NCBI RefSeq assembly: GCF_030295405.1
Contig: NZ_AP027080.1
Coordinates: forward strand, 868,001-932,000
Direction: 5' to 3'
From: Mesoterricola silvestris
Lineage (GTDB): Bacteria > Acidobacteriota > Holophagae > Holophagales > Holophagaceae
Length of the DNA stretch: 64,000 bases
Shown here in pieces: positions 1-64,000 of this stretch. The notes under the pieces were generated by a model, which worked only from the letters and a program-made list of their open reading frames with translations, had not been told where the DNA came from and made no database searches. Positions within the stretch are counted from its first letter, which is position 1. Each line of letters begins with the position of its first letter. A program made the translations under genes and the position numbers.

Positions 1-215
1 GCCTTGCAGAACAGAATAGCGTCCACGCCAACGCCGCTTCTCTTGTGGAACTCTTTTCCGCCAGGGTTGCTGAGCAGCCAAAGAAACCTCCCAGAGAGTG
101 TGAATAATGTGGGCTCACGGAACAATACTTCGAGTCCTCTGAAGGGACCATCGGAACCGATCAGTAGCCACTCCGCCAACAAGCGCTACCACAACCCAAA
201 CCAATTGGAGACACT
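1..215. other. Left edge, no supported gene
   Basis: An open frame crosses this stretch but it lacks a ribosome-binding site and has protein-unlike composition rich in Ser, Asn and Pro, so I do not call it. Its 3' end holds a CAACAAGCG motif at 177-185 that recurs in the downstream spacers. It also holds the GGAG at 207-210 that serves the next gene. Confidence 0.5.
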
Positions 216-497
216 ATGAAAACGACGGTCATTCTCAACACTGTCCTCGGCTCTGACTCTGCGAACTCATTCCTCAAGCAGTTCAAAAATGAACTCGATC
301 TGCCATTCGTTCCGACCCCTGGCCAGGATCTTTCTCCGGTTGTCTGGCTCAAATTCCGGGTTAGTGAGGTGGTCTACGACATCCAGGCGAATTCCGTCGA
401 GGTGACCGGCGAACACTGCGCGGGATTCGACCGGGAAGGGCACGACCTGGAGCATATCGCCAGCACCATGGCCCAGGCTGGGTGGCAGGCAATCTAG
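216..497 (+). CDS. Small hypothetical protein 1 of island array
   Basis: This encodes a 93-residue protein that I do not recognise. The ATG is preceded by GGAG five bases upstream, which fixes the start. No signal peptide or membrane segment is visible. The N-terminus (MKTTVILNTVLGSDSANSF) is mildly hydrophobic and the rest is acidic and soluble. It is the first of five short same-strand genes with spacers of 40-75 bases, each with its own Shine-Dalgarno sequence. This layout is typical of accessory gene arrays on integrative elements. The function is unknown. Confidence 0.6.
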   Translation: MKTTVILNTVLGSDSANSFLKQFKNELDLPFVPTPGQDLSPVVWLKFRVSEVVYDIQANSVEVTGEHCAGFDREGHDLEHIASTMAQAGWQAI

Positions 498-547
498 GAA
501 CAAGCGTTCCCGACATCATCGACACCCTATCCATAGAGGAGACCCGT

Positions 548-907
548 ATGACCCATAAAACGCCTAAGCCCTTCAAGCCGTTTTCGAACCGCCCAAAAAG
601 TTCCACCAAATCTGGGTTTACTTGGAAACCGGGGACATATGAAGACGTGCTCAATATCCTTGAAAAGGCTTACAACGGAGGGATGCCTCAACCTGTTGTT
701 GCCGCCATCACCTACTTTGCAGAAGCGATGCACGGGCTCGAATGTCCCGCTCCCTCCTGGGACCAGAAGTCCTTATACCGGGTTGCACTGGTCGGAGCCA
801 ATTTGGCGCTCCAGAGAAAGACAGTGGAGAGTGCGGGTGCTTGGGAGATGGACCCCCATTGGATCGCCCTCAATCCTAATCTCAAGCCACTATTCCCTAT
901 CGCCTAA
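548..907 (+). CDS. Small hypothetical protein 2 of island array
   Basis: This is a 119-residue protein of unknown function. I start it at the ATG at 548, preceded by AGAGGAGA, rather than at an upstream in-frame ATG inside the previous gene's tail. The N-terminal 30 residues are basic and rich in Lys, Pro and Ser (KTPKPFKPF), so they are probably disordered. Residues 40-100 look like a compact helical domain with conserved-looking Trp and Tyr. No catalytic motif is visible. It belongs to the same array as its neighbours. Confidence 0.6.
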   Translation: MTHKTPKPFKPFSNRPKSSTKSGFTWKPGTYEDVLNILEKAYNGGMPQPVVAAITYFAEAMHGLECPAPSWDQKSLYRVALVGANLALQRKTVESAGAWEMDPHWIALNPNLKPLFPIA

Positions 908-950
908 CCACCGGCCGGAATCAAGCGTTCTCAGTTTAAGGAGGTCCATA

Positions 951-1172
951 ATGGCCAAGCCGACACGAGACTCGGAATGGCGCAAAGATGCCGTCGATTA
1001 CCTCCGGAAGTATGTTCCGCACAAGCAGAGACAAGAGATGGACGGAACCAAACTGTTTATCTTCTGGAGTGAACACAGGAAGACGATCCCATATTTCCCG
1101 GGATCGGGGGACCCTTGGCAGTCGTTCCACTCCGCCTGCTCCAGATACATTGGCCCCACCGCTTACATGTGA
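951..1172 (+). CDS. Small hypothetical protein 3 of island array
   Basis: This is a 73-residue basic protein with a strong AAGGAGGT Shine-Dalgarno at 938-945, six bases before the ATG. It has several Trp, Tyr and Arg residues (EWRKDAVDYLRKYV, SACSRYIG) and no membrane segment. The small size and positive charge would suit a nucleic-acid-binding or regulatory protein, but no recognised helix-turn-helix is visible and I assign no function. The frame is open further upstream, but only this start has a proper ribosome-binding site. Confidence 0.6.
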   Translation: MAKPTRDSEWRKDAVDYLRKYVPHKQRQEMDGTKLFIFWSEHRKTIPYFPGSGDPWQSFHSACSRYIGPTAYM

Positions 1173-1239
1173 TGCTCGTTGCCCTGGCCACCAAAGAAAG
1201 AACAAGCTGTTTTCTGACCCCCACCAAGCGGAGAGCACC

Positions 1240-1539
1240 ATGCAGAAATCCGAGACAGGGAAGATCGTTGGCTCAATTGAGGTGGATGAACCCCTCGTGC
1301 TTTCAGGCATGGTGACTGGCAATGTGCGCGTTGTCAGAGGGGGGAGGCTAACTCTCAATGGAATGGCATGTTCTGGGGTCACTGTTGAAGAGGGAGCGTG
1401 GGCAATGTTGAATGGGACGGTGAAGGGTGGGGTGGTGAACAACGGGGGGGAAATCAGCATCACTGGCACGGTTCACGGCGTGGTTGTCAAGAAGGCCGGG
1501 ACGACTGTCATTCAATCTTGCGCCGTCATTAAGCCCTGA
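1240..1539 (+). CDS. Bactofilin-like beta-repeat protein
   Basis: The 99-residue product consists almost entirely of short repeats of the form G-x-V/I-x-V-x-x-G-G/A-x-L-x-L-x-G. Examples are SGMVTGNVRVVRGGRLTLNG and NGTVKGGVVNNGGEISITG. Such periodicity makes a right-handed parallel beta-solenoid, as in bactofilins and other polymer-forming proteins. It is shorter than chromosomal bactofilins and has no N-terminal membrane segment, so it is probably a soluble solenoid. GAGAG seven bases upstream is a usable ribosome-binding site. The role on the island is unknown; the fold call is from repeat pattern only. Confidence 0.6.
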   Translation: MQKSETGKIVGSIEVDEPLVLSGMVTGNVRVVRGGRLTLNGMACSGVTVEEGAWAMLNGTVKGGVVNNGGEISITGTVHGVVVKKAGTTVIQSCAVIKP

Positions 1540-1613
1540 TTCCAAGCGAGACCACCAATCAGATTGACGAAGCCGGATCCGAAGTCGTTCACAATCGTCC
1601 AAAGGAGAATCCC

Positions 1614-1817
1614 ATGGCCGAAAGAGTGATAAGCCGGGAAGAAATTGCGTTGTCTGTTTTTGCTGGGATGGTGGCCGCCTCGGCAGGAGATGCCGAGGGG
1701 GGAATTCAGTTTTTCAACCATCCCAAGTTCGCGGCCGCCAGACGTAAAACGGCCTGCGAAACGGCATTCAGCCTAGCGGATGATTTCATCCGTGAACGCG
1801 ATCAGCAATCCAAGTAA
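1614..1817 (+). CDS. Small hypothetical protein 5 of island array
   Basis: This encodes a 67-residue, probably all-helical soluble protein (MAERVISREEIALSVFAGMV...) with AAAGGAG upstream of the ATG. It ends in a charged helix (FIRERDQQSK). I do not recognise it. It closes the tidy part of the small-gene array; the next frame (1875) is much less convincing. Confidence 0.55.
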   Translation: MAERVISREEIALSVFAGMVAASAGDAEGGIQFFNHPKFAAARRKTACETAFSLADDFIRERDQQSK

Positions 1818-1874
1818 TTCCCATTTGGCAATAGACGGCAACATGCAGCAAATATCAATTTGCGCGAAAGGGCC

Positions 1875-2561
1875 ATGGTGATTAATCGTATGCCAGCATC
1901 AGAAATTGCCAGGGGCCCCGCCGAGGAATGCGAACTTATGGGTAAGCGCCTCGAAGCTTTGCATGCCAAGGGGGAGTTCGAGCGCGGGTTCAAAGCTCTT
2001 GTCGATGGTGGGCCGGAAACAGGGCCCGTGTCTGTTTCAAACATCGGCTACATAGGTGATTCCCTTCTGCGATTCTGGGCAAGACGTTCGGTGTCTGTCC
2101 CATCGTTGGGGCCATGCCGCTCGACTACAGCGCCCTGCGCAAACGGGTCGAGAAGCATCCCGAACTCGATCGGCACCTCCAGAAAGGTCGGGGCCACGGC
2201 AGGCGCAGGCCCCGTTCGCCGTTCGAGTTTCTTGCGCACGCAGCCAGACATAATCAAACCCGGTGGCCCTGGCGATCCGGCATACGCCGGAGCCACGGCC
2301 AGTCGTACGGCGGTCTCCCAGATCTCTGTGGACATCGGTGTCCCAGGACCAGCCTTGGTTGGCCGCCATTCCTGGACCTCCATCCGCAGAAAGTCCACCT
2401 CCTCCAGAAACGGGTCTGTATTGCTCTTCCCCATCTCGAGTGCCTCCCGTCTTGAGAATCCAGTTCCGGGAATCGAGGGTCACTTGCGGATGGCTGGGCC
2501 TGGTTTTCTGTACCAGATACGTGGCGCCTTCTTCTGGAACACGCTAGCCACCCATTCGTGA
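1875..2561 (+). CDS. Doubtful ORF, only first third looks protein-like
   Basis: The first ~55 codons (MVINRMPASEIARGPAEECELMGKR...) look like a real small helical protein following the array. After about base 2040 the composition turns to Ser, Arg and Pro, as expected of a random frame. That part runs antisense to an IS66-type relic and to the 3' end of the integrase. A real short gene may have lost its 3' end to the insertion that brought in the relic. There is only a weak AAGGG before the ATG. Confidence 0.25.
   Translation: MVINRMPASEIARGPAEECELMGKRLEALHAKGEFERGFKALVDGGPETGPVSVSNIGYIGDSLLRFWARRSVSVPSLGPCRSTTAPCANGSRSIPNSIGTSRKVGATAGAGPVRRSSFLRTQPDIIKPGGPGDPAYAGATASRTAVSQISVDIGVPGPALVGRHSWTSIRRKSTSSRNGSVLLFPISSASRLENPVPGIEGHLRMAGPGFLYQIRGAFFWNTLATHS
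2066..2434 (-). pseudogene. Frameshifted relic of IS66-type accessory HTH ORF
   Basis: Reading the minus strand, MSTEIWETAVRLA is in one frame, GVCRIARATGFDYVWLR is in another, and KKLERR followed by FLEVPIE is back in the first. Joined, these match the layout of the small HTH proteins that accompany IS66-like elements: an 'alW..AvaLA...GvsrtAraL..dY..LKrrle' helix-turn-helix, then a short beta region. At least two frameshifts are needed, so the gene is dead. The reverse strand carries an unrelated open frame. Confidence 0.35.
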
Positions 2562-3790
2562 AGAAGGTGGCCATAATGCTCCTCAATCATCCGGGTCGAT
2601 TTGTGCCCAAGAGCGCGGGACACCAGAACAGGGTCCATTCCTGCCTTGAGGAGGGAAATGGCAAATGCGTGCCTGAGTTCATGGAAAATGACGGGTTCAA
2701 TCCCCGCTGCCACGACAGCCTCCCTGAAGGGTTTTGCGTGGTGGTTTAATCCCCAAGGAGTGCCATCAGCCTTGAGAAAGACTCGGTCGTTCGGTTTACG
2801 ACCTTTGATCTGGATTTCCAGGAATGTACACGCATCCTTGGAGAGCGGGATGCTGGCAGGGCCTCCACCCTTTGTCTCCGGCAGGGACAAGGAATGGGTT
2901 TTCAGAAGAACCTTCGACACGCGGAGGTTGGCCAATTCGCTGTAACGTGCTCCCGTCAGGAGTGCTCCCTGGACTAGTTCCTTGAGGCCAGGGCCGCAGG
3001 CAACGATTAACTTTCTCTGCTCTTCGATCGAAAGCTCCCGGTCGCGCCTCACCCCAGCCTCAGGGAACTTGTTCACGCGCCGCCAGGGTTCGTCTATTGT
3101 GATGGGCTTCTTCTGGAGGCCTTGCTGGTGGGTAAGCGCGGCCTTGAGGATGGTCAGAACCCGGTTGGCAGTTGAGCGCCGAGCTTTCCTGGCATTCTTC
3201 AGCTTTTCCGTCTCCCCAAGGGGGATCTGTTGCCCGCCTGATTTGAAGCTGCCAGAATTGGTCATTTTTTGGGATTCGGCGATCTTCAGGTGCCAGGATG
3301 CAATTTGTCCCTTGGTCAGGTCGACAATGGGGACCTCACCAATTGGATTGCCAAGGATGTGGCAGGTCGCCATCTGTTTGGTGGCCTTCCAGGACTTGCC
3401 GTGATGCTCAAGCCACCCCAGGTAATTGTTCACGGCATCGGAGACCTTCAGGATCGATTTGAGTTTGACCGGGTTAGCCCAGTGATCTGCCGGGACCCCC
3501 TGGAACCGGGCTAAGGCCCGCGTCCTTGCCTGCTCATAGTCCAGGATCTTGATGCCGTCCGCGACGACTCCTCCCGTTTCAGCGAGGTCATCGGCAACCC
3601 CTAAGGCTTCCTGTCGCCGGCACGGTCTCATCTCCTTGTCCTGCATTCGGATCAGCCAGTGACCGCCCCGGATCCCCCGTCGATAGCCAAGGGCGAGGCC
3701 GGGGGTAACTGCCAGCCAGTAGGGGGCAGGGCGCTTCTTCAAGGCCAATCTAGCCTTAGGTGAATCCAATCTGAGGGGCTTGGTGGCCAT
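2480..3790 (-). CDS. Tyrosine recombinase / integrase
   Basis: This is a 436-residue site-specific recombinase of the phage integrase family. A SAM-like core-binding domain lies at about residues 110-240 and the catalytic domain at 255-415. The catalytic set is complete: Arg282 in TGARYSEL, Lys307, His370 and Arg373 in HELRH, His396 in LGHKS, and the nucleophile Tyr406 in EEHYGHL. The ATG is preceded by AAGGA with seven bases spacing. It probably mobilises or mobilised the island. A near-identical N-terminal architecture recurs in the truncated gene at 22332, which implies two related integration events. A palindromic site lies 141-161 bases upstream of its start. Confidence 0.93.
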   Translation of the reverse strand: MATKPLRLDSPKARLALKKRPAPYWLAVTPGLALGYRRGIRGGHWLIRMQDKEMRPCRRQEALGVADDLAETGGVVADGIKILDYEQARTRALARFQGVPADHWANPVKLKSILKVSDAVNNYLGWLEHHGKSWKATKQMATCHILGNPIGEVPIVDLTKGQIASWHLKIAESQKMTNSGSFKSGGQQIPLGETEKLKNARKARRSTANRVLTILKAALTHQQGLQKKPITIDEPWRRVNKFPEAGVRRDRELSIEEQRKLIVACGPGLKELVQGALLTGARYSELANLRVSKVLLKTHSLSLPETKGGGPASIPLSKDACTFLEIQIKGRKPNDRVFLKADGTPWGLNHHAKPFREAVVAAGIEPVIFHELRHAFAISLLKAGMDPVLVSRALGHKSTRMIEEHYGHLLHEWVASVFQKKAPRIWYRKPGPAIRK

Positions 3791-3999
3791 AGGTTGGTCC
3801 TTCTTGAAAACGCTCTAGATACGTTACCACGGTTCCATAATATTGAATCGATCGGAATCTTTACAAATAAAATAGATAAGCATTGGCTGGAAGTCCGCAG
3901 GAGGGATTTGGTGACCAATAAAGCCTATCGTAATACCCTAACAGGGTGTTAATCGAGTCGAGGTTCAGATAAACGGCCTGGCTCAAATGGATGGATCAC
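3791..3999. other. AT-rich spacer with candidate recombination/operator site
   Basis: This non-coding stretch separates the AIPR gene's end from the integrase's start. It is AT-rich just upstream of the integrase (AATATTGAATCGATC and the following run), so the integrase promoter is probably here. It contains the 21-bp palindrome at 3931-3951 described separately. Confidence 0.5.
3931..3951 (-). repeat. 21-bp palindrome, left copy of a cassette-flanking pair
   Basis: TAATACCCT and AGGGTGTTA arms (one mismatch) surround AAC. With its flanks (3930-3953) it matches, in inverted orientation and with one difference, bases 13014-13037 beyond the other end of the restriction-modification cassette. 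There is no T-run, so a simple terminator is less likely than a protein-binding or recombination site. Confidence 0.6.
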
Positions 4000-6054
4000 C
4001 TATCGGCTCTGCTGGTCCACACCGTACTTTTCGTTGATTTCAAGCAGGCGGATCGATTGCCGGGGGGTTGGGATCCGTCGCGGAATCGAAGAAGCCACCC
4101 CTAGTAGCTGTCCATCACCTGGACTGATGTCATCCCTGCTGCTGGCCCACTGGGCAACAGTGGTCCAGTGAGGCCCACCCAGTTCTGTTGCCCTGATTTG
4201 CGCCTCCGCTTCTGTCATCATCCTCTGGCCGCGTCGGCCATCCAGACGTTCTTCTGCGGCCTCGTCGATGCCGATGACGTCGGATTTCAGCGACTCCACA
4301 ATCGGGAATTCGAGCCTGGAAATCTCGTCCCAACATGCAGGGCGTTTGCCCCACTCCTGGATGTTCTTCACGCCGTGGCGTTCGGCCCCTTCACCCAGGG
4401 CGGTTTGAACCAGTTCGCCGATCGTAAGGATCTGTTCCTTGAAGCCGGCACCAGCTTCTTGGCTGAGCCATACCTTCCTGAGATCGAGGCAGAGCTGCAC
4501 GGAACTCAGGCGTTTCACCAGGAGGGAGATGCTGTAGGTCACGATTGCAGCTCTGAACCCCCAAGCGGAGTACCAGGGGGCCTCCTGGACCATCTTCTCG
4601 GCTGACCGGAACAGAATTGCCCTGGCCACAGCTTGCTGGAACCAGACCTCACTGAATTCGACGTCCGCGCTCTCCCACTTCTCATTGATGAATTCAGCGA
4701 ATTTTGCGAAATTCTTCTGGGCTCCCCGTCGAACTTCATGCGGCAGCATCCTGAAGGTGTTGAAGTGTGTGGCAAGGTCGGTCTTGGTAATGACTTGAGT
4801 TTTCGGGTTCTGAAGAATGAACTCCTTTTCCTTGGCCGTCTTGAGGTAGGCCTTGGCGTTTCCGTACTGCCCTTTCGCGCGCTCATAGAACCAGTGTGTC
4901 TGGACCAGAGAGCCACCATGCAGGGGTGCCCAGATGCCTCTCGAGAACCCTTCAATCCGGACGTGGAAGGGATGGTTCGAGAAGAAATCAGCATCACTGA
5001 TCTTGTTCTGGCTGTTCGAAAATCGGGAAATCTTCGGAACCAGGTCGAGCACCTTCTCCGGCGCCACAACTGTCAGTTTCATCTGGACACGAACCTGGTC
5101 AATTCGTGCGGCTTTGTCCTTCATCTTTGCATTGAACAACGATGCGGTGGTCTGGCCCCCGTTCACGATCTGGAAATTCCGGAGCGACAGGATCTCCATC
5201 GATCCTCCCACATTGCGGATCTCCGCTGCTTCCGCCGTCGTTGAAATCCCGTTGTTGAAGGGAAAGAAGTTTTCAGGCTCCTTGAGTATGGTCTGGCGGA
5301 TCCCTTTGTTGATGCCTCCCTTGAGCTGAAGGAACGTGCGCACGTTCTGCTCCAGTAATCGCCCACTCCACTCTTCGTAGATTCTTGCCAGCCAGTCACC
5401 CGGGATCACTGCCAGGTAGCACTGGAGGTCCGCATTCTCCAGGGCGGCAGGAAGACACCTTAAACTGGTTCCGAACATTTCCACAAAGTCGAGGTGGATT
5501 TCTTCCGGTTCTCCGCTGGCCATCACCTTGGAAAGGCGATCCAAGTCCCAAACACGATACGACCATTCCCGCCCGTTCTTCTCCTTGGATGGGAGATCCT
5601 TGACCCGATCAGACAGGATCGAGTCGGTCAACAGGAAGAAACGCACCCTTGAGATCGAGGACGCCTCATCAAATATCTGGCGTGCCAGTCCATAGGCAGG
5701 AAGGCTGACCTCGATCTCGTCGACGAACTTTCGGGTGAGGCACTTCTCGAAAAAGTTTTCCAGCCTTTTGAAGGACCTTTCAAGGTCGGTTTTGGTGAAG
5801 GTCGCAGGCTCCTCATTTCCTTCATAATCGACAACAAACAGATCAAGGGTTGCCTCGTCCGGGACGAACGCATATCCATCGACCTTCATTCCGGTCTGCC
5901 TGAAAGGGCACGGGATCAGCTCAGAAAACCCTCCCGTCTCCACGAGAAATTCCGCGACCACTTCGGAAAAGGCCGACTCCGTGAAATCCCCGGTCGCTTC
6001 TGCCCGTGCAGCGACATCCTGTCTGAGCTCGAGGCTGAACTCCTGCATCTCCAT
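4000..6054 (-). CDS. AIPR-family protein of MORC/Z1 R-M cassette
   Basis: This 684-residue protein carries the AIPR (abortive infection phage resistance) domain. Landmarks are ENFFPFNNGIS near residue 263 and FQIVNGGQTTASLF near 294-307, both hallmarks of the family. AIPR proteins are associated with phage resistance, but their biochemical activity is poorly defined. GGAGGT lies six bases before the ATG, which immediately follows the stop codon of the PD-(D/E)XK gene, so the two are translated together. It is the last gene of the four-gene operon. The C-terminal 150 residues (from about EWGKRPACWDE) lack a motif I recognise. I infer an effector or specificity role within the restriction arm. 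Confidence 0.88.
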   Translation of the reverse strand: MEMQEFSLELRQDVAARAEATGDFTESAFSEVVAEFLVETGGFSELIPCPFRQTGMKVDGYAFVPDEATLDLFVVDYEGNEEPATFTKTDLERSFKRLENFFEKCLTRKFVDEIEVSLPAYGLARQIFDEASSISRVRFFLLTDSILSDRVKDLPSKEKNGREWSYRVWDLDRLSKVMASGEPEEIHLDFVEMFGTSLRCLPAALENADLQCYLAVIPGDWLARIYEEWSGRLLEQNVRTFLQLKGGINKGIRQTILKEPENFFPFNNGISTTAEAAEIRNVGGSMEILSLRNFQIVNGGQTTASLFNAKMKDKAARIDQVRVQMKLTVVAPEKVLDLVPKISRFSNSQNKISDADFFSNHPFHVRIEGFSRGIWAPLHGGSLVQTHWFYERAKGQYGNAKAYLKTAKEKEFILQNPKTQVITKTDLATHFNTFRMLPHEVRRGAQKNFAKFAEFINEKWESADVEFSEVWFQQAVARAILFRSAEKMVQEAPWYSAWGFRAAIVTYSISLLVKRLSSVQLCLDLRKVWLSQEAGAGFKEQILTIGELVQTALGEGAERHGVKNIQEWGKRPACWDEISRLEFPIVESLKSDVIGIDEAAEERLDGRRGQRMMTEAEAQIRATELGGPHWTTVAQWASSRDDISPGDGQLLGVASSIPRRIPTPRQSIRLLEINEKYGVDQQSR

Positions 6055-7011
6055 CTACTGACCTCCAATCGCTGCCCAATCAATCGCTTTGAGGAATGGT
6101 TGGCAGCGATCCAACTGTATGGCATAGGTGACATGTTCGACGCCATCCGGGACGCTGCCCGGGGCGATCATTGGAAAGCCTTGCCTGACCTCATAGGTAT
6201 CTAGAGGTCCAGGAAGGAAGGAATCCGCCCCGTACTCAGGAAGGTCGATATACCCCACCGCTTCCAATCGGGATTCATACGTCTCCCGGAGGCCTGGGAC
6301 ATCAACCTCAGTGCGAATCAGATCCACCAGGTCTCTGAGGCTTCTTCCCTGGCCTGGGATCGTGACTAGCGCGAGGTAATAGACTCCAAGGAACAGCTTC
6401 GGAAGCAGGGGCCAGAGCTGTTCGGGACTGGAAATTTGGATTCTGGTTGGACCTGACCCCGCTCTTGTCTTGATCTCAACCACGGAAGATCCAATGGCAA
6501 AGTCCTGGGGCGAGCCGTCCGGTCCGTTCCAGAAGGCAACGGCGCTCGGGCCGAATCTTGGAATCAATTCTTCATGCAGAAACGTTAGTTCTCCAAACAA
6601 CCCACGGATTTCCTGTTCCGTGAGGAGGCCCTTCCGGTCATGGGCCAGCATTTTCTGCCAACGATCGAGGCGGCCCAGGACTGCGTTCAGTGCAGCCTGG
6701 CAGTCTCGTTCCTCCGCGCAGGACCGCGCCAGGTCTTCGGACAATGCATTGAACAGATCTGAATCTGCTTCCCCATGCAGGGTGAGGAGCAGTTGGGCCG
6801 GTGCATTTCCATTCCGGATTGTGATTCCCCTTAACCGTGGGAGGATCGCCGGGAAGGACACCACGTCCCGGAACGCAATCGAAATCCCGATAGCGCCTGA
6901 ATGATCACGCGTACGGAAGATCTCATGGGGGTGGTCAGGATGCATGCGCAGGGCCTTCAACTGGCCCGGAGAGGCCGGCCGGCTGATCTGAAACCAGGGG
7001 TCAGCCTTCAT
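6055..7011 (-). CDS. PD-(D/E)XK nuclease-like protein (DUF4420 type)
   Basis: This is a 318-residue protein of the PD-(D/E)XK-motif family. From the chosen start, the GLFGELTFLHEELIPRFG helix lies at residues 137-154. The nuclease core GSPQDFAIGSSVVEIKT follows, with candidate catalytic Asp170, Glu179 and Lys181. I start at the ATG at 7011 because GGAGG lies nine bases upstream. It overlaps the Z1 gene's end by 11 bases; a longer frame starts at 7047 without a clear site. As the only protein here with a textbook nuclease core, it is the best candidate for the DNA-cleaving subunit of the cassette. Confidence 0.85.
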   Translation of the reverse strand: MKADPWFQISRPASPGQLKALRMHPDHPHEIFRTRDHSGAIGISIAFRDVVSFPAILPRLRGITIRNGNAPAQLLLTLHGEADSDLFNALSEDLARSCAEERDCQAALNAVLGRLDRWQKMLAHDRKGLLTEQEIRGLFGELTFLHEELIPRFGPSAVAFWNGPDGSPQDFAIGSSVVEIKTRAGSGPTRIQISSPEQLWPLLPKLFLGVYYLALVTIPGQGRSLRDLVDLIRTEVDVPGLRETYESRLEAVGYIDLPEYGADSFLPGPLDTYEVRQGFPMIAPGSVPDGVEHVTYAIQLDRCQPFLKAIDWAAIGGQ

Positions 7012-9676
7012 CGGAACCGGCCTCCATGGATTCTTCATCCACCTCATCGGTGGCCTGTTCGCGGAACCATGTCGTATTCACCACATATTCGACGGTGTCC
7101 CCTTCCGGAAGGCGGCCTGGGAAGCTGATGCCCCAGGCTGGAACCCAGGAATCTTCCTTCTCGAGGCTCAGGACATGAAGCATGAGGAGGGGGCGCTGCC
7201 GAGCGCTTCGGTAATAGGCATCGCTAACGTTGGCCTGCTTCCCAGGGTGGTCCTTCTTGAACGCTTCTTTGGCTTCCTGGATCTCTGCTTCGGATAGTCC
7301 GGCCTTTTCATTACCCCGGCTTGCTACCCTGCTGGATTTTCCGCTCACCTGGTAGTAGTCGGCCTTATCCTTCACGCTTCGGAAGGCAGGGCGAATCATG
7401 TGCCCTGATACTTCAACAGGAGATTCCTCGTTACCCGGGGAATACAGGCAGACGTCCCAATGGCTGAGGTATTTCTCCTGGTGCTCTTCCAGGAATCGGA
7501 TGACAGGCCCGGCCATGGTTTGTGGATTCAGGTCATGGTTCTTCCAACCCTGAATCAACCCCTTTACGTCTTCTGCGTCGACGGATTTCCAGAATATGCC
7601 CTCGGCCGCATCCTCGGCCTTGCCCGGATAGATGGAATCAAGTCTGGCAACAGTCCTCTCGAACAATTGGCGGTTCTGCCTGATGGAATCTCTCCTGAGG
7701 AAGACTGTTTCGATGAGTCTTGCCCGCAGAGATACAGATAGCGTAACGACGGTGCCCTGCTTCATCTTGTTCCGGGCCGTGACGATGAGGGAATCCGGGT
7801 GGGCACGCACCTTTAGGCCGAACTCCATCGGGGTCCGGTTTTCACGTTCCATTCTCTTGATCTCGTCGCGGAGTTCGATAGAGGCCCCTGCGATGTGCCG
7901 GTACCAGGAAGTGGCATCGGGAGTCATATACAGTCTGCATACATCGAAATAGCCGTCCCGATATCCGAACCATCGACCCATCTGGAGAAGGCAGTCATAC
8001 ATGATTGAATTTCGGATGAAGTAGCTGACGGTCAATCCTTCCAGCGTGAAGCCTCTGGACAGGCCAAGACCGCCGACGGCGATTACGTTCAGGCCATCGT
8101 CCTTCCTTCCCTTGTAGTCAAGGGTATCAGTGGATCTGTTATTGATCGTCTTCACAACAATGGGACCCACAGCCTCGTTCAGGACCCCCTGGATCTCAGG
8201 CCAGGAATCGTGGGCTGAGGAGAACTCCTTGTCCCAGGTCGCATGCAGGGAGGACATTGTCATATCCTCAAGTGCTTTCACGGTCGGGAGGGCCGAATGG
8301 GCCTGGACGGCGTTCCTGAGATCAGTGAGGTAATCCGTGATCAGGGCAGTCACCTGGCCCTGCACGCTGTTGAATCTTGAAACGTTCACAAGCATGGAAT
8401 TGTGGGCATGGGTGGCCCCACGGAGCATGCGGATAGCCCTTGTCAGGATAAAGGAGCGCACCGCCTCGAGCAGACTTTCAGGGAGAAAGGCAATGCCGTG
8501 ATCGATCTTGTGCTTCTCCGGGAAGGCCTCCAGGTGGTCTCCAACTTCCCGCAGGATTCCAGGCTCGTCCTCCGAGAGGAACACTTTGGATGGCCCGACA
8601 TAGTTCACCGGAGCATCAAGTGCGACGATGAAGTCCCGGGGAAAAAGGTCCTCCTGGAGCATCTGATCATTGGTGTCGGGGTCGATGAAGATGTTTGCGA
8701 ATGGTGTTGCCGTATAGCCCAGATAGGCGTTCTGCTCGAACTGGTTCAGGAGTTCCCGGATGAGGCGATTGATCTGGGTAGGGTCGTTATCTGCACGCGT
8801 GTTGATTGAAGCGTTGTCTGCTTCATCATCGAGAAGCAGCATCGGCACTCCGCAGATCACCCCTCCCGAGGCGCGGTTGTTGCTCCGGAGCCAGGCTGTG
8901 AGGTTTTCCAGGACCCGCTTCTGCTTTTTCACGACAAGGATGATGGGTGCGTTGACTGAACTGAAGGAGATGTTGGCCGAGACGGCGATCTCGTTCTTGA
9001 AGTCGCGTGCCTTGGTGGTGAGGGAAATGGGTTGGAAGGTCGGGTCGATCACGCCAACGCCTGTTCTGGCCTCTGCGTTGCCGTGGACGACGCCCGCGCC
9101 AAGCCTGTCGGTATCCAGCCCTATGAAGCCGTCCTCGACACGCTCCTGGGTCTGCCGTCGCAGGTTGTTCTGCATGCCTGCGAGCAGTACGACGAATTTG
9201 TAGCCCAGGTCAGCAGCCTTGCAGGCAACACCGATGTAGTTGCCGGTCTTGCCGGACTGGACTTCACCAACGCCAAGGCCGCGCCGTTTCCACGGTCCGG
9301 GCCTGAGGGGGTTCTCGAGCAGGCCCACAATCCTGTCCGTATCCCTGTCGATGGTCCCGACCACACTTCGTGGCAGGGAGTTGCCAAGGAGGCGCCGATA
9401 GCGGTTCCAGTAGGAGAATTCGACGTCGGCTCTCCGTCCTTCCAGCCAAGGTTCGAAGGCTACCTGGATTACAGTTGCATCCTCCATCGTGATTTCAAGA
9501 CGGACCTCGATCCGCTTTGAGATGGCTTCAATCATCGCGTCAGTTCCCGCCGTCCCTGGAGGCGACATCACCGAGGTCAAACCAGCAACGATTTCACGAA
9601 CATCGCCTGCTCCGCGGGAGGGCTGGGAAGCGAGGACATTCATGGCCATGGTTTCAATAGTCTGTTCGGTTGTCAT
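7001..9676 (-). CDS. Z1-domain ATPase/endonuclease-associated protein
   Basis: This 891-residue protein has the Z1 domain found in MORC/MutL-type restriction systems. A Walker A-like VQSGKT is at residues 139-144 and a helicase-style acidic box LLLDDEADNAS at 281-291. Further core motifs include GYTATPFANIFIDP and VGGLGLSRGFTLEGLTVSYF. The family is related to superfamily 2 helicases and is expected to move along or remodel DNA using ATP. Its ATG overlaps the stop of the GHKL ATPase gene (ATGA), indicating tight coupling. Length and motif order are normal for the family and nothing looks broken. Confidence 0.92.
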   Translation of the reverse strand: MTTEQTIETMAMNVLASQPSRGAGDVREIVAGLTSVMSPPGTAGTDAMIEAISKRIEVRLEITMEDATVIQVAFEPWLEGRRADVEFSYWNRYRRLLGNSLPRSVVGTIDRDTDRIVGLLENPLRPGPWKRRGLGVGEVQSGKTGNYIGVACKAADLGYKFVVLLAGMQNNLRRQTQERVEDGFIGLDTDRLGAGVVHGNAEARTGVGVIDPTFQPISLTTKARDFKNEIAVSANISFSSVNAPIILVVKKQKRVLENLTAWLRSNNRASGGVICGVPMLLLDDEADNASINTRADNDPTQINRLIRELLNQFEQNAYLGYTATPFANIFIDPDTNDQMLQEDLFPRDFIVALDAPVNYVGPSKVFLSEDEPGILREVGDHLEAFPEKHKIDHGIAFLPESLLEAVRSFILTRAIRMLRGATHAHNSMLVNVSRFNSVQGQVTALITDYLTDLRNAVQAHSALPTVKALEDMTMSSLHATWDKEFSSAHDSWPEIQGVLNEAVGPIVVKTINNRSTDTLDYKGRKDDGLNVIAVGGLGLSRGFTLEGLTVSYFIRNSIMYDCLLQMGRWFGYRDGYFDVCRLYMTPDATSWYRHIAGASIELRDEIKRMERENRTPMEFGLKVRAHPDSLIVTARNKMKQGTVVTLSVSLRARLIETVFLRRDSIRQNRQLFERTVARLDSIYPGKAEDAAEGIFWKSVDAEDVKGLIQGWKNHDLNPQTMAGPVIRFLEEHQEKYLSHWDVCLYSPGNEESPVEVSGHMIRPAFRSVKDKADYYQVSGKSSRVASRGNEKAGLSEAEIQEAKEAFKKDHPGKQANVSDAYYRSARQRPLLMLHVLSLEKEDSWVPAWGISFPGRLPEGDTVEYVVNTTWFREQATDEVDEESMEAGSDEG

Positions 9677-11235
9677 TCGCCCTCCGGCAGTCCATCAAGG
9701 AAATGGTCGACAAAGGATTGATTGGAGGCAAACGGTTCCATGGAGCGGAGGCGCTGCCTGAACTCCCCCTTTTCCTCAACCGGGAAGCAGGCCCTCAGAT
9801 GCGAAGCCAGCCGCTCAAGGAACTCCGAATCCGCGGATTCCGAATCGCATCGTTCCGGGTGGCCAGCCATTTCGCTGAACATGAGGGCCGTGGGGAAGCA
9901 TTTCCCGATCATGGCCAGGGCCAGATCCAGTTGCATCCGGCCTTCTTCTGGAAGGTCACCACGAAGGTCGACCAGGATGGGATGGTCCGGATTGACCTCG
10001 TACTGGACGCGCTGATTGAACTCCCGGCGCCGCCACACAGCGACCGCGCTCCGCTGTGCGATTACTGCACCTCGGTGGACATACGGCCGTTTTGCACTCT
10101 CACGGATCTTGTCCATCAGGACCTTCATCCTCTGCCGTACCGTTTCCGGAGGGTGGGCCCTGGATTTCCTGACGTCGATCGTCCAGAGATAGTCCAATGT
10201 GTTCGGGATATCGATCCGGATTCTGGCCAGTTTTGTCAATTCCTCTTGGCGGGCCATTCTGAACCACGTCCCCGAAATGATGAGTCGGCGGTTCCTGTAG
10301 ATGTAGAACCCCTGAGACCGAAGATAGCCTTCCCCGCCAGCGCAGCCCTGGTATTCCGCGGGGGTGACCTTTGAATGATGAGGGAGTATGTAGGGGTGCA
10401 TCTCCACTGTTTCGCCGTTGATCTTGAAACGCTCTACGGTGAGGAGGGTAGTGCTGGGGTGCTTGGAATTAAACGGGTCGAATGGTTTGATTGGCTGGCA
10501 ATTGATCCGAATGGAAACCTTCTGCTCCCCAGGCTCACCGGCAAGGTACCGGTGGAATACAAGAGCCAGATGCTCGCGAATGCTGGCAACCTTTTCATTC
10601 AGAATCGCCTGGCCATGTTCTCCACTGGACCCGAGGTCCAGCCGGTCCAACTGCTCCCAGAAGACGATTGTCCCGGTTGGAGGGAGCTCTTCCATGACGG
10701 GGATTGCATTCAGATCCTGCTTCGAAGGCCGGATCAGCTTCCATTGGTCGGTCGCCCTGACCCGATCAAGGTCCCAGCATCTGGCGATCGCATTGCCTTC
10801 CTTCCGGGTGACCACCGTGAGCCGCCGGCACTGGGAGAAGCTCGCAGTCTTGAGGCCTAGGCCGAATCGGCCCAAATCCTTCGGGTCCCTGGTCGCCAGA
10901 GGACTGCGGGTTCCGGGCCGCATTGCCTCCACGAGATCCAATTCGGTCATGCCGGCGCCGTTGTCGAGAACTGCGAACCATGGCTGGCCGAGGTGATTCC
11001 AGCCGAATCTCAGATCGACCTGGGAGGCGCTGGCGGCAATGGAATTGTCGATGATGTCTGCAACGGCTGACTCAAGGGAATAGCCGATGTCCCGCATCGC
11101 CTCGATGAAAACACCTGCACGAGGGGCTACTTCCTCTCCTTCAAGGTCGGGGGATGAAACAGGGATTTCCGGGGCTCCAGAATTCAAGATCAAATACTCC
11201 TCATGGCATGATTCAAGAATCATGATCCATCCCAT
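9673..11235 (-). CDS. MORC/MutL-type GHKL ATPase of R-M cassette
   Basis: This is a GHKL-fold ATPase of about 500-520 residues. The ATP-binding boxes are intact: N-box ADIIDNSIAA (residues 59-68), G1 DNGAGM (91-96) and G2 LGRFGLGLKTASF (121-133). An S5-like domain follows, then a long C-terminal region without a recognised motif. In such systems the ATPase is thought to clamp DNA and control the nucleases. The start is uncertain. ATGs at 11235 and 11223 lack ribosome-binding sites and overlap an inverted repeat, whereas a TTG at 11187 has AGGAG nine bases upstream and may be the true start. It is the first gene of the operon and is divergent from vsr. Confidence 0.88.
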   Translation of the reverse strand: MGWIMILESCHEEYLILNSGAPEIPVSSPDLEGEEVAPRAGVFIEAMRDIGYSLESAVADIIDNSIAASASQVDLRFGWNHLGQPWFAVLDNGAGMTELDLVEAMRPGTRSPLATRDPKDLGRFGLGLKTASFSQCRRLTVVTRKEGNAIARCWDLDRVRATDQWKLIRPSKQDLNAIPVMEELPPTGTIVFWEQLDRLDLGSSGEHGQAILNEKVASIREHLALVFHRYLAGEPGEQKVSIRINCQPIKPFDPFNSKHPSTTLLTVERFKINGETVEMHPYILPHHSKVTPAEYQGCAGGEGYLRSQGFYIYRNRRLIISGTWFRMARQEELTKLARIRIDIPNTLDYLWTIDVRKSRAHPPETVRQRMKVLMDKIRESAKRPYVHRGAVIAQRSAVAVWRRREFNQRVQYEVNPDHPILVDLRGDLPEEGRMQLDLALAMIGKCFPTALMFSEMAGHPERCDSESADSEFLERLASHLRACFPVEEKGEFRQRLRSMEPFASNQSFVDHFLDGLPEGE

Positions 11236-11250
11236 TGGACAAATATTGTC
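11208..11250. promoter_or_regulatory. Divergent promoter region with two perfect dyads
   Basis: Two perfect inverted repeats lie between the restriction and modification arms. ATGATTC-AA-GAATCAT spans 11208-11223 and GACAA-ATA-TTGTC spans 11238-11250. An AT-rich TATGAT box (11255-11260) for the rightward operon overlaps this zone. They are good candidate operators for coordinated expression of methyltransferase and nuclease. The regulator is not obvious, because no small C-protein gene is nearby. Confidence 0.5.
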
Positions 11251-11410
11251 TAGTCTATGATCTCTAAATCAGACCGGATGGGGGTTGAATCCTGTTATTA
11301 AACCCCATTCGGAACCCTCGGTGAAGGCCTCATTACTGGAGCTACCCTCTAGCGGGTTCAGGGCCTGGTCTCCGCTGGCGGAACCTGGTAGCCTTTCGGC
11401 AGGAGAATAC

Positions 11411-11878
11411 TTGACCAGGAAGAAGTCTGAGACATCTGGGCGGCGACATCGGGGTGACACGATGTCTCCCGAGACGCGAAGCGCGGTCATGGCCCGCATC
11501 AAGGGCAAGGATACGCTGCCTGAACGCCAGGTTGCTGCCTTGTTGTCCCCCCATGGCCTCTCATGGGAATCCCATGCCGCAGATCTACCCGGGCGCCCGG
11601 ACCTCGTGTTCCGGGATGCCAAGGTCGTGGTTTTCGTGGACGGGGACTTCTGGCACGGTTGGCGTTTCCCCCAGTGGCGGGACAAGCTCTCCGTGGAATG
11701 GGAGGCCAAGATCAAGCGCAATCGTGAAAGGGATGTCCGGAACCAGCGCAAATTGAGGCGGATGGGCTGGAAAGTCGTCCGCTTGTGGGAACATCAGATC
11801 TGCGACAACCCGGATTCCGCCAAACGCCGGGTTCTGGTTGCTCTAGGCCTCGAACCATTGATGGAGTTGCTGACTTGA
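11411..11878 (+). CDS. vsr: Very short patch repair (Vsr) endonuclease
   Basis: This is a 155-residue Vsr-family nuclease, which nicks T:G mismatches created by deamination of 5-methylcytosine. Family blocks seen are MARIKGKDTLPER, DLPGRPDLVF with the catalytic Asp64, and VVFVDGDFWHGW with His82 of the metal/zinc site. I start at a TTG (11411) because AGGAG lies five bases upstream. The first ATG (11462) has only a poor site and would remove residues before SPETRS. It ends inside the start codon of the methyltransferase gene, so both are co-translated, the usual vsr-dcm pairing. It may also act as a nuclease in the defence cassette. Confidence 0.92.
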   Translation: MTRKKSETSGRRHRGDTMSPETRSAVMARIKGKDTLPERQVAALLSPHGLSWESHAADLPGRPDLVFRDAKVVVFVDGDFWHGWRFPQWRDKLSVEWEAKIKRNRERDVRNQRKLRRMGWKVVRLWEHQICDNPDSAKRRVLVALGLEPLMELLT

Positions 11879-12909
11879 GTCTTAAAACACTGGATCTGTT
11901 CTGCGGTGGTGGCGGCAGCAGTTGGGGAGCCGTCCAGGCGGGCGCCCAAATTGTGTTGGGAATTGATGGGTGGGATCGCGCCATTGAGACCTATTCGCGA
12001 AACTTCAAGAACCGCGGACGCCAGTACCTGATGGCAGAGGACACCGGGCCTTCCGACCTGGGGTTGGAGCAGGGGCAGGTCGAGCTTCTCCTTGCATCTC
12101 CGGAATGCACGAACCACACATGCGCAAAAGGAGCCGGGAACAGGGACGAGGAAAGCAAACGTACCGCCAATTATGTGCTCAATTTCGCCTGTGAGCTTGA
12201 ACCCGAATGGATTGTTATCGAGAACGTAGTGCACATGAAACGGTGGCACGGGTTCGAGCCGTTGTTGGAAGGGTTGAAGGATCTGGGTTACGGCACAACC
12301 ATCCAGACGCTGGACGCTTCGGATTTCGGCGTGCCCCAGACCCGGCGGCGTCTGTTCATCTTGTGCTCTAAAGGTTCCACCCCGGATCCCGTTCCGCTTC
12401 CTGGGACTGCTGTCGTCAACGCCCGGGAGATCCTTGACTACGATACGGCCACGGGCAAGGACCTGCATAGGAGCAGGGAACTGTTCGATGGCAGGAGGGC
12501 CAAGGCCACTTTGGAACGGTTTGAGCGGGGGGTCGCGGCGCTAGGGAAGGGGAAGCCCTTCCTGATCGTCTATTACGGATCAGATGCTGCCGGAGGATGG
12601 CAGTCACTTGACCGACCGTTGCGGACTTTGACCACGCTGGACAGATTTGGCCTGGTCACCTGGAAGAAGGGCATCCCGTTCCTTCGCATGCTCCAAGTGC
12701 CCGAGATCATGCGTGCGATGGGCTTCAGGGAAGAGGACGGTTTCCAGTTCACGGGCACACGGCGGGAACAGATCAAGCAACTCGGCAACGGCGTGTGTCC
12801 TCCGGTCATGGAGGCCGTCGTCAAGCATCTTTGTGCAGTCAGAAGGAAGCCCCGGAAGCTGAAAGCAGTTGTGCGAAAAAGGAAGACGAAGGCTCTGGTC
12901 CTGGCCTAG
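11875..12909 (+). CDS. C5-cytosine DNA methyltransferase
   Basis: This is a 344-residue C5-cytosine methyltransferase. Motif I is DLFCGGGGSS (residues 7-16). Motif IV is the variant ASPECTNHT with catalytic Cys78 instead of the usual PCQ context, motif VI is ENV (116-118), motif VIII is QTRRR (155-159), and motif X is near QLGNGV. The SPECTNH variant is typical of methylases linked to MORC/Z1 systems. The start is a TTG at 11875 overlapping the vsr stop; I chose it because motif I follows directly. It should protect the host from the divergent restriction arm. The target sequence cannot be read from the protein. Confidence 0.93.
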   Translation: MSLKTLDLFCGGGGSSWGAVQAGAQIVLGIDGWDRAIETYSRNFKNRGRQYLMAEDTGPSDLGLEQGQVELLLASPECTNHTCAKGAGNRDEESKRTANYVLNFACELEPEWIVIENVVHMKRWHGFEPLLEGLKDLGYGTTIQTLDASDFGVPQTRRRLFILCSKGSTPDPVPLPGTAVVNAREILDYDTATGKDLHRSRELFDGRRAKATLERFERGVAALGKGKPFLIVYYGSDAAGGWQSLDRPLRTLTTLDRFGLVTWKKGIPFLRMLQVPEIMRAMGFREEDGFQFTGTRREQIKQLGNGVCPPVMEAVVKHLCAVRRKPRKLKAVVRKRKTKALVLA

Positions 12910-12959
12910 GGATTGGATTTGGTGACAGGACCAAGTCCAACGGTGCATGAAAAATGAGC

Positions 12960-12980
12960 GAAAAATTGCAACAATTTTTC
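12960..12980 (+). terminator. AT-rich hairpin after methyltransferase
   Basis: GAAAAATTG-CAA-CAATTTTTC forms a perfect nine-base-pair stem with a three-base loop and a T-run inside its 3' arm. It lies 50 bases after the methyltransferase stop codon. It is probably a weak intrinsic terminator for the vsr-methylase operon. Confidence 0.5.
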
Positions 12981-13015
12981 TAAATATTACAAACAAATGA
13001 CATGTATGTTAAAAT

Positions 13016-13036
13016 TAACACCCTGTTAGGGTGTTA
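13016..13036 (+). repeat. 21-bp palindrome, right copy of a cassette-flanking pair
   Basis: Perfect nine-base arms TAACACCCT and AGGGTGTTA surround GTT. The 24-base block 13014-13037 repeats, inverted, the block at 3930-3953 on the other side of the R-M cassette. A degenerate relative of its right half (two-base insertion) occurs at 22199-22216. The rest of the 12910-13247 spacer holds only the hairpin above and AT-rich promoter-like sequence. Confidence 0.6.
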
Positions 13037-13247
13037 CTCTAAAATGATCTTTTGGAGTCTTTGAGATTGGCGCCTATTCATATATTTCAAAGGGTGCCGA
13101 AAGGAGTCATGCGTCATGTTGTGCTCGTTTGAGCTTGTGGCTCGGCAGATGATGGCTGGGTTTCGATCCTCAATGGGAGAGTGATTTTGCCAACAAATGT
13201 CCACTCAATCCTGTGACCCTTGAAGATCCCTTGAATGGAGTCCGGCG

Positions 13248-15074
13248 ATGCCTTTCCCTGGTAAGCACCCGTACAAACTAGATGGCATGGCTTTGGAAAG
13301 AATGGTCCATCGTTCGCTGGCGGAGGGAAAACCCAAAGCCTTTTCCGTCCATTCCTTTCGGGCCCTGAGGGTAAGCGAATTTAAGGCGTTTGGATCACCC
13401 CAGAATATTCCGATTCGGCCTATCACAATCATTTTTGGCCCCAACAGTGCAGGGAAAAGCAGTGTCTTACACAGCCTGGTCTACCTTCATGAGGTTGAAA
13501 AAACAGGTGAAGTGGACGTTCGGAAGCCATCTTTGTCAAAAGGGATGATTGATCTGGGGGGGTGGGCCCAATTCCACCACCCTGTTGAAGACGGCGATGG
13601 GATGGCATTTGAACTCGGGTTTCAGGGATCCTCTTTCCCGTCGAGCAAGGATCTCTGCGACTGCTGTGATGAAGACCTTGGTTACTATTTTTCCGTCGTT
13701 TCCTTGCCCGACGAATACAGCGACACCGGTTCAACCTTCTATTGCCATGGCATGATGACTGTCGATGGAAGGCCCTTGCTCAGTGCGGCTGGCCATCATG
13801 ACGACGAATGGGATCCCGATTTTGACCTCAGCGACAAGGATCTTCAGGCGACTTGGGCAGACCTTCTGAAACGAAAAAAGATGCTGCCCAGGAGGGTGGG
13901 TCAACTTGATGAGTTCGGGGACGACCCCGTTCTGGAGAAAGTGGTAGAGGCCATCAACGGTGGCCTGGAATGGGGTGGAACGGGTCCAATGGATCGCTGG
14001 GCCGCAACGCGTGGCAATGCTCCTAAGTGCGCTCCCACCATTTCTTCACTCAGGCAGACTGTGGCCAAAGTATCCACCGAAATGGTTGAGGCGGTAGAAA
14101 GCCTAATGACCAGGATGAGCTACCATGGGCCCTTCAGAGAATATCGGAGCCGCGAATCACTCATCGTCGAACCGGCAATGCGTCAGAGTGGCAGTACGCC
14201 TGGAAGTAGGAGCGAGGATGCATGGGAGACGCTATTCCATCGATATGACGTTCGGGCACAGGTGAATGCGTGGATGAAAACCTGTGGCACGCTGGAAACA
14301 GGCTACGAGGTGATCCGGCGACGTTTTGTTGATGCCGAAAGCATTTTCGATATTGTATTGAAGGTAGTTCAAGAAGGCGCAGGCATCCTTGAAAGTGATG
14401 ATCGGGGGTACCAAGGCACCCGGTACCGACTTGAGATCGCTGCCCAATCGCAGCTTGCAGAGGACCCAGGCATCATTGAGGCAGCAAGGAAAGCCTTCCT
14501 GCTCCTGGAGTCCTTGCATGTGCTCGCACCATCCAAGATCAAAGAACCGACCCAGGAACTCGCGCTCCAGTTGACGCTCCACATGGTGGACACGATGCCA
14601 TTCAAGCGACTGGACCAATTGCTTCTGATCGAACGCAGGACCGGAAAGGAAGTCAGTTTGCGGGATATTGGTGTGGGACTCAGCCAGCTTCTCCCCCTCA
14701 TCGTTTCTGCCTTCGCTGCATGGAATGAGCTCATCCTGGTCGAACAGCCGGAACTCCATGTCCACCCGGCACTACAGGCCGAATTGGCTGACGTCGTAAT
14801 CCGCTCTGCGGTTGGGGAGCAAAAGAACACATTCATTCTGGAAACCCACAGCGAGCACCTCCTCCTCAGGATCCTCCGCAGGATCCGGGAAACCACCTCC
14901 GGAAGCCTTCCCGATGGCCTTGTGCCAATCCGCCCCGAGGACGTTTCTGTGCTATTCGTGGAAAAGGCGGAAGGGGGGGCCGTTGTAACCCCTATTCCCA
15001 TCACCCATGACGGGGATTTTGCAGTTCCATGGCCACATGGCTTTTTCCCCGAACGTGCCCAGGAGTTGTTCTAG
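13248..15074 (+). CDS. AAA ATPase (DUF3696/OLD-like ABC type), defence candidate
   Basis: This is a 608-residue ATPase with a split ABC-type core. Walker A is FGPNSAGKSS (63-72) after an FKAFG...PITIIFG start strand. A signature-like LRDIGVGLSQLLPLI follows, then a Walker B-region VEQPELHVHPALQAEL (498-513) and a D-loop/switch LETHSEHLLLR near 531. The EQPELHVHP and THSEHLLLR blocks are typical of DUF3696-containing AAA ATPases of defence loci. GGAG seven bases upstream supports the ATG. The next gene starts one base after its stop, so the two almost certainly form one unit. I infer a sensor or motor role with the downstream protein as effector. Confidence 0.8.
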   Translation: MPFPGKHPYKLDGMALERMVHRSLAEGKPKAFSVHSFRALRVSEFKAFGSPQNIPIRPITIIFGPNSAGKSSVLHSLVYLHEVEKTGEVDVRKPSLSKGMIDLGGWAQFHHPVEDGDGMAFELGFQGSSFPSSKDLCDCCDEDLGYYFSVVSLPDEYSDTGSTFYCHGMMTVDGRPLLSAAGHHDDEWDPDFDLSDKDLQATWADLLKRKKMLPRRVGQLDEFGDDPVLEKVVEAINGGLEWGGTGPMDRWAATRGNAPKCAPTISSLRQTVAKVSTEMVEAVESLMTRMSYHGPFREYRSRESLIVEPAMRQSGSTPGSRSEDAWETLFHRYDVRAQVNAWMKTCGTLETGYEVIRRRFVDAESIFDIVLKVVQEGAGILESDDRGYQGTRYRLEIAAQSQLAEDPGIIEAARKAFLLLESLHVLAPSKIKEPTQELALQLTLHMVDTMPFKRLDQLLLIERRTGKEVSLRDIGVGLSQLLPLIVSAFAAWNELILVEQPELHVHPALQAELADVVIRSAVGEQKNTFILETHSEHLLLRILRRIRETTSGSLPDGLVPIRPEDVSVLFVEKAEGGAVVTPIPITHDGDFAVPWPHGFFPERAQELF

Positions 15075-15075
15075 C

Positions 15076-15975
15076 ATGCTCCATGAATTTGCTTTGGACC
15101 CTGAGGCCGTCGAAGACCTGAAGGACCTGCGCTTCCTCCAGGAGGCCTTTGGTCTTCCCAAGGGGCGATTGCTTGCTGAACTACCAGAAGGTTGGGCAGC
15201 CGCCGTGTTCAAGAGGCTCGGGGGAGCTGGCGGGCTGAATGCAAGCAAGGTCACGGAACGCCTTGTGGAATTGAAGAGATGCATGACAGCTCGGCCCAGC
15301 AACCCTATTGGTCCCTTTCTGACTGTAGCCCAGGTTGAGCATCAGCGCTGCCGGTTCCATGCCATCCTGACTGCCGACAGGGCGGTTCCAGAGATTCCAC
15401 TGATCCCTTTTCAGGAGGTGACAGAAAGCCCGCTTTGGCAGTCGCCTCGATCAATCGCATGGCCGAGAGAACGTGGGACGATCTTGAAAAGGCTCCGGGT
15501 CTTTGGATCGCTTACCCGAGAACTTCACCTAATCGATCCCTATTTTAATCTTCGCTTTGCTGGGTGCAGAAATTTCCTGGAAGAACTGCTCACACTGATT
15601 TTAGAAGGAAGAGGGCGGGAAGCTTGCCATGTCCGGGTCCATTTCCATCTATCGGCTAAACACACGGGATCCTCCATTCCCATCGAAGATTGGACACTCA
15701 GGCTGAATCGCCTGACGAAGTGGAGGCCGCTTAGTGTAAATATCTCACTTTGGGATGACGAGTCCTTTCATACCCGATTTCATAACCGCTATCTCCTCAA
15801 CGACAGTGGGGGGATTCAGTTCGGTGATGGCCTTGAGCTACAGGAACTCAGGAGGGGTTTGGACACCGCCAGCCTCCTCGGCGAGGAGGCATACGGCGAA
15901 CTTTGGCGCCGTGTGCGGACCCTTCAGCCTGTTCAAAACGCAAGGATTGTCGTCCCAGAAAGAGGGCGTCGGTAA
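15076..15975 (+). CDS. Unknown partner protein with PLD-like HxR(x4)D motif
   Basis: This is a 299-residue protein translationally linked to the ATPase, with AGGAG inside the ATPase's last codons and one base between the genes. The N-terminal 75 residues look helical. Residues 150-158 read HLIDPYFNL and residues 232-251 contain H-T-R-F-H-N-R-Y-L-L-N-D followed by SGGIQFGDG. The H236-x-R238-x4-D243 pattern plus a following Gly-rich strand resembles one half of a phospholipase D/MIT_C-type active site with Arg in place of Lys. PLD-fold nucleases often dimerise to complete the site. I therefore suspect a nuclease effector, but no family assignment is certain. Confidence 0.6.
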   Translation: MLHEFALDPEAVEDLKDLRFLQEAFGLPKGRLLAELPEGWAAAVFKRLGGAGGLNASKVTERLVELKRCMTARPSNPIGPFLTVAQVEHQRCRFHAILTADRAVPEIPLIPFQEVTESPLWQSPRSIAWPRERGTILKRLRVFGSLTRELHLIDPYFNLRFAGCRNFLEELLTLILEGRGREACHVRVHFHLSAKHTGSSIPIEDWTLRLNRLTKWRPLSVNISLWDDESFHTRFHNRYLLNDSGGIQFGDGLELQELRRGLDTASLLGEEAYGELWRRVRTLQPVQNARIVVPERGRR

Positions 15976-16140
15976 TTTTCATCGCATACACTCCCTGGTT
16001 TCGCGGCATTCCCATACGACCATGGAGGTCATATCAGGTCTTCGAAATTGACCTCCTGGGTCATTTCCCGGGGGGCATCCAGGCTGGGTGGTGGTCTTCA
16101 TAGAGATCTCAGACAATCGCGTGGCATGGATGCAGCGGGG

Positions 16141-16275
16141 GAGCTCAACAAGGTCAACCCGTTCGACTACCTCGTCGGGCTCCAGCCATACCACGTCCTG
16201 GTGGAGGAGAACCCGGAGGAGTGGATTTCATGGAACTACGCCGCCACCCTGGAAGGGCTGGGCCTGGCTGGATAG
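16141..16275 (+). pseudogene. IS66 transposase C-terminal relic
   Basis: Only the last ~44 codons remain. They read ELNKVNPFDYLVGLQ followed by NPEEWISWNYAATLEGL and a stop, which is the highly recognisable C-terminus of IS66-family transposases (VNPFDYLt.L...p..W.PWnY..tL..L). Everything upstream is unrelated or scrambled. The surrounding 15976-16498 stretch holds no other gene I can support. Confidence 0.75.
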
Positions 16276-16498
16276 GAACATGCATTCATTCTGCTGCCGT
16301 GACCCGGCCGCCAACGTCGGCCGAGGTCACGCACGCCCACCACAAGGACACCCTGGTTTTGGAGGGCAGACCCCGGCCGATTCTAGAGAGCGTCGAAGGG
16401 AATGTTGCACCTCTGGATGTCCTTGCTACGCAGGATGCCAGGTAGAGATCGAGTCACAGCCCCGGCGTCGACTCTGGGCAGATCACGGGGAGTCCACT

Positions 16499-19183
16499 TT
16501 ATCCCACAAGAAATGGTTTCTTTCTTTGAGCATTGCGCTTACTGCGTTCACTCTCGAAGGCGCTCCTTCGCGTTTTGGCTTTCGCGATCTGTTCGCAAAT
16601 GGTTTTGATATCTCTGATCAACTGCTCCGGTACCGGTATTGGTAGCTGATGTTCGGCGGGTGTATCGTGCGCTTCTGTGGCTTCACAGGCGCGATCGTAT
16701 ACGTCCATGACCGCATCCCATTCTTCTTGGGGATGGCCAATTACAGCCCCGAAGGAATCCACCGATACAACATTGCTGAATGGCTGAACTGTGTTGTTCA
16801 TGAATTCTTCCCGAACGGCGCGTTCAATTGTGCCGCGCAACTTGCTGTATCCCTCCGCGACCCGCTTGGCATTCTCCTCGCCCATATAGTCACCGGAGCT
16901 TTCCTTGATGGCCTTGGCCAGGTTTTCGATCTCTTCCAGGCGCATCTTGCAATTCATTGTTTCCCATGTGAGGCCGTCCACGACATTTCCTGGTGCTGCG
17001 TCCCATCCGACGGACTTGTAGTAAGCTTTCTGATTGGCCTTACGCAAGGCATGATCAATTTCGGTGAGGAACACCGCGTCGTGGGTGAATACCAATACCT
17101 GTCGCTCTGTTGCCAAGGCTACGATGCTCTTCGCCATGTTTCGTCGGTAACGGTGATCAAGGGATGTCGAGGGGTCATCAAAAATTACGGCCGATTGGTG
17201 TGGAAGAGAGCGAACTTCTGCGAGGAATAACGCCAGGGCTAGGGCACGCTGCTCGCCCTCAGAAAGAACCAAGTGGGCATCCAGGGCGGAATCTTTGATT
17301 CGCAGGGCGACGAAGGTATTACCTTGATCCGTACGGCCTGTCAGTTCTGGATGAACGCGGCGACGATACTCTAGATATGCAAGCTCTTTGTTCATGGCTG
17401 CAGCCAGCGCAGACGTAACGTGCGCCTTGGCCAAGGTTGTCATTTTTGTGGAAACACCCTGGGGGTTTAGCGCTGCATAGCACCGATCGAGCTCTCGTCT
17501 GCGGACACTATCGGCCACGAACTGGGAGGCCTGCGGCAATAGTACAGTCAAGGATTGGCGGGCCTTCAGCTCTCGCAATTCGGTTTCCAATGGAGCGCGG
17601 GTGGCCGGATTTACGGATTGGCGAAGAGCCGTTGCAGTCAGCCGTAGTTTTTGCACCTTGGCTTGCAGCCTAGCATCCAAGGCATCACCGAGCGGCAATA
17701 GAGGGATGGGCGAGGTCCAATCATTGTTCTTGATGGCATCTTGGAGCCACTGTCGACGTGCGGACCAAGCAGTCGTGGCGGCATCGATGTCTGAGTACAT
17801 CTCTGGGTCGAAGGACTGCAACTCCGTCATGGTCGGTGAATCTAATGGAGCAAAGTTCGCTTCTGCAATTGTTGAAAGGGCCTTTCGCAAGGCTTCTTCA
17901 GCAACGGCTGCATTGTTGGCTGCCTGACCTGCAACAAATTCAGCAAACCGTCGCATCCGCCGCCGCGCATCCGGCGCCAATTCCATCTGGCATAACACGC
18001 ACTTCGCGCCCTCCTCGGTATTTGGAAAAGGGTGATCGAGGTAAGCATGGGCGGCCGAGAATTTTTCAGCAGCATCGTAGAGGGCTTTCCAGATGGCGTT
18101 GCCAGTGCCGAGTAGAAGCGTATCGGGTTGCTCCGGCCGATCTGTGCCTTGCAATTGTTGCTGAGCGATTTCATAGGCAGCTTTGGCAGCCTGCTCGGCT
18201 TCGCACAATGCCTTTCCCTTGGCAAGCGCTGCGTCAGAGACAAAACGCTGGGCCTTCTGGGACCGTTCAGTAGCCAAGGTCAGGCGTTCAGCAAGCCTGT
18301 CGAGAGATTTTGCCTTTGGTTCAGGATTCAACTCCTGGAGAAGTTGGTCCAAATCCTTGATTCGGCCTGAGTCCTCGGCAGTTAGGGTTCCCAACGCGCG
18401 CAAGGCACTGAGGACAGTGTCTGGTCCGAGAGTGCTGATCATTGCCCCTACTGCGGTCGCGCCCTTGAGAGGCTCGAAGACCCTCGCATTCAACACAATC
18501 GCATCGCGCTCAGCAGTAATCCTGCGTTGCATTTCTTTCTGGGCGGCGGCCATGCGATTGAGCTGCCCTAATCCATACGGTAAAAAGGCTGGGGACCCTT
18601 CCTTTTCAACGTAGTGCCTCGCACAGGCGGCATCGTAGACCGAGATCATGCTTAGGTTGGGGTTGGATGGCCCTCCCTGGGTCCACTGCACTCGCTGGGA
18701 GTTGCCATCGACAAACACGGATATCTCAGCGGAAGGGACCCGTGGGCCGCTGGTGGTTGGTCCAAATGCATCAGGTTTCACGTCTTCCCTGCTTCGCGCC
18801 CGGCAAGCATTCTTTAAGATCCTGGCATAGCCGGACTTTCCAGCCCCGTTTTCCCCAAATAGGACTGTCAATCCGGAGGACTCAAACTTGACCGGTTGCC
18901 GACTGGTTGGGAATCCATTCACATGCTTGAAATTTGAAATCTCAATAAGTTGCACGGTTGCTCCGCTTCCAGCACCGGGCACATGTGCTTGAGTCAAAAG
19001 GTCAGGTCTCACCGGCGCGGAAGGTCCACCTCCGTAAGTCTCCTTGACCATGGCAATTAATTCGTCAATATCATTTGCCGTAAGTGATTCCTGAAGGAAC
19101 AGCCGTCGAAGGGCATCTCTCTGCCAATCATTCAACCCATCCGACCAACTGATAATCTCCTCTACCAGTGTCATTTTGGCCAT
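16499..19183 (-). CDS. Stand-alone SMC/PrrC-like AAA ATPase, defence candidate
   Basis: This is an 894-residue protein. It begins with a small helical domain (NDWQRDALRRLFLQESLTANDIDEL), then Walker A FGENGAGKSGYA (109-120), a long coiled-coil region with a Rad50-hook-like CVLC at 395-398, ABC signature LSEGEQRALAL (640-650), and Walker B AVIFDDPSTSLDH (665-677). The C-terminal domain contains LRGTIERAVREEF and a late HD pair, an arrangement I associate with RloC/PrrC-like anticodon nucleases, though the nuclease triad is not proven. I start at the ATG at 19183 because the DALRRL domain normally lies within the first 30 residues. The open frame runs further into an IS relic. Confidence 0.78.
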   Translation of the reverse strand: MAKMTLVEEIISWSDGLNDWQRDALRRLFLQESLTANDIDELIAMVKETYGGGPSAPVRPDLLTQAHVPGAGSGATVQLIEISNFKHVNGFPTSRQPVKFESSGLTVLFGENGAGKSGYARILKNACRARSREDVKPDAFGPTTSGPRVPSAEISVFVDGNSQRVQWTQGGPSNPNLSMISVYDAACARHYVEKEGSPAFLPYGLGQLNRMAAAQKEMQRRITAERDAIVLNARVFEPLKGATAVGAMISTLGPDTVLSALRALGTLTAEDSGRIKDLDQLLQELNPEPKAKSLDRLAERLTLATERSQKAQRFVSDAALAKGKALCEAEQAAKAAYEIAQQQLQGTDRPEQPDTLLLGTGNAIWKALYDAAEKFSAAHAYLDHPFPNTEEGAKCVLCQMELAPDARRRMRRFAEFVAGQAANNAAVAEEALRKALSTIAEANFAPLDSPTMTELQSFDPEMYSDIDAATTAWSARRQWLQDAIKNNDWTSPIPLLPLGDALDARLQAKVQKLRLTATALRQSVNPATRAPLETELRELKARQSLTVLLPQASQFVADSVRRRELDRCYAALNPQGVSTKMTTLAKAHVTSALAAAMNKELAYLEYRRRVHPELTGRTDQGNTFVALRIKDSALDAHLVLSEGEQRALALALFLAEVRSLPHQSAVIFDDPSTSLDHRYRRNMAKSIVALATERQVLVFTHDAVFLTEIDHALRKANQKAYYKSVGWDAAPGNVVDGLTWETMNCKMRLEEIENLAKAIKESSGDYMGEENAKRVAEGYSKLRGTIERAVREEFMNNTVQPFSNVVSVDSFGAVIGHPQEEWDAVMDVYDRACEATEAHDTPAEHQLPIPVPEQLIRDIKTICEQIAKAKTRRSAFESERSKRNAQRKKPFLVG

Positions 19184-19382
19184 CCCATATTTGCTGTGAA
19201 CAGATGGTTCATCATCCCACTTGGCGAGAAGGGAATGCTCTATTTCTTGCAGATTCGATAAAATAGTCGATCCTGCGAAACCCCTCTGGCATTCCAGAAG
19301 GCCCATGAGGCTTCCTGATGGAGCTGGAGCACCTCCAGGTGGCGGCAAAGGGCCTGTAGGGTTTCCCTGACCTTCTCAAAGA

Positions 19383-19566
19383 TGGTCTCCGTGATGGTCC
19401 GGGTGGTCTTGCCGGCCTCGATGGCGATCTGAAGCAGTTTCTCCACGCCCTTGTCGCCAATCCGCTGCCGCCAGCGGGTCATCTGGGTCGGGTGGACGGG
19501 ATGGTCATGGCGGAAGAACTCCTCCCCGCAGAAGAACTGCCAGTAGCCTTCTGCCATGCATCCCAA
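19383..19566 (-). pseudogene. IS5-type transposase relic
   Basis: The minus strand encodes GYWQFFCGEEFFRHDHPVH, then TQMTRWRQRIGDKGVEKLL, then AIEAGKTT. This is the region before the catalytic core in IS5-family transposases. The N-terminus and the whole DDE domain are missing. The relic ends just upstream of the large ATPase gene, so the insertion and its decay have replaced that gene's original upstream region. Confidence 0.7.
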
Positions 19567-19568
19567 AC

Positions 19569-19799
19569 CTAGTCGCTATCCACCTTCGCCAGGACTTCCT
19601 GGATTGGAGCCAGGCCTGGATGGAGATCCGCTTTTTCCAATTCGTCTAGAAGGGGTGCAAATTCCTCAACAAGGAAGGCCGTGCGTTCAGCGTAGTGCGC
19701 CAATTTCGGCTGGATGAAACCCCAGAATTCAGCAAGGCTCCGGCAGGAGTGGATGAACCTTAGAAGGCGGGTTCCAATCGAGGTGCGGATAAAGGGCAC
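19569..19799 (-). CDS. Small hypothetical protein coupled to 19804 gene
   Basis: This encodes 76 residues starting with a GTG four bases after the upstream gene's TAA, so it is probably translated by coupling because no strong Shine-Dalgarno is present. It is helical with alternating hydrophobic residues (FIQPKLAHYAERTAFLVEEFAPLLDELEK). It ends where the IS5 relic begins, so the C-terminus could be truncated. The function is unknown. The pair could be a toxin-antitoxin-like or immunity pair, but nothing in the sequence proves this. Confidence 0.45.
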   Translation of the reverse strand: MPFIRTSIGTRLLRFIHSCRSLAEFWGFIQPKLAHYAERTAFLVEEFAPLLDELEKADLHPGLAPIQEVLAKVDSD

Positions 19800-19803
19800 T
19801 CGT

Positions 19804-20352
19804 TTAGGGCAAAATGACAGAATTCAGCATTTTGCTGATGATTTCGTTACTATTATTCGGTGACTCTGCTTGAATTTCCTCCATGCATATATCAACTATC
19901 CATGAAGTAAACTCTGGCCCGATTTGGAATTCTTCACTCTTTGGAAGAGAAAATATCAAAGTCGAAGCAATCAAAGGAATATATCCAGTGATTGAATCCT
20001 GCGATTCTTCGGAATTCATGTCTCTATCAGTTGTATTTCGGCATAATTTAGTCTGGAGATATTTGATTAGATTTTCCCAATTTTGACCCTGAATAATGAG
20101 CCCCTTGGGGGATGACATTGGGCTTGATGATATAGAAAGCATGAAGGTTGGTGGCAACATGTGTGAATTTTTCAATACGGTTAATATTTCCTTAGCCTGA
20201 GATTCAAGCGTCTCCCAAGTCCTGGCCTCTGTACCAAATAGAATAGGCTTGGTTTGAACTAGGACATTCGGGAAATCCGCCGGGTTGATCCTGCCAAAAC
20301 CGAAATACCCCCCGGCAATGGAAGGCACTACTTCGAAATCGATCTTCTTCAT
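19804..20352 (-). CDS. AT-rich hypothetical protein
   Basis: This is a 182-residue protein of unknown function. The start is firm, as GGAGG lies five bases before the ATG at 20352. It is soluble, with an N-terminal beta-rich part (KKIDFEVVPSIAGGYFGFG) and many Ser, Asn and Ile residues. Codon use is strikingly AT-rich (ATA, AAT, TTA) compared with every other gene in the window, a strong sign of recent acquisition from a low-GC donor. It is followed at once by the 19569-19799 gene. Confidence 0.65.
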   Translation of the reverse strand: MKKIDFEVVPSIAGGYFGFGRINPADFPNVLVQTKPILFGTEARTWETLESQAKEILTVLKNSHMLPPTFMLSISSSPMSSPKGLIIQGQNWENLIKYLQTKLCRNTTDRDMNSEESQDSITGYIPLIASTLIFSLPKSEEFQIGPEFTSWIVDICMEEIQAESPNNSNEIISKMLNSVILP

Positions 20353-20557
20353 TACTACCTCCTGTTGGATTGTCCTAAAAGATGATGCCTCGACCACCTC
20401 TGAGAATCCGCTATTTCATCTGAACGGTCGAATTCGGGGGCTGAACGGCTAGGGCGTTTACGACACGCCAAGGCCACGAGACGGACCAGTTGGATTCTCG
20501 CCGCCATCATGTTGGAATCGTGCTGTACCCTTATTGCCTAATATTAAGGACAATTGT
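20353..20557. other. Divergent spacer
   Basis: This non-coding stretch separates two divergent genes. The right end is AT-rich (TTATTGCCTAATATTAAGGA) and supplies the AAGGA ribosome-binding site for the next gene. I see no inverted repeat or RNA gene. Confidence 0.4.
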
Positions 20558-21562
20558 ATGAATCGCCGGATCGGGGGATGGGATCAGGAGGAGTGGCTGA
20601 ATGAAGCCATGAAGCCAGGAGTTTCCGCTGGGGCATGGCAACGGATTCCGGCCGTACTTCAAGCTGCGCTGACATGGTCCTTCTTGAAGAATGGCCCAAG
20701 TACCGCAGAAGACCTTGCGCGTTTGCATGAAGGTCTGTGCTTCGGCGAACGGGGGCCGATCGCTCTTGCGGTTCGTGAGGAGCCACGCTGGATGGCTGCA
20801 AACCTTCGTCGCCTCCTGCCTGGCCTGTCTTGGATACAGGTGGAGACAGCGATTTCGATTTTCCTGGCACCGATGAACCCAAGAGCAGTGAAGAACCGTC
20901 GTCTTAAGGTCGGCGAGGGAGGGGATGCCGATACGTGGGGTGTGGCACGCAAGGGAGAACGTGCGCTTCGCGGGCCCGAAGTAGAAGATTATCAGAGGTG
21001 GCTTCCTTCGCCACTGCCGGGCAGACGAGAGTTCCTGCTCTGGCTTCATGCCGCCAAGCGTTCCTGCGAAAATTTCGTCGAGATGGCTCGTCGGGAAACT
21101 GAAACCAAACCCTCAGGCCCGCGGACAGCGGATTTCGGCGGAAGCGGTGACCAAGGGCGAATTTTCCCGGTCGATTTGGGCACATGGTGGCTTCAAAAGC
21201 ACCTTTTCGATCATGCCGATGGAGTCCGGTGGGGATACTGCCTGTGGCGGATCCATGGGACCGTGCTTTCAAGCCTGGACACAATTAAATCCAGTGAACT
21301 CCAGCGGGGAATGCATCCGAACGGGGGGCTGATGATGGTTCGGCCAGGGGGGCCAGGTGCCTTCATTGGAGGGGCGAAACACGGGCTCAAGGACTTCGGC
21401 GCCATGATTCGCCAAGCCCTAGAGGGCTTGGGTCGATTTGACGAGGACCCACTAATCGGGAACTTAATCTATGGGTTGGAGAGGGAAGCCTTTACCGGCA
21501 CCTCACGGAGCAAGCCTTGTAATCATGCAGGCACTTGGAGAAGGGTGCGGAATCCGTCATGA
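20558..21562 (+). CDS. Hypothetical protein, island cargo
   Basis: This is a 334-residue protein of unknown function. AAGGA seven bases upstream supports the ATG at 20558 over an earlier in-frame ATG at 20534. It is soluble, with Trp-rich helices (GWDQEEWLNEAM), a basic middle (PRAVKNRRLKVGEG) and a Gly-rich C-terminal block (GMHPNGGLMMVRPGGPGAFIGGAKHGLKDFG). I see no Walker motif, nuclease core or HTH. It lies 96 bases upstream of the excisionase-like gene and may be part of the mobility module of the island or a phage-satellite-like element. Confidence 0.6.
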   Translation: MNRRIGGWDQEEWLNEAMKPGVSAGAWQRIPAVLQAALTWSFLKNGPSTAEDLARLHEGLCFGERGPIALAVREEPRWMAANLRRLLPGLSWIQVETAISIFLAPMNPRAVKNRRLKVGEGGDADTWGVARKGERALRGPEVEDYQRWLPSPLPGRREFLLWLHAAKRSCENFVEMARRETETKPSGPRTADFGGSGDQGRIFPVDLGTWWLQKHLFDHADGVRWGYCLWRIHGTVLSSLDTIKSSELQRGMHPNGGLMMVRPGGPGAFIGGAKHGLKDFGAMIRQALEGLGRFDEDPLIGNLIYGLEREAFTGTSRSKPCNHAGTWRRVRNPS

Positions 21563-21658
21563 GGGGAAATTGTCCAACTGGAGAATGCCTCCCTCGCGTG
21601 CAGCCCAGAGCCGACTCTTTCCCTGGACCAGGGATGGTCTGGGATTCCAGGAGGAGCG

Positions 21659-21892
21659 ATGCCAAAGAAGAAGGTCGTGCTGCAGTCGGTTTTGCCGCAG
21701 ACGCTTGGTATCGAATGCGCCCCGCTGCCGTGCATGGCTCTCACCATCGAAGAGGCGGGGGAGGTTTTGAGGTTGAGTCGGTGCACGGTCCTGGCCCTGA
21801 TCGCAGAGGAAAAGCTGCGCGTTGTCCGGATCGGCCGCCGTGTCATCGTTCCAATCCGGGCCATCGAGGAATTTTTGAACCCCGCGGTGTGA
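21659..21892 (+). CDS. Excisionase-like helix-turn-helix protein
   Basis: This is a 77-residue protein. Residues 26-75 (ALTIEEAGEVLRLSRCTVLALIAEEKLRVVRIGRRVIVPIRAIEEFL) form a MerR/Xis-type winged helix as in the excisionase-family DNA-binding domain: helix-turn-helix, then beta wing with RIGRR. GGAGGAG immediately upstream gives a strong ribosome-binding site. It lies about 440 bases before a truncated integrase, the usual Xis-Int neighbourhood. It probably controls excision or transcription of the element. Confidence 0.82.
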   Translation: MPKKKVVLQSVLPQTLGIECAPLPCMALTIEEAGEVLRLSRCTVLALIAEEKLRVVRIGRRVIVPIRAIEEFLNPAV

Positions 21893-21923
21893 GCAGCATC
21901 CTTGCGATCCCGCGCCAAATGGA

Positions 21924-21950
21924 GCCACCCTTTGTGGTGGCCTTTTTGTT
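21924..21950 (+). terminator. Intrinsic terminator after xis-like gene
   Basis: GCCACC and GGTGGC arms with a CTTTGT loop are followed by CTTTTTGTT, 32 bases after the stop codon. This is a standard rho-independent terminator. Confidence 0.8.
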
Positions 21951-22331
21951 GGCAAATTCCAGCATGGGGGCCCCTTTGAAGGCAACTTACCCAGGGAAGA
22001 GTCGGCTTGCCGTATCCTGGTGGTCCAAGTGAAGGGTCTGTGGTAGTCGGTAGGCATCTAGGGGGATCGATTGTAATCTCTTCGCAAATTTTGAGGAAAA
22101 TTTGAGGAAATCGCTGAATGTGAATTCTAAAAATTGGAAATAATAAATATGATGATTGGATTACGCCCCCGCCTCGGGGCGTTTCACTGTACGGATTTGA
22201 GTAACATGCCCTAACATGCACATTGATAAGATAGGGCTTATCTCTGTGTGGTTGCAGGGTTGACCACCCTGGACCAGGGTGTTTCCCCCGTGTTTGTCAT
22301 CTTTTTGGCATCCAAGGAAGGGGAGGCAACC
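21951..22331. other. Non-coding region upstream of truncated integrase
   Basis: This AT-rich stretch has a short tandem repeat around 22090-22108 (AAATTTTGAGGA, then AAATTTGAGGA). A CGCCCC/GGGGCG hairpin with a following TTTC lies near 22164-22183, and an inverted repeat GATAAG...CTTATC near 22224-22241. Bases 22199-22216 are a degenerate relative of the palindromes at 3931 and 13016. The layout suggests an attachment-site region of the second integrase. Confidence 0.45.
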
Positions 22332-22739
22332 ATGAGCAGGACCAAGCTGAGTGGACTGGGTACCCGGACGGACCGGCTCCCGCTTAAACCTCGGAATAGC
22401 CCCTACTGGCTGGTGATGGAAATGGGCCGGGCCCTGGGCTACCGCAAGGGCACCAACGGCGGCACCTGGGTCGCACGGTTCCACGATCCTTGCGCACCAA
22501 GGCTCTTCAAGCCGCTGGGGGCGGCCGACGACATTACGGATGCCGACGGTGTGATGGTCCTGTCCTGTGCCCAAGCCCAGGAGAAGGCACGGGAATGGTT
22601 CCGGACCGCCTACTCCCAGGTCACGGGGGAGCGGGTGCAGGTCGGAGTTTATACCGTGAAGGACGCCGTAGAGGGCTACCTGGCGGACCGGGAGCGTCAC
22701 GGCATGGCCACCCTTGACCTTGCTCCGAGAGCAAAGTGA
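22332..22739 (+). pseudogene. Truncated tyrosine integrase (N-terminal part only)
   Basis: The 135 codons match the N-terminal arm-binding and early core-binding region of the complete integrase at 2480-3790. Shared blocks include PYWLVMEMGRALGYRKG versus PYWLAVTPGLALGYRRG, and AADDITDADGV versus ADDLAETGGV. The gene then loses the entire catalytic domain. The ATG has GGGGAGG upstream. After about 22710 the sequence switches frame into the tail of an unrelated gene, so a deletion has removed the rest. It is non-functional as a recombinase. Confidence 0.82.
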
Positions 22740-22866
22740 CAACGCCCTTGCACGGGAGTGGCGCCTCGGCCTGGAAGGGGCGGCGATTCGGCTTTCTGAT
22801 GAGCGGTTCCTGCCGGACCGTGAATTCCTCGCCTGGCACCTCCAGGCCATCTTCCAGGCCGGCTGA
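22711..22866 (+). pseudogene. Orphan C-terminal fragment of another gene
   Basis: In a frame shifted relative to the integrase fragment, the sequence reads LREQSDNALAREWRLGLEG, then AAIRLSDERFLPDREFLAW, then HLQAIFQAG and a stop. Its codon use is protein-like, unlike a random frame. It is the tail of a gene whose front was lost in the same deletion that truncated the integrase. I do not recognise the parent. Confidence 0.5.
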
Positions 22867-23018
22867 GGTTCACGACACCATCAATCCATGTTCGGAATTT
22901 CTAGTGCTCGATAAACGTGAGCACAAATTGATTCAGAACGGCGCCGCCACATCGGCCTCCGATGTTAATCTAATCGAATCATCCCCAAAAGATCCGTAGT
23001 CGCGTGAATGAGGTGCTC

Positions 23019-23699
23019 ATGCCATTCGATTTCCAGCGTCAAGCGAGAAGCTATCATCAGATTGAGCACGGCTCGCGGTACCCTCGTTACCAGGCATGGG
23101 AATTCCTGTGGGAACACCTCCAGGGAATGGGATCCTTTAGAAAGGCCGCTTCGCCGGAAAACATCGAACAAACGGCGCTTCACCTCGGGTTCTTCCTGGC
23201 GAACTGGGGAATGTTACGGGCCTCCTCCAATTTGCCCAACACCAATCTTGCGTTCTTTGTCGATTTTGTTAGGCACCTTGACGAAAATATGCCGGATGAT
23301 TTCTGGCAACTTAAATTCGATGAATTCAGAACGGACACTTCACGCGCGATCAAACTTTTTGACCAGGCTGTGAATGTGATCGTCAGTTTCGACGGCGGCG
23401 TCGCAGCGCGAATTTCATGGACGGAGACGCTCATTTCGAAGATCCTCCTGGGCATCTGGGGACAATGCCCAGCAATTGACCGGTTCTATAAAATTGGATT
23501 TAAGCTTTACGCCAAGGAGCAAGGCCTACGGGTCGGGCAGAATTGTGATGGCAAGTATCTAAGCCAACTGGCCAACTTGGCATTCAAAAATTCTTGGCCC
23601 CTGAGTGGGTTCTTCTCTCACAAGAAAAAGTTGAGTTACCCGTCTGGCAAGGTATTGGATATGGCGTTCTTTAACTACGGTGTGGAACACGCACCTTGA
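23019..23699 (+). CDS. Hypothetical protein with ALHLGFFLANWGMLR motif
   Basis: This is a 226-residue soluble protein. A central block ALHLGFFLANWGMLRASSNL, preceded by a Tyr/Trp-rich N-terminus, is a pattern I have seen in conserved hypothetical proteins, but no function is known to me. I start at the ATG at 23019 because GAGG lies five bases before it; a GTG at 23004 is the alternative. It stands alone between the integrase scar and the possible nuclease. No nuclease, kinase or membrane motif is visible. Confidence 0.6.
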   Translation: MPFDFQRQARSYHQIEHGSRYPRYQAWEFLWEHLQGMGSFRKAASPENIEQTALHLGFFLANWGMLRASSNLPNTNLAFFVDFVRHLDENMPDDFWQLKFDEFRTDTSRAIKLFDQAVNVIVSFDGGVAARISWTETLISKILLGIWGQCPAIDRFYKIGFKLYAKEQGLRVGQNCDGKYLSQLANLAFKNSWPLSGFFSHKKKLSYPSGKVLDMAFFNYGVEHAP

Positions 23700-23882
23700 G
23701 ACGATCCCGCAAGCAAAGGTTTCTTCTGCTGATACCGGGAGGGAACTGCCGACGACTTTCAACACCAGGCGGGTATTTCGAGCCCGCTGAGAACGGGGCG
23801 TTCCGGAGTTTCTGGATAATTCCCCTGTTTAAGGATTCTCTGTATCTTTGATAGTATTAATAGAACTGAAGGGGAAATGCCG

Positions 23883-25091
23883 ATGCCGCTCAAGGGAATC
23901 CCCCAGAAATCGTTTGCCGTTCAGGTCAATGAATATCAGCCCTCACGCAAAATGCCCCGGTGCCCTCGCTCGACACCACCGTGGGTCCAGAACCTCACGG
24001 CCAATGGCACCCGGATGAACCTGGAATCTATTGTGATCCAGGCCGGTAGGCACTTTTCCGACTCCTTGCACATGGAGGTATTCAGCGGCAGTGCCACCCG
24101 GAGGCAAGAGGCAACCAAACTGGCGTGGATACTGATTTCCATGTTGGGGCCCAGGGTCGTTGACGACCGGTTGGTAGTCGAGGCATTGACGGACCCTGAT
24201 GTCAGACGTTTTGCGACTGAAATCATCGGAGTTGGCGTCTCTCTTGAACTACTGAGACAGGAAGGCATCATTGACGCCAGAACGGTTCGCAAGCAATCAC
24301 ATCGATTCGACTTCGAAGCGAACGGATGTAACGGGGCGGGGAAAATCTTAATTGAAGCCAAGGGAACGACTAAACTTGCATCGATCGATAAGCATCGAAC
24401 CTCATTCTGCGGGAAACTTAACTCACTCGGTCTTTTCAAAAGGGGTAGCAATAGGGGCTACAGCAGGGCAATCGGTATCGTCTTTTCTACCTGGACCTCG
24501 GCAGAGGACAGGAAATACGACATCGAGCTTTTGGATCCGGAATGGACACCGGAGCCCAAATTCGAGGAGGCCATCCGAAAAATCATTCAATACTATTCTC
24601 GGCGACTGGACGAAACTGCGGGCCTGATGGAAGGAGCCAAGCTTCTTTGGACCCTTTCTGAATCTGAGCGATTGTTCAATCCCGACTCTTCGCTTCATGA
24701 TGTTTTTGGTCACCCGAGGCATGAGGGAAAATTTTTAAGCCCATTCCGCCGATCGAAATTTACATTCAAGGTTGGGGACATTAAGACGACGTATTGGGGA
24801 TCATTCTGGGATGGGGGCGCGGTTCCCTGCCCCTTGGATTTGGATGCGCGGCTCAAGAATGAAATCCGATATGCGTACACTGGTATCGATAAAAATATTT
24901 TCAATTTTATCCGAGACCGAAAATTTGAGGAATTGTTGAATTACCACTTACGCGATCAACTGCTCCAGGTGAATAGCGAAGATGGCCTAAAGGCATTTTT
25001 TGTGACGTCATCAGATGGAGTCATTCAAGGGTGGATGAACAAGATTCCGGAAGACCTCGAATATTCCGCAACCCATGTTGCCGCCACATAA
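23883..25091 (+). CDS. Possible PD-(D/E)XK-type nuclease, unknown family
   Basis: This is a 402-residue protein. Around residues 140-160 a strand pair RFDFEANG and ILIEAKGT gives an Asp...Glu-x-Lys arrangement as in PD-(D/E)XK nucleases, with a preceding helical region. No other nuclease motif is present, so this is a pattern-level suggestion. The C-terminal half (DIKTTYWGSFWDGGAVPCPLD, NIFNFIRDRKFEELL) matches nothing I know. Two ATGs compete at 23877 and 23883; the second has GGGG at better spacing. Codon use is more AT-rich than the core. It lies in the defence island, so an antiphage role is plausible but unproven. Confidence 0.5.
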   Translation: MPLKGIPQKSFAVQVNEYQPSRKMPRCPRSTPPWVQNLTANGTRMNLESIVIQAGRHFSDSLHMEVFSGSATRRQEATKLAWILISMLGPRVVDDRLVVEALTDPDVRRFATEIIGVGVSLELLRQEGIIDARTVRKQSHRFDFEANGCNGAGKILIEAKGTTKLASIDKHRTSFCGKLNSLGLFKRGSNRGYSRAIGIVFSTWTSAEDRKYDIELLDPEWTPEPKFEEAIRKIIQYYSRRLDETAGLMEGAKLLWTLSESERLFNPDSSLHDVFGHPRHEGKFLSPFRRSKFTFKVGDIKTTYWGSFWDGGAVPCPLDLDARLKNEIRYAYTGIDKNIFNFIRDRKFEELLNYHLRDQLLQVNSEDGLKAFFVTSSDGVIQGWMNKIPEDLEYSATHVAAT

Positions 25092-25108
25092 GAACTCAAG
25101 TCATGGCT

Positions 25109-25564
25109 CTAAAGGTGCGACTTTCCCGCCAACTGCTCACGGATTTCTGGGCCGGGGTTCCAACCTTCGGGGTCCAGGTAGAACTCCAGGCGATACTCCC
25201 TCAGACCGATACCAATCTCCCGAACGACCAGTCGGATTAGATCCTCGTCCCCGAAGCCGCCTCCGAGCTCCCCGCCAGACAGGTAGCGCCAACTGTCCCC
25301 AAATCCGGGAATCTTGTTTTTCATCTGGTAGTGATAGGGGTTGCGCTGGTCAGGGAACACGGAAGCGATCTCCTCTAAAAACCCAGATGCCCGAGAAATC
25401 GTTTCGTGGCGCCAGTATCTCCTCTCGGATTCGCGAAGCTGGCGCATCGCCGCAGCCAGAAGCACCGCCGTCTGCTGCCTGGGATCACCGACGGCACACC
25501 CTAAAAGTATCGCTGTGACTAAGGGGCCTTTTCCCCAAGTGACTTCTTCGGCCCATACCCAAGG
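25109..25564 (-). pseudogene. 5'-truncated hypothetical gene
   Basis: The minus strand is open from 25564 to the stop at 25109 and reads like a protein (WAEEVTWGKGPLVTAILLG, then CAVGDPRQQTAVLLAAAMRQLRESERRYW). It has no ATG until well inside it and no ribosome-binding site. The front has been replaced by repeat-rich sequence next to the IS256 insertion. A GTG at 25465 could start a shorter product. The parent family is not recognised. Confidence 0.5.
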
Positions 25565-25768
25565 TCAGTGGCACCCGCGCCCGGGCATGGAAAGCCTGTG
25601 GACTGCGCCCGTTCCCGTGGAAATCCCATGGACTGCGCGCCGCGCAGGTTGTGTATAAAAGCTTCTGTAAGTTAGCCCCCGCGCCATTCCAGGTGTCCGG
25701 GTAGCAAAGGGGCCACTGGCTCCAGTAGGTTTGAAGTTGCGAGCAAGCAAGCCTACGAAAGGAAGCCA

Positions 25769-26932
25769 ATGGCCGAGTTGAAGTTTGAGGTCCCCGAGGG
25801 GACTGTGGAAGGACTGTTTTCGCAGCCAGGAGGCGAGGGCTTCCGAGTGCTGGTGGAAGCCGTGGCCCAGGCCCTGATCAACAGCCAGGCCGACGCCCAT
25901 TTCGAGGCGCCCTGGAACGCCCGGGGCATGGAACGGCCTAACGGCTATCGCAATGGCTACAAGGATCGTGGCTTCCAGACCGTGGCCGGCGCCCTGGAGC
26001 TATCTGTACCGCAGGCCCGGAACGGCTCCTTCCGGCCGGCCCTATTCGAGCGCTGGCAGAGATCCGAGCGCGCCCTGCTGGCCGCTTGCGGCCAGATGGT
26101 GCTGGCCGGGGTGTCCAACCGGAACGTGAGCAGGCTGGCGGAGGAGGCCTTCGGGGCAGAGGTCAGTCCCAGCCTGGTATCCCAGATCCTAAAGGACATC
26201 GAGCCGGCCGTGGAAGCGTTTCGGACCCGGCCCTTGGGTGCCTTTCCGTATCTCCTCGTTGACGCCCGGTTCGACAAAGTCCGGGAAGGCCACCGCGTCC
26301 GCAGCCGGGCCTTCCTATGGGCTGCTGGGGTCAACGAGAAGGGGGAGCGAGAGGTCCTGGGCTGGCTGGATTGGGGCGGAGAGACCGAGGTGGCCTGGGA
26401 GGGCCTGTTCAAGGACCTGAAGGGTCGTGGCCTGCATGGGGTCGACCTGCTGGTCTCGGACGCCCACGAGGGCCTCTGCCAGGCCGCGACGAAGGCGTTT
26501 CCCGGATCGAGCTGGCAGGAGTGCCAGGCGCACTTCCTCCGCAGGTCGATCGAGCAGGTCAAGGCGGCGGACCAGAAGGCCTTCCGGGAAGACGTGAGGG
26601 CCGTGCTCCACGCCGTGGACTACGTCCGGTCGCAGGAGTTGCTCGGTCTGCTGAGGGCGCGCTGGGAGGAGAAATCGCCCAAGGCAGTGGACTACGTGGA
26701 GGAGCACCTGGACAGCCTCCAGGCCGTCCTGGCGCTACCCGAGGGCCATCATAAGCGGCTGCGGACGACCAATATGGTCGAGCGATTCAACCAGGAGCTG
26801 AAGCGAAAGAGCCGACTGGTGCGGGTTTGGCCCAATGCGGAAAGCCGGGAACGCGTCTACGGGGCGCTTCTCATGGAACAGAACGAGGCCTGGACCGGCC
26901 AGGCATGGGTGCACATGGGGGGACCGGCGTGA
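25769..26932 (+). CDS. IS256-family transposase
   Basis: This is a 387-residue Mutator/IS256 transposase. The DDE residues are visible: Asp165 in LLVDARFDK, Asp231 in LVSDAHEGL, and Glu338 in RTTNMVERFNQELKR. The Cys/His pair ECQAHFLR is also present. The length is normal and no frameshift is seen. AAGGA six bases upstream supports the ATG. It should be active in cut-and-paste or copy-out transposition of the surrounding element. Confidence 0.96.
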   Translation: MAELKFEVPEGTVEGLFSQPGGEGFRVLVEAVAQALINSQADAHFEAPWNARGMERPNGYRNGYKDRGFQTVAGALELSVPQARNGSFRPALFERWQRSERALLAACGQMVLAGVSNRNVSRLAEEAFGAEVSPSLVSQILKDIEPAVEAFRTRPLGAFPYLLVDARFDKVREGHRVRSRAFLWAAGVNEKGEREVLGWLDWGGETEVAWEGLFKDLKGRGLHGVDLLVSDAHEGLCQAATKAFPGSSWQECQAHFLRRSIEQVKAADQKAFREDVRAVLHAVDYVRSQELLGLLRARWEEKSPKAVDYVEEHLDSLQAVLALPEGHHKRLRTTNMVERFNQELKRKSRLVRVWPNAESRERVYGALLMEQNEAWTGQAWVHMGGPA

Positions 26933-27203
26933 TCTTGTTCCTATGGTCGCTCCATGCCCTGATGGCGCCGACCCATGCTCTGTGGAGCGTGCTCAGGCAT
27001 GGAAAGCCTGTGGACTGCGCTTCGCGCACCGGCCCTGCGGGCCTGCCCGCACCCTTTCCACACCCTCGGGCTGCGCCTGGAGACCGCTGCGCGTTCTCCA
27101 CATGCCCCACAGCGGATGGTCATCAGCAGGAATCTGATCGGTTTCGCCGGGCCGGGCGGGGTCCGCCTGCGGCTGCCCGCCCTAGACTGAGGAAATCCCT
27201 ACT
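26933..27203. other. Non-coding 3' part of the IS with dispersed repeats
   Basis: There is no gene between the transposase stop and the right inverted repeat. It holds a 25-base sequence at 26996-27020 that is identical to 25584-25608 outside the element. It also holds a 24-base hairpin repeat (core GGCCCTGCGGGCC) at 27025-27048, identical to 27312-27335 outside the element. Confidence 0.6.
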
Positions 27204-27486
27204 GGAGCGGACTTACAGAAAATTCTGGACACAACTGCCGCGCACCGGCTGGCCATGGGCAAAAGTGACCCTTTGCCAGCCTGCCCACAGGCTTGCCACT
27301 GGACCCCAGGTCGCACCGGCCCTGCGGGCCTGCCCACTGGTTTCCAGCACCCTCGATCTTCGCGGGAGGGTTGGAATCCTGAGGTCGCTTCGCGATCACC
27401 ATGCAGGCCGTTTTCAAGACGCATCAGCAGCAGGAAGGTGTTCTCCAACTTGACATGTTCAGATTTTAACTTATGTTCAGCAATGG

Positions 27487-28587
27487 GTGAACAGATTGGT
27501 AAAACCGAACGAATCTCTCAGCGCCGAAACCCTATTGGATGGTCTCCGCCAGGACCTTCAGGGGCTTCCCCTATACCAACATGCCTATTGGGGCATGAGT
27601 GTTGAGAACCCTGAGCGGTTCGGTTTCGATGCCATTGGAAAGCTCTATCCAAAGGGCGATGAGACCCCGCTGCAATGGGGCGTGGTCATCAAGCGCAGGA
27701 ACCTGGAGCCTCGCGAAGCCGAACTCCTGGGGGCACGTTTGGCCGAAGTAAAAGTTGAGCAGGGTCTCGATGGAATCATGGTGATCGCCCCCTTCGTTTC
27801 CGAGGCGGCTGCCGAGTTGCTCGCCAAGCGAGAGATCGGCTATTGGGATGCAAGTGGCAATTGCCGAATCTCATCGGGGGCTCTCTACATCGAGCGGAAG
27901 GGCTTTCCCAACCGCTATGCGCGCCAGGCATCCCAGGGCTCACCCTTTACTCGGGCAGGCAAGCGGCTGCTCCGGCCCCTTCTTGATCCCGAAGGGATCG
28001 GCCGAACCTGGACCCTGCGTGACCTGGCCAAGGCCGCGTACCCTGGCGTTAGCCTGGGGCAAGCTCATGCCCTGGCAAAGCTTTTGGAAAACCAGAACCA
28101 CATCATCCGAGGCCCCGAAGGAATCCAGGTCCGGGATCCCGGCGCCCTCCTAAGGGCGTGGGCACGGGAAGCCAAGGCCCCCCGCCTCACCCAGCGCCGT
28201 TTCTACTCGCCCCTTTCCCAGGACGGTTTCCGGAAGCGCTTCGAGGAGGTGCTGCCATCCCTTCCCGACTTGAACGCCGCCCTGGCCTCCTTCACGGCCG
28301 CCAGCGAGTGGGCTCCCTTCGTGCGCCAGCACCGCAGTTTTCTGTACTGGTCGGGGGACCTCAAACCACTCCAGGATGCCTTGAGCCTTCAGGCGGTCCC
28401 GGATGGTGAAAACGTCGTCGCCACCCTTGCCCCCGATGAGGGCATCTTCTACGGAAGGAAGCTTGGCGAACCGCCCATCACCTGCGCGGTCCAGACATAC
28501 ATCGACTTGATGCATGCCGGCGGGCGCGGGGAAGAAGCTGCGGAGCATCTCTTCGAACGCATTCTGAAACCGAGGTACCAACCTTGA
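27487..28587 (+). CDS. AbiEi-like antitoxin / type IV TA regulator
   Basis: This is a 366-residue protein whose stop overlaps the TTG start of an AbiEii-like nucleotidyltransferase. Its layout fits AbiEi-type partners. An N-terminal domain of unknown type includes IGYWDASGNCRISSGALYIERKGF (residues 118-141). A winged-helix segment lies near residues 170-215 (GRTWTLRDLAKAAYPGVSLGQAHALAKLLENQNHI) and a long C-terminal domain follows. It probably represses the operon and neutralises the toxin without direct contact, as known for AbiE systems. The start is a GTG with no strong ribosome-binding site, so an alternative start is possible. Confidence 0.72.
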   Translation: MNRLVKPNESLSAETLLDGLRQDLQGLPLYQHAYWGMSVENPERFGFDAIGKLYPKGDETPLQWGVVIKRRNLEPREAELLGARLAEVKVEQGLDGIMVIAPFVSEAAAELLAKREIGYWDASGNCRISSGALYIERKGFPNRYARQASQGSPFTRAGKRLLRPLLDPEGIGRTWTLRDLAKAAYPGVSLGQAHALAKLLENQNHIIRGPEGIQVRDPGALLRAWAREAKAPRLTQRRFYSPLSQDGFRKRFEEVLPSLPDLNAALASFTAASEWAPFVRQHRSFLYWSGDLKPLQDALSLQAVPDGENVVATLAPDEGIFYGRKLGEPPITCAVQTYIDLMHAGGRGEEAAEHLFERILKPRYQP

Positions 28588-29417
28588 GCCCGCAACTCGG
28601 AAGTCACCAGGAGGATTACCCCCCGAGGGAAGTGGAAGCCGCACGGAGGGTCATGACCGAGCTTTGGCAGGTTCTGGGCGAGTACCGGGACGCCATGGTG
28701 CTTATTGGTGGCTGGGTTCCGGATCTGCTCCTACCCAAGGCGGTGCCGCCCCACACGGGCAGCCTGGATGTGGATGTCCTCCTGGACCCGGGGCCGCTCC
28801 GCGACGAGGACCGTTACGCTGAACTGGTGATGCTCCTGAAAGGGCGCGACTACCAGGAGACCGACAAGCCCTTCAAGCTGGCCAAGACCGTTCAGGTGGA
28901 TGACGGTGAACCCATCCGCGTTGAGGTGGATTTCCTCCTTCCCAGAAAGCCCAAGACGAAACGGGGAAAAGTGATGCCCGACTTCAGGGCCATCGAGGCG
29001 GATGGGGCTCGCTTCGCCCTGGGGCACAGACAGGCGCTGACCTTCCAGGGGCGGATGCCGGATGGCCGACAGAACACCATCACGATCCAGGTTGCCTCTC
29101 TCCCGGCGTTCATCGTAATGAAGGCCTATGCCCTGGATGGTCGCGACAAGCCCAAGGATGCGTACGACCTGTATTTCTGCCTCAAGAATTCAATTGAAGG
29201 TCCGAAGGGGCTTGCCGAAATCCTTCGTGCCGATCTGAAGAACCCCGAGGTACAGCGGGCCCTGGAGATCCTAACCAGCAAGTTCAGCACCCCTGATGAC
29301 TACGGGCCGAGCAGCGTGGCCATGTTCCTGGATCCGGAGGATCCGGACGAGCGCCGTTTCGTGGCTCGTGATGCGTACGCCTTGATGAAAGCCTTCCTGG
29401 AGGCCCTGGCGACGTAG
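28584..29417 (+). CDS. AbiEii/AbiGii-type nucleotidyltransferase toxin
   Basis: This is a 277-residue DNA polymerase beta-like nucleotidyltransferase. The signature is VLIGGWVPDLLL (39-50) followed by SLDVDVLLD (60-68), giving the Gly-Gly and Asp62/Asp64 metal site. A later LPAFIVMKAYALDGRDKPKDAYDLYF block is typical of AbiEii-like proteins. Such toxins modify RNA or the translation machinery and give abortive infection. The TTG start overlaps the antitoxin stop (TTGA), so the pair is co-translated. It is the last intact gene of the island. Confidence 0.8.
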   Translation: MSPQLGSHQEDYPPREVEAARRVMTELWQVLGEYRDAMVLIGGWVPDLLLPKAVPPHTGSLDVDVLLDPGPLRDEDRYAELVMLLKGRDYQETDKPFKLAKTVQVDDGEPIRVEVDFLLPRKPKTKRGKVMPDFRAIEADGARFALGHRQALTFQGRMPDGRQNTITIQVASLPAFIVMKAYALDGRDKPKDAYDLYFCLKNSIEGPKGLAEILRADLKNPEVQRALEILTSKFSTPDDYGPSSVAMFLDPEDPDERRFVARDAYALMKAFLEALAT

Positions 29418-29717
29418 AACCAGCCCTGCTCCGGTGCCATTAGCGTTGAGGTATGTAGAAACGCAGAACCGCAAAAATCTGCGCAGAAATACAGGAAGCT
29501 GGAAAACTGTGCATGAAGGTGGCTGGATGGGCTGCCACCCCCGGCTTGACGCCCATGGAATTTGCCTATCGGCATCAACGCGGTCCTTCGCCCTCTTTGA
29601 GGCTGTGTCGGCGGGATTTCAACCTAGGCTCCCGATGCTGGCCCTGCCGGCGCTGGGGACCTCCAAAGGCCAGAAAGCTAACATTCCGAGTGGTCTCAAA
29701 ATGCGGGTCGGGTCAGG
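29418..29717. other. Degenerate stretch, no supported gene
   Basis: Open frames here are short and random-looking. Because a headless acetyltransferase fragment follows directly, this is probably decayed sequence or a recombination junction at the right end of the island. Confidence 0.4.
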
Positions 29718-30017
29718 TTGGAGCAGGTTAGGTTCGAGGCTCCCTTTGCTCCCGCAGTGGAGATTGGTTGGCGCCTGGTTCGGCCCTTTTGGGGACAAGG
29801 GCTGGCCACGGAAGGAGCCAGGGCCGCCCTGGATTTTGCCTTCCAGACTCTGGGGCTCGAAGAGGTCGTGTCCTTCACAAGCGGGCTGAACCTTCCCTCG
29901 CGGCGGGTTATGGAACGTTTGGGAATGGCTAGGGACTTCCAGTGGGATTTCGACAACCCAAAGATTCCCGTGGGGCATCCCCTTCGTACCCATGCATTCC
30001 ACGGCCTTCACGTCTAG
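29718..30017 (+). pseudogene. GNAT acetyltransferase C-terminal fragment
   Basis: Ninety-nine codons encode the C-terminal two thirds of a RimJ/RimL-like GNAT enzyme. Landmarks are EIGWRLVRPFWGQGLATEGA (acetyl-CoA loop), then FAFQTLGLEEVVSFT and SRRVMERLGM. The N-terminal strands and helices are missing and no ribosome-binding site precedes the TTG, so I call it a fragment. It marks the transition from island to GC-rich core DNA. Confidence 0.75.
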
Positions 30018-30110
30018 GTGGGGTTGCCTTGAGCAAGTCCCGGGGGGAGCGTTGGCCCGCAATGCCAAGCCCCAGCTCAAAGTCCCGGGCCACGCTCAGG
30101 CCGGCCTCAT

Positions 30111-30455
30111 CTAGACGCAGGTTCGTTTGCCCACGCCCCACCGCCCGGACAGGCCCTTCGTGAAGGCCGCGAGGGCCTCCTCGTTGATGGCGTAGTAGAC
30201 CCACTTGCCGCGGCGCTGTTCGCGGACCAGGCCGGCGGCGCGCAGCTGGCCCAGGTGGTAGGCCAGCTTGGAATGGGACAGGCCGCCCATTTCGGCGGCG
30301 AGGTCGCAGGCGCAAACCCAGACGGGGGCGTCCGGATGCTGGGGGGAACAGCAGGGGCTGGAGCGGCCCGCGGCCAGCAGGTCCAGGATCTGGAGCCGGA
30401 GGGGATCCCCCAGGGCCGCCGCGATGGTCACGAGTTCTTCCATACCTAGAATCAT
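30111..30455 (-). CDS. ArsR-family metalloregulatory repressor
   Basis: This is a 114-residue winged-helix repressor. Cysteines at 35, 36, 48 and 50 (PCCSPQ and WVCACDLA) plus Cys113 near the C-terminus are well placed for thiolate binding of As(III), Sb(III) or soft metals. The CACDL element mirrors the CVCDL site in the recognition-helix region of ArsR. The HTH is GGLSHSKLAYHLGQLRAAGL. Starts at 30455 and 30443 are both possible. It diverges from the thiol-synthesis operon across a promoter with a perfect 12-bp palindrome and probably represses both. Confidence 0.88.
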   Translation of the reverse strand: MILGMEELVTIAAALGDPLRLQILDLLAAGRSSPCCSPQHPDAPVWVCACDLAAEMGGLSHSKLAYHLGQLRAAGLVREQRRGKWVYYAINEEALAAFTKGLSGRWGVGKRTCV

Positions 30456-30484
30456 AGGGTGGCGGAGCTACATTTCAACTTTTC

Positions 30485-30513
30485 TTGACATGTCAAAAAA
30501 AGTTGACATATTT
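30485..30513 (+). promoter_or_regulatory. Promoter and ArsR-type operator of thiol operon
   Basis: A perfect -35 box TTGACA (30485-30490) is followed after 17 bases by ATATTT (30508-30513). The -35 box is embedded in the perfect palindrome TTGACATGTCAA (30485-30496). A second, weaker TTGACA...TTTGTC half-dyad follows. A repressor bound here would block the polymerase. Confidence 0.6.
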
Positions 30514-30532
30514 GTCGGTGGAGACCTTGGCC

Positions 30533-31825
30533 ATGGACCGAAACGATGCGAAGCCGTTCCTGGATTTCCGCTGGGGGGTGGAGCGGGAGACCCACCGGAT
30601 GCTCCCGGACGGGCGGCTCAGCCCCCGGCCCCATCCGGCGGCCCTTCGGCCGGGCCCGTTCACCCGGGATTTTGCCGAAGGCATGCTGGAGATCGTCACG
30701 GCCCCCCTCCCCAGCCTGGCGGGGGTCCTGGACGAGCTGGAGCGCCTCACCGGGGAGGCCCAGGCGGCGGTCCATCCGGAACGCCTGTGGCCGTTCAGCA
30801 TGCCTCCCCGCCTTCCGGAGGATGCGTCCATCCCCGTGGCGGCCCTGGACCGGAAGTCCGTCCTCTACCGCCGGGGCCTGGCGCTCCGCCACGGGAAGGC
30901 CCGCCAGATGATCTGCGGGGTGCACCTCAACACCTCCTTCGGGCCGGCCCTGGAAGGCTGGCTCTCCCGGAACGCGCCGCTGCGGGAGGGCGAGGACCAT
31001 TTCCTCCTGAGGCTGGCCCGGAACCTCTACGAGGACCTGGCCTGGTTCCCCATCCTGTTCGGGGCCTCGCCGGTGGCGGGCGATGGGGGGCCCCTGGCCC
31101 TTTCCCATCGCAACGGGCCGCGGGGGTACGCCCGGGCCGGCTTCCTGCCCTTCCTGGACCTCACGTCCACCAAGGCCTACATCGAGGGCATCCGCCGGGG
31201 GCTGGGGACCGTCTCCCCGGAGTTCGCGGCCCTGGGCCTGGTGCGCGATGGCCGGGCGCTGCAGCTCAATGCCAACGTCTTCCAGACGGAAAAGGAATTC
31301 TACGCGCCCATCCGCCTGCGCCAGGCGGCCCTGGACGGGGAGCCGGGCCTCCAGGCTCTGTCCCGGCGCGGACCCGGCTACCTGGAATTGCGGTTCCTGG
31401 ACGTGGACCCCTTCACGCCCGCTGGGGTTTCCATGGACGGCCTGCGGCTCACGCACCTGTTCATCCTGGACGGCCTGGCGCGGCCCACGGCGCCAAGGTC
31501 CACCGCGGCGCTGGCGGTGGACCTGGACCGGGCGGCCGCGGCCGCGCGAACCGAACCCGGCGCGCTGGACCCGGGACCCGTGGGGGCCCGACTGGACCGG
31601 CTGGAGGGCTGGGCCCGGGCGCTGGACGACCTGGAGCCCGGGGACCGCTACCTCCAGTCGCTGGACGACTACAGGGCCCGGGTGGCCAGCCCCTCGCTGC
31701 TGCCCTCGGCCCGGCTCGCGGCCGCGTTCGCGTCCTCGGGACTGGACTGGACCGCCTTCGGCCTCCACACCGCCAACGCTTTTTCGAAAGGAGTGAACCA
31801 TGCCATGGACTACGCCGGGGTATGA
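30533..31825 (+). CDS. gshA: Glutamate-cysteine ligase (GshA type)
   Basis: This is a 430-residue enzyme of the proteobacterial-type glutamate-cysteine ligase family. It would join glutamate and cysteine using ATP, the first step of glutathione synthesis. Seen are FRWGVERETHRML (the GxExE-type metal/ATP site), QMICGVHLNTSFG, RNGPRGY and YLELRFLDVDPFTPAGVS (substrate loop). I start at the ATG at 30533 because GGTGGAG lies nine bases upstream. The open frame extends into the operator. The gene ends inside the next one (26-base overlap), whose Shine-Dalgarno AAAGGAG lies in its coding sequence. Confidence 0.85.
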   Translation: MDRNDAKPFLDFRWGVERETHRMLPDGRLSPRPHPAALRPGPFTRDFAEGMLEIVTAPLPSLAGVLDELERLTGEAQAAVHPERLWPFSMPPRLPEDASIPVAALDRKSVLYRRGLALRHGKARQMICGVHLNTSFGPALEGWLSRNAPLREGEDHFLLRLARNLYEDLAWFPILFGASPVAGDGGPLALSHRNGPRGYARAGFLPFLDLTSTKAYIEGIRRGLGTVSPEFAALGLVRDGRALQLNANVFQTEKEFYAPIRLRQAALDGEPGLQALSRRGPGYLELRFLDVDPFTPAGVSMDGLRLTHLFILDGLARPTAPRSTAALAVDLDRAAAAARTEPGALDPGPVGARLDRLEGWARALDDLEPGDRYLQSLDDYRARVASPSLLPSARLAAAFASSGLDWTAFGLHTANAFSKGVNHAMDYAGV

Positions 31826-32804
31826 GGAACTGGAGCTCTCCACCCAGCTCGTGATCAGGGAGGCCAGGGCGCGGGGCCACGCGGTGGAGGTGCTGGACGC
31901 GCCCGCCAACTTCATCCGCATCCGGGGCGCGGGGCGGGTGGAATACCTGCGCCAGGCCACGCGCACCTCGGCGGATACCTACGTGAGCCCCCTGATCATG
32001 GAGAACAAGAAGGTCACCAAGCGCCTCCTGGCCGAAGCCGGCATCCGGGTTCCCGGGGGCCAGGACTACGGGAGCCTGGACGCGGCCGGGGCGGACTTCC
32101 CGCGGTGGCGGTCCCGGGGCACGGTGGTGAAACCCAACACCACCAACTTCGGGATCGGGGTCTCCATGCTGCCGGCGCCGGTGTCCGAAGCCGCCTACCT
32201 GAAGGCGGTGGCGGAGGCCCTGGAGGCCGACGACACGATCCTCGTGGAGGAGCTGCTCCCGGGCCGGGAGTTCCGGTTCCTCGTCATCGGGGGCGCGGTG
32301 CGGGCCATCCTGCACCGGGTGCCGGCCCGGGTCCAGGGGGACGGTGTGCATACCGTGGCCGAGCTCGTCGCCCGGAAGAACGAGGACCCGCTGCGCGGCA
32401 AGGGCTACCGGAGCCCCCTGGAGAAGCTCCGCATGGGGCCGGAGGAGGCGGCGCACCTGGGCCTGGCCGGGCTCACCTTTGCGTCCGTGCCGGAGGCGGG
32501 GCGGGAGGTGGCCCTGAGGCCCAATTCCAATATCAGCACCGGCGGGGACAGCCTGGATTTCACGGACCGGGTGCACCCCGGCTATGGCGAACTGGCGGTG
32601 GCCGCGGCCGCGGCCGTGGGGGCCCGCATCTGCGGCGTGGACATGCTGATCGAGGACGTGGACCGGGAACCCGACGCCGCCAACTACGGCGTCATCGAAC
32701 TGAATTTCAACCCGGCCCTGCACATCCACGACTACCCGTACCAGGGCGAGAACCGCCACGTGGAGCGGCACGTCCTGGACCTCCTGGAGCTGTGGCCATG
32801 CTGA
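31800..32804 (+). CDS. Glutathione synthetase-like ATP-grasp ligase (GshF C-terminal type)
   Basis: This is a 334-residue ATP-grasp protein resembling the C-terminal half of bifunctional GshF. Seen are SPLIMENKKVTKRLLAEAGI, the ATP-binding VVKPNTTNFGIGVS and VEELLPGREFRFLVIGG, the metal-binding NSNISTGGDSLDFTD, and IELNFNPALHIHDYPY at the end. With the preceding ligase this forms a split GshF. Gamma-Glu-Cys would be extended with glycine or another amine to a thiol tripeptide. The exact acceptor cannot be read from sequence. Confidence 0.82.
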   Translation: MPWTTPGYEELELSTQLVIREARARGHAVEVLDAPANFIRIRGAGRVEYLRQATRTSADTYVSPLIMENKKVTKRLLAEAGIRVPGGQDYGSLDAAGADFPRWRSRGTVVKPNTTNFGIGVSMLPAPVSEAAYLKAVAEALEADDTILVEELLPGREFRFLVIGGAVRAILHRVPARVQGDGVHTVAELVARKNEDPLRGKGYRSPLEKLRMGPEEAAHLGLAGLTFASVPEAGREVALRPNSNISTGGDSLDFTDRVHPGYGELAVAAAAAVGARICGVDMLIEDVDREPDAANYGVIELNFNPALHIHDYPYQGENRHVERHVLDLLELWPC

Positions 32805-33712
32805 TCCTCGACGGCCTCGCCAAGACCTACCGGGGCGCCCCCAGGCCGGCCCTGGACGCCGTGGACCTGGCCGTGGGGCCCGGGTCCTTCCTGGCCCTCC
32901 TGGGACCCAATGGCGCGGGCAAATCCACCCTGATCAACATCCTTTCCGGGCGCTGCCGGCAGGACCGCGGCGACGTGCGCGTCGCCGGCCAGCCCCTGGC
33001 CGCCTCCAACCCGGCCCTGCGCGCCCTCATCGGGATCGTGCCCCAGGAGATCCGCTTCGATTACGTCTTCACCGTCGAGGAGATCCTCCGCATGGAGCGG
33101 GGCTTCTACGGCCTGCGCGCCGACGAGGCCCACCTGGCTTACCTCCTGGAGCGCCTTTCCCTGGCCCCCAAGCGGCGGGAGAAGGTCCGGAGCCTGTCGG
33201 GGGGCATGCAGCGGCGCCTCATGATCGCCCGCGCCCTGGTGCACCGGCCGCGGCTGCTGCTCCTGGACGAGCCCACCGCGGGCGTGGACCTGAACCTCCG
33301 GCACGACCTGTACGGTTTCCTGCGCGAATTGAACGGGGACGGGCTGACCATCCTCCTCACCACCCACCACCTGGAGGAGGCCGAGGAACTCTGCGGGCGG
33401 ATCGTGGTGCTGGACGAGGGCCGCATCGTGGCCGACCGGGACCGGGAGGCCTTCCTGGCCATGGCCGGGGATCACCTCACCCTGGACATGCGCACCCAGG
33501 GGCAGGCCCGGATCCGGGGCCTGTTCGAGGGCAAGGGCGTGGTGACCGAGGCCGGGGCCGGGCTGCGGGTGGTGTTCCCCCGCGCCGGCCGCGAGCCGGT
33601 CCTGGCGGCCCTCGCCGAGGCCTCGCCCCTGGTGGAATCCTTCCAGATCCTCCGGCCCCGGCTGGAGGACGTCTTCCTGGAACTCACCCGGAAGGAGCCC
33701 GGCCTTGCCTAG
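32798..33712 (+). CDS. ABC transporter ATP-binding protein
   Basis: This is a 304-residue ABC ATPase of the CcmA/drug-export type. Walker A is LLGPNGAGKST, the Q-loop is IVPQEIRF, the signature is RSLSGGMQRRL, Walker B is LLLLDEPTAGVD, and the H-loop TTHHLEEAEEL. An extra ~75-residue C-terminal domain is typical of ABC-2 exporters. The ATG overlaps the previous stop (ATGCTGA), so it is made together with the thiol enzymes. Paired with the ABC-2 permease next door, it probably exports a thiol, a thiol-metal conjugate, or a toxic compound. Confidence 0.92.
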   Translation: MLILDGLAKTYRGAPRPALDAVDLAVGPGSFLALLGPNGAGKSTLINILSGRCRQDRGDVRVAGQPLAASNPALRALIGIVPQEIRFDYVFTVEEILRMERGFYGLRADEAHLAYLLERLSLAPKRREKVRSLSGGMQRRLMIARALVHRPRLLLLDEPTAGVDLNLRHDLYGFLRELNGDGLTILLTTHHLEEAEELCGRIVVLDEGRIVADRDREAFLAMAGDHLTLDMRTQGQARIRGLFEGKGVVTEAGAGLRVVFPRAGREPVLAALAEASPLVESFQILRPRLEDVFLELTRKEPGLA

Positions 33713-34469
33713 CCCCTGGATCGCCTTTCGCACGCTTTTCCAGCGCGAAGTGATGCGCTACCTGAAACTGGCGGTGCAGACCCTGGTGGCGCCGTTCCTG
33801 TCCAATCTGCTCTTCCTCAGCATCTTCGGGGGGCTCATGGCCTCGCGGAGCAGCGGTCCCGGAGGGGGGCCCTACGTGCGCTTCCTGGTGCCGGGGCTGG
33901 TGGTCATGGGGACGTTCCTGTCGGCCTTCCAGAATCCGCTCTTCTCGCTGGTGGCCATGAAGTACCAGAACACGCTCCAGGACCTCGGCCAGTACCCGCT
34001 GTCCACCGCGTCGAAGTTCGGCGCCTTTGCCCTCGCCGGGGCCCTGCGGGGCTTCCTGGTGGGCGTCATGACCTTCGCCGCGGCGGGCCTGTTCGCGGGC
34101 TACCACCTGGGCCACCCGGTCCTCTTCTGGGCCTTCCTGGCCATCACGTCCTTCGTGGCCGCCTCCGGGGGCATCGTGGCCGGACTGTTCCTGGATTCCT
34201 TCGAGAAGACCAATTTCCTCGTGGCCCTGGTCCTCACGCCGGCGATGTTCCTGGCGGGGGTCTTCCAGGCCCCGGGCACCTCCCCCTGGCTGGATCTCAT
34301 CGCAAGATTCAACCCCCTGGCCGGGCTGGTGGGGCAGGGCCGGGGGCTCTTCCTGGGAACCGGGGGGCCGGAGCCCGTCACGGTGCTGCTGGGCGCCGCC
34401 TTCGGCGTGGCGTCCGTGGCCATGGCCGTGTGGGCGGTGGACGCGCGCAAGGGCATGAGCGTGGAATAG
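33705..34469 (+). CDS. ABC-2 type transporter permease
   Basis: This is a 254-residue membrane protein with about six hydrophobic segments. It shows the ABC-2 signature around DLGQYPLSTASKFGAFALAGALRGFLVG and a late PLAGLVGQGR. The start is a TTG overlapping the ATPase stop. It forms a half-size or dimeric exporter with the preceding ATPase in the inner membrane. It is the last gene of the ArsR-linked operon. Confidence 0.9.
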   Translation: MPSPWIAFRTLFQREVMRYLKLAVQTLVAPFLSNLLFLSIFGGLMASRSSGPGGGPYVRFLVPGLVVMGTFLSAFQNPLFSLVAMKYQNTLQDLGQYPLSTASKFGAFALAGALRGFLVGVMTFAAAGLFAGYHLGHPVLFWAFLAITSFVAASGGIVAGLFLDSFEKTNFLVALVLTPAMFLAGVFQAPGTSPWLDLIARFNPLAGLVGQGRGLFLGTGGPEPVTVLLGAAFGVASVAMAVWAVDARKGMSVE

Positions 34470-34737
34470 GGGGTGTCGGCAAATCCAGGTGCCTTTGAAC
34501 CGTGATGAAGGGGCTCTTCCAGGTTGAGGGGATCCCCGTTCATCCCATTGATCGGCGTTCATCCCGGTTTCCGCAGGGCTGCCGCCGAGGTGGGTCGGAG
34601 CGCACGTTACTCGACGTCCATGGACCCATAGTTGGCGACAACTCCCGGCGACGATTAAACGGGGATAAACAGGATTCAGGGGGAAAAGCAGGATAAAGAA
34701 CGCCTGGCGGACCCGGATTCCCGTTTTCCTCGCCAGT
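34470..34737. other. Convergent spacer, no gene
   Basis: This is 268 bases between convergent operons. It contains a GGTGGGTCGGAGCGCA block near 34588-34603 that resembles the core of the inverted repeat at 50.5-50.8 kb, and a CAGGATAAA-type direct repeat near 34670. No T-rich terminator is obvious. Confidence 0.4.
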
Positions 34738-36759
34738 TCAACGTGCCGGGGCCGCCTCCAACAGAAGGTGCCCCTGGAAGGCCAGGGGGAGCCGGGCGGT
34801 GGGGCCCGTCACCTGGCCCAAGTCGCGGCCGTGCTCATAGTCGGTGATCCGGTACGTCCTGGCTTCCAGGCCGCGCAGTTCCACGGAGCCGTCCCAGGTG
34901 GTCGCGAAGAAGCCGTAGTACAGGGAGTCCCCCTTGCGGATGGCATGGGCTTCGGGGAGGTCGAAGCCGAGGTCGTAGAGGGAGCCCAGGTACTCGCCCC
35001 TGGACAGCATGAGGCGGGAGTAGAGGCCCACCCACTTCTCGAAATCCACGGCCCTGGCGGGAGTGAGATCCGAGGTGCTGCGCTTGGGGGCCAGGGCCGG
35101 CAGCACGAACTGGGAGCCCACCACGCCGCCCACGGCCAGGGTGGACGCGAAATCGGAGGCGTGGTCGCTGAGTTCCACGTGGTCGCCGAAGTAGGCGACG
35201 CCGTCGCCCATGAGGGCCTTCAGGACTTTGCCCTTGGTGCGCACCTGGTAGGAGTCGTGGGGGTCCGAGGCCACGGCCATGTTGTAAGCGGGCATGGTGT
35301 GGAAGGCGTACGACGTGCCGCAGGGGCAGAACTCCACCAGGGCGTCGGGCTTCAGGGCCCGGGCGGTGTCGGCGATCATTTGGATGTAGGCGGGCAGGGC
35401 CCGGGGGGCGTCGTCGGGGCTGGCGTGGTGGTGGGCGGGGTTGTGGCAGGGGGGGACGCCGTTGAGGTACTGGCCGTCCAGCTTCAGGCCGTCGAAGCCC
35501 CATTCGCCCACCAGCTTCTTCACCAGGGCGCGGGTCTGTTCGATGACGGCGGGGTCGGCGGGGCAGAGGTAGAAGGTGGGCCACCAGGAGATCTTCCGGC
35601 GGGAGCCGTCCGGGTTCAGCAGGGCTTCGCCGGGGTGCTCGCGCATGAGCGCGCTGCCCCGCTGGCCCATGAGGGGCGCCCACCACACCTGGGCCCGGAA
35701 GCCGTCGGCGTGGATCCGGTCCACGATCTTCTTCATGTCGGCGTCGCCGCCGGGGAACTTCTTCGGGTCCAGGAGCCAGTCGGCGTAGTTGTCCTGCCAG
35801 CCGTCATCCACGGTGACCCACTTGAAGCCCAGGCGCTTGGCGGTGGGCAGCGTGCCGTAGATCTGGGCGGGAGTCATGGCGCGGCCGTAGCCCCAGGCGC
35901 ACCACATGGGCTCGAAGGCGCTGTCCGGCGCCTGGGCCATGGTGAGGCCCTGGAGGCCCATGAGGCGGCGGTACGACACGAGGGTGTCGAAGCAGTCCCC
36001 GCGGTGCACCGAAACGAAGGTGCGGGGTCCGCGCAGGGTCGCTCCGGGCGCCAGGGATCCGGCCCGGTCCAGGCGGATGCCCACCTGGACCCGCCCGTCC
36101 CGGCCCATGGCCACGGGCAGGGACACCGCCTCGGGGGCGGTGCCCAGGTGGCCGACGCCCAGGCCCACCCGGCGGTTCCACACGTCCACCACGGGGGTGC
36201 CGCCCCCGTAGTCCGGGGCGTTCATGCCCAGGAAGTTCCGCTGGCGGAAGCCGGGGCGCAGGGGCAGGATCCAGTTGGGGCGGCTGGCGTAGGAGCCGCA
36301 CTGATAGGACCACCACGCCGGGGCGGGCCCGGCGGCGTCCAGGGTGTAGGCGTTGCGGATCCAGCCCCGGTGGGCCAGGGGGGTGGCGCCGCCGTTGGCG
36401 TAGTCCACGTCGAAGAAGGCCAGGGCGGGCCAGGCGGGATACACGGTGACCGCGATGGTGGTGCGGAGGGGACCGGAGGCGCCCTCTAGCACCAGGCGTT
36501 CGCCCTTCCCGAAGACGTCGGCCACGGGTTCGGTGCGGCTGGAGACCAGGTGGAAGGCGGTGCGGATTCCGGCGAGGCCCTGGGCGGCGGTGAAGGGCCC
36601 CAGGGGCGTCTCCCGGTCCCCGTCCCGGGCGATGATCCGGCTGCGGAGCTGGCCGTCGAATTCCACCCGAAGGCGCGGGGTCTGGATCCGCGCGGGGGCC
36701 TGGGCGAACGCGGCGGCCGCGGCGAGGAGGGCGATGGGGAGGATGCGGGAGAACGCCAC
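34738..36759 (-). CDS. Secreted GH36-like alpha-galactosidase/galactosaminidase A
   Basis: This is a 673-residue protein with a signal peptide (MAFSRILPIALLAAAAAFAQA). The GH-D clan barrel is seen in KWVTVDDGWQDNYADW, the nucleophile region GFDGLKLDGQYLNG, a CHNPAHHH loop, and the likely acid/base region YFGDHVELSD. It should hydrolyse alpha-linked galactose or N-acetylgalactosamine in the periplasm or outside. It begins with a GTG one base after the amidohydrolase stop and is the last gene of the long operon. It is a paralogue of the 37819 gene, sharing the nucleophile, CHNP and GDHVELS blocks. Confidence 0.82.
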   Translation of the reverse strand: MAFSRILPIALLAAAAAFAQAPARIQTPRLRVEFDGQLRSRIIARDGDRETPLGPFTAAQGLAGIRTAFHLVSSRTEPVADVFGKGERLVLEGASGPLRTTIAVTVYPAWPALAFFDVDYANGGATPLAHRGWIRNAYTLDAAGPAPAWWSYQCGSYASRPNWILPLRPGFRQRNFLGMNAPDYGGGTPVVDVWNRRVGLGVGHLGTAPEAVSLPVAMGRDGRVQVGIRLDRAGSLAPGATLRGPRTFVSVHRGDCFDTLVSYRRLMGLQGLTMAQAPDSAFEPMWCAWGYGRAMTPAQIYGTLPTAKRLGFKWVTVDDGWQDNYADWLLDPKKFPGGDADMKKIVDRIHADGFRAQVWWAPLMGQRGSALMREHPGEALLNPDGSRRKISWWPTFYLCPADPAVIEQTRALVKKLVGEWGFDGLKLDGQYLNGVPPCHNPAHHHASPDDAPRALPAYIQMIADTARALKPDALVEFCPCGTSYAFHTMPAYNMAVASDPHDSYQVRTKGKVLKALMGDGVAYFGDHVELSDHASDFASTLAVGGVVGSQFVLPALAPKRSTSDLTPARAVDFEKWVGLYSRLMLSRGEYLGSLYDLGFDLPEAHAIRKGDSLYYGFFATTWDGSVELRGLEARTYRITDYEHGRDLGQVTGPTARLPLAFQGHLLLEAAPAR

Positions 36760-36760
36760 G

Positions 36761-37822
36761 TCAGGGCCTTTCCACGCGCTTCATGAGGGCCAGGGCGTTG
36801 TCCCGGTACAGCTTCCGGAGGATGCCGGCGTCCAGTCCCAGGCCGTACAGGGGCCAGTGGTAGCCGAACTGGTCCACCTCGTAGAAGTGCTCGTCCTGGG
36901 TTTCCAGGATGCGGAAGGTGATGCCGTACATCCCGGCGTCCATGCCCATGTCGGTGCCGTACAGCAGGCGGTCCTGGTACTTCGCGATGAATTTCGCGGT
37001 GGCCCGGGGCACGGGGGAGGTCTCGGCGTAGCGGGCGCTGATGTCGGCGTAGAGGTTGGGGTGGCGGTCCAGCATGGACCCCAGGAGGGCCAGGTCGCTG
37101 CTGCAGTTGGCGAAGTGGCAGGCGATGAAGGTGGTCCGGGGGTGGCGCGCCGCGGCCCGGTCCAGGGTGGCCACCACGGCGTCGTGGCGGAGGATGGAGG
37201 GCGAATCGGCGATCTTCCAGGTGAAGGCGTTCATGAGGCCGTCGTTGGTGCGGTCCGCGGGCTCGTACATCCACTGGTCCTCCCCTACGTGGATGTTGAA
37301 GGGCAGGCCCAGGTCGGCGCAGTCCTCCAGGATGGGGTCCATGCGGGGATCGTCCAGGTGCATGCCGCCCTTGTTCCCGGCGAGGCCGCCGCCCTTGTCC
37401 GTGATCTCGCCCACGCCCTTGGCTCCGGCCCGGTGGCACCGCCGCAGTTCGGCCACGGCGGCCGCGGCGAAGCCGGGCTGGTCGAAGCCGGAGAGGTCGA
37501 GGCCGCACCAGAGCTGGAAGTGGCGGGGGAATTTCCCGTAGCGCTTCACGGCCTCGTCGAAGCCCTTGCCCGGTTCGGTGACCAGCACCACGGTGCGCTC
37601 GATGCCGCACCGGTCCATGGTGGCGGCCCATTCCGCGGCCTGGGCGTCGGTTTCCGCGTAGGCGTGGGAATGCATGTCCACCACCGGGAACATGGCCTTT
37701 TCCACCCGGGTGACGGGCACCTTGTAGATGGAGCGGGGGCGGTAGTCCTTGAGGAGGAGCTGGTCGGGGGCCTGGGCCGCCAGGGTGGAGGCCAGGGCGA
37801 GGAGGAGGGCGGTGGGGTTCAA
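36761..37822 (-). CDS. Secreted amidohydrolase (TIM-barrel, amidohydrolase_2 type)
   Basis: This is a 353-residue metal-dependent hydrolase with a signal peptide (ALLLALASTLAAQA). Ligands are visible: HxH in VVDMHSHAY, Glu in GVGEITDKGG, His in FNIHVGED, His in FIACHFANCS, and Asp in LLYGTDMGMD. The TTG start overlaps the upstream glycosidase stop. Family members act as lactonases, decarboxylases or amidases. Sandwiched between two GH36-like enzymes in a galactosamine-type operon, it may act on the sugar itself, for instance as a deacetylase or lactonase. This is inference only, because no classical AgaA-type deacetylase is in the operon. Confidence 0.8.
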   Translation of the reverse strand: MNPTALLLALASTLAAQAPDQLLLKDYRPRSIYKVPVTRVEKAMFPVVDMHSHAYAETDAQAAEWAATMDRCGIERTVVLVTEPGKGFDEAVKRYGKFPRHFQLWCGLDLSGFDQPGFAAAAVAELRRCHRAGAKGVGEITDKGGGLAGNKGGMHLDDPRMDPILEDCADLGLPFNIHVGEDQWMYEPADRTNDGLMNAFTWKIADSPSILRHDAVVATLDRAAARHPRTTFIACHFANCSSDLALLGSMLDRHPNLYADISARYAETSPVPRATAKFIAKYQDRLLYGTDMGMDAGMYGITFRILETQDEHFYEVDQFGYHWPLYGLGLDAGILRKLYRDNALALMKRVERP

Positions 37823-39846
37823 GGGGCGACCTCGAGGAGAAGGTGATCGGTGAAGGCGACGGGAAGGCGGGGCGCCCTTCCGGCCGGGACGGTGACGGGG
37901 CCCAGGTCCCGCCCTTCGGCGTAGTCCCGCACCCGGTAGGTGCCGGGCTGCAGGCCGCGAAGCTCCACGTCCCCCTTCCAGGGCCCCGGAGCGTAGAAGG
38001 CGTAGTGCAGGATGCCGTCCTTGGCCACGGCGTAGCCTTCGGGCGCGTCCACGCCCAGGGTGTAGAGGTTCAGGAAGGTTCCGCTGGAAAGGCGCTTGCG
38101 GTCGTAGAGGGCGAGCCATTTCCGCCACACCTCCTCCCGGGCGGGGGTGAGGTCCACGGGGCCCGAGGCGGGCACGGCGCCCGTGGGGGGCCACACGAAC
38201 TTGGTGCTGACCACGCCCCCGGCGCCCAGGGTGGACGCGAAGTCCTCCCCGGTCTCGAACCAGTCGGGGTGCCCTTCCCGGGTCATGGCGCTGAGCTCCA
38301 CGTGGTCGCCGGACACGGCGGCCCCGGGCCCCAGGAGGGCCTTGAGGATCTTGATGCGCCGGCGCACCTGCGCGGCGCCCACGGGGTCGGCGGTGACGCC
38401 CTGGTCCATCCACGGGAGCCAGTCCGCGGAGGGCAGGGTGCCGCAGGGGCAGATCTGGATCACGGCCTCCGGCTTCAGGGCGTGGGTGGCCTCCAGGATC
38501 TCGCGGTAGAGGCCGGCAACGGCCCGGGTTGATTCGTCCGGGGAGGCGTGGCGGTGCAGGGGGTTGTGGCAGGGGGGGATGGCGAAGATGTTGTCCATCT
38601 TGAAGCCGTCGAAGCCGTAGTCGCGGATGAACCGCACGGCCATGTCCCGGAAATACGCCCGCACGTCGGGCAGGGCCGGATCCAGGACGGCCAGGGACCG
38701 CACCATGGTGGCGGGGCGGCCCGAGGGGTCCAGCACGAGCCATTCGGGGTGGTCGCGCACCACGTCGGACTGGCGGTAGCGGTGGGACTCGCCCTTGCCG
38801 TTGGCGATCTCGGCGCCGATGGGCAGCCACCACAATTGCACCTTCACGCCGGCCGCGTGGAACCGGTCCACCATGGCCTTCAGGGCGTCGCCGGGGAAGG
38901 TGTCCGGGCGGGGCTTCCAGTCGCCGTAGGCGTCGAACCAGCGGTCGTCGAGGGTGGCCCAGGCCAGGCCCAGGTCCTTGAGCTTGGGCAGGACCCCCAG
39001 CATCCGCGCGGGGGTGATGTCGAAGCCGTAGCCCCAGCTGCACCAGGTGGCTTCGAAGGCGGAGGCGGGGGGAACCCGGGGGCGCCAGCCCTGGGCGCCC
39101 ATGAGGGTGGACCAGAGGCGCAGGGGTTCGTAGAAGTCCCCGCCGTGCACGGAGAGGTACCCGCGCGGGGAGGTCCAGGTTTCCCGGGGGGCCAGGGTCC
39201 GCGCGGGGAAGGTGAGGGAGGCTTCCACGGCGCCGTCGGCGGCCACGTCCACGGGCAGGGCGCAGGCCGCGGTGGACAGGGCGCCCAGGGACGCGCAGGT
39301 GGCGGCGTTCCAGAAGGCGGTGACGGGGATGCCCCCGCCCAGGCCATCGGGGTTCATGGCGCCCATGCGGTTGGGACGGGCGCCGGGGCGGGGCTCCAGC
39401 ACCTCGTCCTCGCCCCAGCCCACGCTGGCCCCCTGGAAGCTGTTCAGGCGGCCCGGGGCCAGGTTCACGCCGAGGACCCGCACCTCGCCCAGGGGCAGGG
39501 GCCGGTCCTGGGGGTTGGTGACGCGGATGGAGGCGAAGAGGGCCTCGGGGGTCTCCGGGCGCACCTCCAGCACCAGGGTGCGCACCAGGGGGCCCCGGTC
39601 CAGGAAGGGCACCTCGGCCCGGCGGGGGCCGGCCTTGGCCCGGCGCAGATCCAGCACCGGAGCCCCGTCCCGGGCGCCGGGCAGGTCCAGGGTGAGGCGG
39701 CGGCCCCCCTGGAGCCGCGCCGCCAGGACCCGGCCCGAGGCCAGCACCTGGAATTCCGCGCGGGGGGTGGCCAGCTTGAGGGGCGCGGCCCAGGCCGCGG
39801 CGCAGGCCAGGACCAGGAGGCTGGGCCCGAAGGCCGGGATGCGCAT
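37819..39846 (-). CDS. Secreted GH36-like alpha-galactosidase/galactosaminidase B
   Basis: This is a 675-residue secreted glycosidase. The signal peptide is PSLLVLACAAAWAA. An N-terminal beta-sandwich is followed by a barrel with LAWATLDDRWFDAYGDW, nucleophile block GFDGFKMDNIFAIP, CHNPLHRHASPDE, and GDHVELSAMT. GGAGGAACCC before the ATG at 39846 fixes the start; the open frame upstream is spurious. It shares all key blocks with the 34738 gene but has diverged widely, suggesting different linkage or sugar preference (for example Gal versus GalNAc). Confidence 0.82.
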   Translation of the reverse strand: MRIPAFGPSLLVLACAAAWAAPLKLATPRAEFQVLASGRVLAARLQGGRRLTLDLPGARDGAPVLDLRRAKAGPRRAEVPFLDRGPLVRTLVLEVRPETPEALFASIRVTNPQDRPLPLGEVRVLGVNLAPGRLNSFQGASVGWGEDEVLEPRPGARPNRMGAMNPDGLGGGIPVTAFWNAATCASLGALSTAACALPVDVAADGAVEASLTFPARTLAPRETWTSPRGYLSVHGGDFYEPLRLWSTLMGAQGWRPRVPPASAFEATWCSWGYGFDITPARMLGVLPKLKDLGLAWATLDDRWFDAYGDWKPRPDTFPGDALKAMVDRFHAAGVKVQLWWLPIGAEIANGKGESHRYRQSDVVRDHPEWLVLDPSGRPATMVRSLAVLDPALPDVRAYFRDMAVRFIRDYGFDGFKMDNIFAIPPCHNPLHRHASPDESTRAVAGLYREILEATHALKPEAVIQICPCGTLPSADWLPWMDQGVTADPVGAAQVRRRIKILKALLGPGAAVSGDHVELSAMTREGHPDWFETGEDFASTLGAGGVVSTKFVWPPTGAVPASGPVDLTPAREEVWRKWLALYDRKRLSSGTFLNLYTLGVDAPEGYAVAKDGILHYAFYAPGPWKGDVELRGLQPGTYRVRDYAEGRDLGPVTVPAGRAPRLPVAFTDHLLLEVAP

Positions 39847-39860
39847 GGGTTCCTCCGGAA

Positions 39861-40748
39861 TCAGGCCTGGGCCGGCGTTTCGTCCTCCATGCCCATGAGC
39901 AGGGTGGCCAGGACGGCCGCGACCATGCCCAGGGCGTGGGGGGCCAGGGGCAGGGTGCGGAACAGGATCAGGGAAAGGATGATGGTCACCACCGGACCCC
40001 CGGCGTTGACCAGGGGGGAGACGATGATGGCCCGGCCGTAGCGGAAGGCGTACACCAGGAGCAGGGCGCCCACGGCGTTGAGCACCTGGATGAGGGCCGC
40101 CATCCAAGGGCCGCGGAAGCCCCAGGTGATGGGACGGCTGAAATCGGTCATGAACCAGGCCGCGGGGATCAGCAGCAGGCCCGTGAGGGTCATGTAGAAG
40201 AAGATGCTCTCGGCGCGCATGGACTTGTTGCCGTGGGAGATGACGAAGCCCTGCAGGCCCCAGGCCAGGAACACCACCAGGGCCGGGCCCACCCACAGGA
40301 GGCCGTGGACGGCGCCGGAGCCGGGGGGGGTGTAGGCCAGCAGGATGCCCGCCACCAGGGCCAGGGCGATGCCCGCCCAGCCCCGGGCCGAGGCCCGCTC
40401 CCGGGAGACCGCCAGGGCCAGGAGGATGGTCACCAGGGGCGACAGGGCGATGAAGGGGAACACCAGGTACGCGGGGGCGATGCGCAGCACCAGGAACAGC
40501 ACCAGCTGCCCCCCGGCGCCCAGGAACCCCGCGAGGCATCCGTAGAGCACCGACCTGCGGTCCGTCTCCACCTGCCAGCCCACCCGGGCCAGGGCCACCA
40601 TGCAGGGGGGGATCATGGTGATGGCCCAGACGATGTAGCCCAGGGTCGCGGGGAAGCCCGCCGCGGCGGGGACGTCGATGAGGGCCCCCCAGAGGCCCCA
40701 GGCCAGGACGGTGATGAGGGTGAACAGGAACCAGGGCTGCTTCAGCAT
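39861..40748 (-). CDS. DMT/EamA-family sugar transporter
   Basis: This is a 295-residue inner-membrane protein with about ten hydrophobic helices. The start MLKQPWFLFTLITVLAWGL matches GRP/EamA-type porters. The ATG overlaps the KbaZ-like gene end by seven bases. In this operon it is the only inner-membrane transporter. It is the likely uptake route for the sugar released by the secreted glycosidases. Confidence 0.8.
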   Translation of the reverse strand: MLKQPWFLFTLITVLAWGLWGALIDVPAAAGFPATLGYIVWAITMIPPCMVALARVGWQVETDRRSVLYGCLAGFLGAGGQLVLFLVLRIAPAYLVFPFIALSPLVTILLALAVSRERASARGWAGIALALVAGILLAYTPPGSGAVHGLLWVGPALVVFLAWGLQGFVISHGNKSMRAESIFFYMTLTGLLLIPAAWFMTDFSRPITWGFRGPWMAALIQVLNAVGALLLVYAFRYGRAIIVSPLVNAGGPVVTIILSLILFRTLPLAPHALGMVAAVLATLLMGMEDETPAQA

Positions 40749-42046
40749 GGGGATCCTTGGGATTCGGCGCGGCAGGCGGCGGCGTAATGCCCCAGCACCC
40801 GGCGCACGGCATGGACGGCCACGGCCCGGCCCGAGGGCGGCAGGAGCCCTTCCCGCACGGCCTCGTAGGCCAGGGGGCGGTACTGGCTGAGGAGGCCCAG
40901 GGGCAGGGGGCCCGCGGTGAGTTCGAACAGCCGCTCCACTTCCGCCACCACCTCGGGATCGGTCCAGTAGTAGCGGGAGCGGTCGCTGAGGCTGAAGCGC
41001 CGGGCGAAGGCCAGTTCGCTCTCCCGGCCGTGGTAGTGGTTCTTCCAGTGGATGGGATTGCGGAGCATGACCGCCTCCAGCACCTCGGCCAGGCGGGGCC
41101 GGAGGCGCGCGGGGTCGAGGCCGTGGAGTTCCAGGGCGATGGCCTCCAGGGAGAAGAGGGCCTCCCGGAAGGCGTAGGTGAGCCAGGGGCCCACCTTCAG
41201 GATGGCGAAGCGGTCCTCCACCAGCTGGCGCAGGGCTTCGGGGGTCTGGTAGTCGGTGGAGTGGGCCTCGTACATCCAGGGCGCCCGGGACGCGATGGCC
41301 GCCACCAGGGGCGCGGCGGCCTCCCGGCGGTAGGCGTGGATCTCGGCCTGGCTGAATTCCACGCCGGGCTGGACCACCAGGGCGATGACCCGGTCCCAGG
41401 CGGAGGCCAGGCCCAGGCGCCCGAAGGCGGCCCGGGTGATGTCGAGGGTCTCCGCCACGTCCCCGGCGGAGGTGGGGCGCACGCCGGGTTCGCCGTCCTG
41501 GGCGCCGCCCGGAGGCGGCACTTCGGTGCCGATGACGTACACCGGGGCCGGGCCTCCTCCGCGCCGGGCGAAGGCCGCCTCGGCCCGGAGGCAGAGGGCC
41601 GCGGCGCGCCGGGCCACGGTTTCGCCGGGAAGGTCGGCGGGGTCGCCGGCGCAGGCCATGCTGGCGTCCAGGTGGATCTTCTGGAACCCGGCGGCCACGT
41701 AGGCTTCCACCAGGTCGCCGGCCTTGGCCAGGGCGGCCTCCGCGGGTTCGGCCCGCCAGGGATTGGGGCCCAGGTGGTCGCCGCCCAGGATGATCCGCCC
41801 GGGGTCGAAGCCGGTATCCCGGGCCAGGTCCCCCACGAAGGCGGCGAAGGCCGCGGGGGTCATGCCGGTGTACCCGCCGAACTGGTCCACCTGGTTGCAG
41901 GTGGCCTCGATGAGCACGGGGGCCCCGTCCGCCGCGCCCTGGTCCAGGGCGGCGCGCAGGACCATGGGATGGGCGGAGCACACCGCGTACACGCCGCGCA
42001 CGCGGCCTTCCCGGCGGTCCCGCCTCAGGCTCAGGAGATCAGGCAT
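40742..42046 (-). CDS. kbaZ: Tagatose-1,6-bisphosphate aldolase, KbaZ/GatZ-type subunit
   Basis: This is a 434-residue non-catalytic subunit of class II D-tagatose-1,6-bisphosphate aldolase. Family blocks are YAVCSAHPMVLRAAL, VLIEATCNQVDQFGGYTGM, ILGGDHLGPNPW, GFQKIHLDASMACAGD and VYVIGTEVPPPGG. It stabilises the catalytic KbaY-type partner encoded just upstream (eight-base overlap). Its presence identifies the pathway as a tagatose-bisphosphate route used for galactosamine, GalNAc or galactitol. Confidence 0.93.
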   Translation of the reverse strand: MPDLLSLRRDRREGRVRGVYAVCSAHPMVLRAALDQGAADGAPVLIEATCNQVDQFGGYTGMTPAAFAAFVGDLARDTGFDPGRIILGGDHLGPNPWRAEPAEAALAKAGDLVEAYVAAGFQKIHLDASMACAGDPADLPGETVARRAAALCLRAEAAFARRGGGPAPVYVIGTEVPPPGGAQDGEPGVRPTSAGDVAETLDITRAAFGRLGLASAWDRVIALVVQPGVEFSQAEIHAYRREAAAPLVAAIASRAPWMYEAHSTDYQTPEALRQLVEDRFAILKVGPWLTYAFREALFSLEAIALELHGLDPARLRPRLAEVLEAVMLRNPIHWKNHYHGRESELAFARRFSLSDRSRYYWTDPEVVAEVERLFELTAGPLPLGLLSQYRPLAYEAVREGLLPPSGRAVAVHAVRRVLGHYAAACRAESQGSPC

Positions 42047-42875
42047 GGCCGCCTTCCGTCATGAGCATCCGCAGCTTCTGGGCGATGAGTTCCTTCACGT
42101 CGCGGATGGCGGGGGGGAAGATGGCGCGGATATCGATGCCGCTGGAGGCCAGCAGCTCGCGCTTGATGCCGCGCACGAAGGCGTCCTTGGTCTCGGTGGC
42201 CACGTTGACCTTGCAGATGCCCCGGGCCACCACGGCCCGGATGGAGGCCTCGCCCACGCCGGAGCCGCCGTGGAGCACCAGGGGGACGCTCGTGAGCCTG
42301 CGGATCGCCTCCAGCCGCTCCAGGTCCAGGCGGGGTTCGGCCTTGTAGAAGCCGTGGGCGGTGCCGATGGAGACGGCCAGGGCGTCCACGCCGGTGGCCT
42401 CCACGAAGCGCGCGGCCTGGACGGGATCGGTGAGGCCGGCGGGATCGGCCTCCTGGCCCAGCTTGGCCACGAAGCCCAGTTCGGCCTCCACGTTGGCCCC
42501 GGTGGCCCGGGCCAGGGCCACGGCCCGGCGGGTGGCCTCGATGTTCCGGTCCAGGTCCTGCTCACTGGCGTCGATCATCACGGAATCGAAGCCGGCGTCG
42601 ATGCAGTCCGCCACCAGGTCCAGGCCGAGGGCATGGTCCAGGTGGATCCAGCCCTCCACGCCGTGGTGGCGCAGCCCGGCCCGGCCCATGGCCAGGGCCA
42701 CGGGCAGGCCCAGGTAGTCGATGGAGCTCCGGGTCATCTGGAGGATGATGGGCTGCCCCAGATCGGACGCGGCTTCCAGCACCCCTCGCAGGGTCTCGGC
42801 GTTGTAGAAGTTGGTGGCGAGGAGGGCCGACCTGCGGTCCCTCATCTCCAGGAGTTTCTCCTTGAGGCTAGGCAT
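42039..42875 (-). CDS. kbaY: Tagatose-1,6-bisphosphate aldolase, catalytic (KbaY/GatY type)
   Basis: This is a 278-residue class II zinc aldolase. The zinc ligands and catalytic blocks are in GWIHLDHALGLDL, DSVMIDASEQDLDRNI, VEAELGFVAK, GFYKAEPRLD and VLHGGSGVGEASI. It cleaves tagatose 1,6-bisphosphate to dihydroxyacetone phosphate and glyceraldehyde 3-phosphate. A fructose-bisphosphate aldolase is the alternative, but the adjacent KbaZ-type gene argues for tagatose. Confidence 0.9.
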   Translation of the reverse strand: MPSLKEKLLEMRDRRSALLATNFYNAETLRGVLEAASDLGQPIILQMTRSSIDYLGLPVALAMGRAGLRHHGVEGWIHLDHALGLDLVADCIDAGFDSVMIDASEQDLDRNIEATRRAVALARATGANVEAELGFVAKLGQEADPAGLTDPVQAARFVEATGVDALAVSIGTAHGFYKAEPRLDLERLEAIRRLTSVPLVLHGGSGVGEASIRAVVARGICKVNVATETKDAFVRGIKRELLASSGIDIRAIFPPAIRDVKELIAQKLRMLMTEGGHA

Positions 42876-43809
42876 GGAAGCGCTCCCTGGCGATGGCCAT
42901 GACCGCGGCCAGGTCCTGGAAGGCGCCGGTGCCTCCGGCGGCGGTGGTGTTCACGGCGCCCATGAGGCACCCGAAGCGCAGGCACGCCTCCACGGGTTCT
43001 CCGGCGATGAACCGGGAGATGAACCCGGCGTCGAAGCTGTCCCCGGCGCCGATGGCGTCCACCACGCGGTCGTTGAGGAAGGAGGGCTGGAAGAAGGTGC
43101 CCTCGCCGGTGGCCGCCGTGGCGCCCGCGCAGCCCTGCTTCACCACGATGGTGCGGGCATGGGGCCGCAGGGCGTCCAGGGCTTCGGGGACGGTGGCCCT
43201 GCGGGTGAGGTGGAGGATCTCCTGCTCGTTGGGGAGGAAGACGTCCACGGAGGGGAGGATGGCCGGCAGGTCCAGGTCCCAGGCCTCGGCGGGGTCCCAC
43301 TGGGGATCGAAGGAGGTGGTCAGCCCGCAGGCCTTGGCCCGGCGGAAAAGCGCCGCGATGTCCGGGAACATCCCGGGCTGCAGGAAGGCCGAGGCGAAGT
43401 GCAGGTGCCCGGCGGTGGCCAGGCGCTCCTTGGAGGCGTCGGCCAGGGTGAGGTGGGCCATGGCCCCCATGTGGGTGGCCATGGCCCGGTCCTCGCCCCG
43501 GTTCAGGACGACGGTGGCGCCGGTGGCGTGGGAGGGGGTGCGCAGGATCGGGCCGGTGTCCACGCCCTTGGCCCGCAGGCGCTCCACGGCCAGGTCCCCG
43601 AAGAGGTCCTCGCCCACCAGGCCCAGGAAGGCCACCCGCGCGCCCAGGGTGCTGAGGTTGCTGGCGAAGATGGCGGAGGAGCTGCCCAGGGTCAGCGTCA
43701 TGGCCTCGGCCAGGACCTCCTTGCCGACCTCCGGCATGCGGGCCAGGCCGTTGAGGATCAGGTCGACGTTCAGCTCGCCCACGACGAGCACGTCCGTGGT
43801 CCGGGTCAT
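42868..43809 (-). CDS. PfkB-family sugar kinase, probable tagatose-6-phosphate kinase
   Basis: This is a 313-residue ribokinase/PfkB-fold kinase. Seen are the N-terminal GELNVDLILNG and LTLGSSSAIFASNLSTLG, and the catalytic DAIGAGDSFDAGF near the C-terminus. Between an AgaS-like isomerase and the aldolase subunits, it most likely phosphorylates tagatose 6-phosphate. Phosphorylating a free sugar is also possible. It overlaps both neighbours (four and eight bases). Confidence 0.85.
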   Translation of the reverse strand: MTRTTDVLVVGELNVDLILNGLARMPEVGKEVLAEAMTLTLGSSSAIFASNLSTLGARVAFLGLVGEDLFGDLAVERLRAKGVDTGPILRTPSHATGATVVLNRGEDRAMATHMGAMAHLTLADASKERLATAGHLHFASAFLQPGMFPDIAALFRRAKACGLTTSFDPQWDPAEAWDLDLPAILPSVDVFLPNEQEILHLTRRATVPEALDALRPHARTIVVKQGCAGATAATGEGTFFQPSFLNDRVVDAIGAGDSFDAGFISRFIAGEPVEACLRFGCLMGAVNTTAAGGTGAFQDLAAVMAIARERFHA

Positions 43810-44981
43810 GGGCGGGTCCTTTCCGGGGCGGGGTAGATCGTCACGCCCCGCACCACCCGGGAGATGCTCCCGGCCGGGGAGGGCGAATCGGGGCGCAGCC
43901 CCAGCGCGATGGCCTTGTGGACGCCCAGGATCTGGGCGGCCAGGACGGCGCAGATGGCCCGCTCCTCGTCGTCCATGGGGCCCGGAAGGGGGATGGTGGC
44001 CTCCATGGGAGAAGGGGCGCGGAGGCCCTCGCCCACGCCCAGGTGGAACAGCCCCTGGACGCCGCCCCGGATCTCGCCCACCAGATCCTCCTCGTAGGCC
44101 CTGAGGCCGGCCCGCCCCGAAAAGAGGAACACGAGGAGGGTCGACTCATTTATGGCAGCCTTGGGTCCGTGGCGGAACCCCAGGAAGGAGTCGTAGGCGC
44201 AGATCACCGAACCGTTGCTCAGCTCCTGCAGCTTGAGGTGGCTTTCCCGGGCCGCGGCCTTCAGGGCGCCGGCGCCCAGGAAGATCGCCCGGGTGAAGGG
44301 CAGGGAGCCCAGTTCCCGGAACCGGTCGCCCTGGGTGGCCAGGATCTCCGCGGCGGCGGCCGCGAGGCGCTCCACCCGGGCCTTGGCGGCGTCCAGGCAC
44401 TCCAGGTCCGCCAGGAGCAGGCCCGCCAGGGCCATGCCCGTGAAGCTCCCGGTCATGGCCAGGCCCTGGTCGTCGGATTCCGGGGGCAGGACGAAGACCG
44501 CCCGGGGATTGGGGGTGGGATGCCGGGCCAGCTCCCCCTCGGGGTTGCAGGTGATGACGAGGTGCCTCAGGTCCCCCAGGCGCGCGTCCGCGCAATCCAC
44601 GGCGGCCACGCTCTCGGGGCTGTTGCCGGAACGGGCGAAGGAGATGAGCAGGGTGGGCACGTCCCGGGGGAAGGCCTCCTCGGGGTTGGTGACGATGTCG
44701 GTGGTGGCCACGGCGCGCACGGGGCGGCCGGTGCGCAGGGCGTAGCGCCCCTGGAGCAGCTCGCCGATGTACGCGGAGGACCCGGCCCCGGTGAGGACGA
44801 TCTCCCGGTCCGGGCCCAGGGCGGCCGGGGCCAGGAAGGGGAGCAGGTTGTGCCGCTCCCCCCGGAGGGCGGTCCAGATCCCGCGCCAGAGGGCGGGCTG
44901 CCCGAGGATCTCGGGGATGGTGTGGACGGCGCCCAGCGTGGCCAGGGCCGCCGTGTCGAATTCGGAAAAAACTGCGCTCAT
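43806..44981 (-). CDS. agaS: SIS-domain AgaS-like galactosamine-6-phosphate deaminase/isomerase
   Basis: This is a 391-residue protein with two SIS domains. Seen are IVLTGAGSSAYIGELLQG, LLISFARSGNSPESVAAV and ELSNGSVICAYDSFLGFRHGPKA. AgaS enzymes convert galactosamine 6-phosphate to tagatose 6-phosphate plus ammonia. The operon context (kinase, tagatose aldolase, AgaR-like repressor) supports this over a generic GlmS-like isomerase. No dedicated GalNAc kinase or AgaA deacetylase is next to it. Confidence 0.88.
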   Translation of the reverse strand: MSAVFSEFDTAALATLGAVHTIPEILGQPALWRGIWTALRGERHNLLPFLAPAALGPDREIVLTGAGSSAYIGELLQGRYALRTGRPVRAVATTDIVTNPEEAFPRDVPTLLISFARSGNSPESVAAVDCADARLGDLRHLVITCNPEGELARHPTPNPRAVFVLPPESDDQGLAMTGSFTGMALAGLLLADLECLDAAKARVERLAAAAAEILATQGDRFRELGSLPFTRAIFLGAGALKAAARESHLKLQELSNGSVICAYDSFLGFRHGPKAAINESTLLVFLFSGRAGLRAYEEDLVGEIRGGVQGLFHLGVGEGLRAPSPMEATIPLPGPMDDEERAICAVLAAQILGVHKAIALGLRPDSPSPAGSISRVVRGVTIYPAPERTRP

Positions 44982-45008
44982 GCCGGAAGGCTCCCTTGGA
45001 TGGATGGA

Positions 45009-45590
45009 TCAGAACCGGTAGGTGGCCATGAGGCTGAAGTACGCGGGACGGCTCGGATTGGTCGTGGCGAGGTCGATGTTGGGATTGGACCGCCACTCGG
45101 TGAACGTGTAGAACAGGGTGGCGGACCAGTCCTTCGTGACGTCGTAGCCCAGGCCCAGGCGCCATCCGGCCTTCAGGTGGTTGTCTGCGGGGTAGAGGCT
45201 GGGATCTCCCCCCCGCTGGGTGCCCTTCCACACGTTGACGGAGGGCCCGGTGTGGAGGCTCAGGGGGACGCCCTCCCAGGGGCGGAAGACCAGGTCCGCG
45301 CCCAGGCGGGTGCCGCTCAGTTCGAAGGTGGGCCGCTCATCGGTGCCGGTGGCGGAGGGCATGTGGGCGTAGCCGGCGTACACCCGGATCTCGGGCCCGA
45401 AGCCCGGGGGGTTGAAGCGAGCCCCCAGTTCGAGGGTGTAGCCGCCGGTGGTCTTCCCAGTGAGGTCGACGGTGTTGCCCTGGTTCACGACGAGTCCGCC
45501 GGAAACCTGGTACCGGGAATCGCCGGCCACGGCGGGGGCGGCCGCGGCCAGGGCGAGGGCGCAGGAGAGGAGCGTGGGGAGGGTTTTCAT
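45009..45590 (-). CDS. Small outer-membrane beta-barrel protein
   Basis: This is a 193-residue protein with a signal peptide (LSCALALAAAAPAVAG), alternating amphipathic strands and a C-terminal aromatic residue (FSLMATYRF), as in outer-membrane barrels. It is too small for a TonB receptor and is probably an eight-stranded barrel. It lies between the TonB receptor and the sugar enzymes and shares their strand, so a glycan-binding or porin role is likely. Confidence 0.72.
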   Translation of the reverse strand: MKTLPTLLSCALALAAAAPAVAGDSRYQVSGGLVVNQGNTVDLTGKTTGGYTLELGARFNPPGFGPEIRVYAGYAHMPSATGTDERPTFELSGTRLGADLVFRPWEGVPLSLHTGPSVNVWKGTQRGGDPSLYPADNHLKAGWRLGLGYDVTKDWSATLFYTFTEWRSNPNIDLATTNPSRPAYFSLMATYRF

Positions 45591-45602
45591 GATCGTCTCC
45601 GC

Positions 45603-48600
45603 TCAGAACCGGATGCCGGTGTCGAAGGTGATGGACCGGCCGGCGACCCTTCCGGTGCCGACCGTCGAGAGGTCATCCGCGGCGCGCCACCCGCTGCCGG
45701 TGTGCTGCGCGGGCTGGCCCACCGTGTCGATGAGCCCGGTGCCTTCCAGGGCGTAGGGCCCCCGGCGCTTGGCGTTGAAGACGTTGGCGAAGGTCACGTC
45801 GAAAAATCCCTTCACCGACCCCCACACCGTGATCTCCATGTTGTACTTCAGGCTGACGGTGGTCAGGTCCATGTTGGTCATGCGGCTGCCGTCGGCGGTG
45901 AGGGCCAGGGAATTGGGGAGGCCGCCGGTGTTCTGCACGTTGCCGTCGTTGTAGCCCGCCAGGGTGGGCGCGGGGATGTTGACGGTGCTCCAGCGCCCTT
46001 CGGGCTTGCCGCTGGTGTACGAGCCCTGGAGGGTGACGTTGGATTTCACCTTGCCCTGGCTGAGGTTGTAGGACAGGTAGAGGTTGAAGATGTGCTCCGG
46101 GGTGCGGAGGGTCATGGGGTTGTACTGGTCCCGGGCGTACAGCGTGTCGTAGTAGTCCCGGAAGTTCACCAGCTGGCTCGTGGTGCGGTCGGGGTTGTCG
46201 ATGGTGGAGCGGGTGTTGGCCATCATGCGGGCGTAGGTGTAGTTGCCGTACACGGTCATGCGGGAATTCACCGGCATCATCCATTCCAGCTCCAGGCTCT
46301 TGTAGGTGCGCCTGGAATCGGGATCGTTCCGCAGGATCCGCCTGAAGTTGGGGGATCCGGAAGCGTCGGTGTACACCGAACCCGGGAAGAAGTCGAAGAG
46401 GTCCGACCAGTACTTGTAGATCCCCGTGGCCCGCCAGTAGCCGCCCGAGGCGTAGGCGCGGCGGAAGCCGAGCGTGAATTCGTGGGAGACGGGGTTCTTC
46501 CAGTTTGGGTCGATGACGAAGGTGTCGCCGGCGTAGGTGCGGGTGTAGGCGGTGTAGTTGGCCGGATCCTGGAGCTGGGCCAGGCTCACGTAGTGGGGGG
46601 TGCTGGAACCTTGGCTCCAGTAGGAGACGGTCTGGTTCCCGTACCGGCCGTGGGCCGCGGGCAGGAAGAGGGAGCCCGGGGAGCTGGACTGGAATTCGCC
46701 GTAGGACACGTTGATCAACCGGGACTGGTCGCCGTACACGTCCCACTTGTACTCGAACCGCGGGTTGAAGCGCCCGTAGGATACGAAGGTGCGGGTCTCG
46801 TCGCTCACCTTGAAGGCGTCGTGGCGCAGGCCGACCATGATGCTGTGGCGGCTGTTGATCGTCCAGAGGTCGTTGAGGTAGATGGAGGTGGTCTGCTTGC
46901 GCATGTCGCCGCCCTCGGCCCCGGTGCGGCTCACCCACAGGGGCACCAGGCCGAGGCCTCCGGGCCAGTGGTTGTCCGATCCCGGGGCGCCGAGGCCCGG
47001 GTTCACGAGGCCGTCGTTGAGGACCGGGGTGGCGGGGTAGGTGGGATCCAGGTCCTGGAGGGTGGCGGTGGCGGCGTTGTACACCAGGAAGGCGCCGGTG
47101 GAGGGATTCTGGCCGGGCACCACGTACTGGTCCTTGGCGGCCCCCACCTGGATGCCCCACTTGAACTTCTCCATGTCCATGCCCAGGTCCACCAGGTGGG
47201 TGGAGCCGTTGTGGGAGAATTCCCGGGACCAGTTCACGAGGACGGAATCGTTCAGGATGGTGTCGCCCCGGTCCGCGTTGTAGCCGTTGATGTTGTAGGC
47301 GGTGCCCCCGGAGGCGTAGCCGTCCAGGAGGCTGGTGACGGGGTTGGAGCCGTCGGCGTTGTGGGCGCCGGGGATGAAGGTGGTCCAGATGGCGGCCTGG
47401 CCCGGGCTGTAGGGGTGGGGCCAGGAGCGGTAGGTGTGGCCCACCCGGGCCTCCAGCACGCCGGCCTCGCCCAGGATGCCCTTGTAGCCGAGGTTCCACA
47501 GGTGGTGGTGGTAGTCGTCCGTGGAGGAGCCCACGGAGTCGATGCGGCCGAAGCGGGGGATCCCCCAGTAGGCCTGGCTGTCGTTCTGGGTGTAGTTCCA
47601 CTCCAGGCTGTGGTTGTCGTTGATCTGGGCGAAGACGACGAACTGGTGGAACTTGGAGACGTCGGACAGGGTGTCCAGGCTGCCCAGGCCGTAGGTGTTG
47701 GCGGGCACCACGCCCGCGCCGGGAACGAAGGTGAAGGTGGACTGGCTGGGCAGCCCGTTGAGGACGGTGTTGCCCACCTGGGAGGTGTAGGAGCGGGTGG
47801 GGGTCTGCTGCGTGCCGTAGGCGAAGGTGATGTGGTCCTTCCAGATGGGGCCGCGCAGGGAGAGCTCGTAGGTGCGGTTGGAGTAGTCGTCGTTGGGCCA
47901 GGCGGGATCCCCGGGGGACCCGTCCCGGCGGGCGTAGGACGTGCCGTTGTCCTGCCAGATGTTCTTGCGGTACTTGACCCGGGCGGTGCCCGTGAAGGTG
48001 TTGCTGCCCCGGGTGGTGACGATGGAGACGAGGCCGCCGTCGGTGTTGCCGTAGCGCGCGTTGAGGGGCGACTGGATGACGGACATGCTTTCCACCATGT
48101 CCATGAGGGTGGTCACCTCGTTGAGGTAGCCGCCGCCCTCCTCGGTGATGTTCAGGCCGTTCTGGATGACCTTGGTGCTGTGCTGGATGCCGCCCCGGAT
48201 GGACAGGGCGTCGTCGCCGTAGCCGCCGACGTTGGGGTCCAGGGTGCCGGTGATGCCCGGGGAGAGCTGGATGATGGCGTCCATCTTGAAGTCGGCCAGC
48301 TCGTTGAGGTTGTCCATGGAGAAGGTGGAGGAGGTCACGGTGGTGGTCTTGTCCACCTGGGCGGCCAGGTCCACCACTTCCACCGTGGCCCCCTGCACCA
48401 CCACGGGGGTGAGGATGACGTCCTGGCGCGCCGTCTGGCCGGGCACCACCTGGAACTGGCCCTTGATGGTCATGTAGCCGGGGGCGGTGACGGTGATGGT
48501 GTACTTGCCGTTGGGCAGGAGCCCGATGCGGTACTGGCCGTTGTCGTTGGCGGCGGCGGTGCGCTCCCCCAGGAGGGTCGGCGAGGCCAGGCGCACCAGG

Positions 48601-48728
48601 GCGCCGGGGATGGGCTTGCCGGCCCGGGTCAGGATCTGCCCCGAGGCGACGCCGGTGGTCTCCTGGCCGAAAAGCTGGCTCGCGGCCAGGATCATCGCGA
48701 TGGGGGTGAACATTCTTCGGTGCAGCAT
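45603..48728 (-). CDS. TonB-dependent receptor, Oar-like, with carboxypeptidase regulatory domain
   Basis: This is a 1,041-residue outer-membrane receptor. A signal peptide (PIAMILAASQLFGQ) precedes a carboxypeptidase-regulatory-like repeat (ASGQILTRAGKPIPGALVRL...GKYTITVTAPGY). The plug domain follows (DALSIRGGIQHSTKVIQNGLN), then a long barrel ending in ITFDTGIRF. Such Oar-like receptors are frequent in acidobacteria and import or sense large ligands. As the first big gene of the operon it should take up the glycan processed by the GH36-like enzymes. Confidence 0.93.
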   Translation of the reverse strand: MLHRRMFTPIAMILAASQLFGQETTGVASGQILTRAGKPIPGALVRLASPTLLGERTAAANDNGQYRIGLLPNGKYTITVTAPGYMTIKGQFQVVPGQTARQDVILTPVVVQGATVEVVDLAAQVDKTTTVTSSTFSMDNLNELADFKMDAIIQLSPGITGTLDPNVGGYGDDALSIRGGIQHSTKVIQNGLNITEEGGGYLNEVTTLMDMVESMSVIQSPLNARYGNTDGGLVSIVTTRGSNTFTGTARVKYRKNIWQDNGTSYARRDGSPGDPAWPNDDYSNRTYELSLRGPIWKDHITFAYGTQQTPTRSYTSQVGNTVLNGLPSQSTFTFVPGAGVVPANTYGLGSLDTLSDVSKFHQFVVFAQINDNHSLEWNYTQNDSQAYWGIPRFGRIDSVGSSTDDYHHHLWNLGYKGILGEAGVLEARVGHTYRSWPHPYSPGQAAIWTTFIPGAHNADGSNPVTSLLDGYASGGTAYNINGYNADRGDTILNDSVLVNWSREFSHNGSTHLVDLGMDMEKFKWGIQVGAAKDQYVVPGQNPSTGAFLVYNAATATLQDLDPTYPATPVLNDGLVNPGLGAPGSDNHWPGGLGLVPLWVSRTGAEGGDMRKQTTSIYLNDLWTINSRHSIMVGLRHDAFKVSDETRTFVSYGRFNPRFEYKWDVYGDQSRLINVSYGEFQSSSPGSLFLPAAHGRYGNQTVSYWSQGSSTPHYVSLAQLQDPANYTAYTRTYAGDTFVIDPNWKNPVSHEFTLGFRRAYASGGYWRATGIYKYWSDLFDFFPGSVYTDASGSPNFRRILRNDPDSRRTYKSLELEWMMPVNSRMTVYGNYTYARMMANTRSTIDNPDRTTSQLVNFRDYYDTLYARDQYNPMTLRTPEHIFNLYLSYNLSQGKVKSNVTLQGSYTSGKPEGRWSTVNIPAPTLAGYNDGNVQNTGGLPNSLALTADGSRMTNMDLTTVSLKYNMEITVWGSVKGFFDVTFANVFNAKRRGPYALEGTGLIDTVGQPAQHTGSGWRAADDLSTVGTGRVAGRSITFDTGIRF

Positions 48729-48758
48729 GGATGGATCTCCTTTTCGCGGTTCGGGGCG

Positions 48759-49565
48759 TCAGATCCTGAAGGCCAGCGCCAGTTCGAAGACGAACCCGCG
48801 GCGGGTGCTCTCCTCGAGGAACGGGGCCTTGCCGGTGTAGGTGAAGGGCCTGTAGTCGAAGTGGTGCGTCCCGATGTTGCGGAGGGTCAGTTCGAGCCTG
48901 AAGTCCCGGGTGAGGGCCACGCCGGCGCCCACATGGGCCCCCACGGCCAGCTTCGTCTTCTCCCGGGCCATGGCCCAGCCCTCGTAGTAGTCCTTCACGT
49001 CGCTGGCGGGATCCGCGGGATCCAGGGGCACGTAGCCGGGCACCGCCGTGGCCGGCGCCTCCCCGTACACGGGGATGAGGGTGCCGCTCATTTCCGCCGT
49101 GACCTTGTGCAGGTCCAGGCTCACCCCCGCGAACCAGTAGAGCGAACCCGAGCCGAGCGTGTCGGTGTACGAACCCCGCAGGCTGAAGCCCTGGCTGCGC
49201 TCCTTGCGGAAGTCGATGGAATTGGAGGGGCTCAGGTAAAGCGGGGCGCCTCCGTACGAGGTGACCGGCGCCTCGGGCCTGTAGTAGACGGATCCCGACG
49301 TGGGCATGACATCGTGGGCCTGGCCGGGCATCACATCGAAACCCAGTTCGACGTTGAGGGCGCTGGTGGCGCCCAGCGGGAACCGCCCGGCCACCGCGAA
49401 CCCGAAGGCCTTGTTGTCGTCGTGGTCCCGCCGCAGGTCGCCGGCCGTGAGGCCCGTGCGCACCTTGAAGTCGAAGGTGGGGGCGGGATCCGCGGCCAGG
49501 AGCGGCAGGACGGCCCCGCACGCCAGTACCGCGAGGCCCCTGGGGACGAAGTGATTGGACAGCAT
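48759..49565 (-). CDS. Outer-membrane beta-barrel protein, first gene of operon
   Basis: This is a 268-residue protein with a signal peptide (LAVLACGAVLPLLAA), repeated amphipathic strands and a terminal FVFELALAFRI. It is predicted to sit in the outer membrane. It diverges from the DeoR-type regulator and would be the first gene under the shared operator. Its specific ligand is unknown. Confidence 0.75.
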   Translation of the reverse strand: MLSNHFVPRGLAVLACGAVLPLLAADPAPTFDFKVRTGLTAGDLRRDHDDNKAFGFAVAGRFPLGATSALNVELGFDVMPGQAHDVMPTSGSVYYRPEAPVTSYGGAPLYLSPSNSIDFRKERSQGFSLRGSYTDTLGSGSLYWFAGVSLDLHKVTAEMSGTLIPVYGEAPATAVPGYVPLDPADPASDVKDYYEGWAMAREKTKLAVGAHVGAGVALTRDFRLELTLRNIGTHHFDYRPFTYTGKAPFLEESTRRGFVFELALAFRI

Positions 49566-49590
49566 GGCAGGCCCTCCGCGGGAAATCAGG

Positions 49591-49653
49591 TTCGAAACGA
49601 AATGCTACATGAATGTTGTTTGTTCTTGATTGAATTTAAGCAGAAGTGAACAA
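49591..49653. promoter_or_regulatory. Candidate AgaR/DeoR operator and divergent promoter
   Basis: This is the most AT-rich block of the core segment. It contains TTCGAAACGAAATG (49591-49604). Read on the minus strand this gives the TTTCGTTTC pattern known from AgaR sites. An inverted TTGTTC (49620-49625) and GAACAA (49648-49653) pair follows. It sits between the sugar operon and its divergent regulator gene. Confidence 0.5.
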
Positions 49654-49695
49654 GAAGCAACAGACAAGATTTTTCTTTTGGTGGTATTTTTAGGA

Positions 49696-50457
49696 ATGCG
49701 ACAGGAAGAACGTTTGGGCCTGATCCTCGATCGGCTTTCAAAACAAGGAACGCTTGGGGTTACCGACATCGCCCAGGAGCTGGGCGTTTCCACCGCCTCG
49801 GTGCGCCGGGATCTGGAAATGCTCGAAGAACAGCATCTCCTCTCCCGCACCCACGGCGGCGCCGTGGCCAACAGCCTCGTGTACGAGCTCCCCCTGCGGT
49901 ACCGGGGCGGCCGCCACAAGGACGAGAAGCGCCGCATCGCCGCCGCGGCCCTGGAGGCCCTGGGCGAAGGCACCGTCTCCATCGGCCTCACCGGCGGCAC
50001 CACCACCACCGAAGTGGCCCGGGCCCTGGCCATGCGCTCCGGCCTGACCATCGTCACCAACGCCCTCAACATCGCCTCGGACCTGGCCCTGCGCCCCAAC
50101 ATCAAGCTCATCGTCACCGGGGGCACCGCCCGCAGCGAGTCCTACGAACTGGTGGGCCCCCTGGCCGAGGCCAGCCTGGACGGCATCCACCTGGACCTGG
50201 CCATCGTGGGCGTCGACGGCATCTGCGTCCAGGGCGGCCTCACCACCCACCACGACGTGGAGGCCCACACCAACCGCGCCCTCATCGAACACGCCCGCCG
50301 CACCGTCGTGGTGGCCGACGGCTCCAAGGTGGGCCGCATGGCCTTCGCCCGCATCTGCCCCGTCACCCACATCAGCGAACTCATAACCGACCCCAGCGCC
50401 GACCCCGCCGAGCTCGCGAATCTTCGGGAGGCGGGCGTGAAGGTATCCATCGCCTAG
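49696..50457 (+). CDS. DeoR-family repressor, AgaR-like
   Basis: This is a 253-residue regulator. The N-terminal HTH is GVTDIAQELGVSTASVRRDLEML and the C-terminal sugar-phosphate sensor domain shows GLTGGTTTTEVA, TIVTNALNIASDLA, VTGGTARSESYELVGP and VVVADGSKVG. I start at the ATG at 49696, preceded closely by AGGA, so the protein opens MRQEERLGLIL, as DeoR members usually do. It probably represses the divergent galactosamine-type operon until a phosphorylated sugar binds. Confidence 0.9.
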   Translation: MRQEERLGLILDRLSKQGTLGVTDIAQELGVSTASVRRDLEMLEEQHLLSRTHGGAVANSLVYELPLRYRGGRHKDEKRRIAAAALEALGEGTVSIGLTGGTTTTEVARALAMRSGLTIVTNALNIASDLALRPNIKLIVTGGTARSESYELVGPLAEASLDGIHLDLAIVGVDGICVQGGLTTHHDVEAHTNRALIEHARRTVVVADGSKVGRMAFARICPVTHISELITDPSADPAELANLREAGVKVSIA

Positions 50458-50470
50458 GTTCCGGTCATCG

Positions 50471-50800
50471 TTCCTGCCGGTGGCCGCAGGTTTGCCGAAC
50501 CGGGTTCCAACCCGAGGTCCCGACCCACCGGTGTTCCAACTTCTTGCGCCGACCCACCGGTAGCGCAAGCAGCGTGACCGCTGCTCGCGCTTGCCGTTGC
50601 GCGGGGACCCTTGGGGATGGAGTACCTGGGCGGGTCCAGGTTTGGCGGTTACCCCGAATCCATGCCTGGATACGGCAGAGCGCTCGCAGGCACACTGCCT
50701 GCGAGCGCTCACGGTGGGTCGGCGCATGCTGTTGGAACACCTATGGGTCGGGGCCTCGCCCCGGAACCCGGATCAGCAAACGCACAGCCCCCGGCAGGGA
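50471..50800. repeat. Large inverted repeat (BIME/REP-like pair)
   Basis: Two ~100-base arms (50471-50570 and 50701-50800) are about 80% complementary. Each has its own terminal hairpin. The right one (50678-50710) is a perfect 15-bp stem with a CAC loop. The left hairpin lies around 50564-50595. The whole 381-base spacer between the regulator and the reductase gene is occupied by this structure. No gene is present. Confidence 0.8.
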
Positions 50801-50838
50801 TCGCCCGGAAGGGACGAAGGGCTCAACCCGCCGACCCT

Positions 50839-51924
50839 TCAGTAGGGCTTCTCCCCCTTCACCAGCCCGAAGCTCGACGCGGGCGCCGACACACCGTTTA
50901 CGGTGGTGCCGCCGTTGTGGATGGCGGGGAAGATGGGCTGCATGCTCTGGGGGAAGCCGAAGACGGGGGCGGTGAGCTGGTCCAGCTGGGCGGTTTCTTC
51001 GGGGGTGAGGGTCAGGGGGAGGGCGCCCAGGTTGTCCTCCAGCTGCTCGATGCGGCGGGCGCCGATGATGGTGGAACCGACGCCGGGGCGGGCCAGGACC
51101 CAGGCCAGGGCCACCCGGGCCACGGTGCTGCCGTGGGCCTTGGCGATGGCCTCCAGGGCGTCCACCAGGGCGAAGGTGGCTTCGTTGAGGTGGGGGGCGA
51201 GGAAGGGGTTGGCGGCGTGCTCCTGGGACGCGGCGGTGGCGCGGGTGTACTTGCCGCTGAGGATGCCGCGCTTGAGGGGGGACCAGGGGGTGATGCCCAG
51301 GCCGAACTCCAGGGCCAGGGGCACCAGTTCCTGTTCCACGGTGCGCTGCAGGAGCGAATACTCGATCTGGAGGCCGATGAAGGGGGCCCAGCCCCGGAAG
51401 TGGGCCAGGACGTTGGCCTGGGCGATCTTCCAGGCGGGGGTGTCGGAGACGCCGATGTAGCGCACCTTGCCGGACCGCACCAGGGTGTCCAGGGCGGCCA
51501 TGGTCTCCTCGATGGGGGTGTGCACGTCCCAGTTGTGCAGCCAGTACAGATCGATGTAGTCGGTCTGGAGGCGGCGCAGGGAGTTCTCGCAGGCGCCGAT
51601 GACGGACTTGCGGCCGGAGCCGCCGCCGTTGGGGTCCCCGGGGTAGAGGTTGCCGCTGAACTTGGTGGCGATCACCAGGCGGTCGCGCTTGGCGGGGTGG
51701 CGGCCCAGGTGGTCGCCGATGATCTTCTCGGAATGGCTCTTGGTGTAGAAATTGGCGGTGTCGATGAAATTGCCGCCCCGGTCGATGAAGTGGTCCAGGA
51801 TCCGCTGGGATTCCTCCACGCTGGAGCCCCACCCCAGGTCCTCGCCGAAGGTCATGGCCCCCAGGCACATCGGGCTGACCCGGAGGCCGGAGTGGCCGAG
51901 CGTCACGTAATGGTCGAGCTGCAT
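50839..51924 (-). CDS. Aldo/keto reductase
   Basis: This is a 361-residue NAD(P)H-dependent reductase. The tetrad is in place: Asp and Tyr in FIDTANFYTKSHSE, Lys in LVIATKFSGN, and His in DLYWLHNWD. The nucleotide loop is WSPLKRGILSGKYTR and IIGARRIEQLEDNL. AAGGAGG before the ATG at 51924 fixes the start, although the frame is open far upstream. The divergent AraC regulator probably controls it. The substrate is unknown. Confidence 0.93.
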   Translation of the reverse strand: MQLDHYVTLGHSGLRVSPMCLGAMTFGEDLGWGSSVEESQRILDHFIDRGGNFIDTANFYTKSHSEKIIGDHLGRHPAKRDRLVIATKFSGNLYPGDPNGGGSGRKSVIGACENSLRRLQTDYIDLYWLHNWDVHTPIEETMAALDTLVRSGKVRYIGVSDTPAWKIAQANVLAHFRGWAPFIGLQIEYSLLQRTVEQELVPLALEFGLGITPWSPLKRGILSGKYTRATAASQEHAANPFLAPHLNEATFALVDALEAIAKAHGSTVARVALAWVLARPGVGSTIIGARRIEQLEDNLGALPLTLTPEETAQLDQLTAPVFGFPQSMQPIFPAIHNGGTTVNGVSAPASSFGLVKGEKPY

Positions 51925-52024
51925 GGGACCTCCTTGGGTGAAATTGAGTCCGCCGTGAGAATACGCCCCGGATTCCGGACGATGAATGCTTGAAAGTCCG
52001 CATGACATGCGCGATCGTTCCAGC

Positions 52025-52951
52025 ATGGCGGATCTCTTCTCGGACATTCTCAAGCTGGCCAACGCCCAGTCGGTGATCACCGGCGCCTTCCAGGCCGGCG
52101 GCGCCTGGGCCTTCCGTTTCCCGGCGCCGGACATGATCAAGTTCTTCGGGATCGTGCGGGGATCCTGCTGGCTGCGGGTGGAGGGCGAAGCCGCGGACCT
52201 GCGCCTGGGGCCGGGGGACGTGTTCCTCCTGTCGGCCCCCCGGGCCTTCACCCTGGCCACCTCCTGGGAGCTGGAACCCCTGGACGCCGTGGCAGTGTTC
52301 CGGGACTGCCCCGGACCCGTCACCCGCATCGGCGATGGGGACGATTTCCAGCTGCTGGGCGGCCATGTGGAACTGGGCGCCGGCAGTGGCGACCTCCTCA
52401 CCGCCGTCCTGCCGCCCATGATGGTGGCCCGGGCCGGATCGCCCCATGCGGCCATGTGCCATTGGGTGCTGGCCCAGCTCGCCCAGGAGCGCTCCGGAGA
52501 GCAGCCGGGGGCCGCGGTGGCCTCGGAGCAGCTGGCGCACCTCCTGTTCATCCACATCCTGCGGGCCCACCTGGCCCAGACCAGCCAGTTCCCGGCGGGC
52601 TGGCTCCGGGCCATCACGGACCGGGACCTGGCCCCCGCCCTTCGCCTGATGCATGGGGAACCCGGCAGGGCCTGGCAGCTCACGGAGCTGGCCAAGGCGG
52701 CCGGCATGTCCCGCACCACCTTCGCCACCCGCTTCCGTTCCGCGGCGGGGGTCCCGCCCCTCACCTACCTCACCCAGTGGCGCATGCGCCTGGCCAAGCG
52801 CGCCCTGGTGGAGGGGGACACGCCCGTGTCCACCCTGGCCTTCACCCTGGGCTACACCTCCGAAAGCGCCTTCAGTCATGCCTTCAAGCGCACCACCGGC
52901 CTCGCGCCGAACCGGGTGCGGGGGGTTGCCCGGGGCCTCCCCGGGGAGTAG
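52025..52951 (+). CDS. AraC-family regulator with cupin sensor
   Basis: This is a 308-residue regulator. The N-terminal cupin (SCWLRVEGEAADLRLGPGDVFLL) is of the AraC_binding_6 type. The C-terminus has two HTHs: WQLTELAKAAGMSRTTFATRFR and DTPVSTLAFTLGYTSESAFSHAFKRTTGLAP. Earlier ATGs at 51986 and 52007 are possible; MADLFSDIL at 52025 is the usual opening. It diverges from the aldo/keto reductase and is its likely activator. Confidence 0.9.
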   Translation: MADLFSDILKLANAQSVITGAFQAGGAWAFRFPAPDMIKFFGIVRGSCWLRVEGEAADLRLGPGDVFLLSAPRAFTLATSWELEPLDAVAVFRDCPGPVTRIGDGDDFQLLGGHVELGAGSGDLLTAVLPPMMVARAGSPHAAMCHWVLAQLAQERSGEQPGAAVASEQLAHLLFIHILRAHLAQTSQFPAGWLRAITDRDLAPALRLMHGEPGRAWQLTELAKAAGMSRTTFATRFRSAAGVPPLTYLTQWRMRLAKRALVEGDTPVSTLAFTLGYTSESAFSHAFKRTTGLAPNRVRGVARGLPGE

Positions 52952-53004
52952 CCTGGACGCGGAGTGTGGATGCGATCCCCGCATGCGACAACGTGGATGA
53001 GCCT

Positions 53005-53085
53005 GGAGACGGTTGCGGTCTCCGGGGCCGTGGCCTAGCCCGGCCCCCTCGGCCTCTCAAGGACGCCCCCCGCTGGGGGCTTGAG
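53005..53085. other. Three GC-rich hairpins between araC-like gene and rsgA
   Basis: GGAGAC/GTCTCC (53005-53023) and GGGGCC/GGCCCC (53024-53047) stand in tandem. CTCAAG...CCCCC/GGGGG-CTTGAG (53056-53085) follows. None has a U-tract. They may form a structured rsgA leader or a rho-type termination zone. Confidence 0.45.
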
Positions 53086-53112
53086 TGAATCTCCATCCAG
53101 GAATCTCCAGCC

Positions 53113-54222
53113 ATGACGCTTTCCGCGAACCCTTTGGCGGGCCTAGGCCCCGCCGTGAATGCCTTCGAAAACCTGTCCACCTTCGGGTGGACCTCACCCC
53201 ATGACCTCGCCTTCCGCGCGCGCTTCGGCCCTCCTGTCGAACCGGGGCGCGTGGTGGCCGCCAGCCGGGGCCTCGCCCTGGTGCGCACGGCTTCCGGCGA
53301 GCGGCTGTGCACCCCTTCGGGCAGGATGCGGGAGCGCCTGCTGGCCGATGACCTGACCCTCTGCGCGGGGGATTGGATCGCCCTGCGCCTGGACCCCGGG
53401 GATACCCGGGGCCGCATGGTGGATCTGCTGGAAAGGGGGCCCTCCCTCACCCGGCAGGGGCCGGACGGACGGCCTCAGTGCCTGGCGGCCAACCTGGACG
53501 TGGTGTTCCTCGTCATGGGACTGGACCGGGACTGCAACGCGGCCCGGCTGGAGCGCTTCCTCGCCCTGGCCTGGGGCAGCGGGGCCCGTCCGGTGGTGGT
53601 GCTCACCAAGGTGGATCTCAACGACCGGGCCGAGGCCTTCGCCGCGGACATGCGCGGGGTGGCCCCGGGCGTCCAGGTGCTGGAGGTCTGCGCGCCCGCA
53701 GGGCAGGGCGTGGCGCGGGTGGGGGCCTGCCTCCAGGGTGGCCTCACGGGGGTGCTGACCGGTTCCTCCGGCGCCGGGAAGTCCACGCTGCTCAACGCCC
53801 TCCTGGGCGAGGACGCGCGTCCCACCGGGGCGGTGCGGGCCTCGGACGGACGGGGGCGGCACACCACCACCCGGCGGGAACTCTTCCCGTTGCCCGGGGG
53901 CGGCTGCCTCATCGAAACCCCCGGCGTCCGGGAGGTGGGCCTGGGCGCCGAGGGCGCGGACCTGGACACCGCCTTTTCGGAAATCGCGGCCCTCGCGGCC
54001 CGGTGCCGGTTCCGGGACTGCGCCCACGGCGCCGAACCCGGGTGCGCCGTGCGGGAGGCCCTGGACCAGGGCCTCCTGGGCGGGGACCGCTACGGGCACT
54101 ACCTCCAGCTCCGCCGGGAGGTGGCCTTCGAGGCGGCGCGGGGGGACGAGCGGCTGTGGCGGGAGCGGGAGGACAAATGGCGCCGCATCAGCAAGGCCCA
54201 GAAGTCGCTCCGGAAACGGTGA
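53113..54222 (+). CDS. rsgA: Ribosome small subunit-dependent GTPase A
   Basis: This is a 369-residue circularly permuted GTPase that helps mature the 30S subunit. An OB-fold N-terminus is followed by G4 TKVD (165-168), G1 GSSGAGKST (217-225), G3 ETPG (268-271), and a zinc site with Cys298, Cys303, His305 and Cys311 (CRFRDCAHGAEPGC). Length and order are standard. AGGA eleven bases upstream supports the ATG. Confidence 0.96.
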   Translation: MTLSANPLAGLGPAVNAFENLSTFGWTSPHDLAFRARFGPPVEPGRVVAASRGLALVRTASGERLCTPSGRMRERLLADDLTLCAGDWIALRLDPGDTRGRMVDLLERGPSLTRQGPDGRPQCLAANLDVVFLVMGLDRDCNAARLERFLALAWGSGARPVVVLTKVDLNDRAEAFAADMRGVAPGVQVLEVCAPAGQGVARVGACLQGGLTGVLTGSSGAGKSTLLNALLGEDARPTGAVRASDGRGRHTTTRRELFPLPGGGCLIETPGVREVGLGAEGADLDTAFSEIAALAARCRFRDCAHGAEPGCAVREALDQGLLGGDRYGHYLQLRREVAFEAARGDERLWREREDKWRRISKAQKSLRKR

Positions 54223-54235
54223 TGGGGGCGCGCCC

Positions 54236-55219
54236 TCACGCCGTCCCGGCCCACCGCACGGCGACCAGGGTGAGATCGTCCAGAACGGGCGAACCTTCCA
54301 GGAACCGCTCCAGGGCGCCGCGGCAGGCCGCCAGCAGTTCCGGCAGGGGCAGCCGGAAGGCCTGTCCCAGCGCCGCGGCGGCCCGGCCCATTCCGAATTC
54401 CTCCTCGCCCTTCGTTCCCTCCGTCCAGCCGTCGGTGTACAGGAGGAGGGTCTGGCCTTCCGCAAAGGACAGATCCTGGCGGGGGAACACGGAATCCGGG
54501 AAGAGGCCCAGGGGAAGGCCCCCGCCTTCCACGGGGCGCACCCCCTGGGCGTCCGCCACCAGGGGGCGGGTGTGGCCGGCGTTCGCCAGCTCCGCCCGGC
54601 CACCCGCGGCCAGGCGGAGGGTGGCCAGGGTCGCGTAGCTGGTGGCCAGGGTGGCCTGGGCGAAGAGGCCGTTGGCCTCGGCCATGAGGAGGGGCAGGGG
54701 ACGGCCCGCCGGGGCCAGGGCCCGGAACAGGCCGTGGAGGTGGGCCTGCAGGAGGGAGGCGGCCACCCCCTTGCCGGCCACGTCCCCCAGGAGCAGGTGC
54801 AGCGGGTCCCCCTGGCGCTGGGGCGGGATGAGATCCACGTGGTCCCCGGAGACCGCCCCCTTGGGTTCCCACAGGTGGGCCACTTCCCAGCCGTCGCAGC
54901 GGATGAAGGGGGCCGGCAGGAGGGCCCGCTGGACCCGGCCGGCGGTTTCCAGGTCCCGCTCCAGGGCGCGGCGGGCTTCGGGGGTGAGGCACTCCAGGCA
55001 GATCTGGACCATGGGATCCCGGGCCAGGTCCTCGGGATCCAGGGGCCCCCGGCACACGCAGCAGGTGCCCCAGCTCCCGGTCTCCAGGGCGCCGATGGCG
55101 CCGTCCACCCGCCGCAGGAGATCGGCGAGGTTCCTTTCCTGGGCTTCGGACGCGAGCCGGGCCAGGTGCTCACGGCCGGCGGTGAGGCGATCCACCAGCA
55201 GGGATTCGGTGGGTGTCAT
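54236..55219 (-). CDS. SpoIIE-type PP2C phosphatase with DksA/TraR-like zinc finger
   Basis: This is a 327-residue protein. Residues 1-80 resemble a DksA/TraR module: a helical lead LADLLRRVDGAIGALETGSWG, then CCVC (53-56) and CLEC (74-77) zinc-finger cysteines. Residues 90-325 are a SpoIIE/RsbU phosphatase with SGDHVDL, LLLGDVAGKGVAA, LLLYTDGWTEG and LDDLTLV, all expected metal aspartates. AGGAGGT precedes the ATG. It likely dephosphorylates an anti-sigma-factor antagonist; the zinc finger may sense redox state or bind RNA polymerase. It diverges from a CGNR gene. Confidence 0.88.
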   Translation of the reverse strand: MTPTESLLVDRLTAGREHLARLASEAQERNLADLLRRVDGAIGALETGSWGTCCVCRGPLDPEDLARDPMVQICLECLTPEARRALERDLETAGRVQRALLPAPFIRCDGWEVAHLWEPKGAVSGDHVDLIPPQRQGDPLHLLLGDVAGKGVAASLLQAHLHGLFRALAPAGRPLPLLMAEANGLFAQATLATSYATLATLRLAAGGRAELANAGHTRPLVADAQGVRPVEGGGLPLGLFPDSVFPRQDLSFAEGQTLLLYTDGWTEGTKGEEEFGMGRAAAALGQAFRLPLPELLAACRGALERFLEGSPVLDDLTLVAVRWAGTA

Positions 55220-55305
55220 GGCGGACCTCCTCGGGCAAGGGAGACGGTTAAAAATAACCTCCCGTTCTAACCTGTCAAGTGGATCTATAGGGTTATATTG
55301 GGGGC

Positions 55306-55914
55306 ATGGACGCACCGGCCGCAACGCCTTTCCCTGGTGAGATTTCCCTGGATTTCGCCAATACCTGGGCGGACCGGGGCCGGGCCTCCACGGACGAACT
55401 CCGTTCCATGGACGCCTTCCTGGCCTTCGCGCGCCGGGCGGGCCTGGTGGACGAGGCGGAAGGGGCAGGCCTGGACCGCCTCGCGCGGGAGGATCCCGCG
55501 GCGGCGGGGGCGGCCCTGGCCCGGGCCCGCCGGGCGCGGGAGGCCATCTACGGCCTCTGTTCACGGCGCGCGGCCGGAGTGCCTCCCCGGCCCGGCGATC
55601 TTCGGGCCTTCAACGGGGCCCTGGCCGGGGCCCTGGGCCACCTGCGGCTGGAAGCGCAGGGGCACGGGTTCCGGTGGGCCTGGGACCGGAACGCCCTGGA
55701 CGCCCCGCTGTGGCCCATTCTCCGCGCGGCCGCGGACCTCCTGGCTTCGGAGGAGGCCGGCAGGATCCGGGAATGTGCGGGGGACGGGTGCACCTGGCTG
55801 TTCCTGGACCGCAGCCGGGCCGGGTCCCGCCGGTGGTGCTCCATGAGCAGTTGCGGCAACCGGGCCAAGGCCAGGCGCCACTACCGGGCCCGGGAGTTCA
55901 GTCGACCCCGATGA
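55306..55914 (+). CDS. CGNR zinc-finger (ABATE-domain) regulator
   Basis: This is a 202-residue protein with the N-terminal ABATE domain (FPGEISLDFANTWADRG) and a C-terminal CGNR zinc finger (CAGDGCTWLFLDRSRAGSRRWCSM, then SSCGNRAKARRHY). These are predicted stress-responsive transcription regulators. The spacer to the divergent phosphatase contains GGTTA-AAAA-TAACC (55246-55259), a good operator candidate. Confidence 0.92.
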   Translation: MDAPAATPFPGEISLDFANTWADRGRASTDELRSMDAFLAFARRAGLVDEAEGAGLDRLAREDPAAAGAALARARRAREAIYGLCSRRAAGVPPRPGDLRAFNGALAGALGHLRLEAQGHGFRWAWDRNALDAPLWPILRAAADLLASEEAGRIRECAGDGCTWLFLDRSRAGSRRWCSMSSCGNRAKARRHYRAREFSRPR

Positions 55915-56107
55915 TGACGTTGGAGGCCTTGATGATGGCGTGGGCCGTGTCGCCGGGCTTGAGCTTCATGCCCTCGGCGGAGGCCTTGGTGATGGTGGAG
56001 ACGATCTCCACGCCGGGGCTGAGCTCGATGACGATCTCCGATTCCACGGCGCCGTGGTTCACCTTCGTGATGCGGCCTTTCAGGACGTTGCGGGCGCTGA
56101 GTTTCAT
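55898..56107 (-). CDS. mop: Molbindin (TOBE-domain molybdate-binding protein)
   Basis: This is a 69-residue single TOBE domain. The run KLSARNVLKGRITKVNHGAV is followed by VESEIVIELSPGVEIVSTIT and IIKASNVIIG, which is the Mop/ModG fold that stores or buffers molybdate. I start at the ATG at 56107, with GGAGG five bases upstream; a GTG at 56113 is the alternative. It lies just downstream of modC and overlaps the end of the CGNR gene on the other strand. Confidence 0.92.
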   Translation of the reverse strand: MKLSARNVLKGRITKVNHGAVESEIVIELSPGVEIVSTITKASAEGMKLKPGDTAHAIIKASNVIIGVD

Positions 56108-56143
56108 GGCCACCTCCCTGGGGCTCCGGCCCCGAGGCCCCGA

Positions 56144-57226
56144 TTATGCACCCAATGAGTCCTCTATGGGCACCACCTGGATGGCGCTGGCCTTGATGAG
56201 GGCGTGGACCTCCTGACCGGGGGCCAGGTCCAGGTCCTGGGCGGCCCAGGTGGTGACCAGGGCGTGCAGGGGGAAGCCCGCGTCCAGGCCCACCCGGGTC
56301 AGGGCCCCCAGGGGCTCCATGGCCGTGATGGTGGCCCGGAGGCGGTTGCGCTGGGTGAGGAGGCCATGGGGGCCGCGCTCCAGGGACACGCCCTCGCCGC
56401 GGATGCAGGCGTACACCTCCGGGGTGGCGCCGCCGGGGTCCGGGGCCACGAAGGCCACGCCCCCGGCCTCCAGGCGCAGGAGGCCCTCGGTGGTGCCCGT
56501 GACCCGGGCCCGCACCACGGCGCCCATCTGGTCCCCGGGGACGCCGCCGGCGCCGGCGAGGACGGAGGCCGGGGGGCCGTCGCGCACGATGCGCCCCTCG
56601 GCCATGAGCAGCATGCGGTCCCCCAGGGCCAGGGCCTCCACGGGGTCGTGGGTCACCAGGACGGCGGGCACGTCCAGGGCTCGCAGGATCTGCCGGAGGT
56701 TGTGGCGGAGCAGGTCCGCGGCGGCGCGGTCCAGGGACGCGAAGGGCTCGTCCAGGAGTACCAGGCGCGGCCGGGGCGCCAGGGCCCGGGCCAGGGCCAC
56801 GCGCTGCTTCTGCCCGCCGGAGAGCTGCCGGGAGCGCCGGTCCTCCAGCCCCCGGAGTCCCATGAGCTCCACGAGCTTGGCCACGCGCCTGTGGCGCTCC
56901 TCCCGGGGGAGGCCCTGGAGCCCGTAGGCGATGTTGCCGGCCACGGTGAGGTGGGGAAAGAGCACGGAGTCCTGGAAGACGTAGCCGATGCCCCGGCGGG
57001 AGGCGGGCACGCCCGGGCCGGGCCCGAACCACACCTCGTCCGCGGCCCGGATGGCGCCGCGGTCCGGGGTCTCCAGCCCGGCCAGGCACCGCAGGAGGGT
57101 GGTCTTGCCGCAGCCCGAGGGGCCGAAGAGCACCGTGAGGCTGAAGCTGCCCAGGGCCAGGTCCACCTCGCCCTGGATGGTGGGGCCCTGGGGGAAGGCC
57201 TTGGTGAAGGACGCCCTCAGGCCCAT
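56144..57226 (-). CDS. modC: Molybdate ABC transporter ATP-binding protein
   Basis: This is a 360-residue ABC ATPase with Walker A FGPSGCGKTTLL, signature RQLSGGQKQRV, Walker B LVLLDEPFASLD, and a C-terminal TOBE domain (TPEVYACIRGEGVSLERG, then LDLAPGQEVHALIKASAI). The TOBE domain and the modB and mop neighbours support molybdate or tungstate. It overlaps modB by ten bases. Confidence 0.92.
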   Translation of the reverse strand: MGLRASFTKAFPQGPTIQGEVDLALGSFSLTVLFGPSGCGKTTLLRCLAGLETPDRGAIRAADEVWFGPGPGVPASRRGIGYVFQDSVLFPHLTVAGNIAYGLQGLPREERHRRVAKLVELMGLRGLEDRRSRQLSGGQKQRVALARALAPRPRLVLLDEPFASLDRAAADLLRHNLRQILRALDVPAVLVTHDPVEALALGDRMLLMAEGRIVRDGPPASVLAGAGGVPGDQMGAVVRARVTGTTEGLLRLEAGGVAFVAPDPGGATPEVYACIRGEGVSLERGPHGLLTQRNRLRATITAMEPLGALTRVGLDAGFPLHALVTTWAAQDLDLAPGQEVHALIKASAIQVVPIEDSLGA

Positions 57227-57882
57227 GGGCGCTCCCGGGAGCGGAGCCAGGCGGTGCCCGAGAGCACCGCCAGGGCGAAGGCCAGGAGGAGCAGGGCGGT
57301 GCGGTTGGCGCCGGCCATGTCGAAGGCCTGCACCTGGTCGAACAGGGCGATGGAGGCCGTGCGGGTGGTGCCGGGGAGGTTGCCGCCCACCATGAGCACC
57401 ACGCCGAATTCCCCGATGGCGTGGGCGAAGCTGAGGATCATGGCCGAGAGCAGGCCCCGCCAGGCCAGGGGCAGGGCCACCCGGAAATAGACGCCCAGGG
57501 GCCGGGAGCCCAGGGTGGAGGCCACCTCCAGGAGGCGCCGGTCCACGCCCCCCAGGGAGGCCACCAGGGGCTGGAGGAAGAAGGGCAGGTTGGTGACCAC
57601 CTGGGCCAGGAGCAGGCCCTGGAAACTGAAGACCAGCCGCGCCCCGGTGAGCTGCTCCCAGGCGGCGCCGATGGGGCTGCGGGGTCCCAGGGCCACGATG
57701 ATGTAGAAGCCCAGCACCGTGGGGGGCAGGATGAGCGGCAGGGAGGTGAGGGCCTCCAGGAGCACCTTGCCCCGGAAGCGGCCCAGGGAGAGGGGCCAGG
57801 CCAGGAGGGTGCCCAGGGGCAGCAGCAGGGCCACGGAGCACGCGGCGAGCCGCAGGCTGAGGCGGATGGCCTCCCAGTCCAT
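57217..57882 (-). CDS. modB: Molybdate ABC transporter permease
   Basis: This is a 221-residue inner-membrane permease with about five helices and the EAA loop region (LLEVASTLGSRPLGVYFRVALPLAWRG). It is the partner of ModC. A periplasmic ModA binding protein, normally upstream, is absent here; the next upstream gene is an ABM-domain protein. modA must be elsewhere, or this cassette borrows another binding protein. Confidence 0.9.
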   Translation of the reverse strand: MDWEAIRLSLRLAACSVALLLPLGTLLAWPLSLGRFRGKVLLEALTSLPLILPPTVLGFYIIVALGPRSPIGAAWEQLTGARLVFSFQGLLLAQVVTNLPFFLQPLVASLGGVDRRLLEVASTLGSRPLGVYFRVALPLAWRGLLSAMILSFAHAIGEFGVVLMVGGNLPGTTRTASIALFDQVQAFDMAGANRTALLLLAFALAVLSGTAWLRSRERPWA

Positions 57883-57944
57883 GTCAGGGCTTTTCGAAGG
57901 GGGCGGACTGCGCGGCGCGGCCGTTCAAGGGAACTCCAAGGGGT

Positions 57945-57968
57945 CGATGTCTGTTATCTCATACATCG
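57945..57968. promoter_or_regulatory. 24-bp dyad upstream of modB
   Basis: CGATGTCTG and CATACATCG arms (eight of nine complementary) flank TTATCT, 63 bases upstream of the modB start. The size and position suit a ModE-like or other dimeric repressor site, but it does not closely match the E. coli ModE consensus as I remember it. Confidence 0.45.
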
Positions 57969-57986
57969 CCCCGGGGGGGAACCCTC

Positions 57987-58580
57987 TCAAACGCGCTCCA
58001 TGAGCCGGATCTGGACGCCGGCCACCAGGTCCTTCTGGCGCTCCCGGGAGGCCAGGAAGGTGGGCGCGGCCATGTGGGCCTCCAGGGCGGGCCGGTGCGC
58101 CCAGGATTCCAGGAAGGCCAGGTTGGCGGGGTCGGCGGGGTCCCGGTGCAGATCGTAGCGCAGGCAGCCGGGTTCCAGGCGGGTGGGGGCCACCACGCTC
58201 TGGAGTTCGGCGGCCAGGGCGGCTTCGCATCCGGGGCGGGCCGTGACGAAGGCCAGCACCTCCAGGGGGCCCTGGGCGACGGGGCCGGGCTCGCCCAGGG
58301 GTTCCAGGGTGCGCGTGTCCCGGGCGGCGATGAGCGCGGCCGAGGCCGCGCGCCAGGCCTGGATGTGGGGGCTCCGGCGGTGGGCCTCCAGGGCGGGGGC
58401 GCTCTCCCAGGTCTCCACGAAGGCCAGGGCGTCGGGGTTCTCCGGGTCCCGGAAAAGGTCGTAGCGGACGCAACCGGGCTCGGCCCGGGTGGGCTCCACC
58501 ATGCGCGCGGCCTCGGCCAGCAGGGCGGATCCGCCGCCGGGGCGGGCGGTGAACATGGCGGCGAGGACGATCTGGGTCAT
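57987..58580 (-). CDS. Tandem antibiotic biosynthesis monooxygenase (ABM) domain protein
   Basis: This is a 197-residue protein made of two similar ABM halves. The shared block is EPGCVRYDLFRDPENPDALAF in the first half and EPGCLRYDLHRDPADPANLAF in the second, about 105 residues apart. ABM domains are ferredoxin-like folds that act as monooxygenases, heme-degrading enzymes or quinol modifiers. The internal duplication replaces the usual dimer with a fused one. Substrate and cofactor are unknown. Confidence 0.88.
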   Translation of the reverse strand: MTQIVLAAMFTARPGGGSALLAEAARMVEPTRAEPGCVRYDLFRDPENPDALAFVETWESAPALEAHRRSPHIQAWRAASAALIAARDTRTLEPLGEPGPVAQGPLEVLAFVTARPGCEAALAAELQSVVAPTRLEPGCLRYDLHRDPADPANLAFLESWAHRPALEAHMAAPTFLASRERQKDLVAGVQIRLMERV

Positions 58581-58624
58581 GGTTCGGCTCCGAGGTGTCC
58601 TTCCACCATACCTCGGCGCGGGAC

Positions 58625-59194
58625 CTACTGGGCGGTGATGCCCGAAACGGCGATGGTGATGGGCGCCAGGGTGCCGTCGGCGAGGAGGACCTTGCATTTG
58701 GCGGCGTCGGGGGTGAGGGTGGCGGTGGCGCCGGGGGCGAGGCCCGTCTTGAGGTCCAGGGCGATGCGCAGGAGCGCCTTGTCCAGGGCCTTGGGGGCGC
58801 CGGTGCCCTTCTCCGCCACGGTGGCGGCGAGGCTGGTCCCGGTCAGCTTCGCCTTGAGGATGGGCGTGCCCGCGCCCAGGTCGAAGGCCGTGCCGTTGGC
58901 CACGTAGGTGCCCGCGGCGTCCGCGGCGTTCACGTTGTGCCAGGAGGCGGCGGTGCCGCCCAGGGTGAAGGCCGCCGTGACGCCGCAGCCGGTGGCGCCC
59001 GCGGGGCCCCACAGCTCCAGCACGAGGTGGCCGGAAGTGCTGAGGGCGGTGTTCTTCTTGAGCAGGTAGGTGGCGGCCGCGGGATCGGCGTACGTCAGGG
59101 AGCTCGCGGTGGCGGGCGTGGAATTGCCGCCGCCGCCCCCGCCGCAGGCGAGGAGGGTGCCGAGAAGGACCGGGAGGAGGATGCGCGGATTCAT
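58625..59194 (-). CDS. Hypothetical lipoprotein
   Basis: This is a 189-residue secreted lipoprotein. The N-terminus MNPRILLPVLLGTLLACGG has a clear lipobox with the lipid-bearing Cys17. A Gly-rich linker and an all-beta domain follow. It lies directly downstream of the C10 peptidase on the same strand and could be its inhibitor or anchor, as small inhibitor proteins often accompany such peptidases, but the sequence does not show an inhibitor family. Confidence 0.7.
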   Translation of the reverse strand: MNPRILLPVLLGTLLACGGGGGGNSTPATASSLTYADPAAATYLLKKNTALSTSGHLVLELWGPAGATGCGVTAAFTLGGTAASWHNVNAADAAGTYVANGTAFDLGAGTPILKAKLTGTSLAATVAEKGTGAPKALDKALLRIALDLKTGLAPGATATLTPDAAKCKVLLADGTLAPITIAVSGITAQ

Positions 59195-59208
59195 GGGTGC
59201 CTCGGCTT

Positions 59209-62200
59209 TCACTGGAGCTGGGTCAGGAGGGTGGCCAGGTCGGTGTCGTCCACCGTGCCCGAACCCTTGAAGTTGGCGGGGCTGGACGCGTCCTTCCCCC
59301 ACTGGCCGGCCAGGGTGAGCAGGTCGCAGAAGCCCAGGGCCCCGTCCCCGTCCAGGTCCAGGCCCCTGACGGTGATCGTGGCGGTGGCCTTGGCGGCGGT
59401 CGCGAGCTTGTGGGTGGCGGTGAGGGTGTAGGTGGCGGTGGCCAGGGGCGTGGTGGAGGGGACGGTGACCGTGGAGGCAAGGCCCGTCTCGGCGTGGGTG
59501 GCGGGGGCGGTGAGCGTCCAGTCCACGCCCAGGCCCAGGTCGCCGCCGGCGGTGAAGGTGGCGCTGCCGCCCGGGCGCAGGACGGCGGTGGCGGGCGTCA
59601 GGGTCAGGGCGATGGATCCCAGGTCCAGGACGTTGACGGTCGTGGATGCGGCGCGGGAAGGCGCGCCGTTGCTGGTGGCGGTGATGGTATAGGTGCCCGC
59701 CGAGGCCGCGGACCAGGTGGCGGTGGTGCCGCCCGAGACGCTGAAGGTCCCGCCCGTGGCGGTCCAGGTCACGGAGGCGTCGGTGAGGGGGGTGACCGTG
59801 GAGGTGAAGGTGACGTTCTGCCCGGTGGCCGTGGTGGGGGCCAGGGGAGCCAGGCCCACGGTCACGGCGGCGGCGTCGACCAGGGCCAGGGTGGTGGTGG
59901 CCGCGTTGCCGGTCTCCACGGGGGTGGCGGTGACGGTGCAGGTCCCGGCCGCGGTTCCTGCCGTGAAGAGGGTCGGGGTTCCGTCCCCGGCGGTGCGGGC
60001 CGCGCTGAAGGTGCCGAGGGCCGGGTTCACGGTCCAGTCCACCCGGTTGTCGGCGGAGAACCCGGTGACCGTGGCGGAGAAGGGGACCTGGGCCCCCGTG
60101 GCGATGGTGCGCGGTCCCTGGGCCAGGGCGACGGCGGGTCCCGGGGCGCCGATGGCCAGGGCGATGTCGTCCACGGCGAAGACCGTGCCGGTGTCCGTGG
60201 CCCCGGCCTGGGTGGATTCCAGGCGCAGGCGCACGGTGCGGCCCTTCCAGGGGGCGAGGCTGATGGGGCCGACGGCGTTCCAGACCACCTTGCCCGAGGC
60301 GTCCAGGGCGGCCTGGGTGTTGTCCCGGGGGGCGAAGGTGCCCAGCACCGCGTTGTTCGTGTCCAGGACCAGGACCTGGAAGGTGTTGGCCACGGAGGAC
60401 GGGGTCTTGGACTTGTTGCCGATGCCCAGCCAGAAGGAGAGGTCCAGCTTGCCCACGTCGGGAAGCTCGATGTCCTGCATGGCGTAGTCGGTGACGGGGC
60501 CGGTCCAGTCGCCCAGGCACAGCCAGAGGCCGCCGCCGTGGGGCTCGACCATATCGTAATAGCCGCTGGACAGCACCACGCTGTCATCCATGAGGTCCCA
60601 GCCCTGGTTGCCCTTCTCGAAGTCGCCGTTGAAGAGCCGGACCACGTTGAGGGCCACGGGGACGCTGTCGGCGGATCCCTGGGAACCCGTGACCTTCAGG
60701 CCGATGGCGGCCTGGTCATCGGCGAGCGCGGCGGAGGCGAGGGTGTAGACCGGGCTGTCGGTTCCCACCGCCGCCCCGTTCTTGGTCCACTGGAAGTGCA
60801 GGGGACCCTGGCCGGTGGCGCCGGCCGTGAAGGTGGCGGACCCGCCCAGCTTGGCGTTCTGGGTCAAGGGCTGCGGCGCGATGGTGGGCGTCGCTCCGCC
60901 CCCCTGCACCAGGTCCACGCCCCAGAGGTTTCCGGTGGTGGTGGTGTTCGCCACGGAGGAGCCGGTGATGCGCACCGCCTGGGGGTAGGTCTGCCCGGAC
61001 CGGGTGGCCGTGATGGTCTGGATCCCGGCGGTGACGCCCTTCAGGGCGTAGATGCCGGCGGCATTCGTGGTGCTGGTCACGGTTCCGCCGGTGACGGTGA
61101 CGCCGGGCACGGGGGTGCCGGCGCCGTCGGTGATACGTCCGCTGATCACCTCGCCCGTTCCGGAGGGGAAGGCGTTGTAGACGCACCCGTGGATCAGATT
61201 GAAATTGGCGAAGGTGCCGATGTCGGGGAGGTTGTACCAGGCGTTGTCGGACCCGCCCCACCCCAGGTTGAGGTGGTGGTAGAGGGTCGATCCGGTGTAC
61301 CCGTACCCGTCCGCCACCACGGCATGCCCCCCGTCCCCGGTGATGGCGAGGATCACGGGGTATCCGGCGTCCAGGTCCGGCTGGACCATGTCGGTCAGGC
61401 CGTGGCCGGAGAGTTCGTCCATGTTCCGGTAGCCGTAGAAGGCGTTGGCGTACTTGAACGTGGTCATCAGGGCCCCGGGGACCTTGGAGGTGGTGGCCCC
61501 GGATCCATCCGCGGCGTAGGCCATGTTCACGCTCAGCCCCGCATCCAGGCACAGGGAGCCGATCATCTTCCGCTGGGCGTCGGTGGTGGCGGCGCCGGGG
61601 GAGAGGGGCATGTCGGACCACACGTAGGCGCCGCCCACCCCGTCCCCGCCGCGGGTGGTGAGGGTCTGGGCCACCTTGTCCGACGTGACCTTGAAGGGGA
61701 TCGCGCCGATGGCGGTGGTGGGCCACTGGTGGAAGCGCATGAGCTGGGCCATGGCCGTGGCCACGCATCCGCAGGGGTAGGCGCTGGGGGTGTAGTAGTT
61801 GTAGGTGAGCTTTCCGCCGGCGGCCCCCTGGTTCCAGGTGCTGGCCACCAGCGGCGCCACGCGCACGTCGGAAACGCTGCCCACGGACAGGGCGAGGGCC
61901 TGGGGGGCCTCGAGGAGGTTCTTCCACTGGACCTGGGCCTTGAAGGCGGCGGCCTCGGCGGCTCCGGGGCCGCTGGCGGTGCGGTTCCGGACCATCACGT
62001 CCAGGCGGGTGCGCATGTCCCGCTGCAGCATGAGGTACAGGTGGTTCTCGGGATCCGGGTCGAGGCTGCCCTGGGGGGCGAAGGCGATGACCGGCTCCAG
62101 GGTGTCGTCCGGGGCCAGGACGAGGAATCCGCCGCCGTCCAGCTTCACCTGGTGGAAGAGGACGCGGCCGTCGGCGTCCGCGTGGGTCTCGATTCCCGTC

Positions 62201-62367
62201 AGGGTGGGCTGGAGCGCGGTCTCCAGGGGCCTGGGGGTGCGCTGGAGCCATGCGCCCGCGGCGATGCCCGCCTGCACCGCGCTGACCGGGGCGGCCAGGG
62301 CGGCGGTGCCCGCGGCCAGCAGGAATCCCAGGGCCGTGAATCTTGAACGAGTGGGCAGCATTCGCAT
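59209..62367 (-). CDS. Secreted C10-family (streptopain-like) cysteine peptidase with Ig-like and dockerin-like domains
   Basis: This is a 1,052-residue secreted peptidase. The signal peptide is ALGFLLAAGTAALAA and a propeptide-like region spans residues 30-160. The catalytic domain has Cys201 in PCGCVATAMAQLMRFH and His348 in GGHAVVADGYGY. Several beta-sandwich repeats follow: a carboxypeptidase-regulatory-like unit near residue 410 and Ig-like units from about 500 to 1000. The final ~50 residues (LDLDGDGALGFCDLLTLAGQWG...DTDLATLL) form a dockerin-like pair of calcium loops. GGAGG upstream supports the ATG. It probably degrades extracellular protein. Confidence 0.88.
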   Translation of the reverse strand: MRMLPTRSRFTALGFLLAAGTAALAAPVSAVQAGIAAGAWLQRTPRPLETALQPTLTGIETHADADGRVLFHQVKLDGGGFLVLAPDDTLEPVIAFAPQGSLDPDPENHLYLMLQRDMRTRLDVMVRNRTASGPGAAEAAAFKAQVQWKNLLEAPQALALSVGSVSDVRVAPLVASTWNQGAAGGKLTYNYYTPSAYPCGCVATAMAQLMRFHQWPTTAIGAIPFKVTSDKVAQTLTTRGGDGVGGAYVWSDMPLSPGAATTDAQRKMIGSLCLDAGLSVNMAYAADGSGATTSKVPGALMTTFKYANAFYGYRNMDELSGHGLTDMVQPDLDAGYPVILAITGDGGHAVVADGYGYTGSTLYHHLNLGWGGSDNAWYNLPDIGTFANFNLIHGCVYNAFPSGTGEVISGRITDGAGTPVPGVTVTGGTVTSTTNAAGIYALKGVTAGIQTITATRSGQTYPQAVRITGSSVANTTTTGNLWGVDLVQGGGATPTIAPQPLTQNAKLGGSATFTAGATGQGPLHFQWTKNGAAVGTDSPVYTLASAALADDQAAIGLKVTGSQGSADSVPVALNVVRLFNGDFEKGNQGWDLMDDSVVLSSGYYDMVEPHGGGLWLCLGDWTGPVTDYAMQDIELPDVGKLDLSFWLGIGNKSKTPSSVANTFQVLVLDTNNAVLGTFAPRDNTQAALDASGKVVWNAVGPISLAPWKGRTVRLRLESTQAGATDTGTVFAVDDIALAIGAPGPAVALAQGPRTIATGAQVPFSATVTGFSADNRVDWTVNPALGTFSAARTAGDGTPTLFTAGTAAGTCTVTATPVETGNAATTTLALVDAAAVTVGLAPLAPTTATGQNVTFTSTVTPLTDASVTWTATGGTFSVSGGTTATWSAASAGTYTITATSNGAPSRAASTTVNVLDLGSIALTLTPATAVLRPGGSATFTAGGDLGLGVDWTLTAPATHAETGLASTVTVPSTTPLATATYTLTATHKLATAAKATATITVRGLDLDGDGALGFCDLLTLAGQWGKDASSPANFKGSGTVDDTDLATLLTQLQ

Positions 62368-62538
62368 GGATCCTCCAGGGCGTTCCGTTGGCTTCGGGCA
62401 GGAATCGGAAACCAGGGGGTTCCCGGATTCTTACGCAGGCGGATGCGGACGAAGACGAGTCCGCCCACCCAGCGGGACCATGGTCGCGCCGGCGGGGAGC
62501 GGGCTGAAGTTAATTTAAGTTAAGTCGTGGCCTGGGTT
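62368..62538. other. Spacer upstream of C10 peptidase, no gene
   Basis: This is about 170 bases with an AT-rich block (AAGTTAATTTAAGTTAAG) at 62509-62526 that may hold the peptidase promoter. Nothing else is recognisable. Confidence 0.4.
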
Positions 62539-62988
62539 TCAGAACTCCAGCTCGACAATGTGGGTGACGGCGGCGCCGGGTTCGCCCAGGGTGCCCACCG
62601 TGAGGTGGAGCAGGATCCCCTTGAGGCTCTCGGCGTGGATCCGGGCGTCGGCACCGTTGAAGGCGGCCACCGTCCTTCCCGCCCTGTCCGTGACGAGGTA
62701 CCGGATGTTCCGGAGGGCCCGGGCCCGGGGCATGGCCTCCAGGACCAGCCCGCTCTTCCAGCGGTGGCCCAGGGGCCTGGACGGGTCCTCCCAGGGGCAC
62801 CGGCCGGAGAAGGTCACCGCGCCGAGGCCCGGGTTCTCGGCCACGAAGGCCACCTCCACCTGGAAGGGGGGCGCGAAGCCCCGGGCCACGGCCTTGGGGG
62901 CGTCCACGCGCAGGGCCACGTCCAGGGCCCGGCGGGAGGGGGCGGAGAGGAGGGGCAGGGTTGCCAGGACCAGGGGGAGGAGGCGCAT
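62539..62988 (-). CDS. Secreted hypothetical protein, inhibitor-like beta-sandwich
   Basis: This is a 149-residue protein with a signal peptide (LLPLVLATLPLLSAPS). The mature part is beta-rich (FQVEVAFVAENPGLGAVTF...CPWEDPSRPLGHRW). The pattern recalls intracellular proteinase inhibitor (BsuPI)-like domains, but the match is weak. It lies just downstream of motB on the same strand and upstream of the C10 peptidase. Confidence 0.55.
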   Translation of the reverse strand: MRLLPLVLATLPLLSAPSRRALDVALRVDAPKAVARGFAPPFQVEVAFVAENPGLGAVTFSGRCPWEDPSRPLGHRWKSGLVLEAMPRARALRNIRYLVTDRAGRTVAAFNGADARIHAESLKGILLHLTVGTLGEPGAAVTHIVELEF

Positions 62989-63004
62989 GGGGGCCGCCGG
63001 GATC

Positions 63005-63877
63005 CTACTTCTTCTTGGGGGGCATGACCTTCTGGCGTTCGGTTTCGGCCTTCTCGGTGGCGCTGGACAGGACGACGATGGAGATGCGCCGGTTCTGGGG
63101 ATCCTTGGGATCCTTGTCCTCCAGGGGCTGGGTGGCGGCGTATCCGGTGACGCGCTGCACCTGGCCCGGGCGCAGGCCGGAGGATTCCAGGACCCTGCGG
63201 GCGGAATTCGCGCGGTCGGCGCTCAGTTCCCAGTTGGTGTAGGCCTGGTTGGGGTACTGCACCGAATCGGTGTGGCCCCCGATGAGGATGTGGTTGGGGA
63301 GCTTGCCCAGCTCCTGGGCGATCTCCTTGAGGATGGCCAGGGTGTAGGGCTTGAGGGTGGCCGACCCGGAATCGAAGAGCACCTGGGCCGCGCGGTCCTG
63401 GATCTGGATGCGGAGCCCCTCGGCGGTGAACTCGAAGGATATCTGGTTGGAGAAGGCCTGGAGGAGCTTGTCCTCCCGGAAGGCCTTGTCGATGGTCTGG
63501 GCCGTCTCCTCCATGACCTTGCGTTCCTGCTCGCCGGTGTCCTCCTCGATGACGATGCCTTCGGGGCCGCCGCCGTCGCCGGTGCCGTCCTTCATGCCGC
63601 GGCCGCCGGGGAGGATGCCGGACTTCTCCATCTTGTAGGCCTCCATGATGGCCTTGCCCTTTTCCGTGTTGAAGAAATTGGGATCCTGGAAGCTGCCGGC
63701 GATGCCGGCCTTGGTGTTGGACGAGGCGCTGGCCAGGAGCCACATGAGGAGGAAGAAGGCCATGAGGGCGGTGACCAGGTCGGCGTAGGCCACCTTCCAG
63801 GCGCCGCCGTGGGCGGCGGCGTGGCCACCCTTCTTCTTGACGAACTTGATTTTGACTTCGGGCTGCTGCTCGGCCAT
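63005..63877 (-). CDS. motB: Flagellar motor stator protein MotB
   Basis: This is a 290-residue stator subunit. It has a basic cytoplasmic N-terminus and a single helix with the proton-binding Asp33 (VAYADLVTALMAFFLLMWLL). A plug/linker follows, then an OmpA-like peptidoglycan-binding domain (ILIGGHTDSVQYPNQAYTNWELSADRA). It works with MotA, encoded immediately upstream. Confidence 0.95.
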   Translation of the reverse strand: MAEQQPEVKIKFVKKKGGHAAAHGGAWKVAYADLVTALMAFFLLMWLLASASSNTKAGIAGSFQDPNFFNTEKGKAIMEAYKMEKSGILPGGRGMKDGTGDGGGPEGIVIEEDTGEQERKVMEETAQTIDKAFREDKLLQAFSNQISFEFTAEGLRIQIQDRAAQVLFDSGSATLKPYTLAILKEIAQELGKLPNHILIGGHTDSVQYPNQAYTNWELSADRANSARRVLESSGLRPGQVQRVTGYAATQPLEDKDPKDPQNRRISIVVLSSATEKAETERQKVMPPKKK

Positions 63878-63883
63878 GGTCGG

Positions 63884-64000
63884 CTACCGGGGCTTGATCT
63901 GGCGGACCACTTCCTCCAGCTCCTGGGAGCCGGGGCGCTCAGGGGAGGGGATGTTGCGCCGGGCGAATTCCACCGCGGTGACCGGGGCGGCGCCGTTGCC
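63884..64000 (-). CDS. motA: MotA stator protein, C-terminal end (runs off window)
   Basis: Only the last 38 codons are present (AVEFARRNIPSPERPGSQEL...VRQIKPR and stop). The VEFARR segment and C-terminal charged tail are typical of MotA. It ends six bases before the motB start, so the two form one operon. Confidence 0.88.
   Translation of the reverse strand, partial: GNGAAPVTAVEFARRNIPSPERPGSQELEEVVRQIKPR

Follow-up and report, generated by a model that had tools for sequence, protein, structure and literature searches.

A secreted amidohydrolase encoded between two GH36 genes is a candidate GalNAc de-N-acetylase in an AgaA-free galactosamine operon of Mesoterricola silvestris

In the 64,000-nucleotide stretch of M. 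silvestris DNA analyzed here (the window), an amidohydrolase gene, AMH (36761..37822, minus strand, TTG start), encodes a secreted PF04909 protein of 353 aa that is a candidate periplasmic de-N-acetylase of GalNAc or alpha-GalNAc glycosides. On balance, we favor the view that AMH is a secreted GalNAc de-N-acetylase from a family not known for this activity and that it would replace AgaA by acting before import. In the proposed pathway, the periplasmic, metal-dependent AMH would take the N-acetyl group off GalNAc, most likely the terminal alpha-linked GalNAc of an imported oligosaccharide, and the two flanking GH36 enzymes, GHa and GHb, would next free galactosamine (GalN). GalN would be imported by a putative EamA permease and phosphorylated, after which AgaS would convert GalN-6-P to tagatose-6-P and NH3, and PfkB and KbaYZ would carry the product on to triose phosphates. 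A cytoplasmic AgaA would be unnecessary in this scheme, because the acetyl group would be lost before import. We infer here the deacetylase reaction, its timing before GH36 cleavage, what the permease and the sugar kinase do, and the natural polymer substrate. With somewhat less assurance, we propose that the whole Amidohydro_2 clade of AMH consists of previously unrecognized secreted de-N-acetylases of GalNAc (or N-acetylhexosamine), with no sequence relationship to CE9 or the deacetylase known from F. plautii, and that together with GH36 and AgaS/PfkB/KbaYZ they may form a widespread environmental AgaA-free pathway that deacetylates, cuts, and imports GalN.

AMH is part of a ten-gene minus-strand operon with the order TonB receptor-OMP-AgaS-PfkB-KbaY-KbaZ-EamA-GHb-AMH-GHa. 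The TonB-dependent receptor (45603..48728), assigned by Pfam and with 73% identity in the Holophagaceae genome G217, is a candidate glycan importer, and is followed by a small outer-membrane beta-barrel protein (45009..45590; PF13505) and an AgaS-family galactosamine-6-phosphate deaminase/isomerase (43806..44981; TIGR02815, 345 bits). Next are a PfkB-family kinase (42868..43809), which is a candidate tagatose-6-phosphate (or galactosamine) kinase, and a KbaY-like class II (tagatose/fructose bisphosphate) aldolase (42039..42875), both assigned by Pfam and NCBIfam, and a KbaZ/GatZ-like subunit of tagatose-1,6-bisphosphate aldolase (40742..42046; PF08013, 554 bits; TIGR02810, 548.5 bits of 568.8). 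An EamA permease of the DMT superfamily (39861..40748; Pfam), a candidate importer of the freed sugar, precedes GHb (37819..39846), AMH, and GHa (34738..36759), the last with a GTG start. AMH, GHa, and GHb are each predicted to carry an N-terminal signal peptide. The original prediction of a secreted amidohydrolase between two GH36 genes with signal peptides was borne out by the PF04909 and PF02065 matches and by the gene junctions: the TTG start of AMH sits within the stop codon of GHb (TTGA, a 4-nt overlap), and its stop codon is separated from the GHa start by 1 nt.

Both flanking enzymes match PF02065 (Melibiase) above the cut-off, with 56.5 and 35.0 bits for the pair. A sequence search of the PDB with GHa and GHb gave 8x1b ("alpha-galactosidase") as the top match and, nearly equal in score, 9awt, the F. 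plautii "A type blood alpha-D-galactosamine galactosaminidase" (FpGalNase), with E values of about 1e-65 to 1e-67. In the cryo-EM study of FpGalNase, the mutants D463A, C513A, and D532A were nearly inactive (PMC11762096). According to the alignment and the motif positions, these residues correspond to D428, C480, and D499 in GHa and to D418, C468, and D487 in GHb; Y464 of FpGalNase is conserved in neither. GHa and GHb thus group by sequence with the enzyme that cuts alpha-GalN after deacetylation and would presumably share its specificity for the free amine. The scheme of deacetylation followed by GH36 cleavage is already known from F. plautii (PMC10154618; PMC11762096), and the FpGalNase match together with the retained key residues makes the comparison with it well grounded, as had been supposed when these genes were linked to the two-step alpha-GalNAc route.

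The resemblance to the F. plautii pair FpGalNAcDeAc and FpGalNase thus covers the GH36 type, the key residues, and the position of a gene for a secreted candidate deacetylase beside GH36. However, AMH belongs to the Amidohydro_2 TIM barrels, and the solved structure of the F. plautii GalNAc deacetylase was absent from its sequence, profile, and listed fold matches. Another difference from F. plautii is that AMH shares an operon with a TonB receptor and with the genes for the AgaS/KbaYZ route inside the cell.

In the intracellular part of the pathway, AgaS matched the AgaS-type structures 3odp, 3c3j, and 3i0z with E values of 1e-64 to 1e-71 (4e-66 for 3c3j), and KbaY, KbaZ, and PfkB, as judged from their family matches, fit the route from GalN-6-P through Tag-6-P and Tag-1,6-BP to triose phosphates described in a pathway review (PMC12118421). 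As in the Aga pathway of Shewanella and E. coli (AgaS, KbaYZ, and AgaP/AgaK or a PTS), AgaS, the aldolase subunits, a kinase, and a permease are present. Unlike that pathway, the window operon has a DMT-type permease rather than a PTS, and the genome lacks AgaA and a ROK kinase. This genome is complete in one contig of 4.99 Mb, and a search of all of it with the NagA/AgaA model TIGR00221 found no match at E ≤ 0.001, AMH included, which confirms the predicted absence of AgaA; no ROK kinase was found in it either. Likewise, neither NagA/AgaA nor a ROK kinase was found in G217, which also bears AMH. A related locus, L124, has two PfkB genes. With galactosaminidase-type GH36 and AgaS present and AgaA missing, the gap in the window pathway falls exactly at deacetylation.

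The distribution of NagA-like proteins qualifies the idea that AMH stands in for AgaA. A complementary pattern was seen in G096 (100% complete), the one Acidobacteriota genome that has this GH36 and an AgaS/PfkB/KbaZ locus (L077) but no AMH-like protein; it instead encodes a complete NagA (328 bits) along with two ROK kinases. This is a single case, and the NagA is on a different contig from the GH36/AgaS locus. Among the genomes with AMH and GH36, many of which are incomplete MAGs, 10 had no NagA at E ≤ 1e-20 (G000, G217, G002, G003, G004, G007, G009, G712, G538, and G426). The other 12, about half, encode a NagA-like protein, which was not seen inside any of the operons examined.

AMH itself matched PF04909 (Amidohydro_2) with 81.6 bits against a gathering cut-off of 26.4, its relatives scored 66-72 bits, and it is the sole PF04909 match in the genome. 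It had no match to any NCBIfam model and no significant match in the PDB by either sequence or profile search. It follows the PF04909 pattern of HxH on strand 1, His on strands 5 and 6, and Asp on strand 8, and H51, H53, H178, H236, and D291 are invariant in 33 of 33 rows; all 32 clade members in the alignment retain the full metal ligand set of these five residues plus E139. This clade-specific Glu lies on strand 4 within a GVGE(I/L)xDKG motif and is also present in most of the sister proteins with 40-45% identity; farther paralogs have GLKIFKxLGL-like stretches at this position. In NagA-type deacetylases a strand-4 Glu binds the metal, so E139 would fit a NagA-like site in AMH. The structural model of AMH is an amidohydrolase-superfamily TIM barrel (pLDDT 87). 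The nearest solved folds are 3irs (of unknown function), 2,3-dihydroxybenzoate decarboxylases, LigW2, and LigJ, and E. coli NagA (1ymy) ranks 16th among the best 50 fold matches listed; the matches have a TM of about 0.5 and identities of 12-17%.

AMH thus has the superfamily fold of the GalNAc-6-phosphate and GlcNAc-6-phosphate deacetylases AgaA and NagA (CE9), and the same net step, the removal of acetate from GalNAc, is proposed for it. It differs from them in lacking a TIGR00221 match and in belonging to another Pfam family, of which we know no characterized member that is a sugar deacetylase. N-terminal hydrophobic signals are present in all aligned members of the clade (one row is masked there), several with a lipobox-like Cys. 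Being exported, AMH should not encounter a phosphorylated sugar, as AgaA and NagA do. AMH as a cytoplasmic replacement of AgaA was ruled out on the basis of the export signals in all clade members.

The fold matches also bear on the possibility that AMH is a non-hydrolytic member of the superfamily, of the decarboxylase or hydratase type, acting for example on an acidic amino sugar. The nearest folds do include 2,3-dihydroxybenzoate and 5-carboxyvanillate decarboxylases and LigJ, but at the low TM and identities given above. To our knowledge, a strand-4 Glu is not general in the decarboxylase/hydratase type, which sets the clade-specific Glu of AMH against this reading, and the operon indicates an unmodified galactosamine as the product. 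We therefore regard a non-hydrolytic function as highly improbable. The original prediction had named a sugar lactonase as the main alternative to a deacetylase. PF04909 does contain lactonases, namely the L-fucono- and L-rhamnono-lactonases of COG3618, among them reportedly the L-fucono-1,5-lactonase of Hobbs et al. 2013 (cited in PMC5583593). However, no orthology of AMH to a lactonase was found: unlike the COG3618 enzymes, it is exported and matches no curated model, and none of the best 50 fold matches listed, among which are decarboxylases, LigJ, uronate isomerase, and NagA, is named as a lactonase. Moreover, no recognized sugar dehydrogenase or aldonate dehydratase is encoded in the operon, and the AgaS/tagatose bisphosphate route is closed to an aldonate. 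A COG3618-type lactonase is therefore very unlikely.

A scan of the genome collection with AMH yielded 39 loci. A Holophagaceae MAG (L002) has an AMH with 97% identity, and G217 (L078) has the same operon as the window. In the Bacteroidota loci L021, L022, L025, and L035 (the last from the culturable Prolixibacter bellariivorans), the genes run DeoR-type regulator, AgaS, KbaZ-like, PfkB, KbaY, AMH, and GH36, with a gene of SusC size next in three of the four; L013 has AgaS-PfkB-KbaY-AMH-GH36 and is missing the KbaZ-like gene. No AgaA was found within these five operons. AMH also adjoins GH36 in L003, L005, and L008, KbaY in L023, and EamA in L029, and L004 has an AgaS-like gene, EamA, and AMH side by side; in G168, AMH is apart from the AgaS-GH36 locus. 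In a tree of 52 proteins, all AMH rows form one clade (100/100), apart from the paralogs with <46% identity. The rows linked to GH36 and AgaS represent Acidobacteriota, Bacteroidota, Calditrichota, Caldisericota, KSB1, and a bin labeled Firmicutes, and within the clade Planctomycetota and Verrucomicrobiota each make up a group of their own.

In a survey of 396 Acidobacteriota genomes, AMH (E ≤ 1e-100) was present in 8, galactosaminidase-type GH36 (E ≤ 1e-40) in 10, and both in 6 (Fisher p = 1.1e-9; p = 3e-8 minus the window's own genome). Three of the four other GH36 genomes (G116, G176, and G233) encode a sister protein with 40-45% identity to AMH; with the sisters included, AMH-like proteins occur in 9/10 GH36 genomes versus 13/396 overall (p = 1e-14). 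Among 345 Bacteroidota genomes drawn evenly, GH36 was found in 6, AMH in 8, and both in 5 (p = 8e-9), with the two genes side by side in G002, G712, and G538 and separated by 12-21 kb in G633 and G588. The Fisher values disregard shared descent; the matches nonetheless span several phyla. Across 378 genomes from the phylum of G009, no galactosaminidase-type GH36 was found besides that of G009. Because the arrangement is conserved across phyla and the Fisher tests agree, the link between AMH and GH36 is more than chance. AMH as a chance neighbor was ruled out by the co-occurrence in independent genome draws.

The clade also has a second context. Of 35 genomes reached via AMH loci, 12 have GH36 and exactly those 12 have AgaS; the remaining 23, which have neither, belong to Planctomycetota, Verrucomicrobiota, one Vicinamibacterales MAG, and one unplaced bacterium. 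In the Planctomycetota (L006, L007, L010, L024, L026, L028, and others), the AMH neighbors are beta-helix proteins, an SGSH_C sulfatase, GH97, a Gfo/Idh/MocA oxidoreductase, or MFS transporters. Two Acidobacteriota loci from one genus, L087 (G337) and L094 (G379), have an AMH with 63% identity and no galactosaminidase-type GH36. The Planctomycetota and Verrucomicrobiota genomes indicate that the substrate there is perhaps broader or different. Such breadth would fit an enzyme that deacetylates free GalNAc, or N-acetylhexosamines generally, in the periplasm after release by a glycosidase: it would account for the genomes lacking GH36, the same gap in the pathway would be filled, and the SGSH_C sulfatase neighbor in L007 hints at amino-sugar substrates. 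However, the residues of the free-amine enzyme retained in GHa and GHb point to deacetylation before cleavage, and we consider action on the released sugar quite unlikely. The proposal of a deacetylase from an unrelated family stands in part: AMH is exported, has no sequence match to known deacetylases, and travels with GH36 and AgaS across phyla, whereas deacetylation itself is deduced and the clade also extends to genomes with neither GH36 nor AgaS.

Some related loci encode other candidate deacetylases. The c24 family (L005:8196-10556, L008:17003-19348, and L121) carries the motifs DAD, HSKYH, and MWHDYS, and one copy weakly matched PF01522 (Polysacc_deac_1; E = 0.046). Proteins of 508-509 aa with a DD...HxxxH pattern occur in L115:6687-8216 and L117:894-2420; G439, with two GH36 genes and no AMH, has a 509-aa DD/HxxxH protein preceding one GH36, and its homologue in L117 stands alongside AMH. 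Neither family had a significant family match, and from their motifs both are possibly NodB-like deacetylases of a polymer. They could deacetylate the polymer extracellularly, leaving AMH another or later role. AMH would then act on the same glycan but on a different group, such as another N-acyl substituent, a uronic acid amide, or a modification on a neighboring sugar, and any acetyl group would be removed by another secreted deacetylase. The occurrence of the AMH clade without GH36 and AgaS in Planctomycetota and Verrucomicrobiota also favors this explanation. However, no such candidate deacetylase was found in the window operon or in the operons of L013, L021, L022, L025, and L035, and the gap left by GH36 and AgaS in the absence of AgaA coincides with deacetylation itself. 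We therefore consider action on a different group rather unlikely, and retain GalNAc de-N-acetylation as the preferred function of AMH.

A further candidate deacetylase, a PIG-L (LmbE-like) protein (L119:16128-16985), is encoded about 4 kb from GH36 in G633, where AMH is 12 kb away. Several other genes recur in these loci. A family of about 505 aa, with a Tat signal where scanned and no other Pfam domain, is found beside galactosaminidase-type GH36 (L005:4519-6090, L008:13283-14824, L078:6011-7591, L079:14181-16874, L117:5692-7206, and L118:5043-6557). DUF4874-DUF4832 proteins, recurrent in the GH36/AgaS loci L013, L021, L023, L118, L120, and L121, may be part of the same glycan pathway. In two Bacteroidota loci (L117:7240-9471 and L118:6623-8830), AMH and GH36 are followed by genes for an FAD amine oxidase and a cytochrome c-like protein, the L118 pair being assigned by position and resemblance; this arrangement suggests that the amino sugar undergoes oxidation.

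We found no report in the open-access literature that pairs a deacetylase of the amidohydrolase type with a galactosaminidase of GH36. Within the literature searched, the enzyme family, its link to an AgaS pathway lacking AgaA, and its spread over multiple phyla appear to be new. A genome without agaA is taken to indicate an organism that can use GalN but not GalNAc (PMC5583593). If AMH deacetylates before import, such genomes are misread by this criterion, and the use of GalNAc would be commoner than annotated. The proposed function, if true, would also provide a new deacetylase family for the pair of enzymes that converts the A antigen, and possibly for alpha-GalNAc biofilm polysaccharides, and an enzyme clade that is present in at least six phyla and has so far no annotation would gain a function.
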